A DNA stretch of 64,000 nt from Prorocentrum cordatum (Eukaryota; Sar; Dinophyceae; Prorocentrales; Prorocentraceae): positions 1,984,849 through 2,048,848 of the forward strand of contig CAUYUJ010016059.1 of assembly GCA_963575745.1 (NCBI GenBank), written 5' to 3'. Below, piece by piece: positions 1 to 64,000 of this stretch. The notes under the pieces are model-generated. The model had not been told where the DNA came from and did not search any database. It saw nothing but the letters and a program-made list of their open reading frames with translations. The position numbers and the translations under genes are program-made. Positions within the stretch are counted from its first letter, which is position 1, and each line of letters opens with the position of its first letter.

Positions 1-357
1 AGGAGGAAAAGATACCGGTGCTTAGATCGCCGCGGGGGGTGTTGAGAGAATGCGGAGGTCCAAGATGGATGTTGATTAGGAGGGTTATGCCCTGGTCGTC
101 ACGGCTGGACTCGCATCGAAATTCTGGTCAGAACGCACCCCAGGAGAGGTCGGGGGAGTAGCGGATTTGGACCTCTGTGTTTCCCCACAAACTCTCGGAG
201 GTCGGCGCGCATTTTCTTGGATCGGCGCTGTGCCCCCCTCCCTGGCGCGTGGCGCGCGCCTTGGACGGTGCGGGGTGCGCCGCCCGAGTGTTTCAGCGCC
301 GCTCCGAGAAGTCCGCGCGTGTGGTTCACGTGCTCGTGCCGTGCCCGGTTCCTCCAG

Positions 358-876
358 GACTGTGAGTCGGCCAGCCCGGGCGGCGACGGCGAGCGCGACC
401 GGCAGCGTGGCTCGCAGGCCTCGTCCCAGCGCGCCGCGGCCGCAGGGGCGCTGAGGCCGAGCACGCGCTCCTCCAGGACGAGTGCTGGCACGGACGGTGG
501 CACGGAAGCCGAGCCTTCCGCATCGTGGAGGCTCAGGTCAAAGTTCGACGGCCTCGTGCGCAAGTCGTCTCGAGACTTGCGTGCCAGCGTCCCAGAACCC
601 GAGAGGTGCTCTCTCGCGTCGTGGGTGAACAGCAGCTACTTCACCGTGACAATCGCCTGTGTGGTTATCGCGAGCACCCTGACCATCGGCATCGAGGCCC
701 AGCTTTTGTCTTCCCTGTCCCGCGAAGGGTCAAGCTCGGAGAAGGTGTTGATTGCCATGGCGACGACGAATTACGTTATCACTTTCCTGTTCATGTTGGA
801 GATGGCGGCGCGAATCTACGTGTACAGACTTGACTTCTTCGTCCATGAGAGAATGTGGAATTGCTTTGATTTTCTG
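358..876 (+). CDS. Voltage-gated cation channel, exon A (S1, S2, start of S3)
   Basis: First visible exon of a one-domain six-helix cation channel. The frame is open from 76, but the first in-frame ATG lies inside the membrane region, so the true start codon must be in an exon upstream of the window. I place the exon start at 358 because CCAG ends at 357 in phase 0; a second candidate acceptor ends at 476. A basic serine-rich stretch comes first. S1 follows (YFTVTIACVVIASTLTIG), then S2 (NYVITFLFMLEMAARIYVY) and the S3 hallmark WNCFDF at 856-873. The frame then leaves homology and meets a stop at 922-924. Exon B resumes exactly where S3 breaks off, which fixes the exon end near 876. Family assignment rests on topology and motifs; ion selectivity is not known. 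Confidence 0.75.
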
Positions 877-1430
877 CGTGCTGCTGCAAGCCCCGCCACT
901 GCAGCAGTGCAGAGTCAGAGTTGAGCTGAAGACGACTATTCGGAGCGTAGGGACAACTTCGGTTGTCTGTTGTTCGGGGTGCCTTTGGGAGGCCTCTTGT
1001 GGGTCTCGGGCCTCTCGGGGTCGGCGCGGGGCCCCCTGGGCCTCTTGGGGGCAGGCTGGGGGTCTTGGAGGACATTCTTTTTAGGAGGAGGCTGTCAAGG
1101 CCAGCTTCGTTGCCCCGTGCTTGGCCTCCATTGGGGTCTTCTTGGAGGCGTCGTGGGCCATCCTGGGGGCATACCGGGTGTCTTGGGGCCCCTGGAGTTG
1201 GCTTGAGGACATCTTGGCGTCTTCCGCCCTGGGCCGTTTTTGTTCCCTCTTGGAACCCTGTGGGGCCGCCTTGGAACCCATCTTGGGGGCCTTTGGGGCC
1301 GTCTTGGGCGGTTGGAAGCCATCAGGGGCCAGTATGTCAAATCTGCCAAGACCCTACGTACAAACTATCCTGGCGAAAGACCCATGCAATTGTGAGTACC
1401 GCGTTGTGGCCACCGACCGCTTTTGGTGGA
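877..1430 (+). repeat. Intron 1, 5' part: degenerate GGCCTCTTGGGG-type repeat
   Basis: Intronic DNA from the exon A end. From about 960 to 1330 it is made of loosely repeated phrases such as GGCCTCTTGGGGGC and CTTGGAGG. The same low-order GC-rich texture recurs at 12040-12610, 21080-21400, 31270-31520, 31880-32030 and 32590-32780 in either orientation. Long open frames cross it only because it is GC-rich; none looks like protein. Confidence 0.6.
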
Positions 1431-1439
1431 GCCCTTTGG

Positions 1440-2190
1440 GGCAACGAAACGTGTGATTGGTGTGCCGACATGGATGAGGCGGTGGCATGCGGGTGCTGCC
1501 TTTGGAGCCTTCGGTCAAGCCACCGATGGGGCCACGAAGCGTGCGAGTGGTGTGCCAAAACGATTGCGTTGGTGCCATTCGGGCGTTGCCACTGGGGCCT
1601 TAGGTGGAGCTCCGTATGGGTCAATAAACGTGTGAAGGGCGTGCCGACTTGGGCGCGGTGGTGCAATGCGGGCGCTGCCACTTGGGCTTTCGGTGGAGGT
1701 CCCCATGGGGCCACGAAGCATATGAAGTGTGTGCCAAAGTGGGCGCGGTGTTGCGATGCAAGCGCAGCCTGTAGGGCCTTCGGTGGAGTTTCCCATGGGG
1801 CAACGTGTGAGGGGTGTGCCAGAATGGGTGGGGTGGGATGGTGCCGTGCGAGCGCAGCCATTGGGATCTTTTGTGAAGCTCCCCATGGGGCCACGAAGCG
1901 TGTGAGAAGTGCGCCGAAACGGCAGCGGTGGTGCCATGCGAGCGCAGCCATTGGGGCTTTCGGTGGAGCTCCTATGGGCCCACGAAACGTGTGACCGGTG
2001 TACCAGGCTTGGCGCGGTGGTGCTATGCGAGCGCAGCCATTGAGGTGTTCGGTGGAGCTCCCTACGGAGGCTACGAAGCGTTTGACGGGTGTGCCGAACT
2101 GGGCTCGGTGCTGGTGCCATGCGAGCGCAGCCACCTGGGGCCCTCAGAGGACTTCCCTATGAGGCCACGAAGCGTGCGAGGTGCGTGCCG
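1440..2190 (+). repeat. 90-bp minisatellite array, forward orientation
   Basis: About nine copies of a unit near 90 bp. The landmark CCACGAAGCGTGTGAG recurs at about 1441, 1531, 1620, 1711, 1801, 1891, 1981, 2071 and 2164, so spacing is 89-92 bp. Each unit also carries a GCGGTGGTGCCATGCGAGCG-like block and GGAGCTCC. Because the period is divisible by three, open frames run through on both strands and encode 30-residue repeats. I read these as by-products. The same unit occurs in reverse at 9530-10010. Confidence 0.85.
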
Positions 2191-2453
2191 ACATGGACAT
2201 GCGGAGGGCAGAAGCAGGAATGGGGGTAGGAGGAAGGAGCAGTGAGAAGTGAGGAACGCGGGGCGTTCAGCTTTCAAAACGAAGACCCAGCACCACAGGA
2301 TGGTTGAGAACATCGTGTGTTGCTCTCGTGGGCCTCTCGGGCCGTCTTGGGAGCCACCTTGGGCCCCTCTTTGGAGCATACGGAGGTAGTGTCGCATTGA
2401 TGGGTTGTTGTGGCTGTTTGGTACTGTTTGGTAGTTCTGAGTGTTTAAGTCAT

Positions 2454-2790
2454 TAGTAACACTCAATTCTCCCATTCTTGCAGCCCTCCACTCTTTCCCT
2501 TTGCAGCGTGTTGGTAGGGCATGGGTCATTCGGGGGGGCTGTCTCCGCAGCTGCGAATAGTTACTCCAGCAAAAGCGCGCGCCGGCCAGCCAGGCGGGCA
2601 GGACACGCACGCATACACAGACACACCACCTTAACGAACTTACCCAGCCATGTATTCACCAGTTCTTCCTGGGAGGTTCGTTTCTGGAAAGCTACTACAA
2701 GAATAACAGAATCAACCATACCAGCCTTTTAATACCGAGACACGTTTGCCTACCATGACGTTAAGTAGGCAAAACACATGTCATCAACCG
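2454..2790 (+). repeat. Direct repeat, copy A (about 340 bp)
   Basis: Homologous to 8388-8750 in the same orientation. Shared blocks include GCAGCCCTCCA, GCAGCTG(C/T)GAATAGTTACTC, GCGCGCGCCGGCC, ACTTACCCAGCCATGTA, GGGAGGTTC and finally ACCATGACGTTA. The homology ends just inside an open reading frame that starts ATGACGTTA. It could be a retroelement leader or LTR-like terminal repeat, or a duplicated 5' gene end. Confidence 0.7.
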
Positions 2791-4640
2791 AAAGTTCTTC
2801 TACGATGTCAGGAGGCATTCCCTTCGGAAACTGATGAGGGTGTTGTTGGCACATCAGACCGTCCACGCGGCTTTAAAGAAGCGGCACAAATCGTTGTCAA
2901 AGGTCCTGACGATGTCACGGATCCGACACTACGCTTATCGCAGAATGCGAGCGTCGACGCTACTGTCTCTGCGTCCAGTGGCGAAAGCTCCCCAGTGCGA
3001 CCGCATGCGCTTAGGCCGGAAGATGCTTGTAACAAAGGACTGGGTATTTCATATATCAATATATCATGGGAGGGCGACGACCCAGAGTCTGTTTCGTTTA
3101 CACATGTTGCTGACAGCGAAACACGCGATGAGGAGAGTCATCGTCAAACTGATGGTTTGGTCGACCCGTTCCGTCAGGACTATGAAATCTTGCCCAGTTC
3201 AGAACTCGACGCTACTGAAAGTCCCCGTGATGATCCGTTCCCTCGGGACATTCCAAGAGCGTCGACGGCGAAGCGACCCAGAGACGTCATCAATTTGTCG
3301 AGGTCACCAGTGAGCAAACGGTCGAAAACAGTGAGCCCGCCAGGAGAATCGCGAACATCATATTCAGGGGTGGCTGAAAAGCGATATTCAATTCGCGCAA
3401 CGCCCTCTTCGCCTCTTCACCCGAGGCGGTTAGAGGCTCGCCCGACCAGGAATTCCATCTTCAGGGCCCGTTTGCCGAGGATTCGACTTTGGGTGTCCGC
3501 GAGATGGCGAGAGCCCCGAGCGACATCGCGAGCATCATCGCGCCTGGCAGGCGCCGATCGCTCGAACGACTCGAGCTACCTAATACTCGACGAATGCTTC
3601 CACAAAGGAGTCGTCTGCGCCGACGTCCCAGAGTTCAGATGTCGGAGAATGCTTGGCAATTGCAAAAAGCCCGACCTTTCGGCGCGACCAGTGAGCTAAT
3701 TCGAATGCAACTTGAGCTTCCTGCGCCTGGCTGCCAGGTTCCCACCGCGCATAATTGCACGGCCCTCCGTCGCCGAGAACGGGAGGCAGCGCGAGAACAG
3801 AAACGCGCCATCCCGATGGAGGATCGGGAAATGGAAGTGGCGCGCGCGCAGGAACAGGGCAGAGCTGCGGAATTTCAGCAGATGGCGGCGGCCAGGCTAC
3901 AAATTGAGAAAGAGCGCCGGGCTGCGGCCCGGGCTCGGGGGCGCAATATGGAACGCCAGCGCCCAGCCATGGCTGAAAGAATCGGAAGAGTTATATCGAG
4001 ATACAGGATGTGCCGTGCCGACTCGAGACAATTGAGGCGGCTGAGATGCAGGCGCGCGCCACCGAGGAGGCTGTCGTTGGAAAGCCGTTATTGCTGTCCG
4101 GGGGGCCGGCCAATGTCAATCGACGGCGTTGGGTCAGCTTGCCGCCGATCTCAAGGCCGCCGCAGCGCGCGACGCAGAATTGACGTCGGAGGCCAACGTT
4201 GAGTTTCAAGAAGCGGCCGTCAAGAATAGGGCCGCTGCGAAGCAGCTAAACGCACAGTGGACGACGAGAGCGCAGTTTTGCTGCGTGAAGCCCGAGGCGA
4301 AGTCTATGATTCTCGATAGGGAGCGCGCCATCGCTTGGGATTCCAACGCCGCATCTGCGCTCGCGGTTGCCGAGGCTGAAGAAGATTCGCTAAGGTCTCA
4401 GACGGTGGAACCGGAAGCCACTGCCAAATTGGGCGCCGCGCCCCGCAGAGCGGAAGGGGTTGCGACGCAGGCGCTCAAGCAATGGGAAGCCCGACGCGAG
4501 GCGCAGCTTCGTGAATTGTCTGAACAACATATCCAGAGCAATTTGAGAGAGAACGCATCAGATAACAAGTCGGCTGCGTCCGATAGTGCGCTTGGCGGGG
4601 CCCCGGGCCCCCGCGAGGTAGCGTGCCCGCCTGTTCGCTT
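2755..4640 (+). pseudogene. Decayed ORF: disordered then Ala/Glu-rich coiled coil
   Basis: Starts at the ATG (2755) at the end of direct repeat A. The first frame runs to 3699 and gives a polar, Ser/Asp-rich chain with a basic patch (KRPRDVINLSRSPVSKRSK). Coding-like sequence then continues in other frames: Glu/Arg/Ala coiled coil around 3750-3990 (MEVARAQEQGRAAEFQQMAA), and more Ala/Glu-rich coil at 4129-4640. At least two frame changes are needed, so I call it broken. Composition resembles ORF1 proteins of dinoflagellate retroelements, but there is no diagnostic domain. It could instead be a host gene remnant; function unknown. Confidence 0.4.
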
Positions 4641-4727
4641 CGCAGCAGGCACTGGCTTGTTGTTGCGTTTTCTCTGTTCGCAGGATGCATTTCACGACTG
4701 CCAGCGCTGCGCGAGCGACTTCGGGGA

Positions 4728-5140
4728 CCGCGCCGCCGCCGAAATCGCCGCCGAAATTGCCGCCAATATCGCCGCCGGAATTGCCGCCGAAGTTTCCGTC
4801 GCAATTCCAGAATGCGCCGCGAAAACATACCGAATTTGAATCCGGCTGTGATTGTATGCCTGTGTCAGCGGCGTCGTCGCGCCTCATGAAACGGCGTGTT
4901 CGTGTGGGACAAGACAATGGAAATTTCGGCGGCTGAATTTCGGCGGCTGCCATGGCGGAGTTCGCAATTGCTGCGGCAACTTCGGCGGCGCGTTCGGCGG
5001 CAATTTCGGCCGCAATTTCGGCGGCGACTTCGGCGGCGATTGCGGCGGCAAATTCAGCGGCGATTTCGGCGGCGATGTCTGCAACCCTTTCGACGGCCCT
5101 CCTGGCGGCCCTTTCAAGGGCGATTTCGGCGGCATTGCCA
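4728..5140. repeat. GCCGAAATC-type tandem repeat with an inverted half
   Basis: From 4728 to 4815 the strand repeats GCCGCCGAAATTGCC-like units. From 4925 to 5135 it repeats the reverse complement, TTCGGCGGCAATTTCGGC-like units. The two halves can pair across a roughly 110-base spacer. Alanine-isoleucine-rich translations of this stretch are repeat products. Confidence 0.75.
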
Positions 5141-8100
5141 TTGAGAGCTGTCGACGAATGCTGCTGGGAGCTCGCGGCGCTCGGCTGCGGCAAGGAGTCG
5201 ATGCGCAGCGACCCAGGCTGACGTGCCCTAAGCGCGATGATGATTGTAACGTATGCTTTCCTGTGGTCTTGGCGGTGATGATGGCGTCGGTCGCGGCGAT
5301 TTGCGGTTCAACGTGGATGCTCGCCATGGGGCTCTGCAGGAGGGCCTGCGCGCCCAGCGATGCATTCTTTTCACCAGTTGCCGCGCAACTCCATCGGAAT
5401 TCGGCGGCTGCGTCGGGAGTCACGGCGGCTCCAAAGGATTGTCCCCGGTGACAGCCCCTCGAGGAAGATCGAGTCAGCGCATTATGCTGGCCCGTTCCCT
5501 GACAGTCCACGACGGATACCATTCTTGGACAGGGGTGGCGCGGGTGGCATCTCTGGGGGCTCAGTGTTGGAGCTGCTTCGGGATTGAAGCGCGGAGCTGC
5601 GAAAGGGTGCAGACGCGTTTCTCCGATCGCGGCATGGCTCGATTGAGACTCGATCCCCCGACAAGCCCGCGCAATCATCGGCGGACCATTGCTGCGCGCG
5701 TACTTCATCGGAAGTAACGAGGTAGAGTCTACGAGGCTGGGATCTTTGATCTTGGGAATTGCAAAACATAGCGCTGCCGATGTCCTCAGCTCTGGTGGAT
5801 GGGTCGAAATGACGCGGGTTGATGACATGGTGCTGAACGAGGGTTTTGACCGCCTTTGGTCCCAGTTGATGCGCGTCTTTAGTACCCTGCCGGAGAAGTC
5901 GGCGCGAGTACTGGGGGTCTTGCTGGTGGAGTGACGAGCCAGCGGTGGGATGCCCGGACCATTGGAAAGAATGTTACGGGCGGGCATTGCCATGTGACGG
6001 AGGCGCATTACACGGGGCAGGTTGTGGGCCTCCCGACGCGAAACCCGTTGTCTTTCGTGCGTCGCAGGGGCACTCAGCGAGGGCGGTCCATCCCGATCGC
6101 ATATACCTTCGGCGCCAACCAACGGGCAGGGATGCGCCAACGGCGATGATATCCCCGCTCACTGCGCCGAGCGTCTTGCAATCAACCGCCAGAGACCGAC
6201 GTCATTGGAAAACGGCCCTTATCGTTACATGTCAGCGATTCTTGCCAAGCTGAACGACCTTGCGAGACCGGTCGACCTGGTCGTAGAGACGGCTGAGGAC
6301 AACGCGCATGGTGGAATCAGCTTGGCACAGCTAGATAAAGCTCGCGACTGCATTGGCCAATCAGGGCAGTTCCCGCGCTGGCTTCGCCCACACGCGATAT
6401 GTTGGATCATGCTTGATGGCTCCTTGGCGACAGAGTTTCGTCCGCGATGCGATGCTATTCGCCAGCTAATGCGGATGGCCGCGTCACGCCCGCCCCGGCG
6501 GCGTCGTGGGCGGCGGTGTTCGACCGGCGTTCTGGTGGAGTCTGGATCAGTACATTACAGGAATCTAGTAGCACCGTAAACAAAAGGAAGAAACCATCAT
6601 GTTTGGGGACTTAGACGACCCAGTTTGCTTCGAGCGATTATATGCGAAAGATGGCTTCGCCTCCGCCTTGGGAGGGCGGCTACTTGCGCGCCCCGAGGCG
6701 CGTCGCAAGCGCCTGGGCGTGATCAGCTGTTTGCAGTGCACGCAGCCGATAGTGCGCGAGCCAAAACTCGGAACCCCGTGCGCGATTCGCCTTGAGATTC
6801 CGTGCGAGACGCCTGGTCTGAGGAAGTTCTTAGGCGAGGATATAGACCCTGACGCCGGGAACAGCGTTCTTGCGTCGATTGCGAGGCCCTCAACATATAC
6901 ACGAGGCCGCGCCACTGACGAGACATATCCAAGTCCGAACAAAAGTGGGGAGATCCAGAGATGACTAAGTACCGATATAAGCTGGCTCTCCCAGGCAAGA
7001 CTGCACTATTTCAGCGCATGACTGCGCTTGCGTGGCGGTTCGTCAGGACACGACGCCAGCTCAGGCCCATGCGTGATTTCAGAACAAGGCTCGTTTGTTG
7101 GGTCAGCGCTGGGTCAACATTCAGAAGCACATGGGGACGACAGCCGTTGGATCGACGGCGTTTGTCCCTGTTGAAGCCCGGCGGCCGTTTCTGAGTTGCC
7201 GCGCGTGGGCCAGTGGGCAGCATGTCGGTCGTTTGGAACAGTTCCTGTGGGACAACCTTAGGATGTCCGATAGAGAGGCGCTCGAACCATCGCGTGGATG
7301 GGGGGCTTGGCGGCGGGGAGAGTGTCAGGAACATCGTCTTCGTACACTCGAGTGCCCATAAGGACAAATGAGGGCCGCTCGAGCCAATCGATTAAGACGA
7401 CAAAGGTGCAGAAGATGAAGGAGATGATCGTCCTGGCGAGTCTGCCGCGGGCGCTGGACCCACCTCTCATGGAGGCAACCGTCGCGGGCAAACTCCACCG
7501 CCGAGGCGGGGGTGCAAGCGCATGAGAGCGAGGGCCGATGAACGCAGTGGTGAGACATCTCGCGCTCAGAGACGCAGCGGCAGTGATGTCGCGTCCCACC
7601 TGGCCAAGCCTCCCACCGCGCGCCTTCGGGCGCGGGGGCCCCCATGGCAGAGGGTCGAGCCATCCAGCCGAGATCGGGCTGGCGACGTCGCCCCGAGGCT
7701 GACGCCCGCGCCGCCTACGCCGATAACGCAGGCATCCGAGGCGACTGCGACAGAGTCGCCTACCCATGGCATCGCGACTACGGCCAGTGGTGGCAGGACG
7801 AAGCAACGTCTTCGCAAGCCCCCTGGCGCGCAGATGCAGCTGGTCGCTGGACATCCTCGTCGCCCTTTTCGATCTGGATTGAATGGCGGGCTTCGCGCGG
7901 CGTCTGGGTCCGGGATGCCGGTCGCGACGGTCGCCGCGGCGATCGGCGGTGGACGATCAGTCGCTCGGGCGGCGGGCATGGGCGTGAGGCTGAGACGGTG
8001 TCTGAGTCTGCCCCGTTCGCCGCAGAGCGCGGATATGAACCGCAGGCGCGCAACGAGGACGTTGACAGGCAGGCGGCCAACTAGGTCGACGGCTGGGCGG

Positions 8101-8387
8101 CGCACGCCTCTGCTGCTACTCGGGGGTGGGACTTGTCGGGGGGCCCTCGACTTGTCCTACGGAGCAGTGACAGAAGCGCTCCACCCCCTGCCACCTGCGC
8201 CGTGAAAAGGCTTTTGGGGGTTGGCGCGGTGGGGGGCCGGAGCGGCCCTGGGGGGGGGGTGAGGTCTGTCCGACGTTCTCGGAATTTGCTGAAGGCTGTT
8301 CAGTGTTATGCTTGGGGCGTTAGTCAACGTGCTGACGTCCGCCCTGGCGCGACAGCGTCGGGCCCGGTTGCCGCGGCGGGGGTCATT
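5141..8387. other. Intronic stretch with no recognised gene
   Basis: Between the inverted repeat and direct repeat B I recognise no protein family. Short open frames on the + strand at 5689-5934, 6022-6579, 6599-6964 and 6961-7194 have ordinary amino-acid composition. The last two overlap as ATGA. None has a known motif, and frames change often, so the stretch may be the decayed remainder of the element begun at 2454. Confidence 0.4.
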
Positions 8388-8750
8388 GCTGACACTCTTT
8401 TCGCCCGTTCCAGCAGCCCTCCAGTCTTTTCCCTTGCAGAGCGTTGGTAAACCATGAGTCATGCGGAGGGGCTGTCTCTGCAGCTGTGAATAGTTACTCA
8501 AAAAACACAGCGCGCGCCGGCCGGCCGCGCGGGCAGGCTGCGCACGCGCGCGCGCGCCCGCGCGGCATCTTTTGTTTTGGAGTAGCTCCGCCTAACGGAC
8601 TTACCCAGCCATGTACTTACCAGTTCGCAGCGGGAGGTTCTTCTGTCGTGAGCCGTGAGCTATTCGACGAAAAAGGTCATCAAGCAGAACAGCCCTTTCG
8701 TACAAGTGCACGCGTGGCTAACATGACGTTAGATCGGCAAGCCACAGGTT
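8388..8750 (+). repeat. Direct repeat, copy B
   Basis: Second copy of the 2454-2790 sequence. It keeps the GCAGCCCTCCAGTC block, GCAGCTGTGAATAGTTACTC, the ACTTACCCAGCCATGTA block and the ACATGACGTTAGATCGGC end. A CG-rich dinucleotide run (8538-8563) is expanded here. The downstream ORF start seen after copy A is cut off by microsatellite from about 8780. Confidence 0.7.
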
Positions 8751-8779
8751 TGATTCCCGATCAATGTGTCATCTGTCGT

Positions 8780-9470
8780 CGCTTTGAGTCAGAAGCGCCC
8801 CGCGTCTTCTCCTCCTTCCTCCTCCCCCGCTCCCATCTCGTCATCGTCATCGTCGTCGGCGACAGCGTCGTCATCGTTGTCGTCATCACCACCGCACCAC
8901 TCCCACTGCCATTACCACAGTCATTATCCGCGCCTTCACCATCATCATCATCATCATCCTGTACTTCATCATCGTCCGCGTTAGCATCATCACCAGCATC
9001 ACCAGCCGCATCACCATCGCCACCGCCATCATCACCACCATCATCAGCTTCATCGTCATCATCACCAACACCGTCATCATCATTCGCACCACCTTCATAA
9101 CAATCATGGTCGCCATCGTCAGTACCACCGTCATCGTCATCAGCATTGTCGCCACCATCACCACCACCATCATCCTCATGGTAAGCATTGCTTCTGTCGT
9201 TGCCAGCCTTAGCATCCGCACCATCACCAACATTCATGCCGATCTGTACACTACAAATGAAATTTTCGCCTTCAGGATCATTATCATCACCATCCTCGTT
9301 ATCAATAGCAGCGTCGTCAGCACGGTCATCATCACCATCACCGTCATCAGTATCAGCATTCGCATCAACATCGTCGGTGTCGCCGGCGTCTTCCACATCA
9401 CCATCATCATCATCAACATCGTCATCATACTTCACACCATCAGCAATGTCATCGCGACCATCCCCACGGG
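8780..9470. repeat. Imperfect CAT/CGT trinucleotide microsatellite
   Basis: Dense, imperfect CAT, CGT, CAC and ATC triplets. Both strands translate to low-complexity peptides (Ser/Pro-rich forward, Asp-rich reverse), which I do not annotate as genes. Confidence 0.85.
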
Positions 9471-9529
9471 TATTCCTCACACATTTCGTGGCAAATCAAG
9501 AAATTCAGCCGAGGGCACAAGTACGAGAG

Positions 9530-10010
9530 CCCGCATGCTACCGTCGCACGCATGTATGCATACCCTTCACACGTCGCGTGGCCCCGTAAGGGGGCTTCAC
9601 CGAAGGCTTCAGCTGGAGGACCCGCATGCCACCGCCTCATCCATTTCGGCACACACTCACAGGCTTCGTGGCCGCATATGGAGCTCCATTGCAGGCCCCA
9701 CTGGAAATGGCCCGCATGGCATTGCCGCCGCCGCCATGTCAGCACACCCCATAAGACGTTTCGGGCCAGTAGGGTGTTCCACAGAAGGCCCCAATGGGAA
9801 GGCCCGCGTGCCACGGCCATACGTACTTCGGAACGCCCTTTCACACGTTCCGATGCCTTTTCGAGCACTCCACCGAGAGACCGAGCAGGAGGGCTCGCAT
9901 CGCGCCACCGCGCCCATGTCGACACACCCCTCACGGATTTCGTGGCGTTCTTTGAATTTCCACCGACGTTCCCGGTGGGTGGTTTCGCATGGCGCCACCG
10001 CGCCACTTTG
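9530..10010 (-). repeat. 90-bp minisatellite array, reverse orientation
   Basis: About five copies of the reverse complement of the 1440-2190 unit. Landmarks resembling CACACGTTTCGTGGCC fall near 9571, 9661, 9755, 9845 and 9936, about 90 bp apart. GGAGCTCCA, AAGGCCCCAATGG and CCATGTC blocks come in mirrored order. Together with the forward array it brackets most of intron 1. Confidence 0.8.
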
Positions 10011-10335
10011 GGCATATCCCTTATGTTTCTTTCCCCCCTCCCTCCTTCGCCTCATTTGCCTGGCGATATTCGCAGCTGCATCTGGTTGAGTCCGTCGGCT
10101 GGAGTTTTTGTTTTGCTTGTTTGCCCCACCCCCACCCTTCGGTCAGAGCCTTTATCTCGGCCAAAGCAAGCCTCTCTCACAATCTCTACACAGCGGATCT
10201 AGAGGTGCGTGTGTGTCTGATTGTTGCGTGGCGCGTGCGGGGCTGGGATGGGGTCTTGGGAAACACGAAATAACATCATTCACCACAGTGCATAGGAGCA
10301 TTTTAGCACGTCTCAACGTGCACAAGGTACGGTAG

Positions 10336-10843
10336 CGGATGATAGTTCTGCTTTGTGCGCTCAGCGAGGTTGCTCTGGAGCTTATCGTTCAGAGTATTGC
10401 AGGCAAGAGGCTTGAACTCTTCGAGAATGGTGGAACTGCGAAGATCCTGCGTCTATTTCGCCTCACTCGGCTTCTACGTCTTGTCCGAACATTTCGCCAG
10501 CTGAAGCCCCTCCGTATGCTGGTGCATTCCATAGTTTTCGCTGGCAGAACTGTTTTTTGGGCGCTCGTGCTGCTCCTGATGATCGTATACGCCTTCGGAG
10601 TCGTCTTGACATTGGCTGTAATGGAGCACACAGACGGCGGCAAACGCATCGACGACGAGGCGCTCATAGCTTATTATGGGGATTTGTACCGATCAATGTT
10701 AAGTCTGTGGATGGCTGTGTCGGGGGGTATCAGCTGGATCGAGGTGGCCTTGCCGCTCCAAAGAATTGGTAGCCCCGTGTGGATGGTAGTGTTCCTGCTA
10801 TACGTCATCTTCGTGTACGTCTTCGTACTCAATGTTGTAACAG
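10336..10843 (+). CDS. Voltage-gated cation channel, exon B (S3-S6 with pore)
   Basis: Continues the channel from mid-S3 (MIVLLCALSEVALELI). S4 follows with six arginines at every third residue and a lysine next in register (ILRLFRLTRLLRLVRTFRQL), the classic voltage sensor. S5 is near 10510-10620. The pore loop reads MLSLWMAVSGGISWIEV; the SGGISW filter region lacks the TLESW motif of bacterial sodium channels. S6 ends VYVFVLNVVTG. The exon ends at 10843 in phase 1 with donor ACAG|GTAACC. Reading past that point gives unrelated sequence, whereas exon C supplies the expected VFCQSAF continuation of S6. The exon start is uncertain by up to 3 bases because exon A and this exon share GCG at the join. 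Confidence 0.88.
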
Positions 10844-12039
10844 GTAACCGGGGATACAAGTATCAAGTACCAATATTGGTTTTGAGCATGGGATTTGCAT
10901 ATTTTGTGGTATACCATATGACTACCACACTGATCGATAACCACAAGGTGTAATCATAGTATTATTGATATTCACACTAGCTGTATACATAGTTGCATGT
11001 GCGATCAATTTCGTTTGTTGAGTTAGCCTCGCTATGTGACTCACATGAAATCGCGTTCCTCCGCCTTGCGGGCAGTAATGACCCCGCGTGAGCAGCAGCA
11101 CCGGCCTGTAAGCCCCCCGCCATTACCGTATATGAATCATCTAAGACAGTTTGTTCCCGTTTGATTCAACAGGCTTGCGCCACATCCGCCGCCCCCTCCT
11201 CGAAGCCCGTGGAACTGGAGTTTCGGCGGGCCCCAATGAGGAACCAAAGCTCGAGAATCTGAAAACGTCTGAGTGGTGTGGTGGGGGGGTGTTCTGTAGT
11301 TTTTTCGGAGGCAGGTTAAGAACTTCAAGGTACACATGCGGCACGACGTGCGCGAACGTGAGTGATGTTCCAAATTGAACCTCCGTGTAGCCGTCGTGAA
11401 CGCCATCTGAAAGTTTCCGGAAACCCATCGCCCAACGAGAGTTTTTGAAGGTTTTTGTTTTTGGTCATGATTCGGGGACTGTCGGTTTATGTTGAAAGCC
11501 TCGGGGGGGGAGCCTCTTGGAAGCCTCTGCAGGCCTCGTTGGAACCTCTTCAGATTCTGCTTCCGATTTCTGTTGCGCCTTTAGGCTAGTAGGGCGTAGC
11601 GTGGTGGTCGCCACACTGGCGAATAGAGTGCCTGCAGGGATGAATGCATGCTTGTGATGATGAGGATGACGGTTGGGGTAGCAGCGGTGCAGATGCCGTT
11701 AAACATGAAGTTACATTGTTCAGGGCAATCGCCTTACACATCGATGAACGCGCGGGGACTTGCGACAATCGCCAGGGGTCCGGTGATAATTCTGGCGGAT
11801 GCCTTGTGGTTAGTCGGGGAAAATCGAGCGATAGTAATTGTTCTGATGCCGATTAGGCGACACACGCAGAAAGAAAGCAATGTATACCGCCCGAGACCTC
11901 AAGGAAATCGCCGGAAATTCTGAGGAGACCACCGACAACTGTTTGTTTTATCAGAAGCCATAATGAGGGTCTACATGTTTGACCATGGCTTCCTATAATT
12001 GTAATTATCATCTTTCGGCCCATCCCGCCACCGTGCCCG
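10844..12039 (+). other. Intron 2, 5' part; no recognised gene
   Basis: Intron begins with GTAACC. The stretch has lower GC than its surroundings and no clear repeat. A minus-strand open frame at 11141-11428 (ending PPKKLQNTPPPHHS) looks mildly protein-like but has no family signature. The rest shows nothing I can name. Confidence 0.5.
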
Positions 12040-12610
12040 GGTTGTATGTCAGAGACCTGCGGGATGCATTTGGTGATCTTTGGGGAGGTCTCCCAGAATC
12101 AGCTCGGTGACGGTCTTGGGGTGTATCGGGGGTTTCATGGGGCCTCTGGGGGCCTGATCTGGGCCTCTCCGGAGCCTCCTGGGACTTGCGGGGGCTTCTT
12201 GGGGGCCTGCTGGCGGTCTCGCGGGCCATCTTCGGACGAAAGGTTCGGAATGTCGGTTCGCGTTCCCCCTCCAGGGCCTCATCTTGGTCCTTTCTTGAGG
12301 CTCTATTGGGCCGTCCTGTGGGCCTTTTGGGGAGTCCTGGTTTCTGGTGCCACAATGGGCCGTCTGAAGGCGCTGCGAGGGGCCTTTCAGGTCACCTTGG
12401 AAAGTCGGAAGCCAGAAAAGGCGAGAGCATTCAAGTCCTCCCAATCAATGTTGTTGGAATCTCGGGGCCATCTCGGGCCGTCCTGGGGGCCTCTGGGACC
12501 GCCTTGGAGCCATCTTTGGCGTCTTGATGCGATGTCGGGCTGTCTGAGATGCCTCTTGGGCCTTCTTGGGTACATCTTGGGGCCCCATTAGCCCGTCAGA
12601 AGGAGCCCCC
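12040..12610 (+). repeat. Degenerate GGCCTCTTGGGG-type repeat in intron 2
   Basis: Same loose GC-rich repeat texture as 960-1330, for example GGGGCCTCTGGGGGCC and CTTCTTGGGGGCC. Copies are too diverged for a firm unit length. Confidence 0.6.
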
Positions 12611-13450
12611 GGGCCTCTGGAAAAATCACGCGGGGAAGCTTGGGAACGCGCAAGAGCGCCCAAACGATGTGAGGTATTGGGGTGTGCGCCCCTAGTTCGA
12701 AATAACTTCCACATCGGATACAGATACAAAGAATTCTCGAAGAACACTCCACATTTGGTGCCTCGAGGCCAGGTGGCGGATACTGCAACACTACAAAGGG
12801 TGGGTGCCTCCCCCAGCCGCCCGGGAACTTCCGACTCTGCCCGCTAAATAGGTCCGCGCGGTTCTCTTTGATTTTACGGGTGGCGGATGGCCCGCGCCAT
12901 CCCTTCATCGTCGTCGTCAGCCGCCTTCTACTTGCGACTGCCGCCATCCGATATCGCTCCCGCCGTCGTCATCGCGACGCTGGCGACCTCGTCACTCCTC
13001 ATCGCCATTGTCGTCAGCGGACCTTAAATTGCCATCGCCACCGACACATTCGTCTTTCATTTCCTCGTCGCCATGGTCGTAGTCGCCATTTCGCGCCCTC
13101 GTGCCGTATGTGGCATTCCGTGTTGGCCGTCCGCGTGATCCGCGGCGTATGGTCGTGTTGTCTTCTCGCGTAATGCATTTTTCTGTTCGTCGCTCATCTG
13201 GCCCCTGTCGGGATAAGGCGAATCTCGGGGTGAATTGGGTGCCACCCCTCCCGCGACCCCCCACCCAGCCAGGGGGGAAACGGATAATCTCGGGGTGGAC
13301 CAGGCGCACCCCCTCCAGTGAACGGTTCCCCACCTGGCCCAAAATCAGGAGCAGAGCGAGAAGCGGGAGACCCTGGAGTGAAGTGGGCGCCCCCCGGCGC
13401 CCCCCTCCTTCCCCCCGGCCCCGGATGGGAAACAGCATCTCGGTTAGAAC
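12611..13450. other. Intron 2 spacer; CGTCGTC-rich patch and a short GC repeat
   Basis: Holds a CGTCGTC/GCCATCG-rich stretch (12900-13090). At 13200-13440 a roughly 85-bp phrase with GGAGTGAA or CAGTGAACGG and CACCTGG is loosely repeated. The same phrase reappears at 13640-13720, on the far side of the TIR element, which suggests the element inserted into this repeat. No gene seen. Confidence 0.45.
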
Positions 13451-13623
13451 CGTACACCTTAGGCGATGCTTAAGAAAACCTACGTTTTCGGCCAGGGTCT
13501 CGATTATTCTTAATGTTTCAACGTAAATCCCAAGATCTTAATAGAAATGTTGGGTTTTTATTCAAGTTCTGAGACTATGAATTTCTTAACCCATGATTTC
13601 TTAACCATTTCGCAGGGTGTACG
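13451..13623. mobile_element. TIR element (MITE-like), copy 1, 173 bp
   Basis: AT-rich island in GC-rich DNA, bounded by CGTACACC on the left and GGTGTACG on the right. Inward of these, GCGATGCTTAAGAAA at the left mirrors ATTTCTTAACCATTTCGC at the right. A second copy lies at 50957-51127. It carries no ORF, so it would need enzymes in trans. Small TIR elements that act as introners are known in dinoflagellates; membership of such a family is inference. Confidence 0.8.
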
Positions 13624-13998
13624 CCCCTCTCACGAGCCATTCCCCGCCTGGCGCCGGGTGGGAATGGGCCGGTAGAGCTGGGGCCAGGCCCGCCCCTTCC
13701 CGTGAACCACTCTACACCTGGTCTTACGTGGGAGAACGGTTATTTTGGGGAGTTGTGCCATTCGCCCCCAGCCAGAGAGGGATCGCAGAAGGGGGGAATC
13801 ATTTCACACGCTTTGATGTCCCAAATGCGGTCGGCGAATGCGCCTTTTCATAGACTCTACACCCTATCGGTTCATATCGTGTGTACTGATCTTCGCTGGT
13901 GTAGACACAGCGTATCGTGCCATTGATTTGTTAAATAAGTGCGTCCACGCATGCATATATCTATACCTATTCGATCACCCTTCGGGTGATAAGGAGGT
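13624..13998. other. Intron 2 spacer, no gene
   Basis: Begins with the second half of the roughly 85-bp GC phrase interrupted by the TIR element, then turns into ordinary intronic sequence with no recognisable feature. Confidence 0.4.
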
Positions 13999-14255
13999 TC
14001 GGGGGGGGAGGAACCAACGTCTCACTCGATCGGTCTCACCATCGATCTCACTATCGATCTCACTATCGGTCTCGCTCGATCGATCTCACTCGATCGATCT
14101 CACAATCGATCTCACTCGATCTATTTCAGTCGATCGATCTCACAATCGATCTGGCGATCGATCTCACAATCGCTCTCACTATCGATCTCACAATCGATCT
14201 CACATTCGGTCTTACTATCGATCTCACTATCGATATCACAATCGATATCACAATC
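13999..14255. repeat. ATCGATCTCAC satellite
   Basis: Short-period repeat of TCGATCTCACAATCGATCTCAC phrases with periods near 11-16 bp, rich in the palindromes ATCGAT and GATCGATC. It passes directly into the CAT microsatellite at its right end. Confidence 0.85.
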
Positions 14256-14449
14256 AACGTCATCATCATCGTCATCATCATCAACATCATCGTCATCATC
14301 AACGTCATCAACATCATCAGCATCATCGGGACACCATCATCACCATCATCATCATCATCATCACCTCATCGCCATCATCATCATCACCATCACCATCATC
14401 ATCATCGGGACACCATTATCATCACCATCATCATCACCATCATCATCAA

Positions 14450-14483
<34 letters not shown>

Positions 14484-14487
14484 GGGA
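14256..14487. repeat. CAT microsatellite, left of the retrocopy
   Basis: CAT/ATC triplets interspersed with the phrase ATCATCGGGACACCATC. It stops at CGGGA immediately before the spliced leader. The same phrase resumes at 16500 after the retrocopy, so the array was split by insertion. Confidence 0.9.
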
Positions 14488-14509
14488 TCCGTAGCCATTT
14501 TGGCTCAAG
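14488..14509 (+). other. Genomic copy of the dinoflagellate spliced leader (exact)
   Basis: All 22 bases fit the DinoSL consensus, including the central GCCATTTTGGCTCAAG and a T at the variable first position. In dinoflagellates this leader is added to mRNA 5' ends by trans-splicing from a small SL RNA. Here it has no donor GT after it (AGAGCC follows), so it is not an SL RNA gene. It marks the 5' end of a reverse-transcribed mRNA. Confidence 0.93.
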
Positions 14510-14654
14510 AGCCAATCTCGCCTTCCTCGGCCCCTTCTACCCTTCTGCTGCCTGCGGCCTACCCCCATGGTCATATCCTGTCTTCTTGCGGATTCGAGCT
14601 ACGTGTTTTTCTCTGTCTTCATACCTTCGGTGTTCTTTTCGACAACGTGTGCAG

Positions 14655-16469
14655 ATGTCCCTCAATCAGTCCCTGGGAGCTCTGCGCATTCATGGGCGGC
14701 GAGCCCGCATATCGGCTCGGACTTGTGCTGAGTTTCACGACGCTTGCGAGTCGATCATGCGTCTACGGGATTGCCAGCGTGGTGTTGTTCCTTACCGTGC
14801 CCCTCATGACCGTGTCCATCGGCGGGGCCAAGCTTTACGGAGAGGGGTATTTCTACAGTACGGTCTCGAAGTCCTTCACGGCGCTCCTCACCGACGTTCT
14901 CTTCATGACATGGTGCGTTGGGCGGCAGATCGCGGCATTTTCAAAGGAGCGGTACTGTATGAAGTGGAACGTGTTGTGCGCCATGCCAATGCTGCCCGGC
15001 ATCAACGTTGGCGGCCTACCACTGAGGGTACTGCGAGGCGCTCCTCATCTCTGCGTGCTGCTGCAGAGGAGTTCGTTCCTGGGCTCCCCCTGCTGTACTC
15101 GGACGAGGTTCTTGCCTGGTGCTTTGAGGCTGCTGGGGCTCCGGAGTATGAGATTGGGCATGCTGCTTCTGACGATCTCTTTGAAGTTGCTTCCTGTTGT
15201 CTTCATGGGAAGCGTGCTGAAATTTTTCCAGAGCATGGTCGTTCGTTTTTGGAGAACGTCCTTCCGGAGCCTGCTCTTAGTGTGGAGCCTGTTCTTCGTG
15301 CTCAGCCTGATCGTCGTGCGGAGCATGATCTTCATATGGAGCCTGTTCTTCGTGTGGGGCGTGCCCTACTCCGTTGCCTCGATGTCGAGCATGATCGCCA
15401 TGTTGAGCCTGGTTTCCGTGTGGAGCCTGTTCTTCGTGATCCTTCTTGTTTTCGTTGGATGCCAGATCTTCCTGGGGAGCATGTGCTTCGTGGTCCTGGG
15501 TTTCCTGCTGAGTTTCCTGATTTTCCTCATGATCTTCATGGTGATTGTGCCGGCGCCCCTGAGCCTGATCGTTCGGGTCTGGAGCTTGTTTTTCGGGAGC
15601 CAGGTCCTCGTGCTGAGCCTGAGTTTCGTGTGGAGCTTGGTGTTCGTGGTCAGCCTGATCTTCGTGTCCATCCTGAGGCTGATCCTCCTTGTGAACACTT
15701 CCCTGGTCTTCCTGACGAGCGTGCCGTACTCCTTCATGCGCCTGGTTGGTCCGATCAGGAGCGTGATGATCCTCTCGGTGGGCGTTTACGTGATGACTTC
15801 TATGAGGGGGTTGGTCGTGCCGTTTGTATTGGGCCTACTCCTAGTTCTGCCATGCCTGATGGAGCTGACCGTGTTGATACGGGGGAGGTCGTTGTACTTG
15901 CCGACCGTTCTGCGGAAGTCGTTCCTGGCGAGATGGATCTCACTGGTGTTCAGCGGATGTTTGATTCGATGGTGGAGAAGCTTGGCGAGAGTATTGACCG
16001 TGTTTTTGCTATTCCTCCCCGTGATGATCCTCTGCTACCCTCAGAACGTGGCATGCTGGTTGGGGCTCTTCCTGGAGATGTGGGGATTCGGAGTGTCCAT
16101 CATGTTTGCTCCAATGTTCCTGAAGAGCCTGGGCAGGATCTTCATGGTGATGCTGTCCGTTCTGAGCACCGTCATACTGCGCACATTCCTGGAGATGGCG
16201 TGCCCCAATCTGTTCACCTTCCTGATGGCCTTCGTGCGGACTCTTCGGCCTCTTCGCTCACACCGTCTGGGCACAAACGTGTTTCGGCCTCGGAACTGGA
16301 GCGGCTTCGACAGCTTCGGCGGGTGATAGGTATTTCTGATGAGGAGGCCGCCTTTCGGCGTACTCTTGGTCGTCCTGCTCCTGTCTCTACCGTTCGCCGT
16401 GAGCATGGGCCAGTTGAACGGTATCACCTCGATGACAGCCCTCCCAGGGTGCTTTACGGATGGGACTGA
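14655..16469 (+). CDS. Uncharacterised protein in the SL retrocopy (604 aa)
   Basis: ATG at 14655 follows 145 bases of leader after DinoSL. The frame is open to TGA at 16467-16469, 30 bases before the A-run. The N-terminal third looks globular (start MSLNQSLGALRIHGRRARI). The middle is a degenerate repeat built on EPVLR and related words, from GAGCCTGTTCTTCGTG. The C-terminus (SASELERLRQLRRVIG onward) is charged and ordinary. No known domain. A second frame, 14500-16326, is also open and has higher GC at third positions, but gives an implausibly hydrophobic Leu/Phe/Val chain. An upstream ATG at 14567 opens a short ORF. I prefer the 14655 frame on composition and on its end matching the retrocopy end. 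Whether it is expressed is unknown. Confidence 0.5.
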   Translation: MSLNQSLGALRIHGRRARISARTCAEFHDACESIMRLRDCQRGVVPYRAPHDRVHRRGQALRRGVFLQYGLEVLHGAPHRRSLHDMVRWAADRGIFKGAVLYEVERVVRHANAARHQRWRPTTEGTARRSSSLRAAAEEFVPGLPLLYSDEVLAWCFEAAGAPEYEIGHAASDDLFEVASCCLHGKRAEIFPEHGRSFLENVLPEPALSVEPVLRAQPDRRAEHDLHMEPVLRVGRALLRCLDVEHDRHVEPGFRVEPVLRDPSCFRWMPDLPGEHVLRGPGFPAEFPDFPHDLHGDCAGAPEPDRSGLELVFREPGPRAEPEFRVELGVRGQPDLRVHPEADPPCEHFPGLPDERAVLLHAPGWSDQERDDPLGGRLRDDFYEGVGRAVCIGPTPSSAMPDGADRVDTGEVVVLADRSAEVVPGEMDLTGVQRMFDSMVEKLGESIDRVFAIPPRDDPLLPSERGMLVGALPGDVGIRSVHHVCSNVPEEPGQDLHGDAVRSEHRHTAHIPGDGVPQSVHLPDGLRADSSASSLTPSGHKRVSASELERLRQLRRVIGISDEEAAFRRTLGRPAPVSTVRREHGPVERYHLDDSPPRVLYGWD

Positions 16470-16495
16470 AGGCGAAGCGTGGTCTTGCGGGGGAC

Positions 16496-16499
<4 letters not shown>

Positions 16500-16528
<29 letters not shown>

Positions 16529-17265
16529 GGGACACCATCATCATCATCATCGGAACACCACCATCATCATCACCACCTCATAATCATGATCATGAACAAC
16601 ATCATCACCATCATCATCGGGACAACATCATCATCAGCAACATCATCATCATCAACATCAGCAGCATCATCATCATCATCGGAACACCATCATCATCGAC
16701 ACCATCATCATCATCACCACCTTCATCATCATCAACATCAACATCAACATCATCGGGACACCATCATCATCAACATCATCATCATTGGGCCACCATCATC
16801 ATAATCATCATCATCAACATCATCATCCTCATCGGGCCACCATCATCGTCACCATCATCATCGGGGCACCCTCATCATCATCGACATCAGCATCATCATC
16901 ATCATCTCCATCATCAACAACATAATCATCAACCTCATCATCATCGGGGCACCATCATCATCATCGTCATCATCTTCATCATCATCATCATCGAATCCTA
17001 TGGTTATCATCGCAATCACCATCATCATCATCACCATCATCATAATCGGCCCACCATCATCATCATCAACATCACCATCATCAACATCGTCATCATTGAT
17101 GCACCATCATCATTACCACCATCACCATCATCATCATCAACATCGTCAACACCATCATCATCATCATTATCAGCATCATCATCATCATCGCCGGGACACC
17201 ATCATCACCACCATCACCATCATCATCAACATCATCATCACCGTCAACATCATCAACATCATCAA

Positions 17266-17296
<31 letters not shown>

Positions 17297-17310
17297 GGGA
17301 CACCGAGCGG
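16500..17310. repeat. CAT microsatellite, right of the retrocopy
   Basis: Long CAT/ATC array with regular CGGGACACC and GGGCCACC interruptions, continuing the array left of 14488. It decays into CGGGACACCG phrases near 17300. Histidine-rich and acidic translations are not genes. Confidence 0.9.
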
Positions 17311-17745
17311 GACACCGGCGGGACACCGCGCGCCACCGGCCGCCCGGGGGAGAATCATTTGGTCCGGCCGCGCCTCAGCTACAGGAGACTTATTTCTCGC
17401 CCGCCCACGTAGCTTCGCCTCGCCCGCACGCACGGCACGCACGAACACGAAACCGAGACCGATTTCCCGGTAGGGGGCTCTCCGTTCCACTTCGATTTCA
17501 CCCCCTCACCTCCGATATATGTATAGGTATATCGTTCTCTCTCTCTCTCACTCTCTCTTTCTCGCTCTCTTTATCGCCCCTGTTTGTTCGGTTAATGCCG
17601 CTATGTTTGTATGTACGTGTATACCTATGTGCATGTATACGTCTGTAATATTACTGTATTGCACCTATGGGGTGTTGTATGGTTTGATCATTGTCGTGGT
17701 CGCAGCACATGTGCATTCAGCGGTGTATCCCCGCATACGTAACAG
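17311..17745 (+). other. Intron 2, 3' end
   Basis: GC-rich spacer, then a CT-rich run (17535-17575, TCTCTCTC) and AT-richer sequence with GTATA/TGTATAC phrases leading to the acceptor GTAACAG at 17739-17745. The pyrimidine run is more than 150 bases from the acceptor, so it is not an ordinary polypyrimidine tract. Confidence 0.5.
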
Positions 17746-18170
17746 GTGTATTCTGTCAGAGTGCATTCGAGGGTGCTCAGCAAGATCTCGACCTCACCAT
17801 TGAGGCCCAGCTCAAGGAGAAGCAAACATATGTTGACCGCCTCAAGATGCTCTTCCAGGAGATGCACTGCGACCCCAATTATCAGAGTGAAAGCAGCGGG
17901 CTCACTGCAGCAGAGTTGCACGCTCAACTGGCAAGGCCAAAGGTGAAGGCGTGGTTCAAGGCTGTAGACGTCGACGCAAAACAGACATGGAAACTCTTCA
18001 AAATTCTCGACGGACAAAACTCGGGCCAAATCGACCTCGAACAGTTTGTTGAAGGGTGTTTGCGGCTGAGGGGACCGGCTACGTGTGTCGACGTGGAATC
18101 GTTGAAGTGGGAGATCAGAATGGTGAGCAAACGCGCGGATCAGATTGCCGAAAAGCTTGCGCTGAATTGA
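17746..18170 (+). CDS. Voltage-gated cation channel, exon C (S6 end, EF-hand tail)
   Basis: Starts after acceptor ACAG and completes the glycine codon split with exon B, giving NVVTG then VFCQSAF, the usual end of S6. A linker with charged helix follows, then an EF-hand region: WKLFKILDGQNSGQIDLEQF, followed by VEGCLRLRGPA. The LFKxLD...FVEGCLRLRG pattern is characteristic of dinoflagellate one-domain channels. The loop is degenerate: positions 3 and 12, usually acidic, are Gln and Gln, so calcium binding may be weak or lost. Stop TGA is at 18168-18170. With exon A from 358 and B, the visible protein is about 483 residues. No AATAAA is expected or seen in this group. Confidence 0.88.
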
Positions 18171-18734
18171 TCGAGAACATTTGAGATTTGAAGGTCACGT
18201 GTGGGTTGTGACAATTGGTAATACATCGGCTGGAAGCCACTCAGTCTGGAATATTTTGCTCGGTTTGGTTAAGTTGGTCCAGTTTGCTTCTGACTTGCCG
18301 ACGCCCTCGAAGACAGACCGCCACAGGTCGGGACCCAGAGGCCACGTGCATATCGTATACATCACACGGGAGTTGTTCCGATGGCAGCAAAGTTCTTATT
18401 ACGGCCTATCACACAGGTGGAGCCAGTGGCAGTCTGAACCCCCGCGATGCGGGCCGAGGGATGGCATGTGTTCCAGCTCGGAAGGTGCACGTTCTGGTGA
18501 TTTTACGGGACAGATTGCATGTGTGCCCGGGCAGCGAGGAGTTTTGTTTCTTGCCAGCATTTCTCAATTTTTCCCGTCGGAGGATCGGCATGATTGAACA
18601 TAGAATTTACGTTAGTTCGTTGAAGTCGTGGCGGTTGAGTCATCCCCCATGTCGAGTAAACAAATCACGGATCCGCGGGACCACAACATTTGAACGCCCC
18701 AAACGCAAAGAAATTCGTTGCGAGGATAATCTGT
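18171..18734. other. Downstream of the channel gene; no gene seen
   Basis: Presumed 3' UTR and intergenic DNA. Short open frames exist but none is convincing and no repeat is obvious. Confidence 0.4.
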
Positions 18735-19170
18735 TCCGCTGGACCTTACAGGAGTTCCACGAAAGTGGCGAGCGTGAGCAGGACCTCCCAGGAACTTACG
18801 AAAGTGACGACAGTTGCACAGTTTGCAGCCCAGGGAACCGCGAGGTCTCGGCTGACTCCCGCATCCGCTGGACCTCCCAGGAGCCCACAAAAGTGGCGAC
18901 TGTTGCGCAGTTGGCAGCGCTCCATGGAGCCGCGAGGTCTCGGCTGTCAACCGCCTCCGCTGGACCTTCCAGGAACCCATGACTGTGGCGACAGTCGCGC
19001 AGTTGGCAGCCTTCCAGGGAGGCGCGAGGTCTCGGCTGACAACCGCCTACGCAGGACCTCCCAGGAGCCCACGAAAGTGGCGACAGTCGCGCAGTTGGCA
19101 GCCTTCCAGTGAGCCGCGAGGTCTCGGCTGACAGCCGCCTCCGCTGGACCTCCCAGAAGCCCACGAAGGG
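18735..19170 (+). repeat. 91-bp tandem array
   Basis: About 4.5 units starting GGACCTCCCAGGAGCCCACG at about 18781, 18870, 18962, 19053 and 19146 (spacing 89-93 bp). Each unit has GTGGCGACAGTCGCGCAGTTGG and GCGAGGTCTCGGCTGAC blocks. A roughly 40-bp partial unit precedes it. Confidence 0.88.
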
Positions 19171-19177
19171 AGGGGGA

Positions 19178-19226
19178 TCATAGGAGGAGGAGGAGGAGGA
19201 GGAGGAGGAGGAGGAGGAGGAGGAGG
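19178..19226. repeat. GGA microsatellite
   Basis: Perfect run of about 16 AGG/GGA triplets directly after the 91-bp array. Confidence 0.9.
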
Positions 19227-19394
19227 GGGTCACCCATCGCCTGCAAAGGCGCCGAGAGCGCGGTGGGACGCACCACCCGCGCGTTGAAACCCAGTTTGCG
19301 CAAGGAGGCGCAATGGCGCAGGAGGTACAAGGCGACTTGCGCGTCCTCCAGCGCCCCTAGCCGAGAAGCTCGCGAAAATGCTCAAGTGACTCGT

Positions 19395-19770
19395 CCGACG
19401 TATTTGTGGATTCGAGAGGGTTCCTTGGGGCTCTTCAAGAATTTGTTGTGATTCCGCAGGGATTCGTGAGGAGTCCTCAGGGATTCGCGGGGATACCTAA
19501 ATGATTCGTGAGGACCTCATTCGAGCATCGTCTGTTTTCTTCACGGATTCGTGAGGTTGCCGTAAGGGTTCGTCAGGGTTCGCCTTGGGATTCGTGAGGA
19601 CTTCCTCGTGCTTCGTGGGCATTTCCAAGGGATTCGCGAGAACGCCCAAAGGATTGGTCAGGATTCCTCAGTGGCTCGTGAGGGCTCTCCACAGCAGCCT
19701 TGATCTTCATGGATTTGTCATATTCCTGGGGGATTCGCAATATATGCCGCAGTGATTGCGCCTGCAAGTG
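19395..19770. repeat. Degenerate GGATTCGTGAGG repeat
   Basis: Roughly a dozen variants of GGATTCGTGAGGA spaced about 20-35 bp apart. A related GGAATCC-type texture occurs at 26925-27215. Confidence 0.7.
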
Positions 19771-21079
19771 AAGTGCTCCGCCATCGGGCGTGACAGCGCG
19801 TGCATCTTGTTTTAAGGCAGGTTGTTTTCCGTCTTCCGACGTTCCTCATTCATGATGCACGTATTCCGACCGGCAGCCGGCGTGACAGCGCGGGCATTCG
19901 CATTTCCCCGTCCTCCGTCATTCTTTGCTCCTCCCCAACGTGTTCGGCCAGCCAGAGTGACTGAGACAAGGCAATTTTCTCTTCGTCCTCAGTCACTTGT
20001 CGCTGCCCGTGCATGTGATCTTCCCGCCAGTGAGATAGCGCGTGCGTTCTGTTTCCCTGCACCCATCCTTCTCTTCCTCATTCTTCCCTACTCCATTACA
20101 GCCAATTGCACTCCTCCCCATTCCTCTGCACTCTTCCCCTCCCCAATCCTCCCCACGCCAGTCCTCCCCATTCCAACCTACCCCACCATTCCCTGCCCCT
20201 GCTCACCCCTTCCCATTCCTTCCCATTCCATCCCTCCCCATTCTTCCGCATGCGTTTGAATTCAGTTTGTCTTTATGCGACTTCTGATGTTTGTCCGTCT
20301 CTCCATTCTTCATCTGTCCAGTTCATTGAACGGCAGTCAAGGCCATTCCACTCCGCTTATCTCTTCCGCGTCCATCCCACCGAATCGTTTTTCTCTTCAT
20401 ACGTCCCATTCTCATGTATCCATGCTCTTCTCCACCTGTCCGCAGTCCTTCCCGTACTCCAGTTGTCCCCACGCCTTCCCATGATCATTCCCAGGGACAA
20501 ATCTCAGCTTATAATCAACTCTGAAGTCCATGGTTTCACATGTTCTGCAGCTCCCACGTTCCCAAAATAGTGCCACAGCCAATCCAAGGCAACGCGACGA
20601 CATCCCAAGAACCGCAGAAGTCGGCCTTGACAGTTCATCTGAAAGCCAGTCAATGATCCAAGGTTGTTCAGAGATCTCCCCGACAAGCCCACAAGCCAAG
20701 ACATGCGTGTCGTTACAACGATCATTGAGGCCAAAGACACTAGCCCCCCCCCAAACAAAAAACAGCTCCAATGCCAGTCCAAAGAAGCTCTGCGGCATCG
20801 CATACCCAGGCCAAGACGGCCGCAACCACTCTCCGACAGCGAGTCGTTACCCCAGGATTGCCCAAGGATTCAAACTCGCGACCCCACAAACTACAACCGA
20901 AGTGTCATCACAGCGCCACGGACTGCGCTAAAGCCGACGCGCGCGCGAAGCGCGCGTGTGGCTGTCGTATGGTATGCCTCGCGTCCGAGGCCCACGGGAT
21001 CGTGTGGCCGGGCCCGCGCACGGGGGCCCCAAAACATGCCCCCGAGTGAGATTCGACGGCCGTCAAGGCGGTTCAAGAT
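19771..21079. other. Gene-free, CCTTCCC-rich and loosely repetitive
   Basis: A roughly 90-110-bp phrase with GACAGCGCG(T/G)GCAT and a pyrimidine-rich tail occurs near 19790, 19880 and 20030. From 20080 to 20250 the strand is short CCCATTCC/CTCCCC words. A 28-bp phrase at 20905-20931 recurs at 31721-31748. No coding sequence recognised. Confidence 0.5.
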
Positions 21080-21400
21080 GGCCTGGATGGGGTGTCGGGC
21101 AGCCCACAAAGCGTTCCAAACGGCCCAAGAAGCCCCCATGATCGTTCAAGAGGGCCCCACGATGTCCCCCAAGAGGCCCCGAAACGCAAGAACCGCCCCA
21201 TCTTCTCGGGGAAATTCGCATTGGTAGTACATTCGCTGATTTGGGCTTCACTCCGTCCAGGACTACCCTACAGGCCCCCAAGACGGCCCACGAGGCCCCC
21301 AAGAAGGCCCTTAGATAGCCCAAGAGGGCCGCGTCCCCAAGTGGCCCGCGAGAGACCCCCAGGAGGCTAACAACAGCTCCAAAATAGGCCCCACCGAGAC
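21080..21400 (-). repeat. Degenerate GGCCCCAAGA-type repeat
   Basis: Same family of loose GC-rich phrases as 960-1330 but in opposite orientation (GGCCCCCAAGAAGGCC, GGCCCACGAGGCCCCC). Confidence 0.55.
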
Positions 21401-21581
21401 TCCTAGAGGCTTCAAGACTGCTTCTAAGATGCCCCTGGAAGGCAGCTCGGAGTTCGATCCCAGTGCGCAATGGGCACGCTTGAGCGAGTCTGAGGGGTCA
21501 CAGCTGACCCGGTTCCGGCTCGTATAATCAGAGTGAGGGGGCCGAACGCTCATTCTCTGTCCCTGGGCGCGTGGCTGTTGG

Positions 21582-21584
<3 letters not shown>

Positions 21585-21623
<39 letters not shown>

Positions 21624-21670
21624 ATTGTTTGTTTTTGTGGTTGTTGTTATTGTTCTTGTGGTTGTTGCAT
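21585..21670. repeat. TTG microsatellite
   Basis: About 14 TTG triplets followed by interrupted TTG/TGG copies to 21667. Confidence 0.92.
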
Positions 21671-21699
21671 GATACGGACAACAAACATTATTGTTGGAC

Positions 21700-22870
21700 C
21701 CCCCCGAGGCGCCCTGGCGCTCTCGCCTCGGCGCCAGAGGCTCACGATCGAGCGTCTTGGTGGGGCTCCCAAAACGGCCCCCTAACAACAACAAGGCTCC
21801 CGCTCGAGACTTCCTCCTTTTGTACTCAGGGTTGGTGCTCCTGCTCGCAGCTGAAAGCCGCCATCCCAACAAAACAAGCGCTACCGCTCGAGACTTCCTC
21901 CCGTTTTACCTTGGACTGGCGCGATACTCTTTCTCTCATCGGCGCCGCCCCCAGCAACAACAACGCTCCCGCTCGAGGCTTCTTCCCTTTCTACTCAATG
22001 CGGTGCTCCTTCTCGCCGCCGAAAACCGCCGCCCCGACAAAACCAGCGCTCCCTCTGGGACATCCTCTCATTTTACGCTGGACTGGAGCCCTACTCTCTT
22101 TCGAATTGGCGCCGCTCCCGGCAAGAACAACGCCCCCTCGAGGCTTCCCGTTTTCCTCAGGACGGTGCTGTTCGTCGCCGCCGACAGCCCCCGTCCCGAC
22201 AAAACCACGGCTCCCGCTCAAGATGTCTTCCTTTTTTGTTCAGGGTTGGTGCTCTTGCTCGCCGCTGAAAGCCGCCGTCCAAACAAAACCAGTGCTACCG
22301 CTCGAGAGTTCCTCCCGTTTTACCTTGAACTGGCGCGCTATTCTTTCTCTCATCGGCGTCGCCCCCAGCAACGACAACGCTCCCGCTTGAGGTTTCCTCA
22401 TTTTTTTCCCAAGGTGGTGCTCCTTCTCGCCGCCGAAAACCGCCGCCCTGACAAAACCAGCGCTCCCGCCCGAGACTTCCTACCGTTTTATGTTGGACTG
22501 GCGCCCTACTCTATTTTGAATCGGCGCCGCTCCCAGCAAGAACAAAACCCCCGCTGAAGGCTTCCTGCCTTTTCACTAAGGACGGTGCTGCGCCGCGCCG
22601 CCGACAGCCCCCGTCCCGACAAAGCCACGGCTCCCGTTCTAGGCTTCCTCCCTTCTTGCTCAAGGCGGTGTGCTCTTTCGTCGCCGACAACCGCCGTCCC
22701 AACAAAACCAGCGTTCCCGCTCGAGACTTAGTTTTTTATGCTGGACTAGCGCCCTACTCTCTTCAGCACTGGGCGCCGCTCCCAGTAACTATGGCGGCCC
22801 TGGTCGAGACCTCTTCCCTCTCTATTCAGGACCAAGTCTTTGCCTCGCCGCCGACAGCCCCATCCCCCAC
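21700..22870 (+). repeat. Higher-order satellite: five ~83-bp monomers per ~415-bp unit
   Basis: About 13 monomers, each opening with GCTCCCGCTCGAGACTTCCTCC or a variant at about 21797, 21880, 21964, 22050, 22130, 22209, 22293, 22379, 22462, 22548, 22629, 22712 and 22793. Neighbouring monomers are diverged. Monomers five apart match closely: 21797 with 22209, 21880 with 22293, 21964 with 22379, 22050 with 22462. Open frames of up to 288 codons across it are repeat products. Confidence 0.85.
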
Positions 22871-24224
22871 CAAGGCAATCCTGTCTCTCGATATTTCGTT
22901 GTGCTTTACCCTTGGCTGGGGCTCTACTGGTGGTCTCGCATCGGCGCAGCAAGGCGCGGGCATGCGTCTTCGAGGTGGGATATGTTGAAATTCCTCGGAG
23001 GAGGTGTTTTCAAGACTTCATTGGGCGGGAGACTTGGGAATGGGAATAACGGACCCCGCTATAGAACAATTGTAGTTGATCCCCCCTCCGGTAACATATG
23101 TGTTTTCAATTGAAGTGCCCATTCGCGGGGCTCGCACACGTTTTTTTCGTATCCGGGAACATCTTTCTTGATCAGTGGGAAACCGACCCCAGCCCCCACA
23201 ATTATGGATTTTGCACGTCAGCGTTTTGCATTTACGGCGAACGAGCGTAAGTGTCGGCGCCCTGTCGGCGAGACCATTGCCAGCTGCCGCAGGGGGGCCC
23301 CGCGCGCGCGGCGACGTCCCGGGCCCGCGCCGGCGTTCCCAGGGCGGCGCGTGCCACGGCCGCGGCTCGCAGTTTGAGGCGACGGCGGCGCTGTCCCTCG
23401 CGCGGCAGCGCCGCTGGCCCAGCCCAGGGCCCCCGCGCCCGCCTCCGTCACCCCCCCCTGACCCCGCCGGATCAGGAGCGTTTCTTTGAAGGCCGCTTGG
23501 CCAATATAGAGTCTGTTTGGCGTTTATATAAACACGTCTTTCTGTTTATACAATGTTGTCGGGGCTCTATGGATTTTCTGCTTCGGGCGAGATTTTCTGC
23601 TTCGGGCGAGTTTTAGATCGGTTGTATATGGAGTTTATATGTTTTTTCGCCTGGTGCCTAAAGTTTATTCTGTTATTCGATGCGCCCCCGTGTAGGGCGG
23701 GCCCCGGGCGCCGCGCGGGGCCCTTGCCAGCGCCGCCGAGGGCCGACGCGCCCATAAGTTTTTACCGTAGCACGAGCGCGCGAATGTCCACAATGGTTTT
23801 GGGCATCGACCGCGTGCCAGCACAAGGAAACGCCAATTTCGAATGCCAATGGGCATGGCAGCAGCGCGCCGTTTGCATTGAATGTCGCAGCGTCGTCGTT
23901 GGCTGACCATCGAACAGTTTCCGCTCTCACTTCGCGCGTCTTTTGACGGTCCCATATGGTCTAAAGTTCCTCGTGCGGAGGGGGCGGTTTTCGTGCGCTC
24001 ATTCCTCAAACTGCGCCCCGGGTTCCCTGGCTACATCAACGCCAACGGCTTCCGCCTGATACGTCCTCACAATTGATTCCCAAATCGTACTTTCGCGCTT
24101 ATTCAGACGCCGCGCCCTCGACATTCAGCAATCGCGCTCTCGCTTTGGCTTTTCTCGCGATGAATCTGGGAATCGCGCCATCGTTGAAGATTTCGAAAGC
24201 GCGCCAGTGGATGGCCCTGAATGC
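22871..24224. other. Spacer with no recognised gene
   Basis: Mixed sequence with a very GC-rich patch (23290-23480) and an AT-richer patch with a short tandem duplication of TTTTCTGCTTCGGGCGAG near 23573-23612. I see no gene or larger repeat. Confidence 0.4.
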
Positions 24225-24430
24225 ACTGAAGGGGAGGGGGGGGGGGGGGGCTCGCAGAGACCTCCCCCTTCCCCCCCCCACTGGGGGGGTGAGATTTTCG
24301 ACCCCCGCCCTCCCCATCCATGCGGGGGGGGGGGGGGGGGAGGGGGGATCCCCCCCCCCTTCCCCACTTGGCGCTGGAAAGGGAGGGGGGGGGACCCCCC
24401 CCCTTCCCCCCCCTTGCGTCGAACAGGGGG
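24225..24430. repeat. Homopolymer G and C island, left
   Basis: Runs of 7-18 G alternating with runs of 7-10 C. Such DNA could form quadruplexes or be an assembly weak point. Confidence 0.85.
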
Positions 24431-24439
24431 TTGGGGAGG

Positions 24440-25935
24440 GGGCCTCTCGGGTAGTGAGTAGAGAGTAGAGTGTTTTGAGTAGCGGTTGGTAAGTAGTGGG
24501 TATTTGAGAGTGAGCAGTGAGTCATGGGTGGTGAGTAGTGAGCAGTGGATAGTATTTAGTGGTAGTAGTGACTAGCGCGTAGAGGTTATTGAGTAGTGAG
24601 TAGTGGGTAGTGGGTAGTGAGTAGTGGGTAGGAAGTAGTGAGTAAGGAATTATGGGTAGTGAGTAGTCAGGAGTGAGTAGTGCGTAGTGAGTAGTACATA
24701 GTGAGTAGTAAGCAGGGGGTAGGGATGAGGGAGTAGACAGTAGCGAATTGCGAGGAGTGGGTAGTGAGTAGTGCGTGGTGAGTAGGGTTTGATGAGTAGT
24801 AAGTGTTGAGTCGCGCGTAGGCGTAGCGAGTAGGGAGTAGCGAGTGCGGAGTGGTGAGTAGTGAGAAGTGAGTAGCGAGTAGGGCGTTGTGAGTAGTGAG
24901 TCGTGAGGAGGGAGTAGTCAGTAGTGAGTAGGGAGTAGTGCGTAGCGAGTAGGGAGTTGCGAGTAGCGAGTAGTGAGTAGTAAGTACTAAGTTGCTAGTA
25001 GCGGGCAGGGAGTAGGGAGTAGTGAGTAGTGAGAAGCGAGAAGTGGGTATTGAGTAGTCGGTAGTGAGTAGGCACTAGCGAGCAGAAGTTAGTGAGTAGC
25101 GAGTCGTGAGTAGGGAGTAGGGCGTTGCGACCTGCGACTAGTGACTAGTGAATAGGAGGCAGGGAGTAGTGAGTAGCGAGTAGCGCGTAGTGGGTGGCGA
25201 ATATGTATTATTGGGGTAGCGAGTAGTGGATAGTGAGTAGTGGGTCCTGGGCAATGCGTAGTGAGTAGTGAATTGTGAGTGCCCAGTAGTAAGTAGTATA
25301 TAGTGGTTAGTGGGCAGTGAGTAGTGCTTAGTGAGTAGTGAGTAGTGGGCAGTGAAGAGTGTTTAAGGAGCAGTGAGTACTGAGTACTGGGTAGTGGTAG
25401 TTGGGAGCAGCGAGTAGGGAGTAGGAAGTAGTGAGTAGTGAGTAGTGGAAGCGTAGTGAGTAGTGAGTAGTGATCAGTGCGTATTGGGTAGCGAGTACGG
25501 CGAAGATAGTAGCGAGTAGTGACTAGTGAGTAGTGAATGCTGTGTAGGGAGTAGCGAGTAGCGAATAGTTGACAGTGAGTGATGAGTTGTGGGCAGTGAG
25601 TAGTGAGTAGTGAAGTGCCAGTAGTGAGTAGGGGATAGTGGTTAATGGATTGCGAGTAGTGATTTGTGATCAGCGAGTAGTGCGTAGTGAGTTGTGTTTA
25701 GTAAGTGTTGAGTAGTGGGTAGTGAGTAGTGAATAGTTTGTCGTGAGTAGTGAGTAGTGGATAGGGAATGGGGAGTAGTGAGTAGTGCATCGTAGGTAGT
25801 GAGTCGTGGGTAGTGAGTAGTGAGTCGTGAGTAGTGAGCTGTTAGTAGCGAGGACGGACTAGTGAGCAGGGAAAAGTGAGTAGTGAGTAGCGAGTAGTGA
25901 ACTGTGGGTAGTGAGTAATGCGTAATGAGTGGTGA
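24440..25935. repeat. GTAGTGA heptamer array, about 1.5 kb
   Basis: Roughly two hundred variants of a 7-base unit GAGTAGT/GTAGTGA, mildly diverged throughout. Just after it (about 25963-25980) is GGGTTAGGGTTAGGGG, which contains telomere-like TTAGGG words. Confidence 0.9.
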
Positions 25936-26039
25936 GTACTGTTTGGGGCTAGGATTTGGTATTGGGTTAGGGTTAGGGGTCGCGGCAAGGGTGAGAATTA
26001 CGATTAGGAATACTAAGAGTCGGGTTCCGGAGACAGGAG

Positions 26040-26285
26040 GCGCCGTTGCGAAAGCGGGGGGGGTCGAATTTGCTGGCCAAAGGGAGGAGGGGGAGATGGG
26101 TTCGGACCCCCCCCCCTTTTGAAAGGGGAGGGGGCAGGGGGGTCCCCGACGACGGACCGGGAAAGGGGGGGAGGAGGGGGGGGTCCCCGACGACGGATCG
26201 GGAAAGGGGGGGAGGGGGGGGGTCCCGACAACGGATCGGGGAAAGGGGGGGCCCCCAACCCCCCCACCCCCCCTGAGGTCATCCA
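26040..26285. repeat. Homopolymer G and C island, right
   Basis: G runs with three copies of a roughly 50-60-bp phrase GGTCCCCGACGACGGATCGGG. With 24225-24430 it brackets the heptamer array. Confidence 0.85.
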
Positions 26286-26649
26286 GCGGCGCGCCCTTTT
26301 CCCCGCAATCCATGCAGGACGGACGCTTCAGCAACCCGCCTGCTCGACCTGGCCACCAGGGCCCCCCCTCCCGACCCGCCCGTTAGGGTCTACCCGCCCG
26401 ATCGGCCCGTCTGGTGTTGCCGTGCTTCCTGCTCCTAGCCCCATTCCTGGTAATTTCTCTCGTGCTCTATCTTCGTCCCTCCCCTTTCTATCCGTCCTCT
26501 CTTCCCCTGTTCGAAGGGCTGCGCCAATGAGCCGTGGCAGATGATATACCCCCATAGGAGGACGATCGAAGACGAAGAGGGCGGGCAACGAGGATTTGGA
26601 ATACACGTGTTGAATGGCACGCGAACAGGCAAGAGCGAACAATTGTAAA
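26286..26649. other. Spacer, no recognised gene
   Basis: Unique-looking GC-rich then AT-richer DNA between repeats; nothing recognised. Confidence 0.4.
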
Positions 26650-26805
26650 ACGAATGTTGATGTTGTTGGTGTTGTTGTTGGTGTTGTTGTTGCTGTTGTT
26701 GCTGTTGTTGCCGTCGTCGTCGTCGCCGTCGTCGTCGTCGTTGTTGTTGGTGGTGGTGGTAGTGGTGGTGGTGTTGGTGTTGTTGGTGTTGTCGGCGTTG
26801 CCTTG
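26650..26805. repeat. TTG/TCG/TGG microsatellite
   Basis: GTTGTTGTTG runs grading into GTCGTCGTCG and GGTGGTGGTG; purely triplet DNA. Confidence 0.9.
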
Positions 26806-26924
26806 TTGACGACACCGTGTTTCATAGGCCCCCTCTGGGGGAGGGGGGGGCACCGCACCGCGCGCTCCGTACCGGGCGCACCGCACCGCGCGCACCGCAG
26901 CGCTCCGCACCGCGAGGAATCGTT

Positions 26925-27215
26925 AGGCCTCAGGAATCCCGAGGGAATCCTTAGGAGTCCCTAGAGAATCCTTAGGGCGTCCTACGGAATCCTGCGGAAT
27001 CCCGAGTGAACCTTCAGGAATCCCCAGGGAATCCTGAGGAATCCCTAGGGAACCCTACGGGATCCCCACGGAATTCTTTGGAATCCTACGGGGCTAGGGA
27101 ATCCTCAGGAATCCCGAGGGTGTTTACGGAATCCTCGGGATCTTTGGTGGATCTGTGCGGAATCCTGGGGAATCCCTCGAGAATCCGAAGGGATCCCGAG
27201 GGATCTTCGTGGGGG
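26925..27215. repeat. GGAATCC-type short repeat
   Basis: About 20 variants of GGAATCCC(G/T)AGG at roughly 13-17-bp spacing. It is preceded by a GCACCGCACCGCGC repeat (26850-26915). Confidence 0.8.
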
Positions 27216-27344
27216 GTTCCGGGGGCGCCAAACTGGCAACAAATATCCGATCCTCTGTTTCTCTCCCGCCCCCCCAGCCCCTCTTCCCCGTCCTCGTGCT
27301 CCTCTTCCTCCTCTTCCTCCTCCTCCTCCTCCTCCGGCCCCTCC

Positions 27345-27638
27345 GCGTGGAGAGGCGGGATGTGGGCATCGGCCAGAGGATTTCTGACGCGATCGTCGGT
27401 TCGATCGCCGCTGCGCAGGCCAGATCCCTCCTGAAGGATTCGCTGAGCACCGACGTAGATTTGTCGCCGCTCCGTTCGTTCCGACGCGCGGCCTTGCGTC
27501 TCGAGGAGGGCGTCGCGGCCGTCAGGGCAAATGCCGCTTCGGCCGCGGTGGGCTTGCCGTGGGTTGCCGCGGTGCTGGTTTCGTCTCCTTGGGCGCGGGG
27601 CGCGGTGTTTGCCTTGGGTTTGCTGATTCAAGTTATAT

Positions 27639-27646
<8 letters not shown>
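27345..27646 (+). CDS. Possible exon or gene remnant of unknown function
   Basis: After a CCT microsatellite (27300-27340) the + frame to the stop at 27644-27646 reads as ordinary protein: RDVGIGQRISDAIVG, then QARSLLKDSLSTDVDLSPL, then a hydrophobic C-terminus (VGLPWVAAVLVSSPW, AVFALGLLIQVILG) that could be one membrane segment. The frame ends where the GAT microsatellite starts, so the true end is probably lost. No start codon belongs clearly to it and I recognise no family. The opposite strand is also open. Low confidence. Confidence 0.25.
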
Positions 27647-27679
<33 letters not shown>

Positions 27680-28513
27680 TGATGAGGATGACGATGGTGA
27701 TGGTAATGAGCATGGTGAGTATGATTGTGATGCTGACCATGTCGATTATCATGATACTGCTGCTTATTGTTGTGATGTTGGCGATGATAACTGTACTGGT
27801 GATGACGATGATGGTGATGATGCGGACTATGATGATGATTACCATGATGATGTTGACGACCATGACCATGATGGTGCAATGTGTCTGTTTTTCATGATTA
27901 CGATGACGATGCTGAACATGAGGGTGGCTATGATGATTATGCTGACGATGGTGATAATGCTGAGTACGATGATGATGATGATGATGGTTTTCCAACCCCT
28001 TCCCTATTCAATGTTGGAACCTGTATGTCGCATGTCGCCCTCGCCTGAGGAAACGGATGGGGAGGATGATGAGGCAGAAGAGGATGATTCGGGAGAGGGA
28101 GGATGATGATGAGGATGCTGACGCCTAGGACGCAATCATGATGCGGCGGAGGATGACGAGGATAATGATGGAGAGGATGATGAGGAGTATGACGATCATC
28201 TATACGAGGATGAAAAGAGTGTGGAGGGCAATGATGTGGATGATTGGACGATGATGCACATACGTATGATGAGTAGTCTTATGTTCGCAGTGTTGAGTGC
28301 GATCGCCCTCCTTGTTCTCCATCCTCCTTCCTCTACCCTCTGCCTCCTCCTCGATATGCTCCCCTCTTCTCCCCCCTCTGCCTCCTTCTCGTCCTCCTCC
28401 CCCTTCTCTCCCCCGGTTCTCTCCCGTCATCCGTGCTCTGTCCCCTCCAGGGGGAGGGAGGGGGAATCGATGATACGAACGATGATGATGGTAATGGTAA
28501 TGATGATGATGAC

Positions 28514-28547
<34 letters not shown>

Positions 28548-29045
28548 TTGATGATAATGATGATAATGACGATGTTGAATAGGCTGACGTCGATGATGAA
28601 GAGGATGGTGGCGATAATGTTAGTGCTGACAATGATGATGAACATGATGACTATGATGATGATGATGATGATCATGATGTTGATGATGATGGTGATGGTG
28701 GTACTGGTCACGACGATACTAGTGATGCTGACTACGATGATGATGATGGTGGTACTGGTGACGACGATACGTATAATGCTGAGTACGATGATGATGATAA
28801 TGGTGGTACAGGTGGTGACGATAATGATGATGCTGACTACGATAGTGATGTTTACTAGGGTGACGGCCATGACGATAATGATGGTATTGGCGATGATGGT
28901 GTGGTGGTGGCGATGATGATTAGGATGATTGTGATGATGATGATGATGATGATGGTGATGACGATGATGATCATTATGATGATTGTGATGACGATGATGA
29001 TTATTTTGATGATGGTGGTGACGATGGTGATGGTATTCATGATGC
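27640..29045. repeat. GAT microsatellite, long and interrupted
   Basis: GAT/ATG triplets dominate 27643-27990, 28050-28215 and 28470-29045, with a CCTCCT-rich, mainly unique patch at 28310-28450. Asp- and Met-rich translations are products of the triplet. Confidence 0.9.
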
Positions 29046-29059
29046 TATACATTAAACTC

Positions 29060-30365
29060 GGATTCTATTTGGTGTGGACACACGCCTGATAGGATTTTAT
29101 GTATTCAGAGTGGACGCACCTCTAATAGGATTCAATGTGGGGTGGGTGGGCACACTTCTAATCGGATTCTAGTAGGGGTGCATACACATCTAGCAAGTTC
29201 CCATTCGGGGTGGATGCACCTCTCTTGGGATTCTACTAGGAGGTGGGTACACCTTTAATGGAATTGTATTCGAGGTGGACGCGCCTCGCATAGGATTATT
29301 TTAGCTTGGCATCGCTCGGGCGTGTGCACTTTTTCTCGGCGGGGACTATTGAGGAGCATCCTGGATCATCCTGCGGAACAAGAAAACAAGAACACGCACT
29401 CAACCGAAACAAACACAGGGAATAGACGTCCGAGCGATGGCGAGTTAGAGGTGTATCCACTTCCTACTAGGACTCTATTAGGGGCGGGTGCACTTCGAAT
29501 CGGATTCTATTCGAGGTGGATGCACCACTCATAGGATTCTAGTCGGGGTGGATACACCTCCTGATGGGATCCTGTTAGAGGTGTATACACCTCTATTAGG
29601 TTTCTAGTAGGGGTGGATACACTTCTAATCGGATTCTATTTCGGGTGGATACACCTCTAGTAGGGTTATATGTGTGGTGGATGCGCCTCGTAGGATTCTG
29701 CAAAGAATAGATGCATTTTTCGTAGTTTTATATATATATATATATAAAATGAGGTGGATACACCTCGCATCGGAATCTACTGGGAGTGGATACACCTCTA
29801 AGATGGTTGTATTTGAGGTGGGTAACCTCTAGGGGGATTCTATTGGAGGTGGATCCACCTCTACACCTCTAGCCGGGTTCTATTCAAGTGGGCCCACGTT
29901 TATGAATACATTAGTTAGGTGTGTATCCGCCTCCGAATAAAATTTTATTGGAGGTGTATCCACTTATGCACCTCGAGTGGGTTCTATTAGGGGTGCACAC
30001 ATCTTCAGTAGGAATCTGTTCGGGGCCGATGCAGTTTAAATGGGATTCTATAGGGGGAGACACCTCTATCATGTTTCTATTGGAGGTGGATGCACCTCTA
30101 CACTTCTAATCTGATTTGATCAGAGGTGAACAACCTCTAACAGGATTCTATTGGAGGCGGATGCACCTTCAATCGGATTCGATTTAGGAATCGATTAGAG
30201 GTGGATACATGTGTGATAAGATGCTTGTAGAGGTGGATGCACCTCTAACATGTTTCTATTAGAGGTGGATACACCTGTAATAACATTACATTCCGGGTGG
30301 ATGCACTTCTAGTAAGATCCGATTAGAACTGGATGCGCTTCTAACAGGGTTCTATCAGAGGTGTG
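29060..30365. repeat. Palindromic minisatellite, unit about 35-45 bp
   Basis: About 30 copies of GATTCTATTAGAGGTGGATACACCTCTAATAG-like units. Each carries the inverted pair GAGGTG...CACCTC around four bases, so each copy can form a small hairpin. A TA microsatellite lies at 29730-29743. A unique insert at 29304-29440 interrupts the array. Confidence 0.85.
29304..29440. mobile_element. Possible small TIR insert in the minisatellite
   Basis: Non-repeat DNA bounded by CATCGCTCGGGCGT on the left and ACGTCCGAGCGATGG on the right, a 13-14-bp inverted repeat with one mismatch. Length is about 137 bp with no ORF. No clear target duplication seen. Confidence 0.5.
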
Positions 30366-30479
30366 GAAGTGTGGTGCGGTGCGGTGCTCCCCCCTAGCCC
30401 CGAAGGGGGCCTCTGAATGCCGGTGTTCCTTTTGTGGGGACGGCGGGTAAGCGAGGCCCTTGGCAGGGGACCCAGAACG

Positions 30480-30515
30480 CTGGTGTTGCCTTGTTCTTGT
30501 TATTGCTGGTATTAT

Positions 30516-30559
<44 letters not shown>

Positions 30560-30870
30560 TTGTTGCTGGTGTTGTTGTTTGGGGTGTTGTTGTTGTTGTT
30601 GTTCTTGTTGTTGTTGTTGTTGTTGTTGCTGTTGCTGTTGCTTGTTGTCGTCGTCCCCCACCGCGGCCCGGCCCGCGCCCCATCCGCGACAGACTGGCGA
30701 CCCACCCGCGACCCATCCCGCGACCCACCTGCGACCCATCCGCGACCCACCCCGCGACCCGCCTGCTACCCACCCGCGACCTACCCGCGACCCAACCGCG
30801 ACCCAGCCCGCGACCCAGCCTGCGACCCACCCGCGACGCACCCGCACTCCACCCCGCGACCCACCCACAT
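30480..30870. repeat. TTG microsatellite followed by CGCGACCCAC decamer array
   Basis: TTG triplets to about 30650, then about 20 copies of a 10-base unit CGCGACCCAC (30690-30868). Long Leu/Val-rich or Gln-rich frames across it are triplet products. Confidence 0.9.
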
Positions 30871-32819
30871 TAGTTTAACGAAAAATCCGCGCCTGCGGCG
30901 GGCTCGTTGAATAATAATTTGTAAGTTCGGCGCCTGCGGTGGGATCCTTCAGAGCCTCGCAGACTGCCGACGTCCCCGCCGCCCCCCCACTCGTATCCGT
31001 ATCCGCGACTGCGGGGTGCTACGTAATTTGTTTCAAATTCCACCTTGGATGCCCACCCAGGGTTTTGAACACTTCTGAGGCCGTACTCCACCCCTTCCCC
31101 TTCACACCTGCCCGTTCTGAACACTGAGTCGGATCACTAGTCTAAGGAGGAGAAGGTGTTGAGCCGGATGATGAGGATGATTCGATGGAGGACGCCCACC
31201 CAGGTCCCGCCCAGGTCGTCGTCACATGCTTTGCCGTCGCGCGTGAGCCAATCTGGGGGGTCACGGTTGCCCCAGCGTTGGTTCTTTGAACAAGTTCAAG
31301 ACAGTTCCAAGACGGCCCAAGCGGGCCCCGAGGCGGCCCAAGAGACTTCCCAAAAGAGCCCAAGGCGCACCAAGAAGGCCACCAGAGAGTCCCCCAGAGG
31401 CCAGGACCATCAGTCTCTTCCAAGAGGCCCCCATGACGCCCCCACATTCAAGTAGATTCCCAGAGGCCCCCACCCAAACAGTTTCCAATAGAGTCCCAGA
31501 GGCTTCCCAAGAGCCCCCACGGAGTTTGGTCCAAAATCCGGATCCCCTTCGATCTTCGATCCTTCCCTCATCGGCCACCCCCCCCCATCTATCCCCTCCC
31601 CCTTGCCTCCCTCCAGTTGGTTTCTGGGGGCATGAATCGAGCCGCAGACGGCCGATCGGGGTGATTCGGGCTGGGAGGAGGGGGGGACGCGGGCAGGCCC
31701 AGGACTGCTCCGCCAGAATTTCATCACAGCGTCGTGGACTGCGCTAGAATCTAAGCGCGCGCGTAGTTGCAGTAGGCGCAAGGAATTGGAGTTCTTATCA
31801 CTTCGCGTATCCACACAGGCCCATCTGGGAACGATGCTAAGGGGAGCTGCCTTTATCGGGGGAGCGTGGCATCCTTTGGAGAGCTCGGGGGGCTCCGTGT
31901 GCCAGGCTTCATGGATGCCTCTCGGAGTCTCTTGGAGGTGCCTCGCGGCCTTTTGAGGCGTTTTAGGATTGCCTGGCGGCTACTGGGGGCCTCTTGGAGG
32001 CCGCTTGGCACTTTTCATAGTTGCCCAAGGTTCCAATTACAAGTTAGATTGTCCCACGCTTCCGATAATGACTTGCAGGTCCATCATTACAGCTAATCGT
32101 TGCTCATTCGCCTTGCAGATCGTAACCCAACGTTTTTGTACCATGACCAGCTCGTGAACGTTTTTCGTAATCCAAAGCGCTCACTTCGGGGAGTTGATTA
32201 AATCCTTAACCTATGTTGACAGGCCGTACGCCACTACACCACGTATTCAACGATGCCCGTTTTGTCGCCACCAGCATGGACCGATCTCATTTGGTTGCGA
32301 TTGGTGCCCAATAATTGCGTTCGGTCCCTTCTGGTTGCGATCGGGCGCCATCCCCCTCGGACCCTTTCCTCAGGGCTATTCAGAGTCGCGACCTCCTATA
32401 GCAGATGGTGCCAACTACCATGACGTGATACCAGCCTTTGATGTTTGTCGGTCCACTTTGTTCCATGTCGCTACCCGAAACTACAGCTCAGCAGCCACAC
32501 TGCTGCACCACGGCTGCATTCTTGCGACAGTCTCTTCAGCACCCGAGTCGGTGCACATGAATTGTATGCGAACATGACACAACTTGTAAGCATGGACTGG
32601 AAGGGCAGAACCCCAGGCGCCCAAGACGGGCCGAGCGGGCCCAACAAGGCCCAATAGTTCCCGAAGGGGACTCCAAGACGGCCCAGACGGGCAAGCAGAC
32701 ACAAGATGGCCGCACGACGGGGCCGCATTCTCCCCGACTGCCAGAGAGGGCCTCCAACGAGGCCCCGAAAGAGGCGCAGGTATTTCATTTGCTCATTGCG
32801 CTTGCGCGATCAAGGGCTC
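30871..32819. other. Gene-free stretch with degenerate GGCC repeats
   Basis: GGCGCCTGCGG(C/T)GGG occurs twice near 30890 and 30930. Degenerate GGCCC repeats fill 31270-31520, 31880-32030 and 32590-32780. A phrase shared with 20905 is at 31721. 32040-32580 is AT-richer unique DNA with no recognised gene. Confidence 0.45.
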
Positions 32820-33240
32820 CCATGAGGGCGCGAAGTTATTCGCGCTTCGCGCTTCGCGGTCCTCGTTCCTTCTCCCCCCTCCTCCTCGTCCTCCTTTTCT
32901 CCCTTTGGGGGGGCGGCGCGAGGGCGCGAAGTTATTCGCGCTTCGCGCTTCGCGGAGCGCGAAGCGCGAAGTTGGGAGCCCTAGGCGATGTTGGCACATT
33001 CGCCTTCTCGGTCTTCAGAGGTGGGCTGAGGCGGGGCGACGACGACGATGACGACATCGACGACGACTGCGCGGACGCGGGGCGACGACCGCGGCAACGG
33101 CGACGACGACGAGGACACAGATGACGACGACGAAGACGACAACGACCACAGCGACGACGCTAACGACGACGACGACGACCACGACGACGCTGACCTTGAC
33201 GACGACGACGACGACGACGAGGAGGACGACGACGACCCTC
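32820..33240. repeat. CGCTTCGCGCTTCGCGG repeats then GAC microsatellite
   Basis: The phrase GCGCGAAGTTATTCGCGCTT occurs at about 32828 and 32926, each followed by CGCGCTTCGCGG. An inverted GAGCGCGAAGCGCGAAGTT follows the second. From 33035 GAC triplets dominate to 33235. Confidence 0.8.
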
Positions 33241-33382
33241 GGGCAGGTTCGGCGCCCGTGCAGCCCGCGCCCGGCGCAGAGGCGTCGCCGGCCGCAGAGC
33301 AGCGGGCGCCTCTCCCCGCAAAGGGGGGGGGTATCAGGGGCAGCACCAGGGGTCATGCACCAGCGTGGCGCGCTGTCTTGCA

Positions 33383-33559
33383 TATATCACCACCTACCAA
33401 ACCACCCCAACCCAACCCGAAGGCCTCCATTTGCCCTCCATTTCCAGTGGGGGGGGGGTCGGGGAACATTGAGAAAACACGTATGGAACCCATACCCCCT
33501 CCCAACCCGAAATTTGGGTCTTCGGGTTGGGTTGGGGTGGTCTGGTAGGTAGTCATATA
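33383..33559. mobile_element. MITE with 40-bp terminal inverted repeats, 177 bp
   Basis: Left arm 33383-33422 and right arm 33520-33559 pair at 37 of 40 positions; the core is CTTCGGGTTGGGTTGGGGTG. The outer ends are TATATCAC and GTCATATA, suggesting a TA or TATA target. The 97-bp interior has a G run and no ORF. It looks like a non-autonomous DNA transposon; the superfamily is not decided. Confidence 0.85.
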
Positions 33560-34299
33560 GGCCCGCCAAAGAATTGTCTCAGAGCCTCTTGTAGTTTTCG
33601 CGGCGTGTTCTTAGAACATTGTTGGCTGATGTCGTCTTGTGTTGATGCTTCGGCCTCGGGTTTAAGAATCTTGTTTTTTTTTAGAGCACGTCTTTGTTCT
33701 AAGAGAAGTTCCCTGGTAAACTCACAGGTATGCCGGGACGGTCGGTCGCTGCTCGAATGGGAGATTGTTGTTTATCTTCTGGCGCGTATCGACCGTTCAT
33801 CGCCTTGAGTATGGACTTGTCCACGCGGTGACAGAGATTCAGAGCGGGGTTCAGATAACGTAACGGTGGTCAGCGCTAACGAGGGTCAGCTCGGGGTTCG
33901 GGAACCTTTTCGCCCTCCGCTGACCTGGGATTCGGAGCTACGAGGCGGCCGGCTGAGCTTCGCGACAGGGCTCCAGCCGACCTGGGTTTGGGCTGACCTG
34001 GTGCATTGCGTCCCCGACCAGATCGCACGCCGCCATGGCAGGATGGAGTCTGCCGCGATTGCTGCCTCCCTCTCGGAGACCGCCGACGGCGCAGTGGCAC
34101 GGAGATGCGGGCCGGACCACCGTGCGTCCCCCCCCCTACGTTGGCCCGTGTTTGCCCCTCTCCGTGCTGCCCCTCCCCCCGTCCTCTTCCCCCAAGTTGC
34201 CCCCCCTGCCTTCGCACTCTCCCTCTCCGCGAGTCCCCCTTCTCTTCCCCCGCTCCACACTCCCGTCCTCGTCGCCCTCTTCCTCGCCCCCGCGCCACC
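33560..34299. other. Spacer before the SL-tagged LINE
   Basis: 33560-33870 is unique AT-richer DNA; 33870-34300 is GC-rich with a loose GACCTGGG phrase. An open frame crosses it toward the LINE but lies upstream of the leader, so it would not be in that transcript. Confidence 0.4.
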
Positions 34300-34591
34300 T
34301 CAGCCGCCCCCCAGGCGCTGCCGAGCGCCCGCGACCGACCGGGGCTGCCGAGCGGGAGGCCATCTGCTTCATGGTTCTCCTTCTTCCCTTTCCTCCTCAC
34401 GCCCCTGGGCCTCTTCCTGGTCTTGTGCTTCTCCGTCCCCTCCTGATCCATCCTCCTGCTCCTGCACCTCCCTCCGTCTCCTCCTCCGAATCCTCCATCC
34501 TCGACGATCGGGGTTGCGGGCTCCTGGACAACCATGGGCCTCCTTGCCAATCGTCTCCTGCTCCTCCTCCTCCTCCTCCTCCTCCTCCTCC
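34300..34591. repeat. CTC-rich satellite, left flank of the LINE
   Basis: About two units of the satellite seen again at 43100-43260 and 43770-45009 (landmark ATCGGGGTTGCGGGCTCCTGG at 34508), ending in a CTC run (34558-34593) that leads straight into the spliced leader. Confidence 0.75.
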
Positions 34592-34613
34592 TCCGTAGCC
34601 ATTTTGGCTCAAG
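34592..34613 (+). other. Genomic copy of the dinoflagellate spliced leader (exact)
   Basis: Full 22-base match to DinoSL ending GCCATTTTGGCTCAAG, directly followed by ATG at 34614. There is no donor GT after it, so it is not an SL RNA gene. It marks the 5' end of the retrotransposon copy. Confidence 0.93.
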
Positions 34614-34729
34614 ATGGGTTGCTCGGGGGGCTTTCAGCCTCCGTGCTTCACTGGATCGCACTACCGTGCGCAGGCAAGAGTGTGTGCACTCTGGCAGTCG
34701 GGCGGCCTCCTTCCAAACTCACGCGCGCC

Positions 34730-35839
34730 ATGGCGGGGAGCGGCGGCGTGGGTGCTGGGCGTGGGGGAGGCGGCCGCGCGGCGTGGCCTGCGAAGTGGAA
34801 GTGCTCGGTGTGCGACTACTACAACTTCGCCGAGAGGGCGTGCTGTCGCAAGGGGTGCCAAGCTGCGGGGTGGCCAGCGCCGCGGCAGCTGGGCGCCTTT
34901 CCTCCGCTGCGGGGGTGGCCTGCAGGCGGCGGCGGTGGTGGTGCTCCTGGCGGCGCTGGCGGCGGGCGCGGCGGGCGTGGGGCAGGCGGCGGCAAGCCTC
35001 CCACACGTGCCCCGTGGTGGCGAGGCGGAGAAGGTGGCGGCCGTGACGCTGGTGGCGCCGTGGAACTCAGCGAGGAGCAGCGCAGTGGCTTCGTGTGCAT
35101 GGCAGAGGCCGACTTCGCCCTCACCGCCGCGCTCCTGGCCCCGAAGGTCCGCGAGCAGCTTCTGCAGGCACGGAGGCTGCGTGAGGGCGGACTGGGGGCC
35201 GAGCTGTCCAAGGACAAGACGGTCAAGGCGGCCCAGGTGCAGGCGGACGCCAAGGTCTTGCAGGTCAAGAAGTTGGAGGGCCAGCTGGAGCAGGCAAAGG
35301 CCAAGGCGGTGGCGGCCATCAACGAGTCGGCCAGCCTCGCGGACAAGTTGGTGCTGCTGCGGAAGGAGTGCGACGAGGCGGCGGCCAAGGCACGCGAGGC
35401 GCTGGCGGCTCAGCGCACCAGGGTGGCGGCCGAGGAGGCTGAGGCGGCGGCAGCAGCCGCCGAGCCGAGAGCAGCACCAGCAGCCTCCCTGGAGTCGATA
35501 CAGGAGGCGATCGGCGGCTTGTCGAGGGACGAGATCGCGAAGCTCGGGAAGGTGTTTGCGGAGCTCAGCGGCATGCCAGGCGCCGCCGCCGCAGCGTGGG
35601 CGCCTCCCCGTGCGCCTGTGGCAGCGGCGGTCCCTGTGCCCTCGGCGGTGCCAGCAGCAGCGCAGCAGGTGGACGCTCCCAAGGAGGAGGGGCCTGGCGT
35701 GTCGCAGGCGGCGCAGCAAGCGTGGCAGGACATCACGTGCGGGATTGAGGACCCCGCCAAGAGGGAAGCAGCGGAGCAGTTGCTGGGCGACGCCAAGAAG
35801 ATGCGGACGGAGGTCAAGCAGATGGAGGAGGAGTCCTAG
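34730..35839 (+). CDS. LINE ORF1: zinc finger and coiled coil (369 aa)
   Basis: ATG at 34730 gives MAGSGGVGAGRGGGG. A RanBP2-like finger follows near residues 22-50 (WKCSVCDYYNFAERACCRKGC), then a Gly-rich linker. A long Ala/Glu/Lys coiled coil (about residues 120-250, for example VLQVKKLEGQLEQAKAK) and an Ala/Pro-rich C-terminal part end KKMRTEVKQMEEES. The stop is at 35837-35839. LINE ORF1 proteins coat the element RNA; that role is inferred from position and coiled coil. The first ATG after the leader is 34614 in another frame, which reads as Arg/Ser-rich nonsense across this region. That makes ORF1 the second AUG on the mRNA, or the copy has changed since insertion. This ORF is intact. 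Confidence 0.75.
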   Translation: MAGSGGVGAGRGGGGRAAWPAKWKCSVCDYYNFAERACCRKGCQAAGWPAPRQLGAFPPLRGWPAGGGGGGAPGGAGGGRGGRGAGGGKPPTRAPWWRGGEGGGRDAGGAVELSEEQRSGFVCMAEADFALTAALLAPKVREQLLQARRLREGGLGAELSKDKTVKAAQVQADAKVLQVKKLEGQLEQAKAKAVAAINESASLADKLVLLRKECDEAAAKAREALAAQRTRVAAEEAEAAAAAAEPRAAPAASLESIQEAIGGLSRDEIAKLGKVFAELSGMPGAAAAAWAPPRAPVAAAVPVPSAVPAAAQQVDAPKEEGPGVSQAAQQAWQDITCGIEDPAKREAAEQLLGDAKKMRTEVKQMEEES

Positions 35840-35852
35840 CAAGAAGTGTGGG

Positions 35853-37050
35853 GTCTGGAGGATCTGCACGGTCAACGTCAATGCGTTCAGCAACCTTGGA
35901 AAGTGCATGGCGGTGAGTGAGGTGCAGGGGACGAGGCTCCTGGAGGGAAGGAGCAGTGATGCGGAGGCGCAGCTCCGCAGCCAAGGGTGGCGGGCGAGAG
36001 GCACGCCTGCAGTGCCGTCAGCGGCAGGAGGCCTCAGCACAGGAGGCCTCCTCACCATGGTGAGGAGGAGCCATGGCATGGCGGAGGTGCAGGACCAGCA
36101 GGCAGCGGTGCTGGTGGCAGGGCGAGTGCACCTGTGTTGGGTGTCAGGCGTGCTGAGCAGCGGCTTCTTGCTCGCCAACCTCTACCTGGAGGCGGGGGTC
36201 GGCCTCAACGATGGCAACGTGGCCAGCCTCAGGAGGCTGGCAAGGAGGTTGAGGCAGTGCCGCAGGGACTTCGTGGTGGGCGGCGATTGGAACCTCACGG
36301 AGGAAGAGTTGCAGGCAGGCGGGGTGCCCGACATGTTCGACGGCAAGGTGGTCAGGCCCGCCTCGCCCACGTGTGCAGCGTCGGGGAGGACCATCGACTT
36401 CTTCCTGGTGTCCAGGGGGCTGGCTGCGCTGGGTGCGCGGGTGGTGGAGGCCTCGCCAGTGTACCCGCACTCGGCGGTGATCCTCGAGATCCGCAGGCAG
36501 CAAGAGGAGGAGCGCTTCAGGCTGGTCCAGAAGCCGCGGACCTTTCCTGAGGTTCGGCCGCAAGGGTGTTGTGAGAGAGACCACGGCAGCAGCTGGAGGC
36601 AAGCCAGGATGAGGGTGCAGGAGCAGCTCGCGTCGGTGCTGAGGTTCGAGGGTGAGGCCGCAGCGAGGAGCACCCCACGTGCTGAAGAGGAGGCCCCTCA
36701 GCCCAGCAGCAGTGGTGGCGCAGCAGGTCAGCGCGCAGCTAGAGCTGGCCTGGAGATTCCCAGGCCAGTGAGGGGCAAGGGAGCTGAAGGGGTGTCTGCG
36801 GCGGAGAGATGGGGACCACTAAGCAGCGTGCTCCCGATCGCATCTGCGCCGCCGTCTTGCGTGACGGACGTGAATCTGATGAGGTGCTGCGTCCAGCATG
36901 GCGAGGAGTGGCAGAGCATCCTCGACAGCTGCGGGCTACGGCGAGAAGTTGGCGCGGAAGGGCTCGGCGCTGCACCAGGCGTTGAGGACCAGCCAGCGCA
37001 CCCCGGGGCCCTGGCGCCAGGAGCGCAGGGCACCGACGCAGCGGAGAGGG
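35853..37050 (+). pseudogene. LINE ORF2, endonuclease part (frame broken after)
   Basis: Follows ORF1 by 13 bases in another frame, with no good ATG before 35907. It encodes an exonuclease-endonuclease-phosphatase domain, the nicking enzyme of APE-type LINEs. The core asparagine motif CTVNVNAFSNL starts it. GGLLTMVRRSHG, FVVGGDWNLT with the catalytic D and N (36282-36293), TIDFFLVSRGL, and a PHSAV end follow. The motif normally written QET reads VQGTRL here (GGG for a Glu codon), so the metal-binding glutamate is missing. Spacing between the first two motifs is also short, suggesting a deletion. After about 37050 the frame is lost because of a 2-base deletion in the duplicated linker. Confidence 0.75.
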
Positions 37051-37805
37051 GGCAGCAGCGCCGCGGGCAGCGCTGTGCAGGAGGCGCAGGCGGACATCCC
37101 TCCCCATGCTGGGGCTGGCAGTGCACCTCCGAGCCAGGCACCGTACGGAATCGCGGGTTGTCCCTTTCAGGTTGATGCGGCTGAAGGAGTGCACGTGAGG
37201 CCCCCCAGCCTCTGGGTCGAGAAGAGGCAGGCAGCCTCTGCCGCTGAAGAGGAGGCCCCTCAGCCCAGCAGCAGCGGTGGCGCAGCAGGTCAGCGCGCAG
37301 CTGGAGCAGGCCAGGAGCTTCCCAGCCCAGTGAGGGGCAAGGAAGCTGAGGAGGTGCCTACGGCGGAGAGATGGGGACCCCTAGGCAGAGTGCTCCCGAT
37401 CGCACCTGCGCCGCCATCCTGCGTGACGGACGAGAAGCTGATGAGGTGCCGCGCCCAGCATGGCGTGGAGTGGCAGAGCATCCTCGACAGCTGCGGGCTA
37501 CGGCAGGAAGCTGGCGATGAAGGGTACGGCGCAGCGCCACGCGGCGAGGTCCAGCCAGCGCACCTCGGAGCTCAGGCGCCAGGAGCGCATGACGCCGACG
37601 CAGCGGAGAGAGGGGGCAGCAGCGCCGCGGGCAGCGCTGCGCAGGAGGAGCAGGCGGACAGTCCTCCCCATGCTGGGACTGGCAGTGCACATCCGAGCCA
37701 GGCACCGTACGGAAACGCGGGTAGTCCCTTTCAGGTTGAAGCGGCTGAAGGAGTGCACGTGAGGCCCCCCAGCCTCTGGGTCGAGAAGAGGCAGGCAGCC
37801 TCTTC
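36681..37805 (+). repeat. Tandem duplication within LINE ORF2 (562 + 563 bp)
   Basis: Copy 1 is 36681-37242 and copy 2 is 37243-37805, about 85-90% identical by eye. Both begin GCTGAAGAGGAGGCCCCTCA. Near 37050, copy 1 has GAGAGGGGGC where copy 2 has GAGAGAGGGGGC, a 2-base difference. The ancestral unit would be a multiple of three (188 codons); the deletion in copy 1 moves the reading frame. Confidence 0.85.
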
Positions 37806-39045
37806 GGCGGGGCAAGCCCAGCGCCTGCAGCAGGACGGGCAGGCCCAGGGCGCGGCGGCGGAGGGGGCTAAGGGAGCCCTCACAGCCGCCTTCGCCACCT
37901 TCCTGGAGTGCGCGGAGGACGAGTGGGTCGACGTATACCAGCTGGAGGAGCAGAGGGCCAGGTACGTTGGCAGAGCGGACGGCTTCTCCACCAAGCTGGT
38001 CAAGCGCAGCGGGGTGCAGGACCCCAGGTCGCCGAGGCTCACGCCAGAGGCAGCGTGGATGGCCAGGGTGGCCAACGCGCTGGGAGCCATGGCGCAGCTG
38101 AAAGCGCCCAGGGCCAGGGTCGACGCGATCTGCTACTTGCCCCAGCTGGTGGCGGCGGCCCCGAAGAGAGTCAGGAAGCTGCAGCAGGACGAGGAGGCCC
38201 GCCCAGGAGAGGGAGGCGGCACCTCCTGCAGCACGGAGGCTGGGCGCTGGCTGAGGATGTTGCAGCATGGGGGCCTGGCGTGCTGGCACCCCCTCCTACT
38301 CGAGAGGCTGGCCGACCGCGCGAAGCAGCACGCCAGTCACCTCGCCAAGCGCGACGTCGACGAGAGGGGCAGGCAGTTCGACGAGTGGGTTGGCAAGCAG
38401 CTCACAGGAGGAGCGGCAGGGCTCCACGCGGTCACGCGAGTGGCGGTGGGCTGGCAGGGCAGCGACTGCAGCATCGGTGCTGGACCCAGCAGCCTGAGCA
38501 AGGAGCTGGACGACCTCGAGAAGGAGTGGAGCAAGATCTGGAAGGTGCAGTGCAGCCACGCCGAGCTGGAGTGGCCGTCCGATCTCGGTGAGCGCCCCCC
38601 CAGGCCCAGCTGCGAGGTGATGCGGGCAGTCCTGAGGTCCTTCAGGAAGGGCACGGCCACGGGATTCGAGGCGATCAAGCCGAGACAGCTGCTGGAGCTC
38701 AGCGACGAGGGGATAGAGACTCTCATCGACATCGTGGTGGCGGTCGAGCAGGCTGCGGAGTGGCCGCAGATCCAGAGCAAGATCGTGTTCTTGGCCAAGA
38801 GGCTGGGCGGCGTGCGCCCCGTGGCCATTGTGCACGTCCTCGCTAGGGTGCAGACGAGGCTACGCAAGCCCCTGGCTGAGGAGTGGGAGCGCAAGAATGA
38901 TCGGCCCTTCTTCTGGGCGGCGCGCGGCAGAGGCTGCGAGAGGGCGGTCTGGCAGCAGGCCGTGGAGTGCGAGTGGGCGACAGCGAAGGGGCGCGAAGCT
39001 GGCGATGCATCCAGCTGGGTCGCGGCCCTCATCCTCCTGGACCTA
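37051..39045 (+). pseudogene. LINE ORF2, linker and start of reverse transcriptase
   Basis: Continues ORF2 in frame 1. After duplicate copy 2 comes a helical Gln/Ala-rich linker (38000-38570). The start of the reverse transcriptase follows: FRKGTATGFEAIKPRQLLEL near 38640, the fingers motif IVFLAKRLGGVRPVAI near 38780, and motif A beginning WVAALILLDLL near 39020 with its aspartate. The frame breaks inside motif A at about 39045 and resumes one base out. Without that aspartate-centred motif in frame the enzyme cannot be made as one chain. Confidence 0.8.
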
Positions 39046-39665
39046 CTCAGGCGTGCGAGCAGGTGCAGCATGGGCGCCTCATCCAGGCCGCCCAGCGGAC
39101 GGGCTTCCCGCTCTGGCAGCTCAGGCTGCAGGTGAGCTTGTACCGTGCGCCCAGGTGGCTGGCGCGGGACGAAGCCGTCAGCAACGCCATCAGCACCGAG
39201 CAGGCGGTGCTGCCTGGAGACGGGCTGGCGACGCTCATGCTCAAGATGCTGCTGCTTGAGCCGCTGGACAAGCTTCAGGAGCTGGTTCCCACGCTGGCGA
39301 TTTCGGTGGTCGTGGATGACATCATCCTGAAGAGGGTGGGCGGCTTCCAGCGGACAGTCAACGACCTCGCGCTGGCGGCCAGGCACCTCGAGGTACTGCT
39401 CGGCGAGGCCGACCTCGAGGTCGCGGTGAAGAAATCCAGGGCGCTGGCGAATGTGCCAGCAGCGAGGCAGGAGCTCGAGAAGCGCCTGCTGAAGCCGCTG
39501 GGGGTGCGCGCCACAGGACAGGAGAGGAACCTGGGGGTCGACTTCAGCGGTGGCAAGAGGATAGGACGAGCAGTTCGTCGCGACAGGATGGTGCAGGCGA
39601 GCGGCAGGCTGCGCAGGATCAAAGTGCTGCAGGTGGTCAAGGCCAAGCGGAGGGCCACCAAGAGG
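39046..39665 (+). pseudogene. LINE ORF2, reverse transcriptase palm
   Basis: Frame 0 segment carrying the rest of motif A (CEQVQHGRLIQAAQRTGFPL), motif B-like PGDGLATLMLKMLL, and the catalytic motif C VVVDDI at about 39308-39325. AVKKSRAL and the thumb-region LGVDFSGGKR follow. The frame ends in a break near 39665, where homology continues in frame 1 with KTGLHPCIGYGTAITG. Copying LINE RNA at a nicked target is the family role; this copy is broken. Confidence 0.8.
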
Positions 39666-39666
39666 A

Positions 39667-42600
39667 TTGAAGACGGGGCTGCACCCGTGCATCGGATACG
39701 GCACGGCCATCACGGGCTGCACGGAGGGGGAGCTGGACCGCGCCAGGACCCTCACTTTCGTCGCGGTCTCCAACACCACGGCGAGCAAGTCCAGGTCGCT
39801 CGGGCTCATGCTCCAGGCAGGCCTTGACCCGATCTACGACGCGACCTGCAAGCCGGTGCTGATGTTGCTGCGTGCGGTCTGGGAGCGGTGGGTGCCGCTG
39901 CACATGGTGTGGCGGGGCTTCGAGGACAAGCGGCCTGTGTCCTGGGTGCGCGCGCAGGGCCCGTGCGCGGCGACGGTGCTGTCCCTCAGGAGGATCGGCT
40001 GGGACGTCGTCGCCGCCAACTGCTGGGTCATGGACGACGGCGTGGCCATCGCGCCCTTCGACTGCGCGCCGTGGGTCGTGGTCAAGCTGGTGAAGAGAGC
40101 AGTGCAGCGCTGGCAGTGGAGGCAGGTCAGCAAAGCCCCAGGGTGCGCGCACTTGGCGGGTGGCGGCGAGCTGGAGCCCCTGGTCAGGCTCACCTCCTCT
40201 GGCTGCGCTAGGAAAGCCGACGAGCCACGCCGAGAGGAGGGAGCACCTCGCACCAGGGTTCGGTTGACGGCGCGAGAGCAGGCCTACCTGAGGTCCCTCA
40301 TCATCGATGGGCAGTGGACTCAGGCGCGCAAGGAGGAGAAGGGGCTGGCGCCCAGTGCAGGGTGCTTGAGGTGTGGAGCCAGGGGCACGCTGATGCACAG
40401 GCACTTCGACTGCCCGTGCTGGCGCGAGGTGCTGACGCTCCCAGAGGACCTGGCAGGCCTCCGAAGGCAGAGCGGAAGGCCTGAGGTGCAGCTGCTGCTT
40501 GAGAGGTGCCTGTGGCCGACACCACGGGGCATCTGCCGCCCGCCAGTGTGCAGCGACGTGTGCTGGAAGGGCGACCACGATGGAGGCGCCCTTCCTGGAG
40601 GTGAGCTGTTTCTCGATGGCTCGGCGTTCGAAGCGGGCTACGAGGAGGTGGCGGCAGTTGGCTGGAGTGTGGTGGCGCTGCAGGCGCACAGTGACGGGTA
40701 CAGAGCCTCCATCGCTGGCCAGATGGAGGGCCACTGCGTGGACATCAACGGCGGGGAGCTCACAGCGGTGATCATGGCGCTCAGGTTTGGCCAAGGGCTC
40801 ACGGTGCTGGTGGTCGACTCCAAGTACGTGTACGACGGCTTCTACAAGGTCGGCAGGGTGGGCACCACGGGCTACGCGCACACGTGGGCCCACCTGTGGC
40901 GGCGAGCCTGGGACCTGCTGGACGAGCGAGGAGGCCTTGGGCATGAGGTCAGCCTGAGGTGGATGCCCAGCCACAGCACGCGGCGGCAGGTGGCGGCGGG
41001 CGAGGTGCTGTACAGAGATTGGTACGGCAACCGACTGGCGGACAGGGCGGCAAAGGCTGCGGCGGCCAGCGGGCGCCTCCCCGTGCGGGACAGAGAGTGC
41101 CTGGAGAGGAGTCGAGACGTGGTCGAACGAGCAGCCATGTGGTGCGCGGCAGTCGGCAGCTGGGTCGACGGCAGCGACACCACGCACGGCAAGACGAAGG
41201 TGCAGCGCGCGCTGCCAGTGCGCAAGGAGCCAGCGGCGAGAATGGCCTGCGTCTGGAGGAGGCCGCCTGGCCTACGTCCCTGGTGCGAGGTTTGCAGATG
41301 GTCAGGCAGATCAGGAGAGTGCCCTGGCAGCATCGTCGCCGAGGCGATCAGGGCCAACAACAGGCTGAAGGCGCAGCAGAAGGCGTCGCACGACCTGGTG
41401 CTCCTCGCGCCTGTTGATGGGAGGCTGCTGGTGCGCAGGATGCCGCTGGTGGCTTGCAGGGCGTGCGGGTTCACAGGCGCGGCCAGAGCGAGCTCCTTCC
41501 ACCTCGAGTGCAAGAGTGTCCCTTCGGCTGCAGGCGCCGCCGCGGTCGCGAGGCTGAGGAAGGGGCTGGCTCCGAAGGTGGTCAGCGAGGTGGCAGTCAA
41601 CATCACGATGCTGGCGGACGACGTGCAGGAGGGGAGAGGCCAGCCGCCGCAGGACATCGCGGGGGAGGAGGACGGCCACTCCTTGCGCCCGCCAGGAGGA
41701 GCTCCAGGTGGCGGGGAGGGGGAGGACGAGGACTCCCTGCGTCCCCTGACCCCTGAGGGCTCCAGCGCGGCGGCTGGCCCGAGAGGGCGAGCTGGCGGCA
41801 GGCGTGCAGCCGCGGCACGCCAGGCCGCGGCAGGGGGCGAGGCAGGGCCTGCGGGCGGCGGCGACGGGCCAGGCCCGCGGCGCCGCGCGCGCGTGCGCAG
41901 CAGCTCGCCGAGGCAAGCCGCTCTGACGCCGCCCTCGCTGTCGCCGAAGCGGGCGGCCAAGGTGGCCAAGCAGCAGCAGGAGGAGAGCCAGCGGCCTGAG
42001 GCGGGCCCCGCCGAGGGAGAAGACGGGGTGGCTGCAGGTGGCAGCGGCGGCGGACCGCCCCCGCCGATGCTGGCGGACGACGTGCAGGAGGGGAGAGGCC
42101 AGCCGCCGCGGCACATCGCGGGGGAGGAGGACGGCCACTCCTTGCGCCCGCCAGGAGGAGCTCCAGGTGGCGGGGAGGGGGAGGGCGAGGACTCCCTGCG
42201 TCCCCTGACCCCTGAGGGCTCCAGCGTGGCGGCTGGCCCGAGAGGGCGAGCTGGCGGCAGGCGTGCAGCCGCGGCGCGCCAGGCCGCGGCAGGGGGCGAG
42301 GCAGGGCCTGCGGGCGGCGGCGGCGGGCCAGGCCCGCGGCGCCGCACGCGTGTGCGCAGCAGCTCGCCGAGGCGCCAGGCCGCGGCAGGAGGCGAGGCGG
42401 GGCCTGCGGGCGGCGGCGGAGGGCCAGGCCCGAGGCGCCGCGCGCGTGCGCGCAGCAGCTCGCCGAGGCAGGCCGCGCTGACGCCGCCCTCGCAGTCGCC
42501 GAGGCGGGCGGCCAAGGTGGCCAAGCAGCAGGAGGAGAGCCAGCGGCCTGAGACGGGCCCTGCCGAGAGAGGAGGCGAGGTGGCTGCAGGTGGCAGCGGC

Positions 42601-42930
42601 GGCGGACCGCCCCCGCCACGCGAGGCCAGAGGGGCCAGGCCGCAGGAGGAGGTCCAGCCGCCTGCAGGTGAACCTGCTGCTCGATGCGAAGCAGGGGCTG
42701 CGGGCGGCGACAGCGTGGACTTGGAGGACAGGTCGCAGGAGGAGAGCATGCCGCCTGCGGGTGGCTCTGCTGCTCGATGCGAAGCAGGGGCCGCGGGCGG
42801 CGGAGGCGGCTGGCCGAGGCCGCGGCGCTGCACGCGGGAGCGCAGCAGCTCGCCAGGCTCGGCCGCCAAGGTGGCGAGGCTGCTGCGGGCCGCGCGGGGT
42901 GAGGCCTGGCCGACAGCCTCGGGCGCGTAG
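39667..42930 (+). pseudogene. LINE ORF2, RT thumb, zinc knuckle, RNase H and repetitive tail
   Basis: Open for 1087 codons. First come the RT thumb and connection, then a zinc knuckle (CLRCGARGTLMHRHFDCPCW near 40366). RNase H follows with all four acidic residues: LFLDGSA (D at 40614), NGGELTA (E near 40756), VVDSKYV (D near 40818) and GNRLADRAA (D near 41040). RNase H removes the RNA strand during second-strand synthesis. Two further cysteine pairs follow (WCEVCRWSGRSGEC; CRACGFTG...FHLEC). The tail is Arg/Ser/Pro/Gly-rich with a duplicated 153-residue segment. The stop is at 42928-42930. This segment is intact but cut from the rest of ORF2 by upstream frameshifts. Confidence 0.82.
41608..42525 (+). 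repeat. 459-bp tandem duplication in the LINE C-terminal tail
   Basis: Both copies start ATGCTGGCGGACGACGTGCA (41608 and 42067, 459 bp apart, 153 codons, frame kept). Copy 2 has an extra internal repeat of the AGGCGCCAGGCCGCGGCAGG phrase. Near-identity suggests recent unequal exchange or slippage. Confidence 0.85.
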
Positions 42931-43014
42931 CTGCGCCGAGGCGCGGGCGCGCGCGGGGCGCGCGCCTCGCAGGGGTGGCCGTGGCTCGACGCGGTCCGCC
43001 TCGCCCCGCGGGCA

Positions 43015-43270
43015 TCATCATCCTCCTCCTCCTCCTCCTCCTCCTCCTCCTCCTCCTCCTCCTCCTCCTCTGTCTTCTCATCCTGCCTCCTCCTTTCCCT
43101 CCTGCTCCTTCCTCTCCTCCGCCTCCGAGCCTCCTCCTCGTCCGCCTCCTCGTCCCTCTGTCCGTCTCCTCCTGCGCATCCTCGAGCCTCCGGATCCGGG
43201 GTGCGGGCTCCTTGACGCCCTTGGGCCTGCTCCTCAACGGTCTTCTGCTTCCTCCTCATCCTTCACCCTG
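43015..43270. repeat. CTC-rich satellite, right flank of the LINE
   Basis: Begins GCATCATCATCCTCCTCC, runs as perfect CTC triplets to about 43073, then becomes one satellite unit with GGGGTGCGGGCTCCTTGACGCC at 43196. It matches the satellite left of 34592. Confidence 0.8.
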
Positions 43271-43769
43271 AAGGCCTGGATGCTCAGGCATCGGAGGCGG
43301 CCCGAAGGGGCAGTCGACTAATGCATGGCGCACAGCGAGAGGCCTGCGAGCTTTCCCTGTTCAGCAATGGTCGAGAGTCCTTTGCCAGTTTTTGCGTAGT
43401 AGGCTCAGTCATCTGCAACGGCACCCCATCAGCATGGCAGCCCTAGCTGTGGTTGGGCAGAGCCACTCTTGGGTCACCCAGGTCAGGGGAAGTTGGGATA
43501 GCCCAGCCTCCGCCTCCTCAAAAGCCTTCACGGGGCCGTCTCGGCGTCGCGTCCCAGGTGGGACCGGACAGGGTGGACCACAAGGATCAATGTTCAGGCC
43601 ACCCGTGACACAAAGATCTTGTTGGCCTTAGTTGGAGACATGTTGTCGCTATTGAACGTCCGTGTCCGATCAGGCTCGCATGAGCCCTTGGATTTAACGT
43701 GCCCTTGGTCTAGTTCGTAGGTATCGACGTGTCAGGGCGCGTCAGTCAGTTAGTCTGACATCTTTCTCC
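43271..43769. other. Unique spacer within the satellite
   Basis: About 500 bp of ordinary-looking DNA with no recognised gene or repeat, possibly another insertion in the satellite. Confidence 0.4.
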
Positions 43770-45009
43770 TCCTGTTCATCCTCCTCCCTCCGTCTCCTAC
43801 TCCTCCATATCTTCGATCCTCGACGATCTGGGATGCGGCCTCCTGGGCGCCCCCTGGGCCTCCTCCCCAACGGTTTCCTTTTGCTCATTCTCCTGTTCCC
43901 TCTTACTGCTCCTCGTCCTTCTCGTCCTCCTCCCCCTCGTCTCCTATTCCTCTGCATCCTCGGTCCTCAGCAATTGGGGACGCGGGCTCCTGGGCGCCCC
44001 TGGGCCTCCTCCCCAGCGGTGTCTTGTTCCTTCTCATCCGTCTCCTCCTCCTCCTCCTCCTGCTCTCTCCTACTGCTGCTCCTCCTCCTCGTCCTCCTCC
44101 TCCTCGCGCAGGTTTCTTCTCCTCCGCATCCCCGGTCCTCAACGATAGGAAATGCGGGTTCTTGGGCACCCCTGGGCATCCCCTTCAGCGGTTTCATGCT
44201 GCTCCTCCTCGGTCTCCTCCTCCTCCTCCTCCTCCTCCTCCTCCTCCTTCCTCCGTCTCCTCCTCCTCCTCCTTTGCAGATTCGATCCTCACTGATCGGG
44301 GATGCTGGCGCCTGCACGTCCATGAGCCTCCTCCTCCTCAACGGTCCCTCGCTTCTCCTCGTCCTCCGTTTCCTTCTTTTAATTCTGTCTTCTCATTGCG
44401 CATCCTCGGCCCTCAACAATACGGGCTCGCCCTTCGTCCTTCTCCTCCTCAACGGACTCCTGCTCCTTCTCATCCTCCTCCTGCTTCCTCCTCCTCGATC
44501 CTCAACGGTTGGGGATGCGGGCTGCTGGACATCTCCTCCTCGACGGTCTCCTGTGCCTCCTCCTCCGTCTCTTCCTCCTGCTCTTGCCTCCTGCACCTCC
44601 TTCGCCTCATCTCTCCGCCCCCTCCCCATCCACATCCCTCAGGGATGCGGGCTCCTGGACGCCCTTGGGCCTCCTCCTCAACGGTTTCCTGCTGCGCCTT
44701 CTGCTCGCTCCTCCTGCGTCTCCTCCCCCTCCTCTCTCCGCCTCCTCCTCCGCACCTAGACTCTCAGGAGATGTGGGCTCCTGGACGCCTCCAGGCCTCC
44801 TCAACAGTTTCCTGCCCCTCCTCCTTCGTCTTCTCCTGCTCCCTCCTCCTGCTCCGCATCCCAGCCCTCCCTCCGTTCCCTCCGTCTCCGCATGTTCGAT
44901 CCTCAACGATCGGGCTTGCGGGCTCCTGGACGCCGCTGGGCCTCCTCCTCGACGGTATCTGTTTTCTCTTCTTCCTCCGTCTCCTCTTCCTGCTCCCTCC
45001 TCCCCCTGC
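43770..45009. repeat. CTC-rich satellite array, about ten units
   Basis: Variable-length units (about 90-170 bp) of CTCCTCCGTCTCC-rich DNA. Each contains CCTCAACGATCGGGGATGCG and GGCTCCTGGACGCC, for example near 43833, 43983, 44152, 44303, 44515, 44646, 44771 and 44918. Leucine/proline-rich frames through it are not genes. Confidence 0.85.
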
Positions 45010-45029
45010 CCGTGTCCATTTGGCTCAAG
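45010..45029 (+). other. Worn genomic copy of the dinoflagellate spliced leader
   Basis: CCGTGTCCATTTGGCTCAAG differs from DinoSL by two substitutions and one missing T, but keeps TTTGGCTCAAG. It abuts the CTC satellite on its left, exactly as the intact copy at 34592 does, and precedes a decayed ORF. Position and context make chance unlikely. Confidence 0.75.
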
Positions 45030-46267
45030 GCGGGTTTCACTGCCGTCCCGACTCTAGTGGCCCGAGGCCCGAGGTGGGCGGGCAGTCGTTTCCGCAGACC
45101 TGGTTGCTTCGGCCAGATGTTCACCATCTTCACCGTTTACAAGTTACTTTCTTGGCCGCCGCGAGACACGACCAACAGTTTCCTCTGCCATGGGGAATCT
45201 CATTGTGTGTCGTGCGGCAAGATGCTCGGAATGGACCTGGGCAGACGCCCTGGACACATTTTGCAACGCGTGTGGCCGCAACTTGTCCTGAATCACCCCT
45301 CGTGAATCAGTCGATGCTGGGGGAGGGCATGGAAGCCAACACCAGAAGGCCAAGCGCAACCGCTGGCCACCCTGGGCAAAGATGGCGCAGGGGAGCCGGA
45401 CCACAACGATGTAGTTCACCAGGCCCCGGCAAGACGTTTTGACGACGATGTTGATGGCCGAGACGAGGTATTCATAAACACCTAGACCTTTCTGTTTGGG
45501 AAGAAGACGGTCGGCCCCTCAGGCAGGCAGTACTTCGCAGCGCTCGAGGACTTGAGGCAGGCCAAATCCCAGGCCTGGGGCAATAATAGCTTGGACGCCA
45601 AGGGTCAGTCTTTGGCAGACCAACTACAGCGCCAGCACAGGCGGCTGGAGTCCACGGAGGGTGGGCTCGCGACGAACCTTGTTTGTTTCGAGACGGCAGC
45701 TTGCGACCAGCCCGTCGCGAACTGCAATGAGCTGCATGGGGGGCCCAGCAGCTCAAGGCCCAGCGTGCTGCCGCTGCCCGCGCTGCAGCGGCCGAGGCAG
45801 CAGCAAAGCTCGACGGGGGCATGGGCGCGGGCCACCAGGACAAGACCTCCACGGAGTTCGTGACACAACGCTTCCCTGAAAAAGTGCCATCGGCAATCAA
45901 GGAAGAGCTGCCGAGGACACGCGGCCAGCTGGGCGCGGAATGGAATGTTGTTGTGGCGCGTCTGGCACAACCTCTACAGGCACCTGCTGATGTGCCACGG
46001 CAAGCCGCTGATGTGCCTGTTCCAGCAGCGTATATACTCGCACCAGCAGAGGAGGTGGAAATCGACTCTGACCAGCAGAGGAAGCGCACCACCGAGACGC
46101 GCACCATCGAAGAACGAGCCCTCGACGGTGCCGAGAAGGGCCCCAAGGCGCCCGATTGCATTCGCGACGAGGCCGCCAAGGCGCAGGCAACCCTCGCCGA
46201 GCGCCAGCCAGGATCGTCGGCGCGCGCGCCATCAGCCAAGGTGGCCTTCAGTCAGAAACCCGGGTAA
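45030..46267 (+). pseudogene. Decayed SL-tagged ORF1-like retrogene
   Basis: After the worn leader, ATG at 45190 gives MGNLIVCRAARCSEWTWADA then FCNACGRNL, with four cysteines that could be a zinc-binding start; a stop follows at once. Coding-like sequence resumes in other frames. QAKSQAWGNNSLDAKGQSLA is near 45560, an Ala-rich helix (LKAQRAAAAARAAAAEAAAK) near 45755, then TQRFPEKVPSAIKEELPRTR and EVEIDSDQQRKRTTETRTIE, to a TAA near 46265. Zinc finger then coiled coil is the layout of the ORF1 at 34730, so I infer a retroelement ORF1 or a similar retroposed gene. Several frameshifts; inactive. Confidence 0.5.
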
Positions 46268-49200
46268 CATTTCAAGCATTGCCATGGTCAATATCAGCAG
46301 TCTGGTTAGCACCCTAGGAGGAGTCGGCTTGCAGGGGGGGCCGGGCGCGGGGGGGGCGCCAACGACCGCGCCGATTCCATCGCGGCCCGCTGCCCCTTCC
46401 CGGGACTCTCAGGAATCCTCTGGGCCCAGTCGGCCTCGCAGTCGGCGCCGGCGTCGCGTCGCCCGCGAGCGCCAGCTGGCGGGCGGGCCGACCTTGTTGC
46501 GCTGTTCGGCGCGAGAGACCCGCGCGGGCCTCGCGCTGTGCCCGCGCCCCAGGGCGGCGGCCCAGGCCCTTGTAGCCTCCCGCGCTGACGCGATGGCCTC
46601 GCGCGCGGCGCAGGAGCGGGCGCCGCCGACCGTTCGGTTCGGTTCCGCGCACTTCTCATATGCGACAACGCAAAGCCCCCCATGCTGCTCGCGCGCTTTG
46701 CGCGCTGAGTAGCATGGGGGGCGACGGCCGCGCGTTCAATGGGAAGCCGCAGACCAAGTTTCCATTCCCGCGCGCGAGGCGGGGCATGAACTTACAGATG
46801 CGCCGACGGTCGAGAACTCGCTCGCGCGCCCGCGCCTGCGATGTTGGGCGTGCGCACTGGGCCCGGAAATCTGCGGTTCGGCCGCCCATGCGCCCCAAAA
46901 ATCGCCCCGCCCCCCCCCCGCCCCCCTCCCCTTCCAAACTCTTCCGCGCTCCTGGAAAAACCATGCCGCCGAGGCGGGAGCTCGGGCCGCGGCCCGACGG
47001 CCCCCGGGGCACAGGGGAATCAAAGGAATCAGTACGGAATCAGTGCAGAATCAAAACAGAACCGGCACAACTGCGACCCCTGATTCTAGCGGAATCAAAA
47101 GAATCAGTACGGAATCAATGCGGAATCAAAGCAGGAATCGGCGATGGAACCAGAATCGGCCAGAACGGGGAAGTAGGCCAGAATCGGTCTCAGAACCCAT
47201 GGAGAGAGGCTTTTTTTCCCGCGAGTTCATTGCGGCGGGACCGCGGCGCGGGCGCGCCGCGCGACTTCGCTGGTTCAGCGAGGCGCGCAGTCGGCGGTCA
47301 GGGTGAACAGGTTGTTTTCAAGGCGATATCCTGGCGGCGCGCTGGCGCATTGCGCATTTGCGTATTCCTGGCGGGCTGTTTGAGGGCGACCCGGCAGCGT
47401 CGGCCGAATGGCCCGCAAATGCCGCGCGGCCGATCGCGCGCCCCACGCGGTCACGTCGACCGCCGTGTGCCGCGACGGCCGCGCGCCCCGGACCGCGCCA
47501 TTCCCGCGTTGGATTGGACGGCGCAGCGCCCGTCCTCCAAAAGTCGTTACATGCATATCGCGCGTGTCGAGCCAGCAGCAATCGCTCCCAGAAGCAGCCT
47601 TGACAGGCGCCCCATGCCCGTTGTCGCCCGGTTCCGATCCAAATCATAGTTTCTTAGGATGCGCTTGCGCGAATGCGAGCGCGCGGGCAAGTAACGCGTG
47701 CGCGCGCTCGGCGCAGCCTGGGAAATCTTACATGGAGCCCCCCGGGGGCGCGGGGCGCCGGCGACGCTTCTGCCCGCCTCCCGCGCGCCCGACCCCCCCC
47801 GCAAGCCGACTCCTCCTATAGCACCCTCCAGATCGTCGGCCTCTAGGGGCGGGGGGGGGGGGCGCGTAGTCCTTGCTTCAGTCATGCAGGTAGCAGCGGG
47901 GCAGAGTCGTCCATCTGTAATGGCTGACGACTTCAATGGCGCCGCTACAGCGACGGAGACAGGCCTGCCCGCGCTCGCACGCGTTCAAGTTTCTTTGGGG
48001 CCAGACAAGCCCACCTTCGACAATGAGAAGATCAGGTGTGCGATTGGACATTGCAGTTCTAGTCGTATACCTAGTCGTCAAATCCGAATTTTCGAGATCC
48101 TATTGGTTCTCAGTGTCTCGAGCATAGTCTGAAGCAGCCTGGGGCCTTAGCCGACTACCATAGCCATTATCTAAGCCACCTTTTCTCACCCCGCTCGGAT
48201 CCTTTTTTCGGCCCTTGGGGCCGCGCAATCAGGTGGTTCCGAAGTTTGGTGAGCTTGAGATTTGGGGAGGTTTCCCTGGCGAGGTTGAGCCGACAAGGCC
48301 CGCGCAATTTCTTCGCCAGACCTCGCTGAAGCCACGGGCGCGGCCACAGCGCGGGCGACGCGCCCGCCGCCCGCGGCGCCCCCGCCGACGCACCGCGCAG
48401 GAATGCAAGGCGCGGGGGCCCAGGCGCCCGCGCCCTAGTGGATCAAAGCGAACGCTGTCGAATGGCAGGCGCCGAAGAATTGGGGGAACGCAGTTGCCAG
48501 TCTTGAGGGGGGCGAGGAGCTGGATGAAACATGTCAGATAAGTTATTGGACAGGGGCAGCCGGGGGAGATGCAACAGGCCCAGCCTCACCTCGCGTCGCC
48601 GCCGACAGATTCAGCGCAAAGTGCCAAGTATTCTGCCTCGTCTTCTAGCGCCAGAACGCGCGCGCAGGCCGCCCTTCTGATGGTCAGGAGCAGGCGATCG
48701 CAGATTTGGACTCCAATCGAGGGCGGAAAAGAAGGGGGTGATGACTGGGGGGGGGGGGGGGATATCATGGCGTAGGATATGATATTTCCCAAGATTTCAT
48801 GGCGCTTCTCCGTATTTCATTACGTCCCTGGCCCCCCCGCTGGGCCGCGCACGTGCCGCCGGTCATGATTTGTACCCCCCCCCCCCTCTGGGACACCCCC
48901 CTCCTGGCCGCTCCCGATCCAAGCGCCCTGCGGGCCCCGGACAGCGAGCCCTCCCGGGGCCGCTTGGAGGACTGCAACGTTTGGGAACAATGTGTCAGCG
49001 AAGCTACGACTACAGGGATTGACCGGACTCGCGGGTGGAGCCATCCGTCAGCCAGTTGGCAGCCTCCCGGGGCTTTTTGAAACCCCGCCAAGCACAAATG
49101 GCCGGGGCGAACGGTTGATTTTTCGGAACCAGAGCATCAGCGCCTCTCGACGCTGTGGCAGTCAGTCCCGCAGCAAGCGGAGCATCACGTTGCTGAGGAG

Positions 49201-50956
49201 GGGGGGCTCGACTTCGACGACGCTGCCCCGTCTCAGTTGAGGGGCGCCACTGCAAGTTTCAGCGCGAGTACTCCCAGGCTGGGCTTCGCTTTCGCCATTT
49301 CAGCTTTCTCGAAGGATCCCGCTTAGGGCTCGTGCGCAGAACGAGATGATAGCGACTCTCCCAGTCCTCATCGAGCAGCGCAAGGCGGGGCCCGCGCCGG
49401 GCCCCGGCTATTGGGGCGTCGGCGCGATGCCTGGTCCGCGGAAGGTTTGGGTGACATGTCGCCTAGATGTTTGGTTCTCTGGAATGCATCCATTCTCGGG
49501 GCGAGTTTGCGCACCGAGCTGGAAAGATATTTTTGGTGGCCATCGTCGACCAGGCCATGGGGGCCGAGGGCCGCCACCTGGGCTCCAGGCAGGCGCGCGC
49601 TGGGGACGTCTCGCTGGGCATTATTGATCTGCGCGGGCACAGCGGTAGGCGCTTCTGGATGGGAGCGCGCGCAAGGCGCACTTGTTCGGACCCCCGTCGC
49701 TGCCATCGTTTGCAACTGGCGTCGGCCGCCCCGCCGTGGGCGCCAGGATCCTGGCTCCTCTTGCAGGGCGCCCCGCGCGCGGCAATGCTGCGGCACGCTG
49801 GGCGGCAATTTTTATAGTGCGGCAGTCTCGTTTGCCTCCAGCTGGCATTTGGGTGAAGAGCTACCCCGCGTTCAGACCGCGATCTAGCCACCAGTTCAAG
49901 ACGAACGCACTGATCGTGGATTTTGTCTCGGCCTCAGGTTGCAGGCATCTGTCGATCGTTTGCGATTTGAAAGTTGGCGTCGCTCGTCATTCGGCGGCTG
50001 TCGTCGTAGCGCCCGCGCCAGGGACCCCAGCCAGTCTGGACAGCAAGCTCGGGCAGCGGGCTGGCCCTGGTGCCTAGGCGCGAAAGGGCAACCAGCTTCG
50101 CTTGCCTTTCTCGGCGAAGAATTGCACGTCAGTTGCCGGGCCACGGAGCGAATGCAGGAAGCTGAAAGAGGACGAACCCGCAGATTGCGCGTTTTCCGGG
50201 CGGCTGGCGACGGCGCAAATCAGGCGTTCGCAGCAAGCCGGGCCCGTCGGGTTTGTGGTTTTGGGACTCGCAGAGCATGAAGTGAGGCAGTCTGGGACCC
50301 CCCCGTCAAGATCGCAGGGCCCCAAGTGGCGCTCCTAGGGGGCGTAATTTGGAGGTCTCGACAGCGGCCGCGCCCGCACTTGCTCTGGGGGAGCGATATT
50401 CAGCAACAGGATGAGTTGTGGTTGGCTCGTCAGACCCCTTCGTTCGAATTTGCTGTTCTGGCTGTGGACATTTCCCTCGACGGGGAGAAGGCGGATTTGA
50501 CGACGCTAGGTGCAGTGGCCGTTTGGGCCGCCCACACGCGCAGGTAGAGGCCTGGCTACTGGGGGGGGAGAAGGGGGGGTGCGAGACGGTTTCGATTGTT
50601 TGGCTGGGTGGTGGGGGCCCCTCGCCGTTCGGGACTCGGCAGGCCTCCTGGGGGCTGACGGCCCTGACGGCCACGCAAAGGCTTCAGGTGCGAGTCTCAA
50701 AGGAGCTCTTTCAGGTCATCATTGCGCGGCTGGCGGTGGCGGCGGCCTCGCAAGCACTGGGTTGGAGCAGGCATCCAGCCCCGCTGAGCTGGGGGCCGAG
50801 ATGTGCTCCGTCTTGGCACATGCTACCAGCAGAGCGCTCGTCGCGATGCCAGCGGCCATGCTGACATGTTTTGATCCACGTGAATTCGGTCAGGCCGGCA
50901 GGGCGCCGTCGGCAGTTCTGGCCACTCGTATGCCCAGGTTACATCGCCTTCTAGGG
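46268..50956. other. GC-rich stretch with no recognised gene
   Basis: No protein family recognised on either strand. Landmarks are a hairpin at 46675-46722, a GGAATCA-type short repeat at 47010-47170, G or C homopolymer runs near 46905, 47845, 48750 and 48880, and very GC-rich DNA at 48340-48440. Open frames such as 49467-49817 have some ordinary composition but no motif; they may be old gene or element fragments. Confidence 0.35.
46675..46722. repeat. Near-perfect hairpin, arms about 22 bp
   Basis: GCCCCCCATGCTGCTCGCGC and its mirror GCGCTGAGTAGCATGGGGGGC surround a TTT-centred loop. Two or three mismatches in the arms. Confidence 0.8.
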
Positions 50957-51127
50957 GTACACTCCAGGCGATGCTTAAGAAAACCCAAGTTTTCGGCCAG
51001 AGTCTCGATTGTTCTTAGTGTTTCAATGTAGATCCTAAGATTTGAATAGACATTCTGGATTTTTATTCAAATTCTGAGACTATGAATTTCTTAACCCATG
51101 ATTTCTAAAGCATCTCGCAGGGTGTAC
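50957..51127. mobile_element. TIR element (MITE-like), copy 2, about 171 bp
   Basis: Same element as 13451-13623: GTACACTCCAGGCGATGCTT at the left, CTAAAGCATCTCGCAGGGTG at the right. The interior (TTTTCGGCCAGAGTCTCGAT, ATTCTGAGACTATGAATTTC) is about 85% identical to copy 1 by eye. It is AT-rich in GC-rich surroundings with no ORF. Confidence 0.82.
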
Positions 51128-53231
51128 GTCTGGAGGAGGTTTCTGTTCGCGTGTGCCCCCCGCGCGCATCCGCCTCTTGTCGGATGGGGTGAGGTTGGGA
51201 AGTGCTGGCGGCCGGCTCAGAAAAAATACCCCACGGAGTTGTGCAAGCGTGCTCGCGCAGTCCATGCTGTAATCGCTTTTGACCACGCTTTCTGGGCAGT
51301 CGCGACTGCCAGATCCGAGCCTGGCGATGAACATGAGTGTGCGGAGATGTTGCAGCTTGTGTCGACTATACCTCCATTGATGTTTCTGCCCCAGCTACGG
51401 GGCCAGATTTTGCTTTTCGCTCGGCAAGCATCAGGAAGAAGGCGGCGGCAAGGACGGCTGATATTCTGGGGCTTCAGCCTCCTTAGTTTGATGCACCGCC
51501 GAATGAACGCATTGAGCTCGACTGTTCCCATCGCATTGCTACAGCGGCTGCAGAGGATCAAGTGGCCGTGGATTTCAGTCCAGACCGCGAGGTCGTGCAT
51601 ACAGATATTCCGGATTGCACAATAAAAGGGGTTGTTCTGATTTGGGAGGGGGTCTGATTTGAGCAGTTTTGGAGGCTTCCAGGGGTTCTCAAAGGGCCGC
51701 CCCTTCATGGCTGGTCTGCGGGGGTCTAGACTTGTTCGTCTGGGAGGGTTGTGGTCCCCTCCCTTTTATGACGAAATGCGGAGTCTGTTCGCCACTCTTG
51801 AAGCTCCGGCGGCGAGCGAGGGGGAGAAGTGAGAAGGAGAAGACCTCCTCAGCTTCTCGGAAGGCGGCGGGGCTTTCCAGAAGCCCGCTGGGCGTCTGAT
51901 AGGTGAGAGGTCTTCTGTGTCTTCGGGGTCTTAAATAAGACAACTTCTTAGAAGGCCCGGGGACTTCCGAGCCTTCTGAGAGAGCCCGCCCCTTTTCACT
52001 TCCCCCCCGGCCTCGCCGGTCGTGAAGATGGTCGTCGCCGCCGTCGGCGGCGAGGCCCGCGACGCGCGACGGGGTCGTTGAAGTTGTCGTCAGCGTTGGC
52101 GTCGCCGCCGCCGCCGTCGCCGATGAGGCCCGCGACGCGCGACGCCGGCCGCCCCACGACGCGCGACGGGGTGGCGCTGCCGCCGCCGCTGGACGGCAGG
52201 CGCCCGCCACTCGCCGCCAGCCGGGCGGCAGGTGAGGGGGAGGGATAGCAGATCGGTACGAAGACCCCCCCCCGAAAACATTGAACGAAGACAGAAGGCC
52301 GCCTGCCCCACAGCGGCCGCTGCCGGGTATATGGACAACGTGTGTTGTTGGGCATCGTGCCCATTCTTCCCGTACCCGTTCTGGGCGTCCAGAACAGAGG
52401 AGGGACGTTTTCGAGGACCATCAGTCGTTGAAGGTACGGTGAGGGCATTGGATAAGGCACCATCTTTCTTTCTTTCTAGCTCGTGGGGTCCAGATCTGAA
52501 GGACAGCAATGACTTCGCATAGTCGTGCCTGTCACGCGTAGCAGAACCTCTAAGCCTCCCAACGGGGATTTTCCCTGAGGAGGCTTATCCTACGACGCCG
52601 ACGATGTCTGCACAAAAGATGTAATCCACACTCGGCCACACAAACACGCACGGGCCCTGCCAGCACGCGCCCGATGCATATAACACCTTGGAGGTGCGGC
52701 CAGCCTGAGGCACGCGGGCCCTTCCCCGAGCGGGAACATTTGCCCCTCGAGCGACCACTCTTGCCCCCATTTCCACGACCAGGCGGCCTCACGGGAATGC
52801 TAACCGTCGGAGTCCCGGGTAAGCGTACCCCCATCCCCATCCTGCCACGGTATCTCAGCCCCACCATCCCACCACCCCAGTTGAGGAGAGGCGCCTCAAA
52901 ACCCACAGGGAGTAGCCCATGTACCCATCCAGCGGGGTAGATCGGCCAGTGGGGCCCAGGCCACTCCAGTGGGGATCAGGATCGCTCAAACGAAGCTCAT
53001 TTGAAAGGGAGAGTGGGGATGTACGAAGCTGGGGAGAGAGATATAGACGCAGACACTAATAAACGTCGATGCCCAGCCACGGGGTCGCGGCGTGCCATGG
53101 GCAGTGGGGATTACTCTGCGAACACAGCCTGGTTTGGTTCCCGCGGACGCTCGACCGTCCACAGCCAGTGGACAACGGTGAGCCAGACATGGGGACAGGG
53201 AGCGTGACTTAGAGGGGACCCCGCTGCCTCT
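51128..53231. other. Spacer with no recognised gene
   Basis: An open + frame at 51098-51625 (for example AVIAFDHAFWAVATA) has no family match I know. 51690-52200 is purine-rich then GCCGCC-rich, with GAGGCCCGCGACGCGCGACG repeated near 52049 and 52123. The remainder is plain. Confidence 0.35.
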
Positions 53232-53450
53232 AGGCCTCCTACATGGGGTCGGAGTAGACGGGGTCGGAGGATTGCGCCCCATCGCCGATGCATCGGCGAT
53301 GCGGCGCGATGCCGAGCCCGATTTGCTCCGAGTCGACGTCGACGGTGCATCGCCGATGCATCGCCGGTGCATCGCCGATGCATCGCCGATGTATCGGCGA
53401 TGCGGCGCGATCCTCCGACCCCATCTTCTTCGACCCCACCTAGGAGGCCT
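53232..53450. mobile_element. Foldback element with 60-bp inverted arms
   Basis: Arm 53232-53291 pairs with 53391-53450 at 52 of 60 positions without gaps. The arms begin AGGCCTCCTA and contain GGTCGGAGGA. The 99-bp centre is packed with the palindrome CATCGGCGATG and TGCATCGCCGATGCA. No ORF. It could be a MITE or a satellite-derived palindrome. Confidence 0.75.
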
Positions 53451-53527
53451 CTACTACCAGCGATGCGGCGCTACGGTGAGGTATGTAACCAGAGGATGAC
53501 GTGCCGTGTGTGGCTTGAGCAGGTGGG

Positions 53528-53575
53528 AAGGGTCTGCGAGTGTGTTGTGCGAAGGGTCTGCGAGTGTGTTGTGCA
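53528..53575. repeat. Short tandem duplication (24 bp twice)
   Basis: GAAGGGTCTGCGAGTGTGTT occurs twice in tandem, 24 bp apart. Confidence 0.8.
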
Positions 53576-53802
53576 ATCTTCCAGCTGGCGCGTGTTGTTG
53601 GCGGGATGGTGTAACCTAGCTGGCTTCTGGCTTAGAGGTAACCAAACAAAAAACAATGGAAGTGTAACAACAGATGGGAAGTGGAGGGGAATTGGGCCTG
53701 TCTGTCGGTCTGACGATTATGTAGCCGCCGTTGCCGCCCCGTCGCCGCATGTCGTCTGGGCCGGTCAGGATGGTAACCTCTTTTCGGTGCGCTCGAGGAG
53801 GA

Positions 53803-53890
53803 GGAGGAGGAGGAGGAGGAGGAGGAGGAGGAGGAGGAGGAAGGGGAGGGGGAGGAGGAGGAGGAGGAGGAGGAGGAGGAGGAGGAGGAA
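53803..53890. repeat. GGA microsatellite
   Basis: About 28 GGA/AGG triplets with one GGAAGGGGAGG interruption, lying upstream of the second retrotransposon. Confidence 0.92.
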
Positions 53891-54162
53891 GCCCATCTGG
53901 CCTCTGGCGGGCCGGGGCCGTGAACGATCATCCGTTCGGCCTGATCGTTCGATCGCGCCGATCGACTCACGCCAATCGTGATCGGCCGCCCGCGGGGCCG
54001 GGCTCGCGCGCCGCGGCGGGTCGGCGATAGCCGACGCCGCAGCCGCGACCCTGCGCCTGGCTGCGCGCCCGCTGGCGCGCCACGTGGGGCCAGACGCCTC
54101 TGGAGCCCGCCTGGCACAGGCGGGAGAGGGCACGCCGCTCCTCGGCGAGGGCCCTGCTGCGC

Positions 54163-56340
54163 GTGGTGGAGGCGGCCAACGTCCTCAACAGCCACCACTC
54201 AGCGCAGCAGCACCAGCGCCAGCAGCAGCACCAGCGCAGCCGCAGCAGCAGCGAGATGACGATGAAGGCGCAGCAGCAGCACCAGCGCAGGCGCAGCAGC
54301 AGCGCCAGAGACTGGTCAGGAGACATCGGTGCCATCGGAGGGCGACCCTGGGAGTGGGCCCGCGATGACAGCCAGCACCACCAGCGCCAGCGCAACGGAT
54401 ACCAGCAGCACAATGCACAGAGGCGGCAGCACAGCCAGCAGCAGCAGCAGCAGCCTCAGACCCACAAGCACCACCACCAGCCAGCCCAACACCAGCACCA
54501 GCAAAAGCACCCACAGCACCAGCAGCGAAGCGACAGCGACCAGCACTGGAAGCACAGCGCACCATGGAGGAGCGCCTCAGCCAGAAGGAGAAGCAGCAGG
54601 CGCAAAAGAAGGGACCAGCTCGACACTCCTCCCTCAGCCTACATCGGCAGCTTCCAGTACAGCCCCCAGCAGAAGGCAGTCCTGGACAGCATCACGCCAG
54701 TCTCCTTCGCCGTCGCGATGGAGCACGAGAGCTGGTCCGCACCACCAGATGACGAGGAGATGAGGTTCGTGTGGTACAAGACGAAGTGCCACAGGCTGGG
54801 CCGCCTCTCCGAGAACATCGCTGGCGCTAGGCTGGCGGGCTTGTGCACAACCAGCCTCGAGCAGGAAGCGGCGATCACCGCCACGAACATCTCCTTCGTC
54901 CTGCCCCACAAAGAGCGCATGAAGCAGCTCAGGGCTACGCTGGAAAAGCTGGAGGAGGAGCATGCTGAGATGGAGAAGCGGCTCAGCAAGATGCTCGACC
55001 AGGAGGCGACGGCCGCCAGAACCATCAGGGTCTACAAGACCCTGATGAGGGAAACCAGAGATCAAATGGCAAAGTCGGCGGGCGTAAAGGAGGAATCGTC
55101 AGAGGAAGAGGGGGGCCAGGATCCCACCAGAGGACGCACGCCACACCCGGCCGCGAGGAGGAGGCGCGACCCATCTGCAGCCCCAGCGGCACCAGCCACA
55201 GCCCAGCCAGCCACAGCTCAGCCAGCCTCAGCAGCTCAGCAGCCACGGCCAGCCCCAGCAGCACCAGACGAGATCAAAGACGCCATCAGGAGACTGACCG
55301 AGAGGCTCGACTCGCAGCAGAAAAAGGAACAGCAGCGAAGCGACCTGCTGGCACAAGCAGAGCTCAAGCACAAAAGCGAGCTGAAGGCCTACGAGCAGAC
55401 CATGGCGCAAAAGATGTACCACACGACCGAAGTGCAGCTGGCCAAGCAGGAGGAGTGGCACACATGGGAGGTTAACGCGCTCAAGCGGCATCACAACGCC
55501 AAGCTGGAGGAGGAGGAAGCGAAAGCATACGAAGCACAAAGAGGCACCCAGAGGGCACAGGAGGAAAGGGCCAAAGGGATGCTCGTGGACTTGCAAATGC
55601 ATATTGAGTTGGAAAAGAAGACACTACGCGAGGAGATGCACAAGGAAGACCAGAGAAGAGCAGCCATCTACACGCAGCAGGTCCAGAAGGCCAGGCAGGA
55701 AGAGCAAGCTGTGAGACAGATGGCGGCTCAGGAGGCCCAGTGGTACAAGATGGCGCAGGAGCACAACGAAAAGGCGACGCAGGAGATGGCGGAGGCGGAG
55801 TGCCAGGAGCGATGCGCCCGTCGCAGCGCTTACAAGGATGAGGAGCTGCGGATCGCAGTGAACTACCAGCAGATGGCCTACGAGCACCAGGAAGAAGCCA
55901 ACAGGCGCGAAGCGATGCGGGTCGTCCTGAACCTGGAGCACGCAGCCATCCAGGCGAAGGCATACGAGATGCAACACGAGCAGGAAAAGTACCTGGAGCG
56001 CGTCGGGGAGCACCAGGAGGCGGTGGACAAAGCCCACAGGATGGAGGAGGTGGCACTGCAGCGACAAGCAGCGGCCACAAGCGAGCTCCAGGCACTACAG
56101 CATCAGCAGGAGGTGGAGAACCAAGTGGCGCAGCAGTACCACAGCACTCTGCAGCGCCAGCACCAGCAGGAGATGCAGGCCGTGGCGCAGCACTACGCCC
56201 ACAACCAGTATATGAGCGACGCGCAGAGGCAGCAGCAACTACAAGACCTCCAACGCGCACATGATTTGCAAACGGCAGGACTCCAGAACGCACTACGGGA
56301 CGCCTGGGGGCAGGAGGACAAGTGGACGAGGACTTGCTAA
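54163..56340 (+). CDS. Retrotransposon ORF1: Gln/Glu-rich coiled-coil protein
   Basis: The frame is convincing from about 54610 to the stop at 56338-56340. Upstream (54190-54560) CAG-rich repeats make all three frames open, so the true start is unclear. In-frame ATGs lie near 54253 and at 54718, and 54163 is only the limit of the open frame. A possibly globular part (YSPQQKAVLDSITPVSFAVA, then FVWYKTKCHRLGRLSENIAG) is followed by heptad-rich helix (LRATLEKLEEEHAEMEKRL). An Ala/Pro linker comes next, then about 350 residues of charged coiled coil to the end (YHSTLQRQHQQEMQAVAQHY). It probably binds element RNA or multimerises, as LINE ORF1 proteins do. There is no zinc finger, unlike the ORF1 at 34730. 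Confidence 0.7.
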   Translation: MVEAANVLNSHHSAQQHQRQQQHQRSRSSSEMTMKAQQQHQRRRSSSARDWSGDIGAIGGRPWEWARDDSQHHQRQRNGYQQHNAQRRQHSQQQQQQPQTHKHHHQPAQHQHQQKHPQHQQRSDSDQHWKHSAPWRSASARRRSSRRKRRDQLDTPPSAYIGSFQYSPQQKAVLDSITPVSFAVAMEHESWSAPPDDEEMRFVWYKTKCHRLGRLSENIAGARLAGLCTTSLEQEAAITATNISFVLPHKERMKQLRATLEKLEEEHAEMEKRLSKMLDQEATAARTIRVYKTLMRETRDQMAKSAGVKEESSEEEGGQDPTRGRTPHPAARRRRDPSAAPAAPATAQPATAQPASAAQQPRPAPAAPDEIKDAIRRLTERLDSQQKKEQQRSDLLAQAELKHKSELKAYEQTMAQKMYHTTEVQLAKQEEWHTWEVNALKRHHNAKLEEEEAKAYEAQRGTQRAQEERAKGMLVDLQMHIELEKKTLREEMHKEDQRRAAIYTQQVQKARQEEQAVRQMAAQEAQWYKMAQEHNEKATQEMAEAECQERCARRSAYKDEELRIAVNYQQMAYEHQEEANRREAMRVVLNLEHAAIQAKAYEMQHEQEKYLERVGEHQEAVDKAHRMEEVALQRQAAATSELQALQHQQEVENQVAQQYHSTLQRQHQQEMQAVAQHYAHNQYMSDAQRQQQLQDLQRAHDLQTAGLQNALRDAWGQEDKWTRTC

Positions 56341-57332
56341 TCGACATGACGGACGACCTCATGGAAGACCCAGTCACGAGTGAGCGCGACCAAGGCATGG
56401 CGGAGCAGGAGGGCGCGTACCAGAGGGAGCAACTGGAGGCAGACTTACTTCGGCTACTACCTAGCCAGTACGAACTCCCACACCCAGAACTACCGCCGTA
56501 CCTCGAGGAGCTGGCCGAGGTGGGATTTGGAGAGAGGTCCCACACATCGTCGATGCCAACGCCAGAGGAGCCTACCCTCCCGTCGCGCGACGACCTCAGC
56601 TTCCAGGACCAAAGCTTCGTGCCGAGGACATCCGCCGAAGAGTGTCCGCTACCTCCACCACCACCTCAGCAGCGCCCGCACATCGAGGAGCACAACAGCG
56701 TCGGCTCATTCTCGCACTCAGGGCTGCTCGACGTACGGGCGAGCAGCGACTGCATCCCAATTGGCGAATCCGACGACGCCGACCTGCAGGACGAAGAGAC
56801 GAAGATCCGCCAAGGCCTGCGCAAGGAGAAGGAGGACGAAGCCCCGACAGACATCGCCTCACTCTCACCAACGATACCAGCCGACTCACCCATCCCGACA
56901 GAACAGCCCACGCCAAGACACATACTTTTTCCGCCCGTCACGCCTCTCACGCCAAACAAGACCCCACAACAGCGATCCCAGCCAGCCAAAACCCCCATGA
57001 CGACGCTGTTCATCGACCTCAGCCGCGACGAGGAGGCTTGCCCCAGCACACCTCCACGGATGCCGATTGAGGACACCACGCCCACCGAGCCACACGAGCC
57101 ACGGCTGCCACCACCGCGATTCCACTTGGGCACGCCAGAGAGGGCGAGCTCGGCCCCTCCATGCAGAGCTAACCTGAAGCAGCCAAGGGAGCCCAGGAGG
57201 GCGAGGAGCCAGCCGAAAAAGGTCAGGATCTGCGACGCGGACGATGGCTTCGCGGACCCAGGCGACAGGGTGGCATCCTTCATCGAGAGCGGCGAGAGCG
57301 ACCTCGACGGGGGTCGACTGTCAAAAAACTGA
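56322..57332 (+). CDS. Acidic, proline-rich ORF of the second retrotransposon (337 codons)
   Basis: Overlaps the end of ORF1 by 19 bases in the -1 frame. The first in-frame codon there is GTG (56322) and the first ATG is 56346, so it may be read by frameshifting from ORF1 or be the product of a lost base. It starts DEDLLIDMTDDLMEDPVTSE and is rich in Asp, Glu, Pro and Ser throughout. Short motifs such as PLPPPPPQQRP occur, and a basic patch lies near the end (PREPRRARSQPKKVRICDAD). No known domain. UGA at 57330-57332 ends it, but the next ORF is in the same frame, so the two may once have been one polyprotein. Confidence 0.6.
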   Translation: MDEDLLIDMTDDLMEDPVTSERDQGMAEQEGAYQREQLEADLLRLLPSQYELPHPELPPYLEELAEVGFGERSHTSSMPTPEEPTLPSRDDLSFQDQSFVPRTSAEECPLPPPPPQQRPHIEEHNSVGSFSHSGLLDVRASSDCIPIGESDDADLQDEETKIRQGLRKEKEDEAPTDIASLSPTIPADSPIPTEQPTPRHILFPPVTPLTPNKTPQQRSQPAKTPMTTLFIDLSRDEEACPSTPPRMPIEDTTPTEPHEPRLPPPRFHLGTPERASSAPPCRANLKQPREPRRARSQPKKVRICDADDGFADPGDRVASFIESGESDLDGGRLSKN

Positions 57333-57533
57333 GGTGGAACACGCAGGCTGGGGGGCAACTGGCCCAGACCTGCGCCCAGACAGCCACACCAGAAGACATC
57401 GGGGATATTGGGCCCAGACTCAGAGACCCGTGCGGTGACGAGCCTACGCCCAACGACCCCCGCCCACGGCCCCTGGCCGCACGCGCACGATCGCACCTAG
57501 CTTCCATCACACTACATAGTTACGTCCAAGCCG

Positions 57534-60500
57534 ATGCGAGCCTGGGGGGATGCCGCATCCGCTTCAAACCACCAACGCTCTACTAGGGAGCCCCGACTCA
57601 AAAGACGCAGCAGACGAACCACCTGCATTACTAGCTCCCTAGACGTCGCAACTGTGGGCAAGGGTGGGGACCACCCACAGAACGGCGACACCAAGTTTGA
57701 GCGCTCCAAGCGCGGACCTGAGCGACTCCCTCAGGCCGCGATCCCCACTGCCAGCGGGGTCCAGGCAGTCAACCAGCACCGCGACGGGGTGAGGCTGCAA
57801 CAAGAGTGGGAGAGCTACTCGAGCAGCCAGCCGCAGCGCCAACAGCGTGGACCAAGGCGACACCCCTTGGCCACGCCAGGATCGACACCCCACTTCGCGG
57901 GAGCCGCGGCGGCCCATGCGGCGTCGCAATCCTGGCAGCACAGCCGCGCGAAGGAGGACCCAGGCAGCAGGTCGAGACTATCAGATCTATCACATCTGGA
58001 GGTCTCCCAGCGCCGGGTACTCTGGGAGCATCCCACACTTGCAGTCGACGGAGCCTGGCTCTCTCGCCAACCTCTTGACACCAGCCACTTGGGCTCGCAA
58101 GCAGACCACATGGCAAGCATAAGGACCCCTAGGGGGCTGGCTAGTCCACCAGCGACAGCCAAATTAAATGCACATACCACGACACAACCAAGCACTGACC
58201 ACACCCGACAGATACAGCATGGACCCATACAAGCCTACGAGCTAGAGCAAATACAGGATACATACCTCGACAGCAAAGGCATCAGCCCAACCCCAGCAGA
58301 ATCGCACCTCAACGACGCCACAGCAGTTGCAAAAGCAAGAAGAGTGGCGAGGCGCAAAAGAGTACTCAGACAGGCGCTTAGGGCGGAGATGCGCCCAGAC
58401 CTTGGAGCGACGCTGACCAAGAACTCCTTCGAGGCGCTTGCGGACAGCAGCAGCAGCGAGGACGACGCACGGCCAGATAGCACTCAGCCCCCTGGAGCGG
58501 AACACCCTGAAGAGCGGGACTTGGAATTCGCCAGCGGGTGCCCGAGTCGAGAGCGCCGCAGCAGCTGCCCGAGGTCGCGTACTACTTGGAGGCCAGCGCC
58601 TCGCTCCACAGCAGCAGAGCACACTCAATGCTCTGACGAGCCCAAACAACACAACGTACCGACCAGGACCTGTCTGCGTTGGCGTGTCAGCGCGGGGTCG
58701 CCTCACTCTGCAAGGCCGTCGACGGGCGGACCTGCTCTCCCCGAGCAGCTGCGGGTTGACTCCCCCTTGCAGGTGCGAAGACGCGAGGGCATGCCTCCGA
58801 CGGGAGGGTGGTCGACGCCTTGCTCTCGCGTCAGCGATGTCGTGCTGGGGCGCCCAACCAGGCCCAACGAGGACCAACCATCTACACTCCCGACACCGAC
58901 ACCAGCCAAACCAAGCTTAGACCCTCATGAGCAGCGGGCAGAGCCAGTACCACTCACCCTTTCACCACCGAACCCAAGCGACCCTCCTGGCGGCATAACT
59001 CATCGCCTACGTGACAGCATGCTCCATGCCCAATCACACGAGCCCCTGTTCAGTCAGGCCGTGCGGGCTGGATCGGACAACTTGAACGCCGATGAGAAGT
59101 GCTGCCAAAGACCACCGACCCCGCGGGAGAGGAGCACGACGCGGACGGGGACCAAGCCCTACAAGCCAGCCGACCACTTGGAGACCGAGCAACCACTCCC
59201 AGACACAACGACTAATACCAGACAACACCCCCAGCCCCAGAGGGACGTGCAAGCCCGACGAGCAATGCTGCCGCTCAGGAGCTACCACGGCGCTAGCGGG
59301 CAGCCGACGGGACAGCAACAACCCATCCCCGCACCACAACGACGCACAACCTCAGCCATGCACCCCTTCCGTATTCCAACTAGACGCAGCATAACGGCGG
59401 ACGACGCTCGAGACAACCAACGCACTAGCACTGACAGCGAGTACAGCGACGACTATCTACGCTGGGAGCGCAGGAGGAGACGACGACAAAGAACTAGACC
59501 AGCAACACACGGTCAAGCGCACAAAACCGACCTGCGCAGAGACAGCAACAGCACGCAGCGACGCTTTGTCAACATTGGATCACCACAGTTCCTACCGACG
59601 CAGTTTCAACAACACATCCAGAAGCTGACATGGCATTACGACCTCGAGGAGCACGACCTGCACGAGCACACCAGGCTGGCGGTGAGGCACCTTGCCCCCT
59701 CGAGACCTTCGGCGTATGTGAAGCGGCATTACTACTTCACCGACGCGTCCTACCACGCCAAAGCACCTGGCACATCGGCATGGGCAGTGGTACACCTGAG
59801 AGAAGACGACCAGGGCATCGCCTACTACAGACACATGTACTCCAACCACGCCCTGTCTGTCAGCGAGGAAATGGCCAACAACATCACCTCCAGCACCAGC
59901 CCCGAATTGGGAGCGTTGCTCTGGGCAGGCATCGCATGTATCCAGGAGGACGATGAGCAGGAGATCGTCATTATCGGCGACAACACCGCGGCTCTGGGAG
60001 CGGCAGCTGGAACATCGCGGATCAGATCGTGTAGGAACCGCCCTCTCGCGAGGTTTACACGTATATTATTCCAGCAACTACAGCCCACAAAGGCCATCAG
60101 TTTCGAACACACACATGCGCATCGAGATGCACCCTGGAGTGAAGCAGCAGATATTTTATCAAAATATGCGGCGCTCCAACCAGCGCCGCCACCACCCGCG
60201 GAAGAGCTAGTTGACATAGTACGGTATACCAGCACACTCGAATGGGCTTGGATGGCTAATCCTGCGTGCAAGGACCTACATGCCTACCCAACATGGAGGC
60301 ATGGACAGCTCGAGGAGCACGTCTTGCCCCAGCTGGCTGACGCAGACCACATCCCCGACCTTACCGCAGATAGCTACAACAAGGGCACGCTGAAGCTCAA
60401 CATCGTGCAGTACAACGCTCAGTCCATGGTGGGCGACTTTACCTCCACAGACCTGCACCTGGACATCTCCAGCAAGGGGGCTCTAGTCAGAGCCCAACTT

Positions 60501-63500
60501 TTGGATCACCAGGTCCACGTCGCGGGGCTGCAGGAGACACGCTGTAAAGAGGCCATATGGACAGGACAAGGTTTCATCAACATCCAGAGTGAGGCGCAGG
60601 ACGGCAACTGGGGATGTGCACTACTACTCAACGCCGAGATCCCGCACGGGCAGCTCAAAGGGAAAGACCTGTACTTCAAGCAGTCCCAGCTTACAAAACT
60701 GTACTCTTCGGCCAGGATCCTCTTCGTCCGCGTGCAGGCTCCTTTGTTCCACCACGTCATCGCCGTTGCTCACGCCCCGTACCAGAAGGCCAAGGACATC
60801 AACGGCTGGTGGGAACACTTCAGAGAGCTGCGTGACATGTGGAAACCAGAGATCCTGCTCATCGACGCGAACGCCAAGCTAAGTCACAAGGACGGAGAGG
60901 ACACACAATGGTTGGGCCAGAAGGGCCCAAACCAGCTGACAGACAAGAATGGACACGAATTCCACGAGTCTGTCGCCAGCTGCCACCTGCACGTCGTCAA
61001 CACATACTACGGGAACAGCGACGACTACACATACCACAAGGATGGGGTCTCCAACCGCATCGACTACGTCGCCATGGCTCCCGGCCTGTTCAAGTGCGTC
61101 GCGGCCTGCACTGTCCTGAGGGACTTTCAAAAGCCGACCGCCAAAAAGAAGAACGAGCACAGCAAGCAGAGGAGCAACTACGCCCAGAACGGCTACGACA
61201 CGACCACAGACCACCTGCCCGTGCTGGTTGAAGTCGTGGGCGACATCATCGGACGCCACCGAAACTTGAAGGGAAATGCGCTACTGGACACTAATAAACT
61301 CAAGAACCCAGAGTGCATCACCGCATTCAAGCAGGACCTGAACAACATCAGCTTACCACCGTGGAAGGCAGACGTCAATGATCATTACCACGAGACGGCG
61401 GGGCTCATTGTCGAGAAGACGAGGCAGCATTTCGGACGGGACCCGCTTACACCTTGCAACGTCACAATCTCAGAGGCCAGCATGCGTCTATTGAGGCTGC
61501 GCAGATACGCTGAGAGCCCCACGCGGACCTACACGGACAACGGGGATCCAGCACCACTAGAAGTTTTCCGCGAGAGGCTCTGCTACGAGGCGTTGGTCTA
61601 CGCCCGCGTGGAAGATAGCTGGTATTGCTCTGTGGCAGCCCTTGCTGGCGCCTGCCAGCTCAGCCGCACCACCGACTGCCTCGGTATCGTGCATGGCGCC
61701 GCGAGGCTTTTCATCGCCCACACCAGGGGCACTTTCAGGCACCAGCTGAGCATCGACCGCAAACAGTATTTCCACGACCTCGGCAGCAAATTGGCGGACA
61801 GCAGAACAGCAAGAGACGCCAGGACCGAGTGGCAGCTGACTAAGAAGATTCTGATCCATGGCGGCCGCAAACCAAAATACGTCAGTGCGCTGCCCACCAC
61901 GCAGCAGCCCGACGGCACCGTCATGGGCAGCCAGTGCGAGACCAGTCGCGCCACGCTGCAGCACTTCGCCAAGATCGAGTCAGCAGACATCAGGGACAAA
62001 TACGACCTCGCGGACCGCTACAACGGCAGCCGTGCCCACAGATCACCACCCGACGAGGTTTCACAGCACCTGCACATGACACTCAATGATCTGGTGGAGA
62101 GCTTCGCGGACGGCAAGAAGGGCCGAGCAGGAGGACCCGACGGCAATTTGGACGACATCCTCAAGCTCGCGCCCGAGGAGACGGCCCGCCACTGGTACCC
62201 TGTCGTCCTGAAGACGATATTGCGAGGCCGCGAACCGATCCAATTTAAGGCAGGTATTGCAGTGAAGCTTTACAAGGGCAGCGGCACGAGGGCCCTACTG
62301 GAGTACTACAGGTCGATCCTCCTCAACAACACCGTGGCCAAGCACTACCACAAGTGGCTCCGCTCAACGACGTTGAGGGTCTGCAGCAGCCTGTTGAGAG
62401 TCACCCAGCATGGCGGAATCCCGAAGAAGTCAGGCGCGTACTCCACTCACACCATCAAAGCGTTCTTCGGGGTCTGCAGGCGGAGACGTCCCAGCGCAGT
62501 CGGCATCCTGTTGGACCTCCGACAGGCCTTCTACTCTGTCATTCGCGAGTTCGTGCTGGGACGGGAGGGGGAGAAGCCTTGGCTCCTAAAGGTGATGGCA
62601 GGAGGCGCCCCACCTGAATGGCTCATGCCAGCCATCCAGCAGTTGATCGCGGCACCAGGCTACTTAGCACTCAACGACGTAGACGAGAACCTGCGATTCC
62701 AGCTAGAAGAAGCACACGACACGACATTCTTCCAAGCGCGGGGAGATGAGCTTTGCGCGGAGAGCCGCAAGGGCACACGCCCAGGTAACGGCCTGGCTGA
62801 CCTCATCTTCAACATCAGCTTCGCGCACGCCCTGGGCCCGCTGGAGCAGGAGCTACATTCGGGAGGGTACTTATTACAGCTACCACCGGCGGGAGAGCAA
62901 GCCATTGCCACGTCAGGCCAGTTCCGAGGGCTTGAGGGGACCCTGCCAGAAGTATCCTTCATGGACGACGCGACATTCCTGTGCGTACTCAGGGACAACA
63001 CGAAAATCGAGAGCAGCATCTTTGACATATTGTCCATCATTGCGAGGAGACTCAAGATCTTTGGGCATGACCTGCACCCCAAGAAGACTAAAGCGTTGCT
63101 GCATATTGATGGGCACGCCAAACTGCATATCAAGGCGAAGATTTTCAAGACAAACCCCATCACGCTGCAACGCGAGGAATGCCAGCCTCCGACCAGCACT
63201 GATGTCACCACGGCTGAGGTCACGACCCAGGGACTCACATTGGGCAATATTGTGGCAAGTGATGGCGGGGAGGGGCCGAACCTTATGAGACGCATCATCG
63301 ACCACAGATCCGCAGAGGGTCCATTGAAGAAGTCCATCTTCCGTCTGCCGCACATCGACCTCAAAGCCAAGTTGCTGTATCTCACGGCACTGGCGCAGAG
63401 CAAGCTGACCTACGACTGCGAAGTATGGGGACCGCTGACAGTACAGCAGAAACAGATGTTGCAGAGCAGACACATGGCGAGCCTACGGGCCGCCGCACGG

Positions 63501-64000
63501 CAACAGCGACACGGCGCGGGGCACGTACATACTTTGGACGACGAAATATACTTGATATGTGATGAAGTACCGATCCACATGTACCTGCGCCGACGGCGCC
63601 TGATGTACTTGGCCAGAATGGCGCATGCAGACACGCCCTTCCTCCACCGCCTCATCGACGAGCTTTGGGGGGATGATAAAGCCTGGAATGCCCTTATCGT
63701 CGAGGATCTGGACTGGATAAGAAGATTCCTACTAGACGACGAGGACATTGGCTGCGACATCAGGGGCTTGGTACGATGGTTACGAACACAGCAAGTGCAA
63801 GCCGCACAAGCCATGATCACGCGTGCGTGGCTCAGGTACAAGGCATGGCAGCACGATTTATACCGACATCGAATATGGCAAAGGCAGTTACACCGTCTAG
63901 CGCAAGAGTTTGGACTGACCACGCCCAACTTCGATGGATTGCCGCCTGCACAACACAGTGGCTACATATGCTATGAGTGTGGCAAGATCCTAAAAACTCG
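57534..64000 (+). CDS. Retrotransposon polyprotein: RNase H, APE endonuclease, reverse transcriptase (partial, at least 2155 aa)
   Basis: Open in one frame from just after UAG 57498-57500 to the window edge; the first ATG is 57534. Residues 1-680 are polar and disordered. RNase H follows with D737 (YFTDASYH), E791 (SPELGALLWA), D816 (GDNTAAL) and D873 (HAHRDAPWSEAADILSK). The APE-type endonuclease has N961 (VQYNAQS), E1001 (LQETR), AHAPY, D1111/N1113 (LLIDANAK), RIDYVAM and D1226/H1227 (TDHLPV), all intact. Reverse transcriptase has GPDGNLDDI, EYYRSILLNN, motif A D1661 (LLDLRQAFYSV), motif B RKGTRPGNGLADLIFN, motif C D1811/D1812 (SFMDDATF), HPKKTKAL and a thumb with KLTYDCEVWG. A CYECGK zinc-finger start is cut by the edge. 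It should nick DNA, copy the RNA and degrade the template. Confidence 0.92.
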   Translation, partial: MRAWGDAASASNHQRSTREPRLKRRSRRTTCITSSLDVATVGKGGDHPQNGDTKFERSKRGPERLPQAAIPTASGVQAVNQHRDGVRLQQEWESYSSSQPQRQQRGPRRHPLATPGSTPHFAGAAAAHAASQSWQHSRAKEDPGSRSRLSDLSHLEVSQRRVLWEHPTLAVDGAWLSRQPLDTSHLGSQADHMASIRTPRGLASPPATAKLNAHTTTQPSTDHTRQIQHGPIQAYELEQIQDTYLDSKGISPTPAESHLNDATAVAKARRVARRKRVLRQALRAEMRPDLGATLTKNSFEALADSSSSEDDARPDSTQPPGAEHPEERDLEFASGCPSRERRSSCPRSRTTWRPAPRSTAAEHTQCSDEPKQHNVPTRTCLRWRVSAGSPHSARPSTGGPALPEQLRVDSPLQVRRREGMPPTGGWSTPCSRVSDVVLGRPTRPNEDQPSTLPTPTPAKPSLDPHEQRAEPVPLTLSPPNPSDPPGGITHRLRDSMLHAQSHEPLFSQAVRAGSDNLNADEKCCQRPPTPRERSTTRTGTKPYKPADHLETEQPLPDTTTNTRQHPQPQRDVQARRAMLPLRSYHGASGQPTGQQQPIPAPQRRTTSAMHPFRIPTRRSITADDARDNQRTSTDSEYSDDYLRWERRRRRRQRTRPATHGQAHKTDLRRDSNSTQRRFVNIGSPQFLPTQFQQHIQKLTWHYDLEEHDLHEHTRLAVRHLAPSRPSAYVKRHYYFTDASYHAKAPGTSAWAVVHLREDDQGIAYYRHMYSNHALSVSEEMANNITSSTSPELGALLWAGIACIQEDDEQEIVIIGDNTAALGAAAGTSRIRSCRNRPLARFTRILFQQLQPTKAISFEHTHAHRDAPWSEAADILSKYAALQPAPPPPAEELVDIVRYTSTLEWAWMANPACKDLHAYPTWRHGQLEEHVLPQLADADHIPDLTADSYNKGTLKLNIVQYNAQSMVGDFTSTDLHLDISSKGALVRAQLLDHQVHVAGLQETRCKEAIWTGQGFINIQSEAQDGNWGCALLLNAEIPHGQLKGKDLYFKQSQLTKLYSSARILFVRVQAPLFHHVIAVAHAPYQKAKDINGWWEHFRELRDMWKPEILLIDANAKLSHKDGEDTQWLGQKGPNQLTDKNGHEFHESVASCHLHVVNTYYGNSDDYTYHKDGVSNRIDYVAMAPGLFKCVAACTVLRDFQKPTAKKKNEHSKQRSNYAQNGYDTTTDHLPVLVEVVGDIIGRHRNLKGNALLDTNKLKNPECITAFKQDLNNISLPPWKADVNDHYHETAGLIVEKTRQHFGRDPLTPCNVTISEASMRLLRLRRYAESPTRTYTDNGDPAPLEVFRERLCYEALVYARVEDSWYCSVAALAGACQLSRTTDCLGIVHGAARLFIAHTRGTFRHQLSIDRKQYFHDLGSKLADSRTARDARTEWQLTKKILIHGGRKPKYVSALPTTQQPDGTVMGSQCETSRATLQHFAKIESADIRDKYDLADRYNGSRAHRSPPDEVSQHLHMTLNDLVESFADGKKGRAGGPDGNLDDILKLAPEETARHWYPVVLKTILRGREPIQFKAGIAVKLYKGSGTRALLEYYRSILLNNTVAKHYHKWLRSTTLRVCSSLLRVTQHGGIPKKSGAYSTHTIKAFFGVCRRRRPSAVGILLDLRQAFYSVIREFVLGREGEKPWLLKVMAGGAPPEWLMPAIQQLIAAPGYLALNDVDENLRFQLEEAHDTTFFQARGDELCAESRKGTRPGNGLADLIFNISFAHALGPLEQELHSGGYLLQLPPAGEQAIATSGQFRGLEGTLPEVSFMDDATFLCVLRDNTKIESSIFDILSIIARRLKIFGHDLHPKKTKALLHIDGHAKLHIKAKIFKTNPITLQREECQPPTSTDVTTAEVTTQGLTLGNIVASDGGEGPNLMRRIIDHRSAEGPLKKSIFRLPHIDLKAKLLYLTALAQSKLTYDCEVWGPLTVQQKQMLQSRHMASLRAAARQQRHGAGHVHTLDDEIYLICDEVPIHMYLRRRRLMYLARMAHADTPFLHRLIDELWGDDKAWNALIVEDLDWIRRFLLDDEDIGCDIRGLVRWLRTQQVQAAQAMITRAWLRYKAWQHDLYRHRIWQRQLHRLAQEFGLTTPNFDGLPPAQHSGYICYECGKILKT

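Follow-up and report, generated by a model that had tools for sequence, protein, structure and literature searches.

A LINE retrotransposon of the dinoflagellate Prorocentrum cordatum very probably acquires the 22-nt spliced leader of its host (DinoSL) by trans-splicing, and the leader-capped RNA would then serve as the template of target-primed reverse transcription (TPRT) and be copied up to the cap, complete copies thereby beginning with the leader and insertion favouring (CTC)n/(GAG)n arrays. The comparison starts from a window, i.e. the whole stretch of 64,000 nt that was analysed (assembly GCA_963575745.1, contig CAUYUJ010016059.1), and provides sequence evidence for LINE machinery copying leader-capped RNA in dinoflagellates. 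The element and its surroundings are arranged as follows.

34399..34594, plus strand: CT-rich tandem array immediately 5' of the leader; each unit measures about 148 bp and includes a (CTC)n run
34592..34613, plus strand: DinoSL, 22 nt, exact match; the first T is assignable to (TCC)n instead
34614..37172, plus strand: frame opened by the leader-adjacent ATG, overrunning ORF1 and reaching the endonuclease; broken in the window copy
34653..34670, plus strand: GGAT and hairpin CGCAC-TACC-GTGCG in the 5' UTR, read from the sequence
34730..35839, plus strand: ORF1, 369 codons, zinc-finger-like start
36222..36458, plus strand: endonuclease, Pfam-matched stretch (PF03372, E 0.016); domain start at about 35860 by motif
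39111..39632, plus strand: reverse transcriptase (RT), C-terminal part with VVDD, by alignment to P0003
40606..41064, plus strand: RNase H (PF00075, 3.2e-8)
42931..43012, plus strand: 3' UTR and approximate 3' end, with GCGGGCATCA in both full copies, then (TCC)n
43013..43264, plus strand: CT-rich array, resuming 3' of the LINE
43766..45007, plus strand: more units of the CT-rich array flanking the LINE
45010..45029, plus strand: relict SL that closes the CT-rich array, absent from the original prediction

The 21-nt invariant part of DinoSL was found to be exact at 34593–34613, preceded by a T at 34592, and a chance leader at 34593 was rejected by shuffling (0 matches expected in 100 shuffles). 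The original prediction had placed DinoSL at 34592–34613 with an ATG directly after it, and both were confirmed, the ATG occupying the next base, 34614. It had also described an 8.4-kb LINE with endonuclease, RT and RNase H; the domains and the length (8.4 kb, to about 43012) stood, whereas ORF2 was found to be frame-broken in the window copy. The element has an RT, whose alignment to P0003 scored 169 against a shuffled maximum of 63, an APE-type endonuclease ahead of it (a Pfam match that is weak by itself) and RNase H. No long terminal repeats were detected, the self-comparison of the window giving no repeat pair that joins the LINE ends, the CT-rich array aside. ORF1 starts with a zinc-finger-like CxxC, recognized by eye, and gave no Pfam match; P0004, a JGI metagenome protein, is 96% identical to its last 246 residues. 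The inserted copy begins with the leader, as expected of a DinoSL retrocopy, and the poly(A) expected for an mRNA retrocopy was absent from the 3' end, where the 3' UTR passes into (TCC)n in both full copies. A search for special RNA structure at the 3' end performed no better than shuffles. The CT-rich array flanks the LINE on both sides, a feature that had gone unremarked, and a profile built from the units at 43825–45007 matched 34506–34594 with an E value of 9.7e-16. Since the array reaches the leader and resumes past the 3' end of the LINE, leader and LINE look like one inserted piece; both ends of the LINE fall within (CTC)n, where a target-site duplication is indistinguishable from the array. 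About 500 bp of foreign sequence (43265–43765) interrupts the array without a leader and is perhaps another insertion.

Two further copies of the window LINE, L023 and L073, were found among the first 70 leaders examined, which, scaled from 2/70, gives a rough guess of about 400 tagged copies genome-wide; every copy was recovered through the exact leader. Among these leader-selected copies, none of full length showed a conserved 5' region other than the SL, the outcome that would have contradicted the original prediction. L023, on another contig, is 98.77% identical to the window copy over 8,537 bp, with 71 mismatches and six indels, some of them frame-shifting. This sister copy (read as L035 and L036) is intact, and a single frame gives the matches to all three domains: RNase H (9.5e-8), RVT_1 (9.3e-4) and Exo_endo_phos (0.005), the last two being below Pfam's curated cut-offs. 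L073, preceded by a C/T-rich stretch (60 bases examined), is identical to the window LINE at 239 of the 240 nt after the leader. The junction SL|ATGGGTTGC is common to all three copies, and with the leader at the same base in each it looks like a regular end of the element rather than an accident. A LINE that landed once beside an older relict leader would account for the window copy, and the relict SL with which the CT-rich array closes at 45010 offers a parallel; the recurrence of the junction at the other places, L023 and L073, makes such a one-off fusion extremely improbable, and shared descent from one duplicated segment is not suggested by L023, whose flanks are (CTC)n on both sides and otherwise differ from those of the window. 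The body behind the relict SL showed no significant match to the window LINE. A 562-bp tandem duplication in ORF2 (36681–37804, about 90% alike) was considered as damage of the window copy, and this was rejected because the sister copy has the same repeat; its presence in both full copies indicates that it belongs to the element.

SLACS, CZAR and NeSL are LINEs that insert into SL RNA genes. They likewise adjoin spliced-leader sequence, whereas the target of the window LINE is a simple-repeat array. The direct contact between SL and element would fit targeting of this kind; it is nevertheless hardly credible here, given that CT-rich array flanks the element, that no SL intron follows on the 3' side in the two full copies and that the window has no Rfam SL RNA match, a search in which DinoSL genes may be missing from Rfam.

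In the 4.13-Gb assembly, 14,218 exact DinoSLs (7,201 and 7,017) were counted, and the reversed pattern gave 0. The sample consisted of the first 70 of these, up to 3 kb being read at 30 places and 321 bases at the other 40; it is not random, and L064–L066 are near-identical local copies. A simple-repeat array, called at a score of at least 0.5 over the 40 bases upstream of the SL, preceded 47 of the 70 leaders and was mostly (CTC)n/(GAG)n, against a background of 4–5%; the best class was CCT in 30, AGG in 14, ATC in 1 and CGT in 1, and a TA-rich repeat in L015. LINE insertion thus appears to favour simple-repeat arrays, a preference which the original prediction had missed. The remaining 23 of the 70 leaders are without a preceding array and count against the proposed mechanism. 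The T that is the first base of the 22-nt leader stands ahead of the 21-mer in 64/70, which supports tagging of LINEs by the leader, and an ATG directly follows the SL in 13/70. Insertion inside simple repeats is shared with the microsatellite-inserting LINEs of the R1 clade; the copy of the window LINE differs in beginning with a host leader.

The leader was also found at the head of other LINEs. L009 represents an independent lineage of the same build as the window LINE (RVT_1, 7.5e-16) and is 91.6% identical to L021, the two forming one lineage, while L013 combines an endonuclease match (3.2e-8) with two stacked leaders. Endonuclease-like sequence was recognized by eye in L018, L019, L021 and L026; with three LINEs identified by Pfam and four by such an eye-read motif, at least seven of the first 30 leaders in the sample stand at the head of a LINE. 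This suggests that counts of host retrogenes made from genomic DinoSLs may include LINEs. Stacked leaders had been proposed beforehand as the sign of repeated rounds, and the check was positive, a second leader (within three edits) accompanying 11 of the 70 SLs, including that of the LINE L013. L076, another of the 11, has a start that weakly resembles that of the window LINE (score 19 against a shuffled maximum of 14). The identical leader position in three copies, together with the other tagged lineages, indicates that the copied RNA already included the leader. The claim that trans-splicing precedes target-primed reverse transcription thus held for its first half, the common junction and the stacked leaders showing that the RNA carried the leader; TPRT itself we infer. 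Alternatively, the leader could have become a permanent 5' end that is encoded in the DNA of the element, possibly belongs to a promoter and is copied without new trans-splicing in each round. The same junction in three copies is compatible with this, and a promoter motif TTT(G) in retroposed DinoSL has been proposed by Song et al. (PMC6050394); the stacked leaders in 11/70, L013 included, show repeated addition in tagged elements and make a DNA-encoded end unlikely. The sample was drawn on exact leaders, so conservation of the leader is not judgeable from it.

Three features are read directly from the sequence, namely the fixed position of the leader, its stacking and the array context, and around them the trans-splicing model would run as follows. 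RNA from the element, or read-through RNA, would be trans-spliced at an AG just upstream; translation of ORF2 would begin close to the leader and that of ORF1 further on; the RNA would be copied to its cap by TPRT at (CTC)n/(GAG)n. The leader would presumably be added afresh in each round, and in a later round the array could act as the pyrimidine tract and an AG of the old leader as the acceptor, giving stacked leaders.

In DinoSL-tagged retrogenes the leader is likewise copied into the 5' end of the DNA, with stacked relicts from repeated rounds; these are host genes (PMC6050394), whereas the tag described here belongs to the retrotransposon itself and joins it at a junction that is constant across several copies. 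The same review calls the retroelement behind DinoSL retroposition unknown and more likely an LTR element (PMC6050394), and the present results bear on which element drives dinoflagellate retroposition, a question left open there. SymbioLINE of Symbiodinium are also dinoflagellate LINEs with ORF1 upstream of the RT ORF, some of them carrying a DNA methyltransferase; no nested frame is described in the available part of that paper, and the word 'leader' is absent from its main text (PMC5890265). The host of the trypanosomatid L1Tc/ingi LINEs likewise trans-splices its mRNAs; luciferase transcripts driven by the L1Tc Pr77 were without leader, and the 5' end of these elements carries a promoter and an HDV-like ribozyme (PMC4748587, PMC4035085), whereas the window LINE gave no ribozyme match. 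An HDV-like ribozyme at its 5' end was in fact discarded, none being found in 34300–34900, where the sole match listed was a sub-threshold snoRNA. LINEs have been implicated in retroposition of SL-bearing viral genes (PMC10235124). An SL at LINE 5' ends and a nested ORF1 are not described in the accessible text of PMC11453091, PMC12014239, PMC3229502, PMC7245778, PMC10235124, PMC8045281, PMC7789003, PMC4748587, PMC4035085, PMC5890265, PMC5009743 and PMC6050394. Where the leader is present, the 5'-completeness of a LINE copy becomes readable at sight.

The ATG next to the leader has a possible coding role that the original prediction had missed. In L023, 2,781 codons can be read without a stop from this ATG, across the overlap with ORF1 and on through endonuclease, RT and RNase H, and ORF1 lies nested within in a different frame; L009 is organized alike, with 1,864 codons and a nested ORF1. 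A test on nine lineages (Fisher 1.3e-8) was discarded because its loci had been preselected for two open frames, and was replaced by a blind rule: at each of 30 loci, the frame chosen was the 5'-most one that is complete, opens with an ATG 30–300 nt past the SL and spans 300 codons or more. This rule, which ignores the other frames, yielded an ORF in 18 of the 30 loci. The +1 frame ran the full length of the ORF without a stop in 13 of the 18, compared with 1.09 expected under a null that preserves protein, codon use and codon context (the context part learned from one element, L023), and the +2 frame in 0/18; the exceptions were L018, L020, L030, L033 and L034. The tail value of 8e-16 presumes independent loci, a condition violated by kinship among the lineages, as between L009 and L021. 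Ahead of the ORF1 start, the stops by frame were 1, 12 and 10 in 605 codons at 11 loci, which had been picked for open frames and include two related ones.

Substitution phases separated the two frames. Between L009 and L021, the overlap showed 9, 64 and 14 substitutions by phase, so that ORF1 is the constrained protein there, and beyond ORF1 the counts were 4, 2 and 18, indicating constraint on the ORF2 frame in that part; L011 and L027 gave 15, 52 and 21 within ORF1. Where ORF2 overlaps ORF1, substitution phase therefore gave no support for protein constraint on the ORF2 frame, which stays stop-free there without protein conservation. On balance we lean towards a model in which trans-splicing would give the LINE both its 5' end and the setting for the start of ORF2: an AUG at or near CUCAAG|AUG would open ORF2, which overruns ORF1, and ribosomes would get to ORF1 by leaky scanning, passing over the short leader, with an overlap that is kept stop-free but not conserved as protein. 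If true, a translation lane is held open through another gene, coupling the host leader to the polymerase of the element.

The open ORF2 frame across ORF1 might alternatively be a by-product of codon context, with ORF2 translated after a frameshift or a reinitiation event close to where ORF1 ends, a reading that is somewhat doubtful and yet has several observations on its side. The overlap is without protein constraint, and codon context does lower the number of stops expected. Across the 70 SLs, each of the three frames is open over the first 79 codons with similar frequency (31, 29 and 27), the SL|ATG loci being open over that length in 8 of 13. An in-frame AUG upstream of ORF1 is missing in L019 and L025, the corresponding stretch of L010 contains a stop, and the frame of L005 ends at codon 410. 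A by-product of context does not readily give 13 of 18 open +1 frames against a context-corrected expectation with none in +2, nor the uninterrupted frame of L023 and L009, which extends from the ATG through the whole of ORF2, nor the bias of stops ahead of ORF1. At the blind-rule loci L017, L022, L031 and L033 the ORF has another phase relative to the SL; these four, together with L005, L010, L019 and L025, may be decayed copies or counter-examples. The model of an ORF2 start near the leader, with leaky scanning to ORF1, is testable with reporters.

A small hairpin follows the leader in part of the sample. Eight of the first 30 loci carry GGANACC with a 4-bp stem and a 6-nt loop, about 25–50 nt after the leader, and the motif was present at 11 of the 70 SLs. 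In the eight loci 32/32 pair cells are paired, with two-sided changes at 2/4 pairs, and the covariation score was reached by 0/500 shuffles, the stem having been chosen after viewing the eight sequences, of which L009 and L021 are one lineage. The hairpin of the window LINE at 34653–34670 is similar to the one shared by other SL-tagged elements, and a related start occurs in L071. Rfam gave no match at the hairpin; four weak miRNA matches were listed further downstream in L021.

Exact leaders were also encountered in other collections. An AT-rich, giant-virus-like contig (IMGVR_UViG_3300045993_001077; 2746–2913, minus strand) has two exact DinoSLs, one of them followed by a more GC-rich, gene-like stretch that looks like captured dinoflagellate cDNA. 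The start of a chimeric bacterial MAG contig (CAJXDJ010000191.1, 1–60) shows (TCA)n and then an exact DinoSL. In JAKUNN010000063.1, from a eukaryote binned as a bacterium, DinoSL at 4334–4354 is followed by GT in the spacer between LSU and SSU rRNA genes and is probably an SL RNA gene in rDNA. IMG/VR relatives of the RT/RNase H part were sought, with 4 pattern matches and 0 confirmed.

The window holds a second exact SL, at 14489, which had not been mentioned before.

14488..16469, plus strand: second exact SL and 652-codon open frame, embedded in (CAT)n repeats, which pick up again at 16499

No GT intron follows the SL here or at 34593, and an SL RNA gene was therefore rejected at either exact leader. 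No homologues of the protein encoded at 14489 were found. Within 14510–16500, two frames are jointly open for about 550 codons (0 stops, compared with 4.8 in synonymous shuffles, P 0.0013). Elsewhere in the window, a stop-free frame of 2,166 codons (57501–63998) runs off the window end, with no Pfam match at E 1, and a partial ion channel gene (PF00520, 4.6e-13) is located at 10336–10950.
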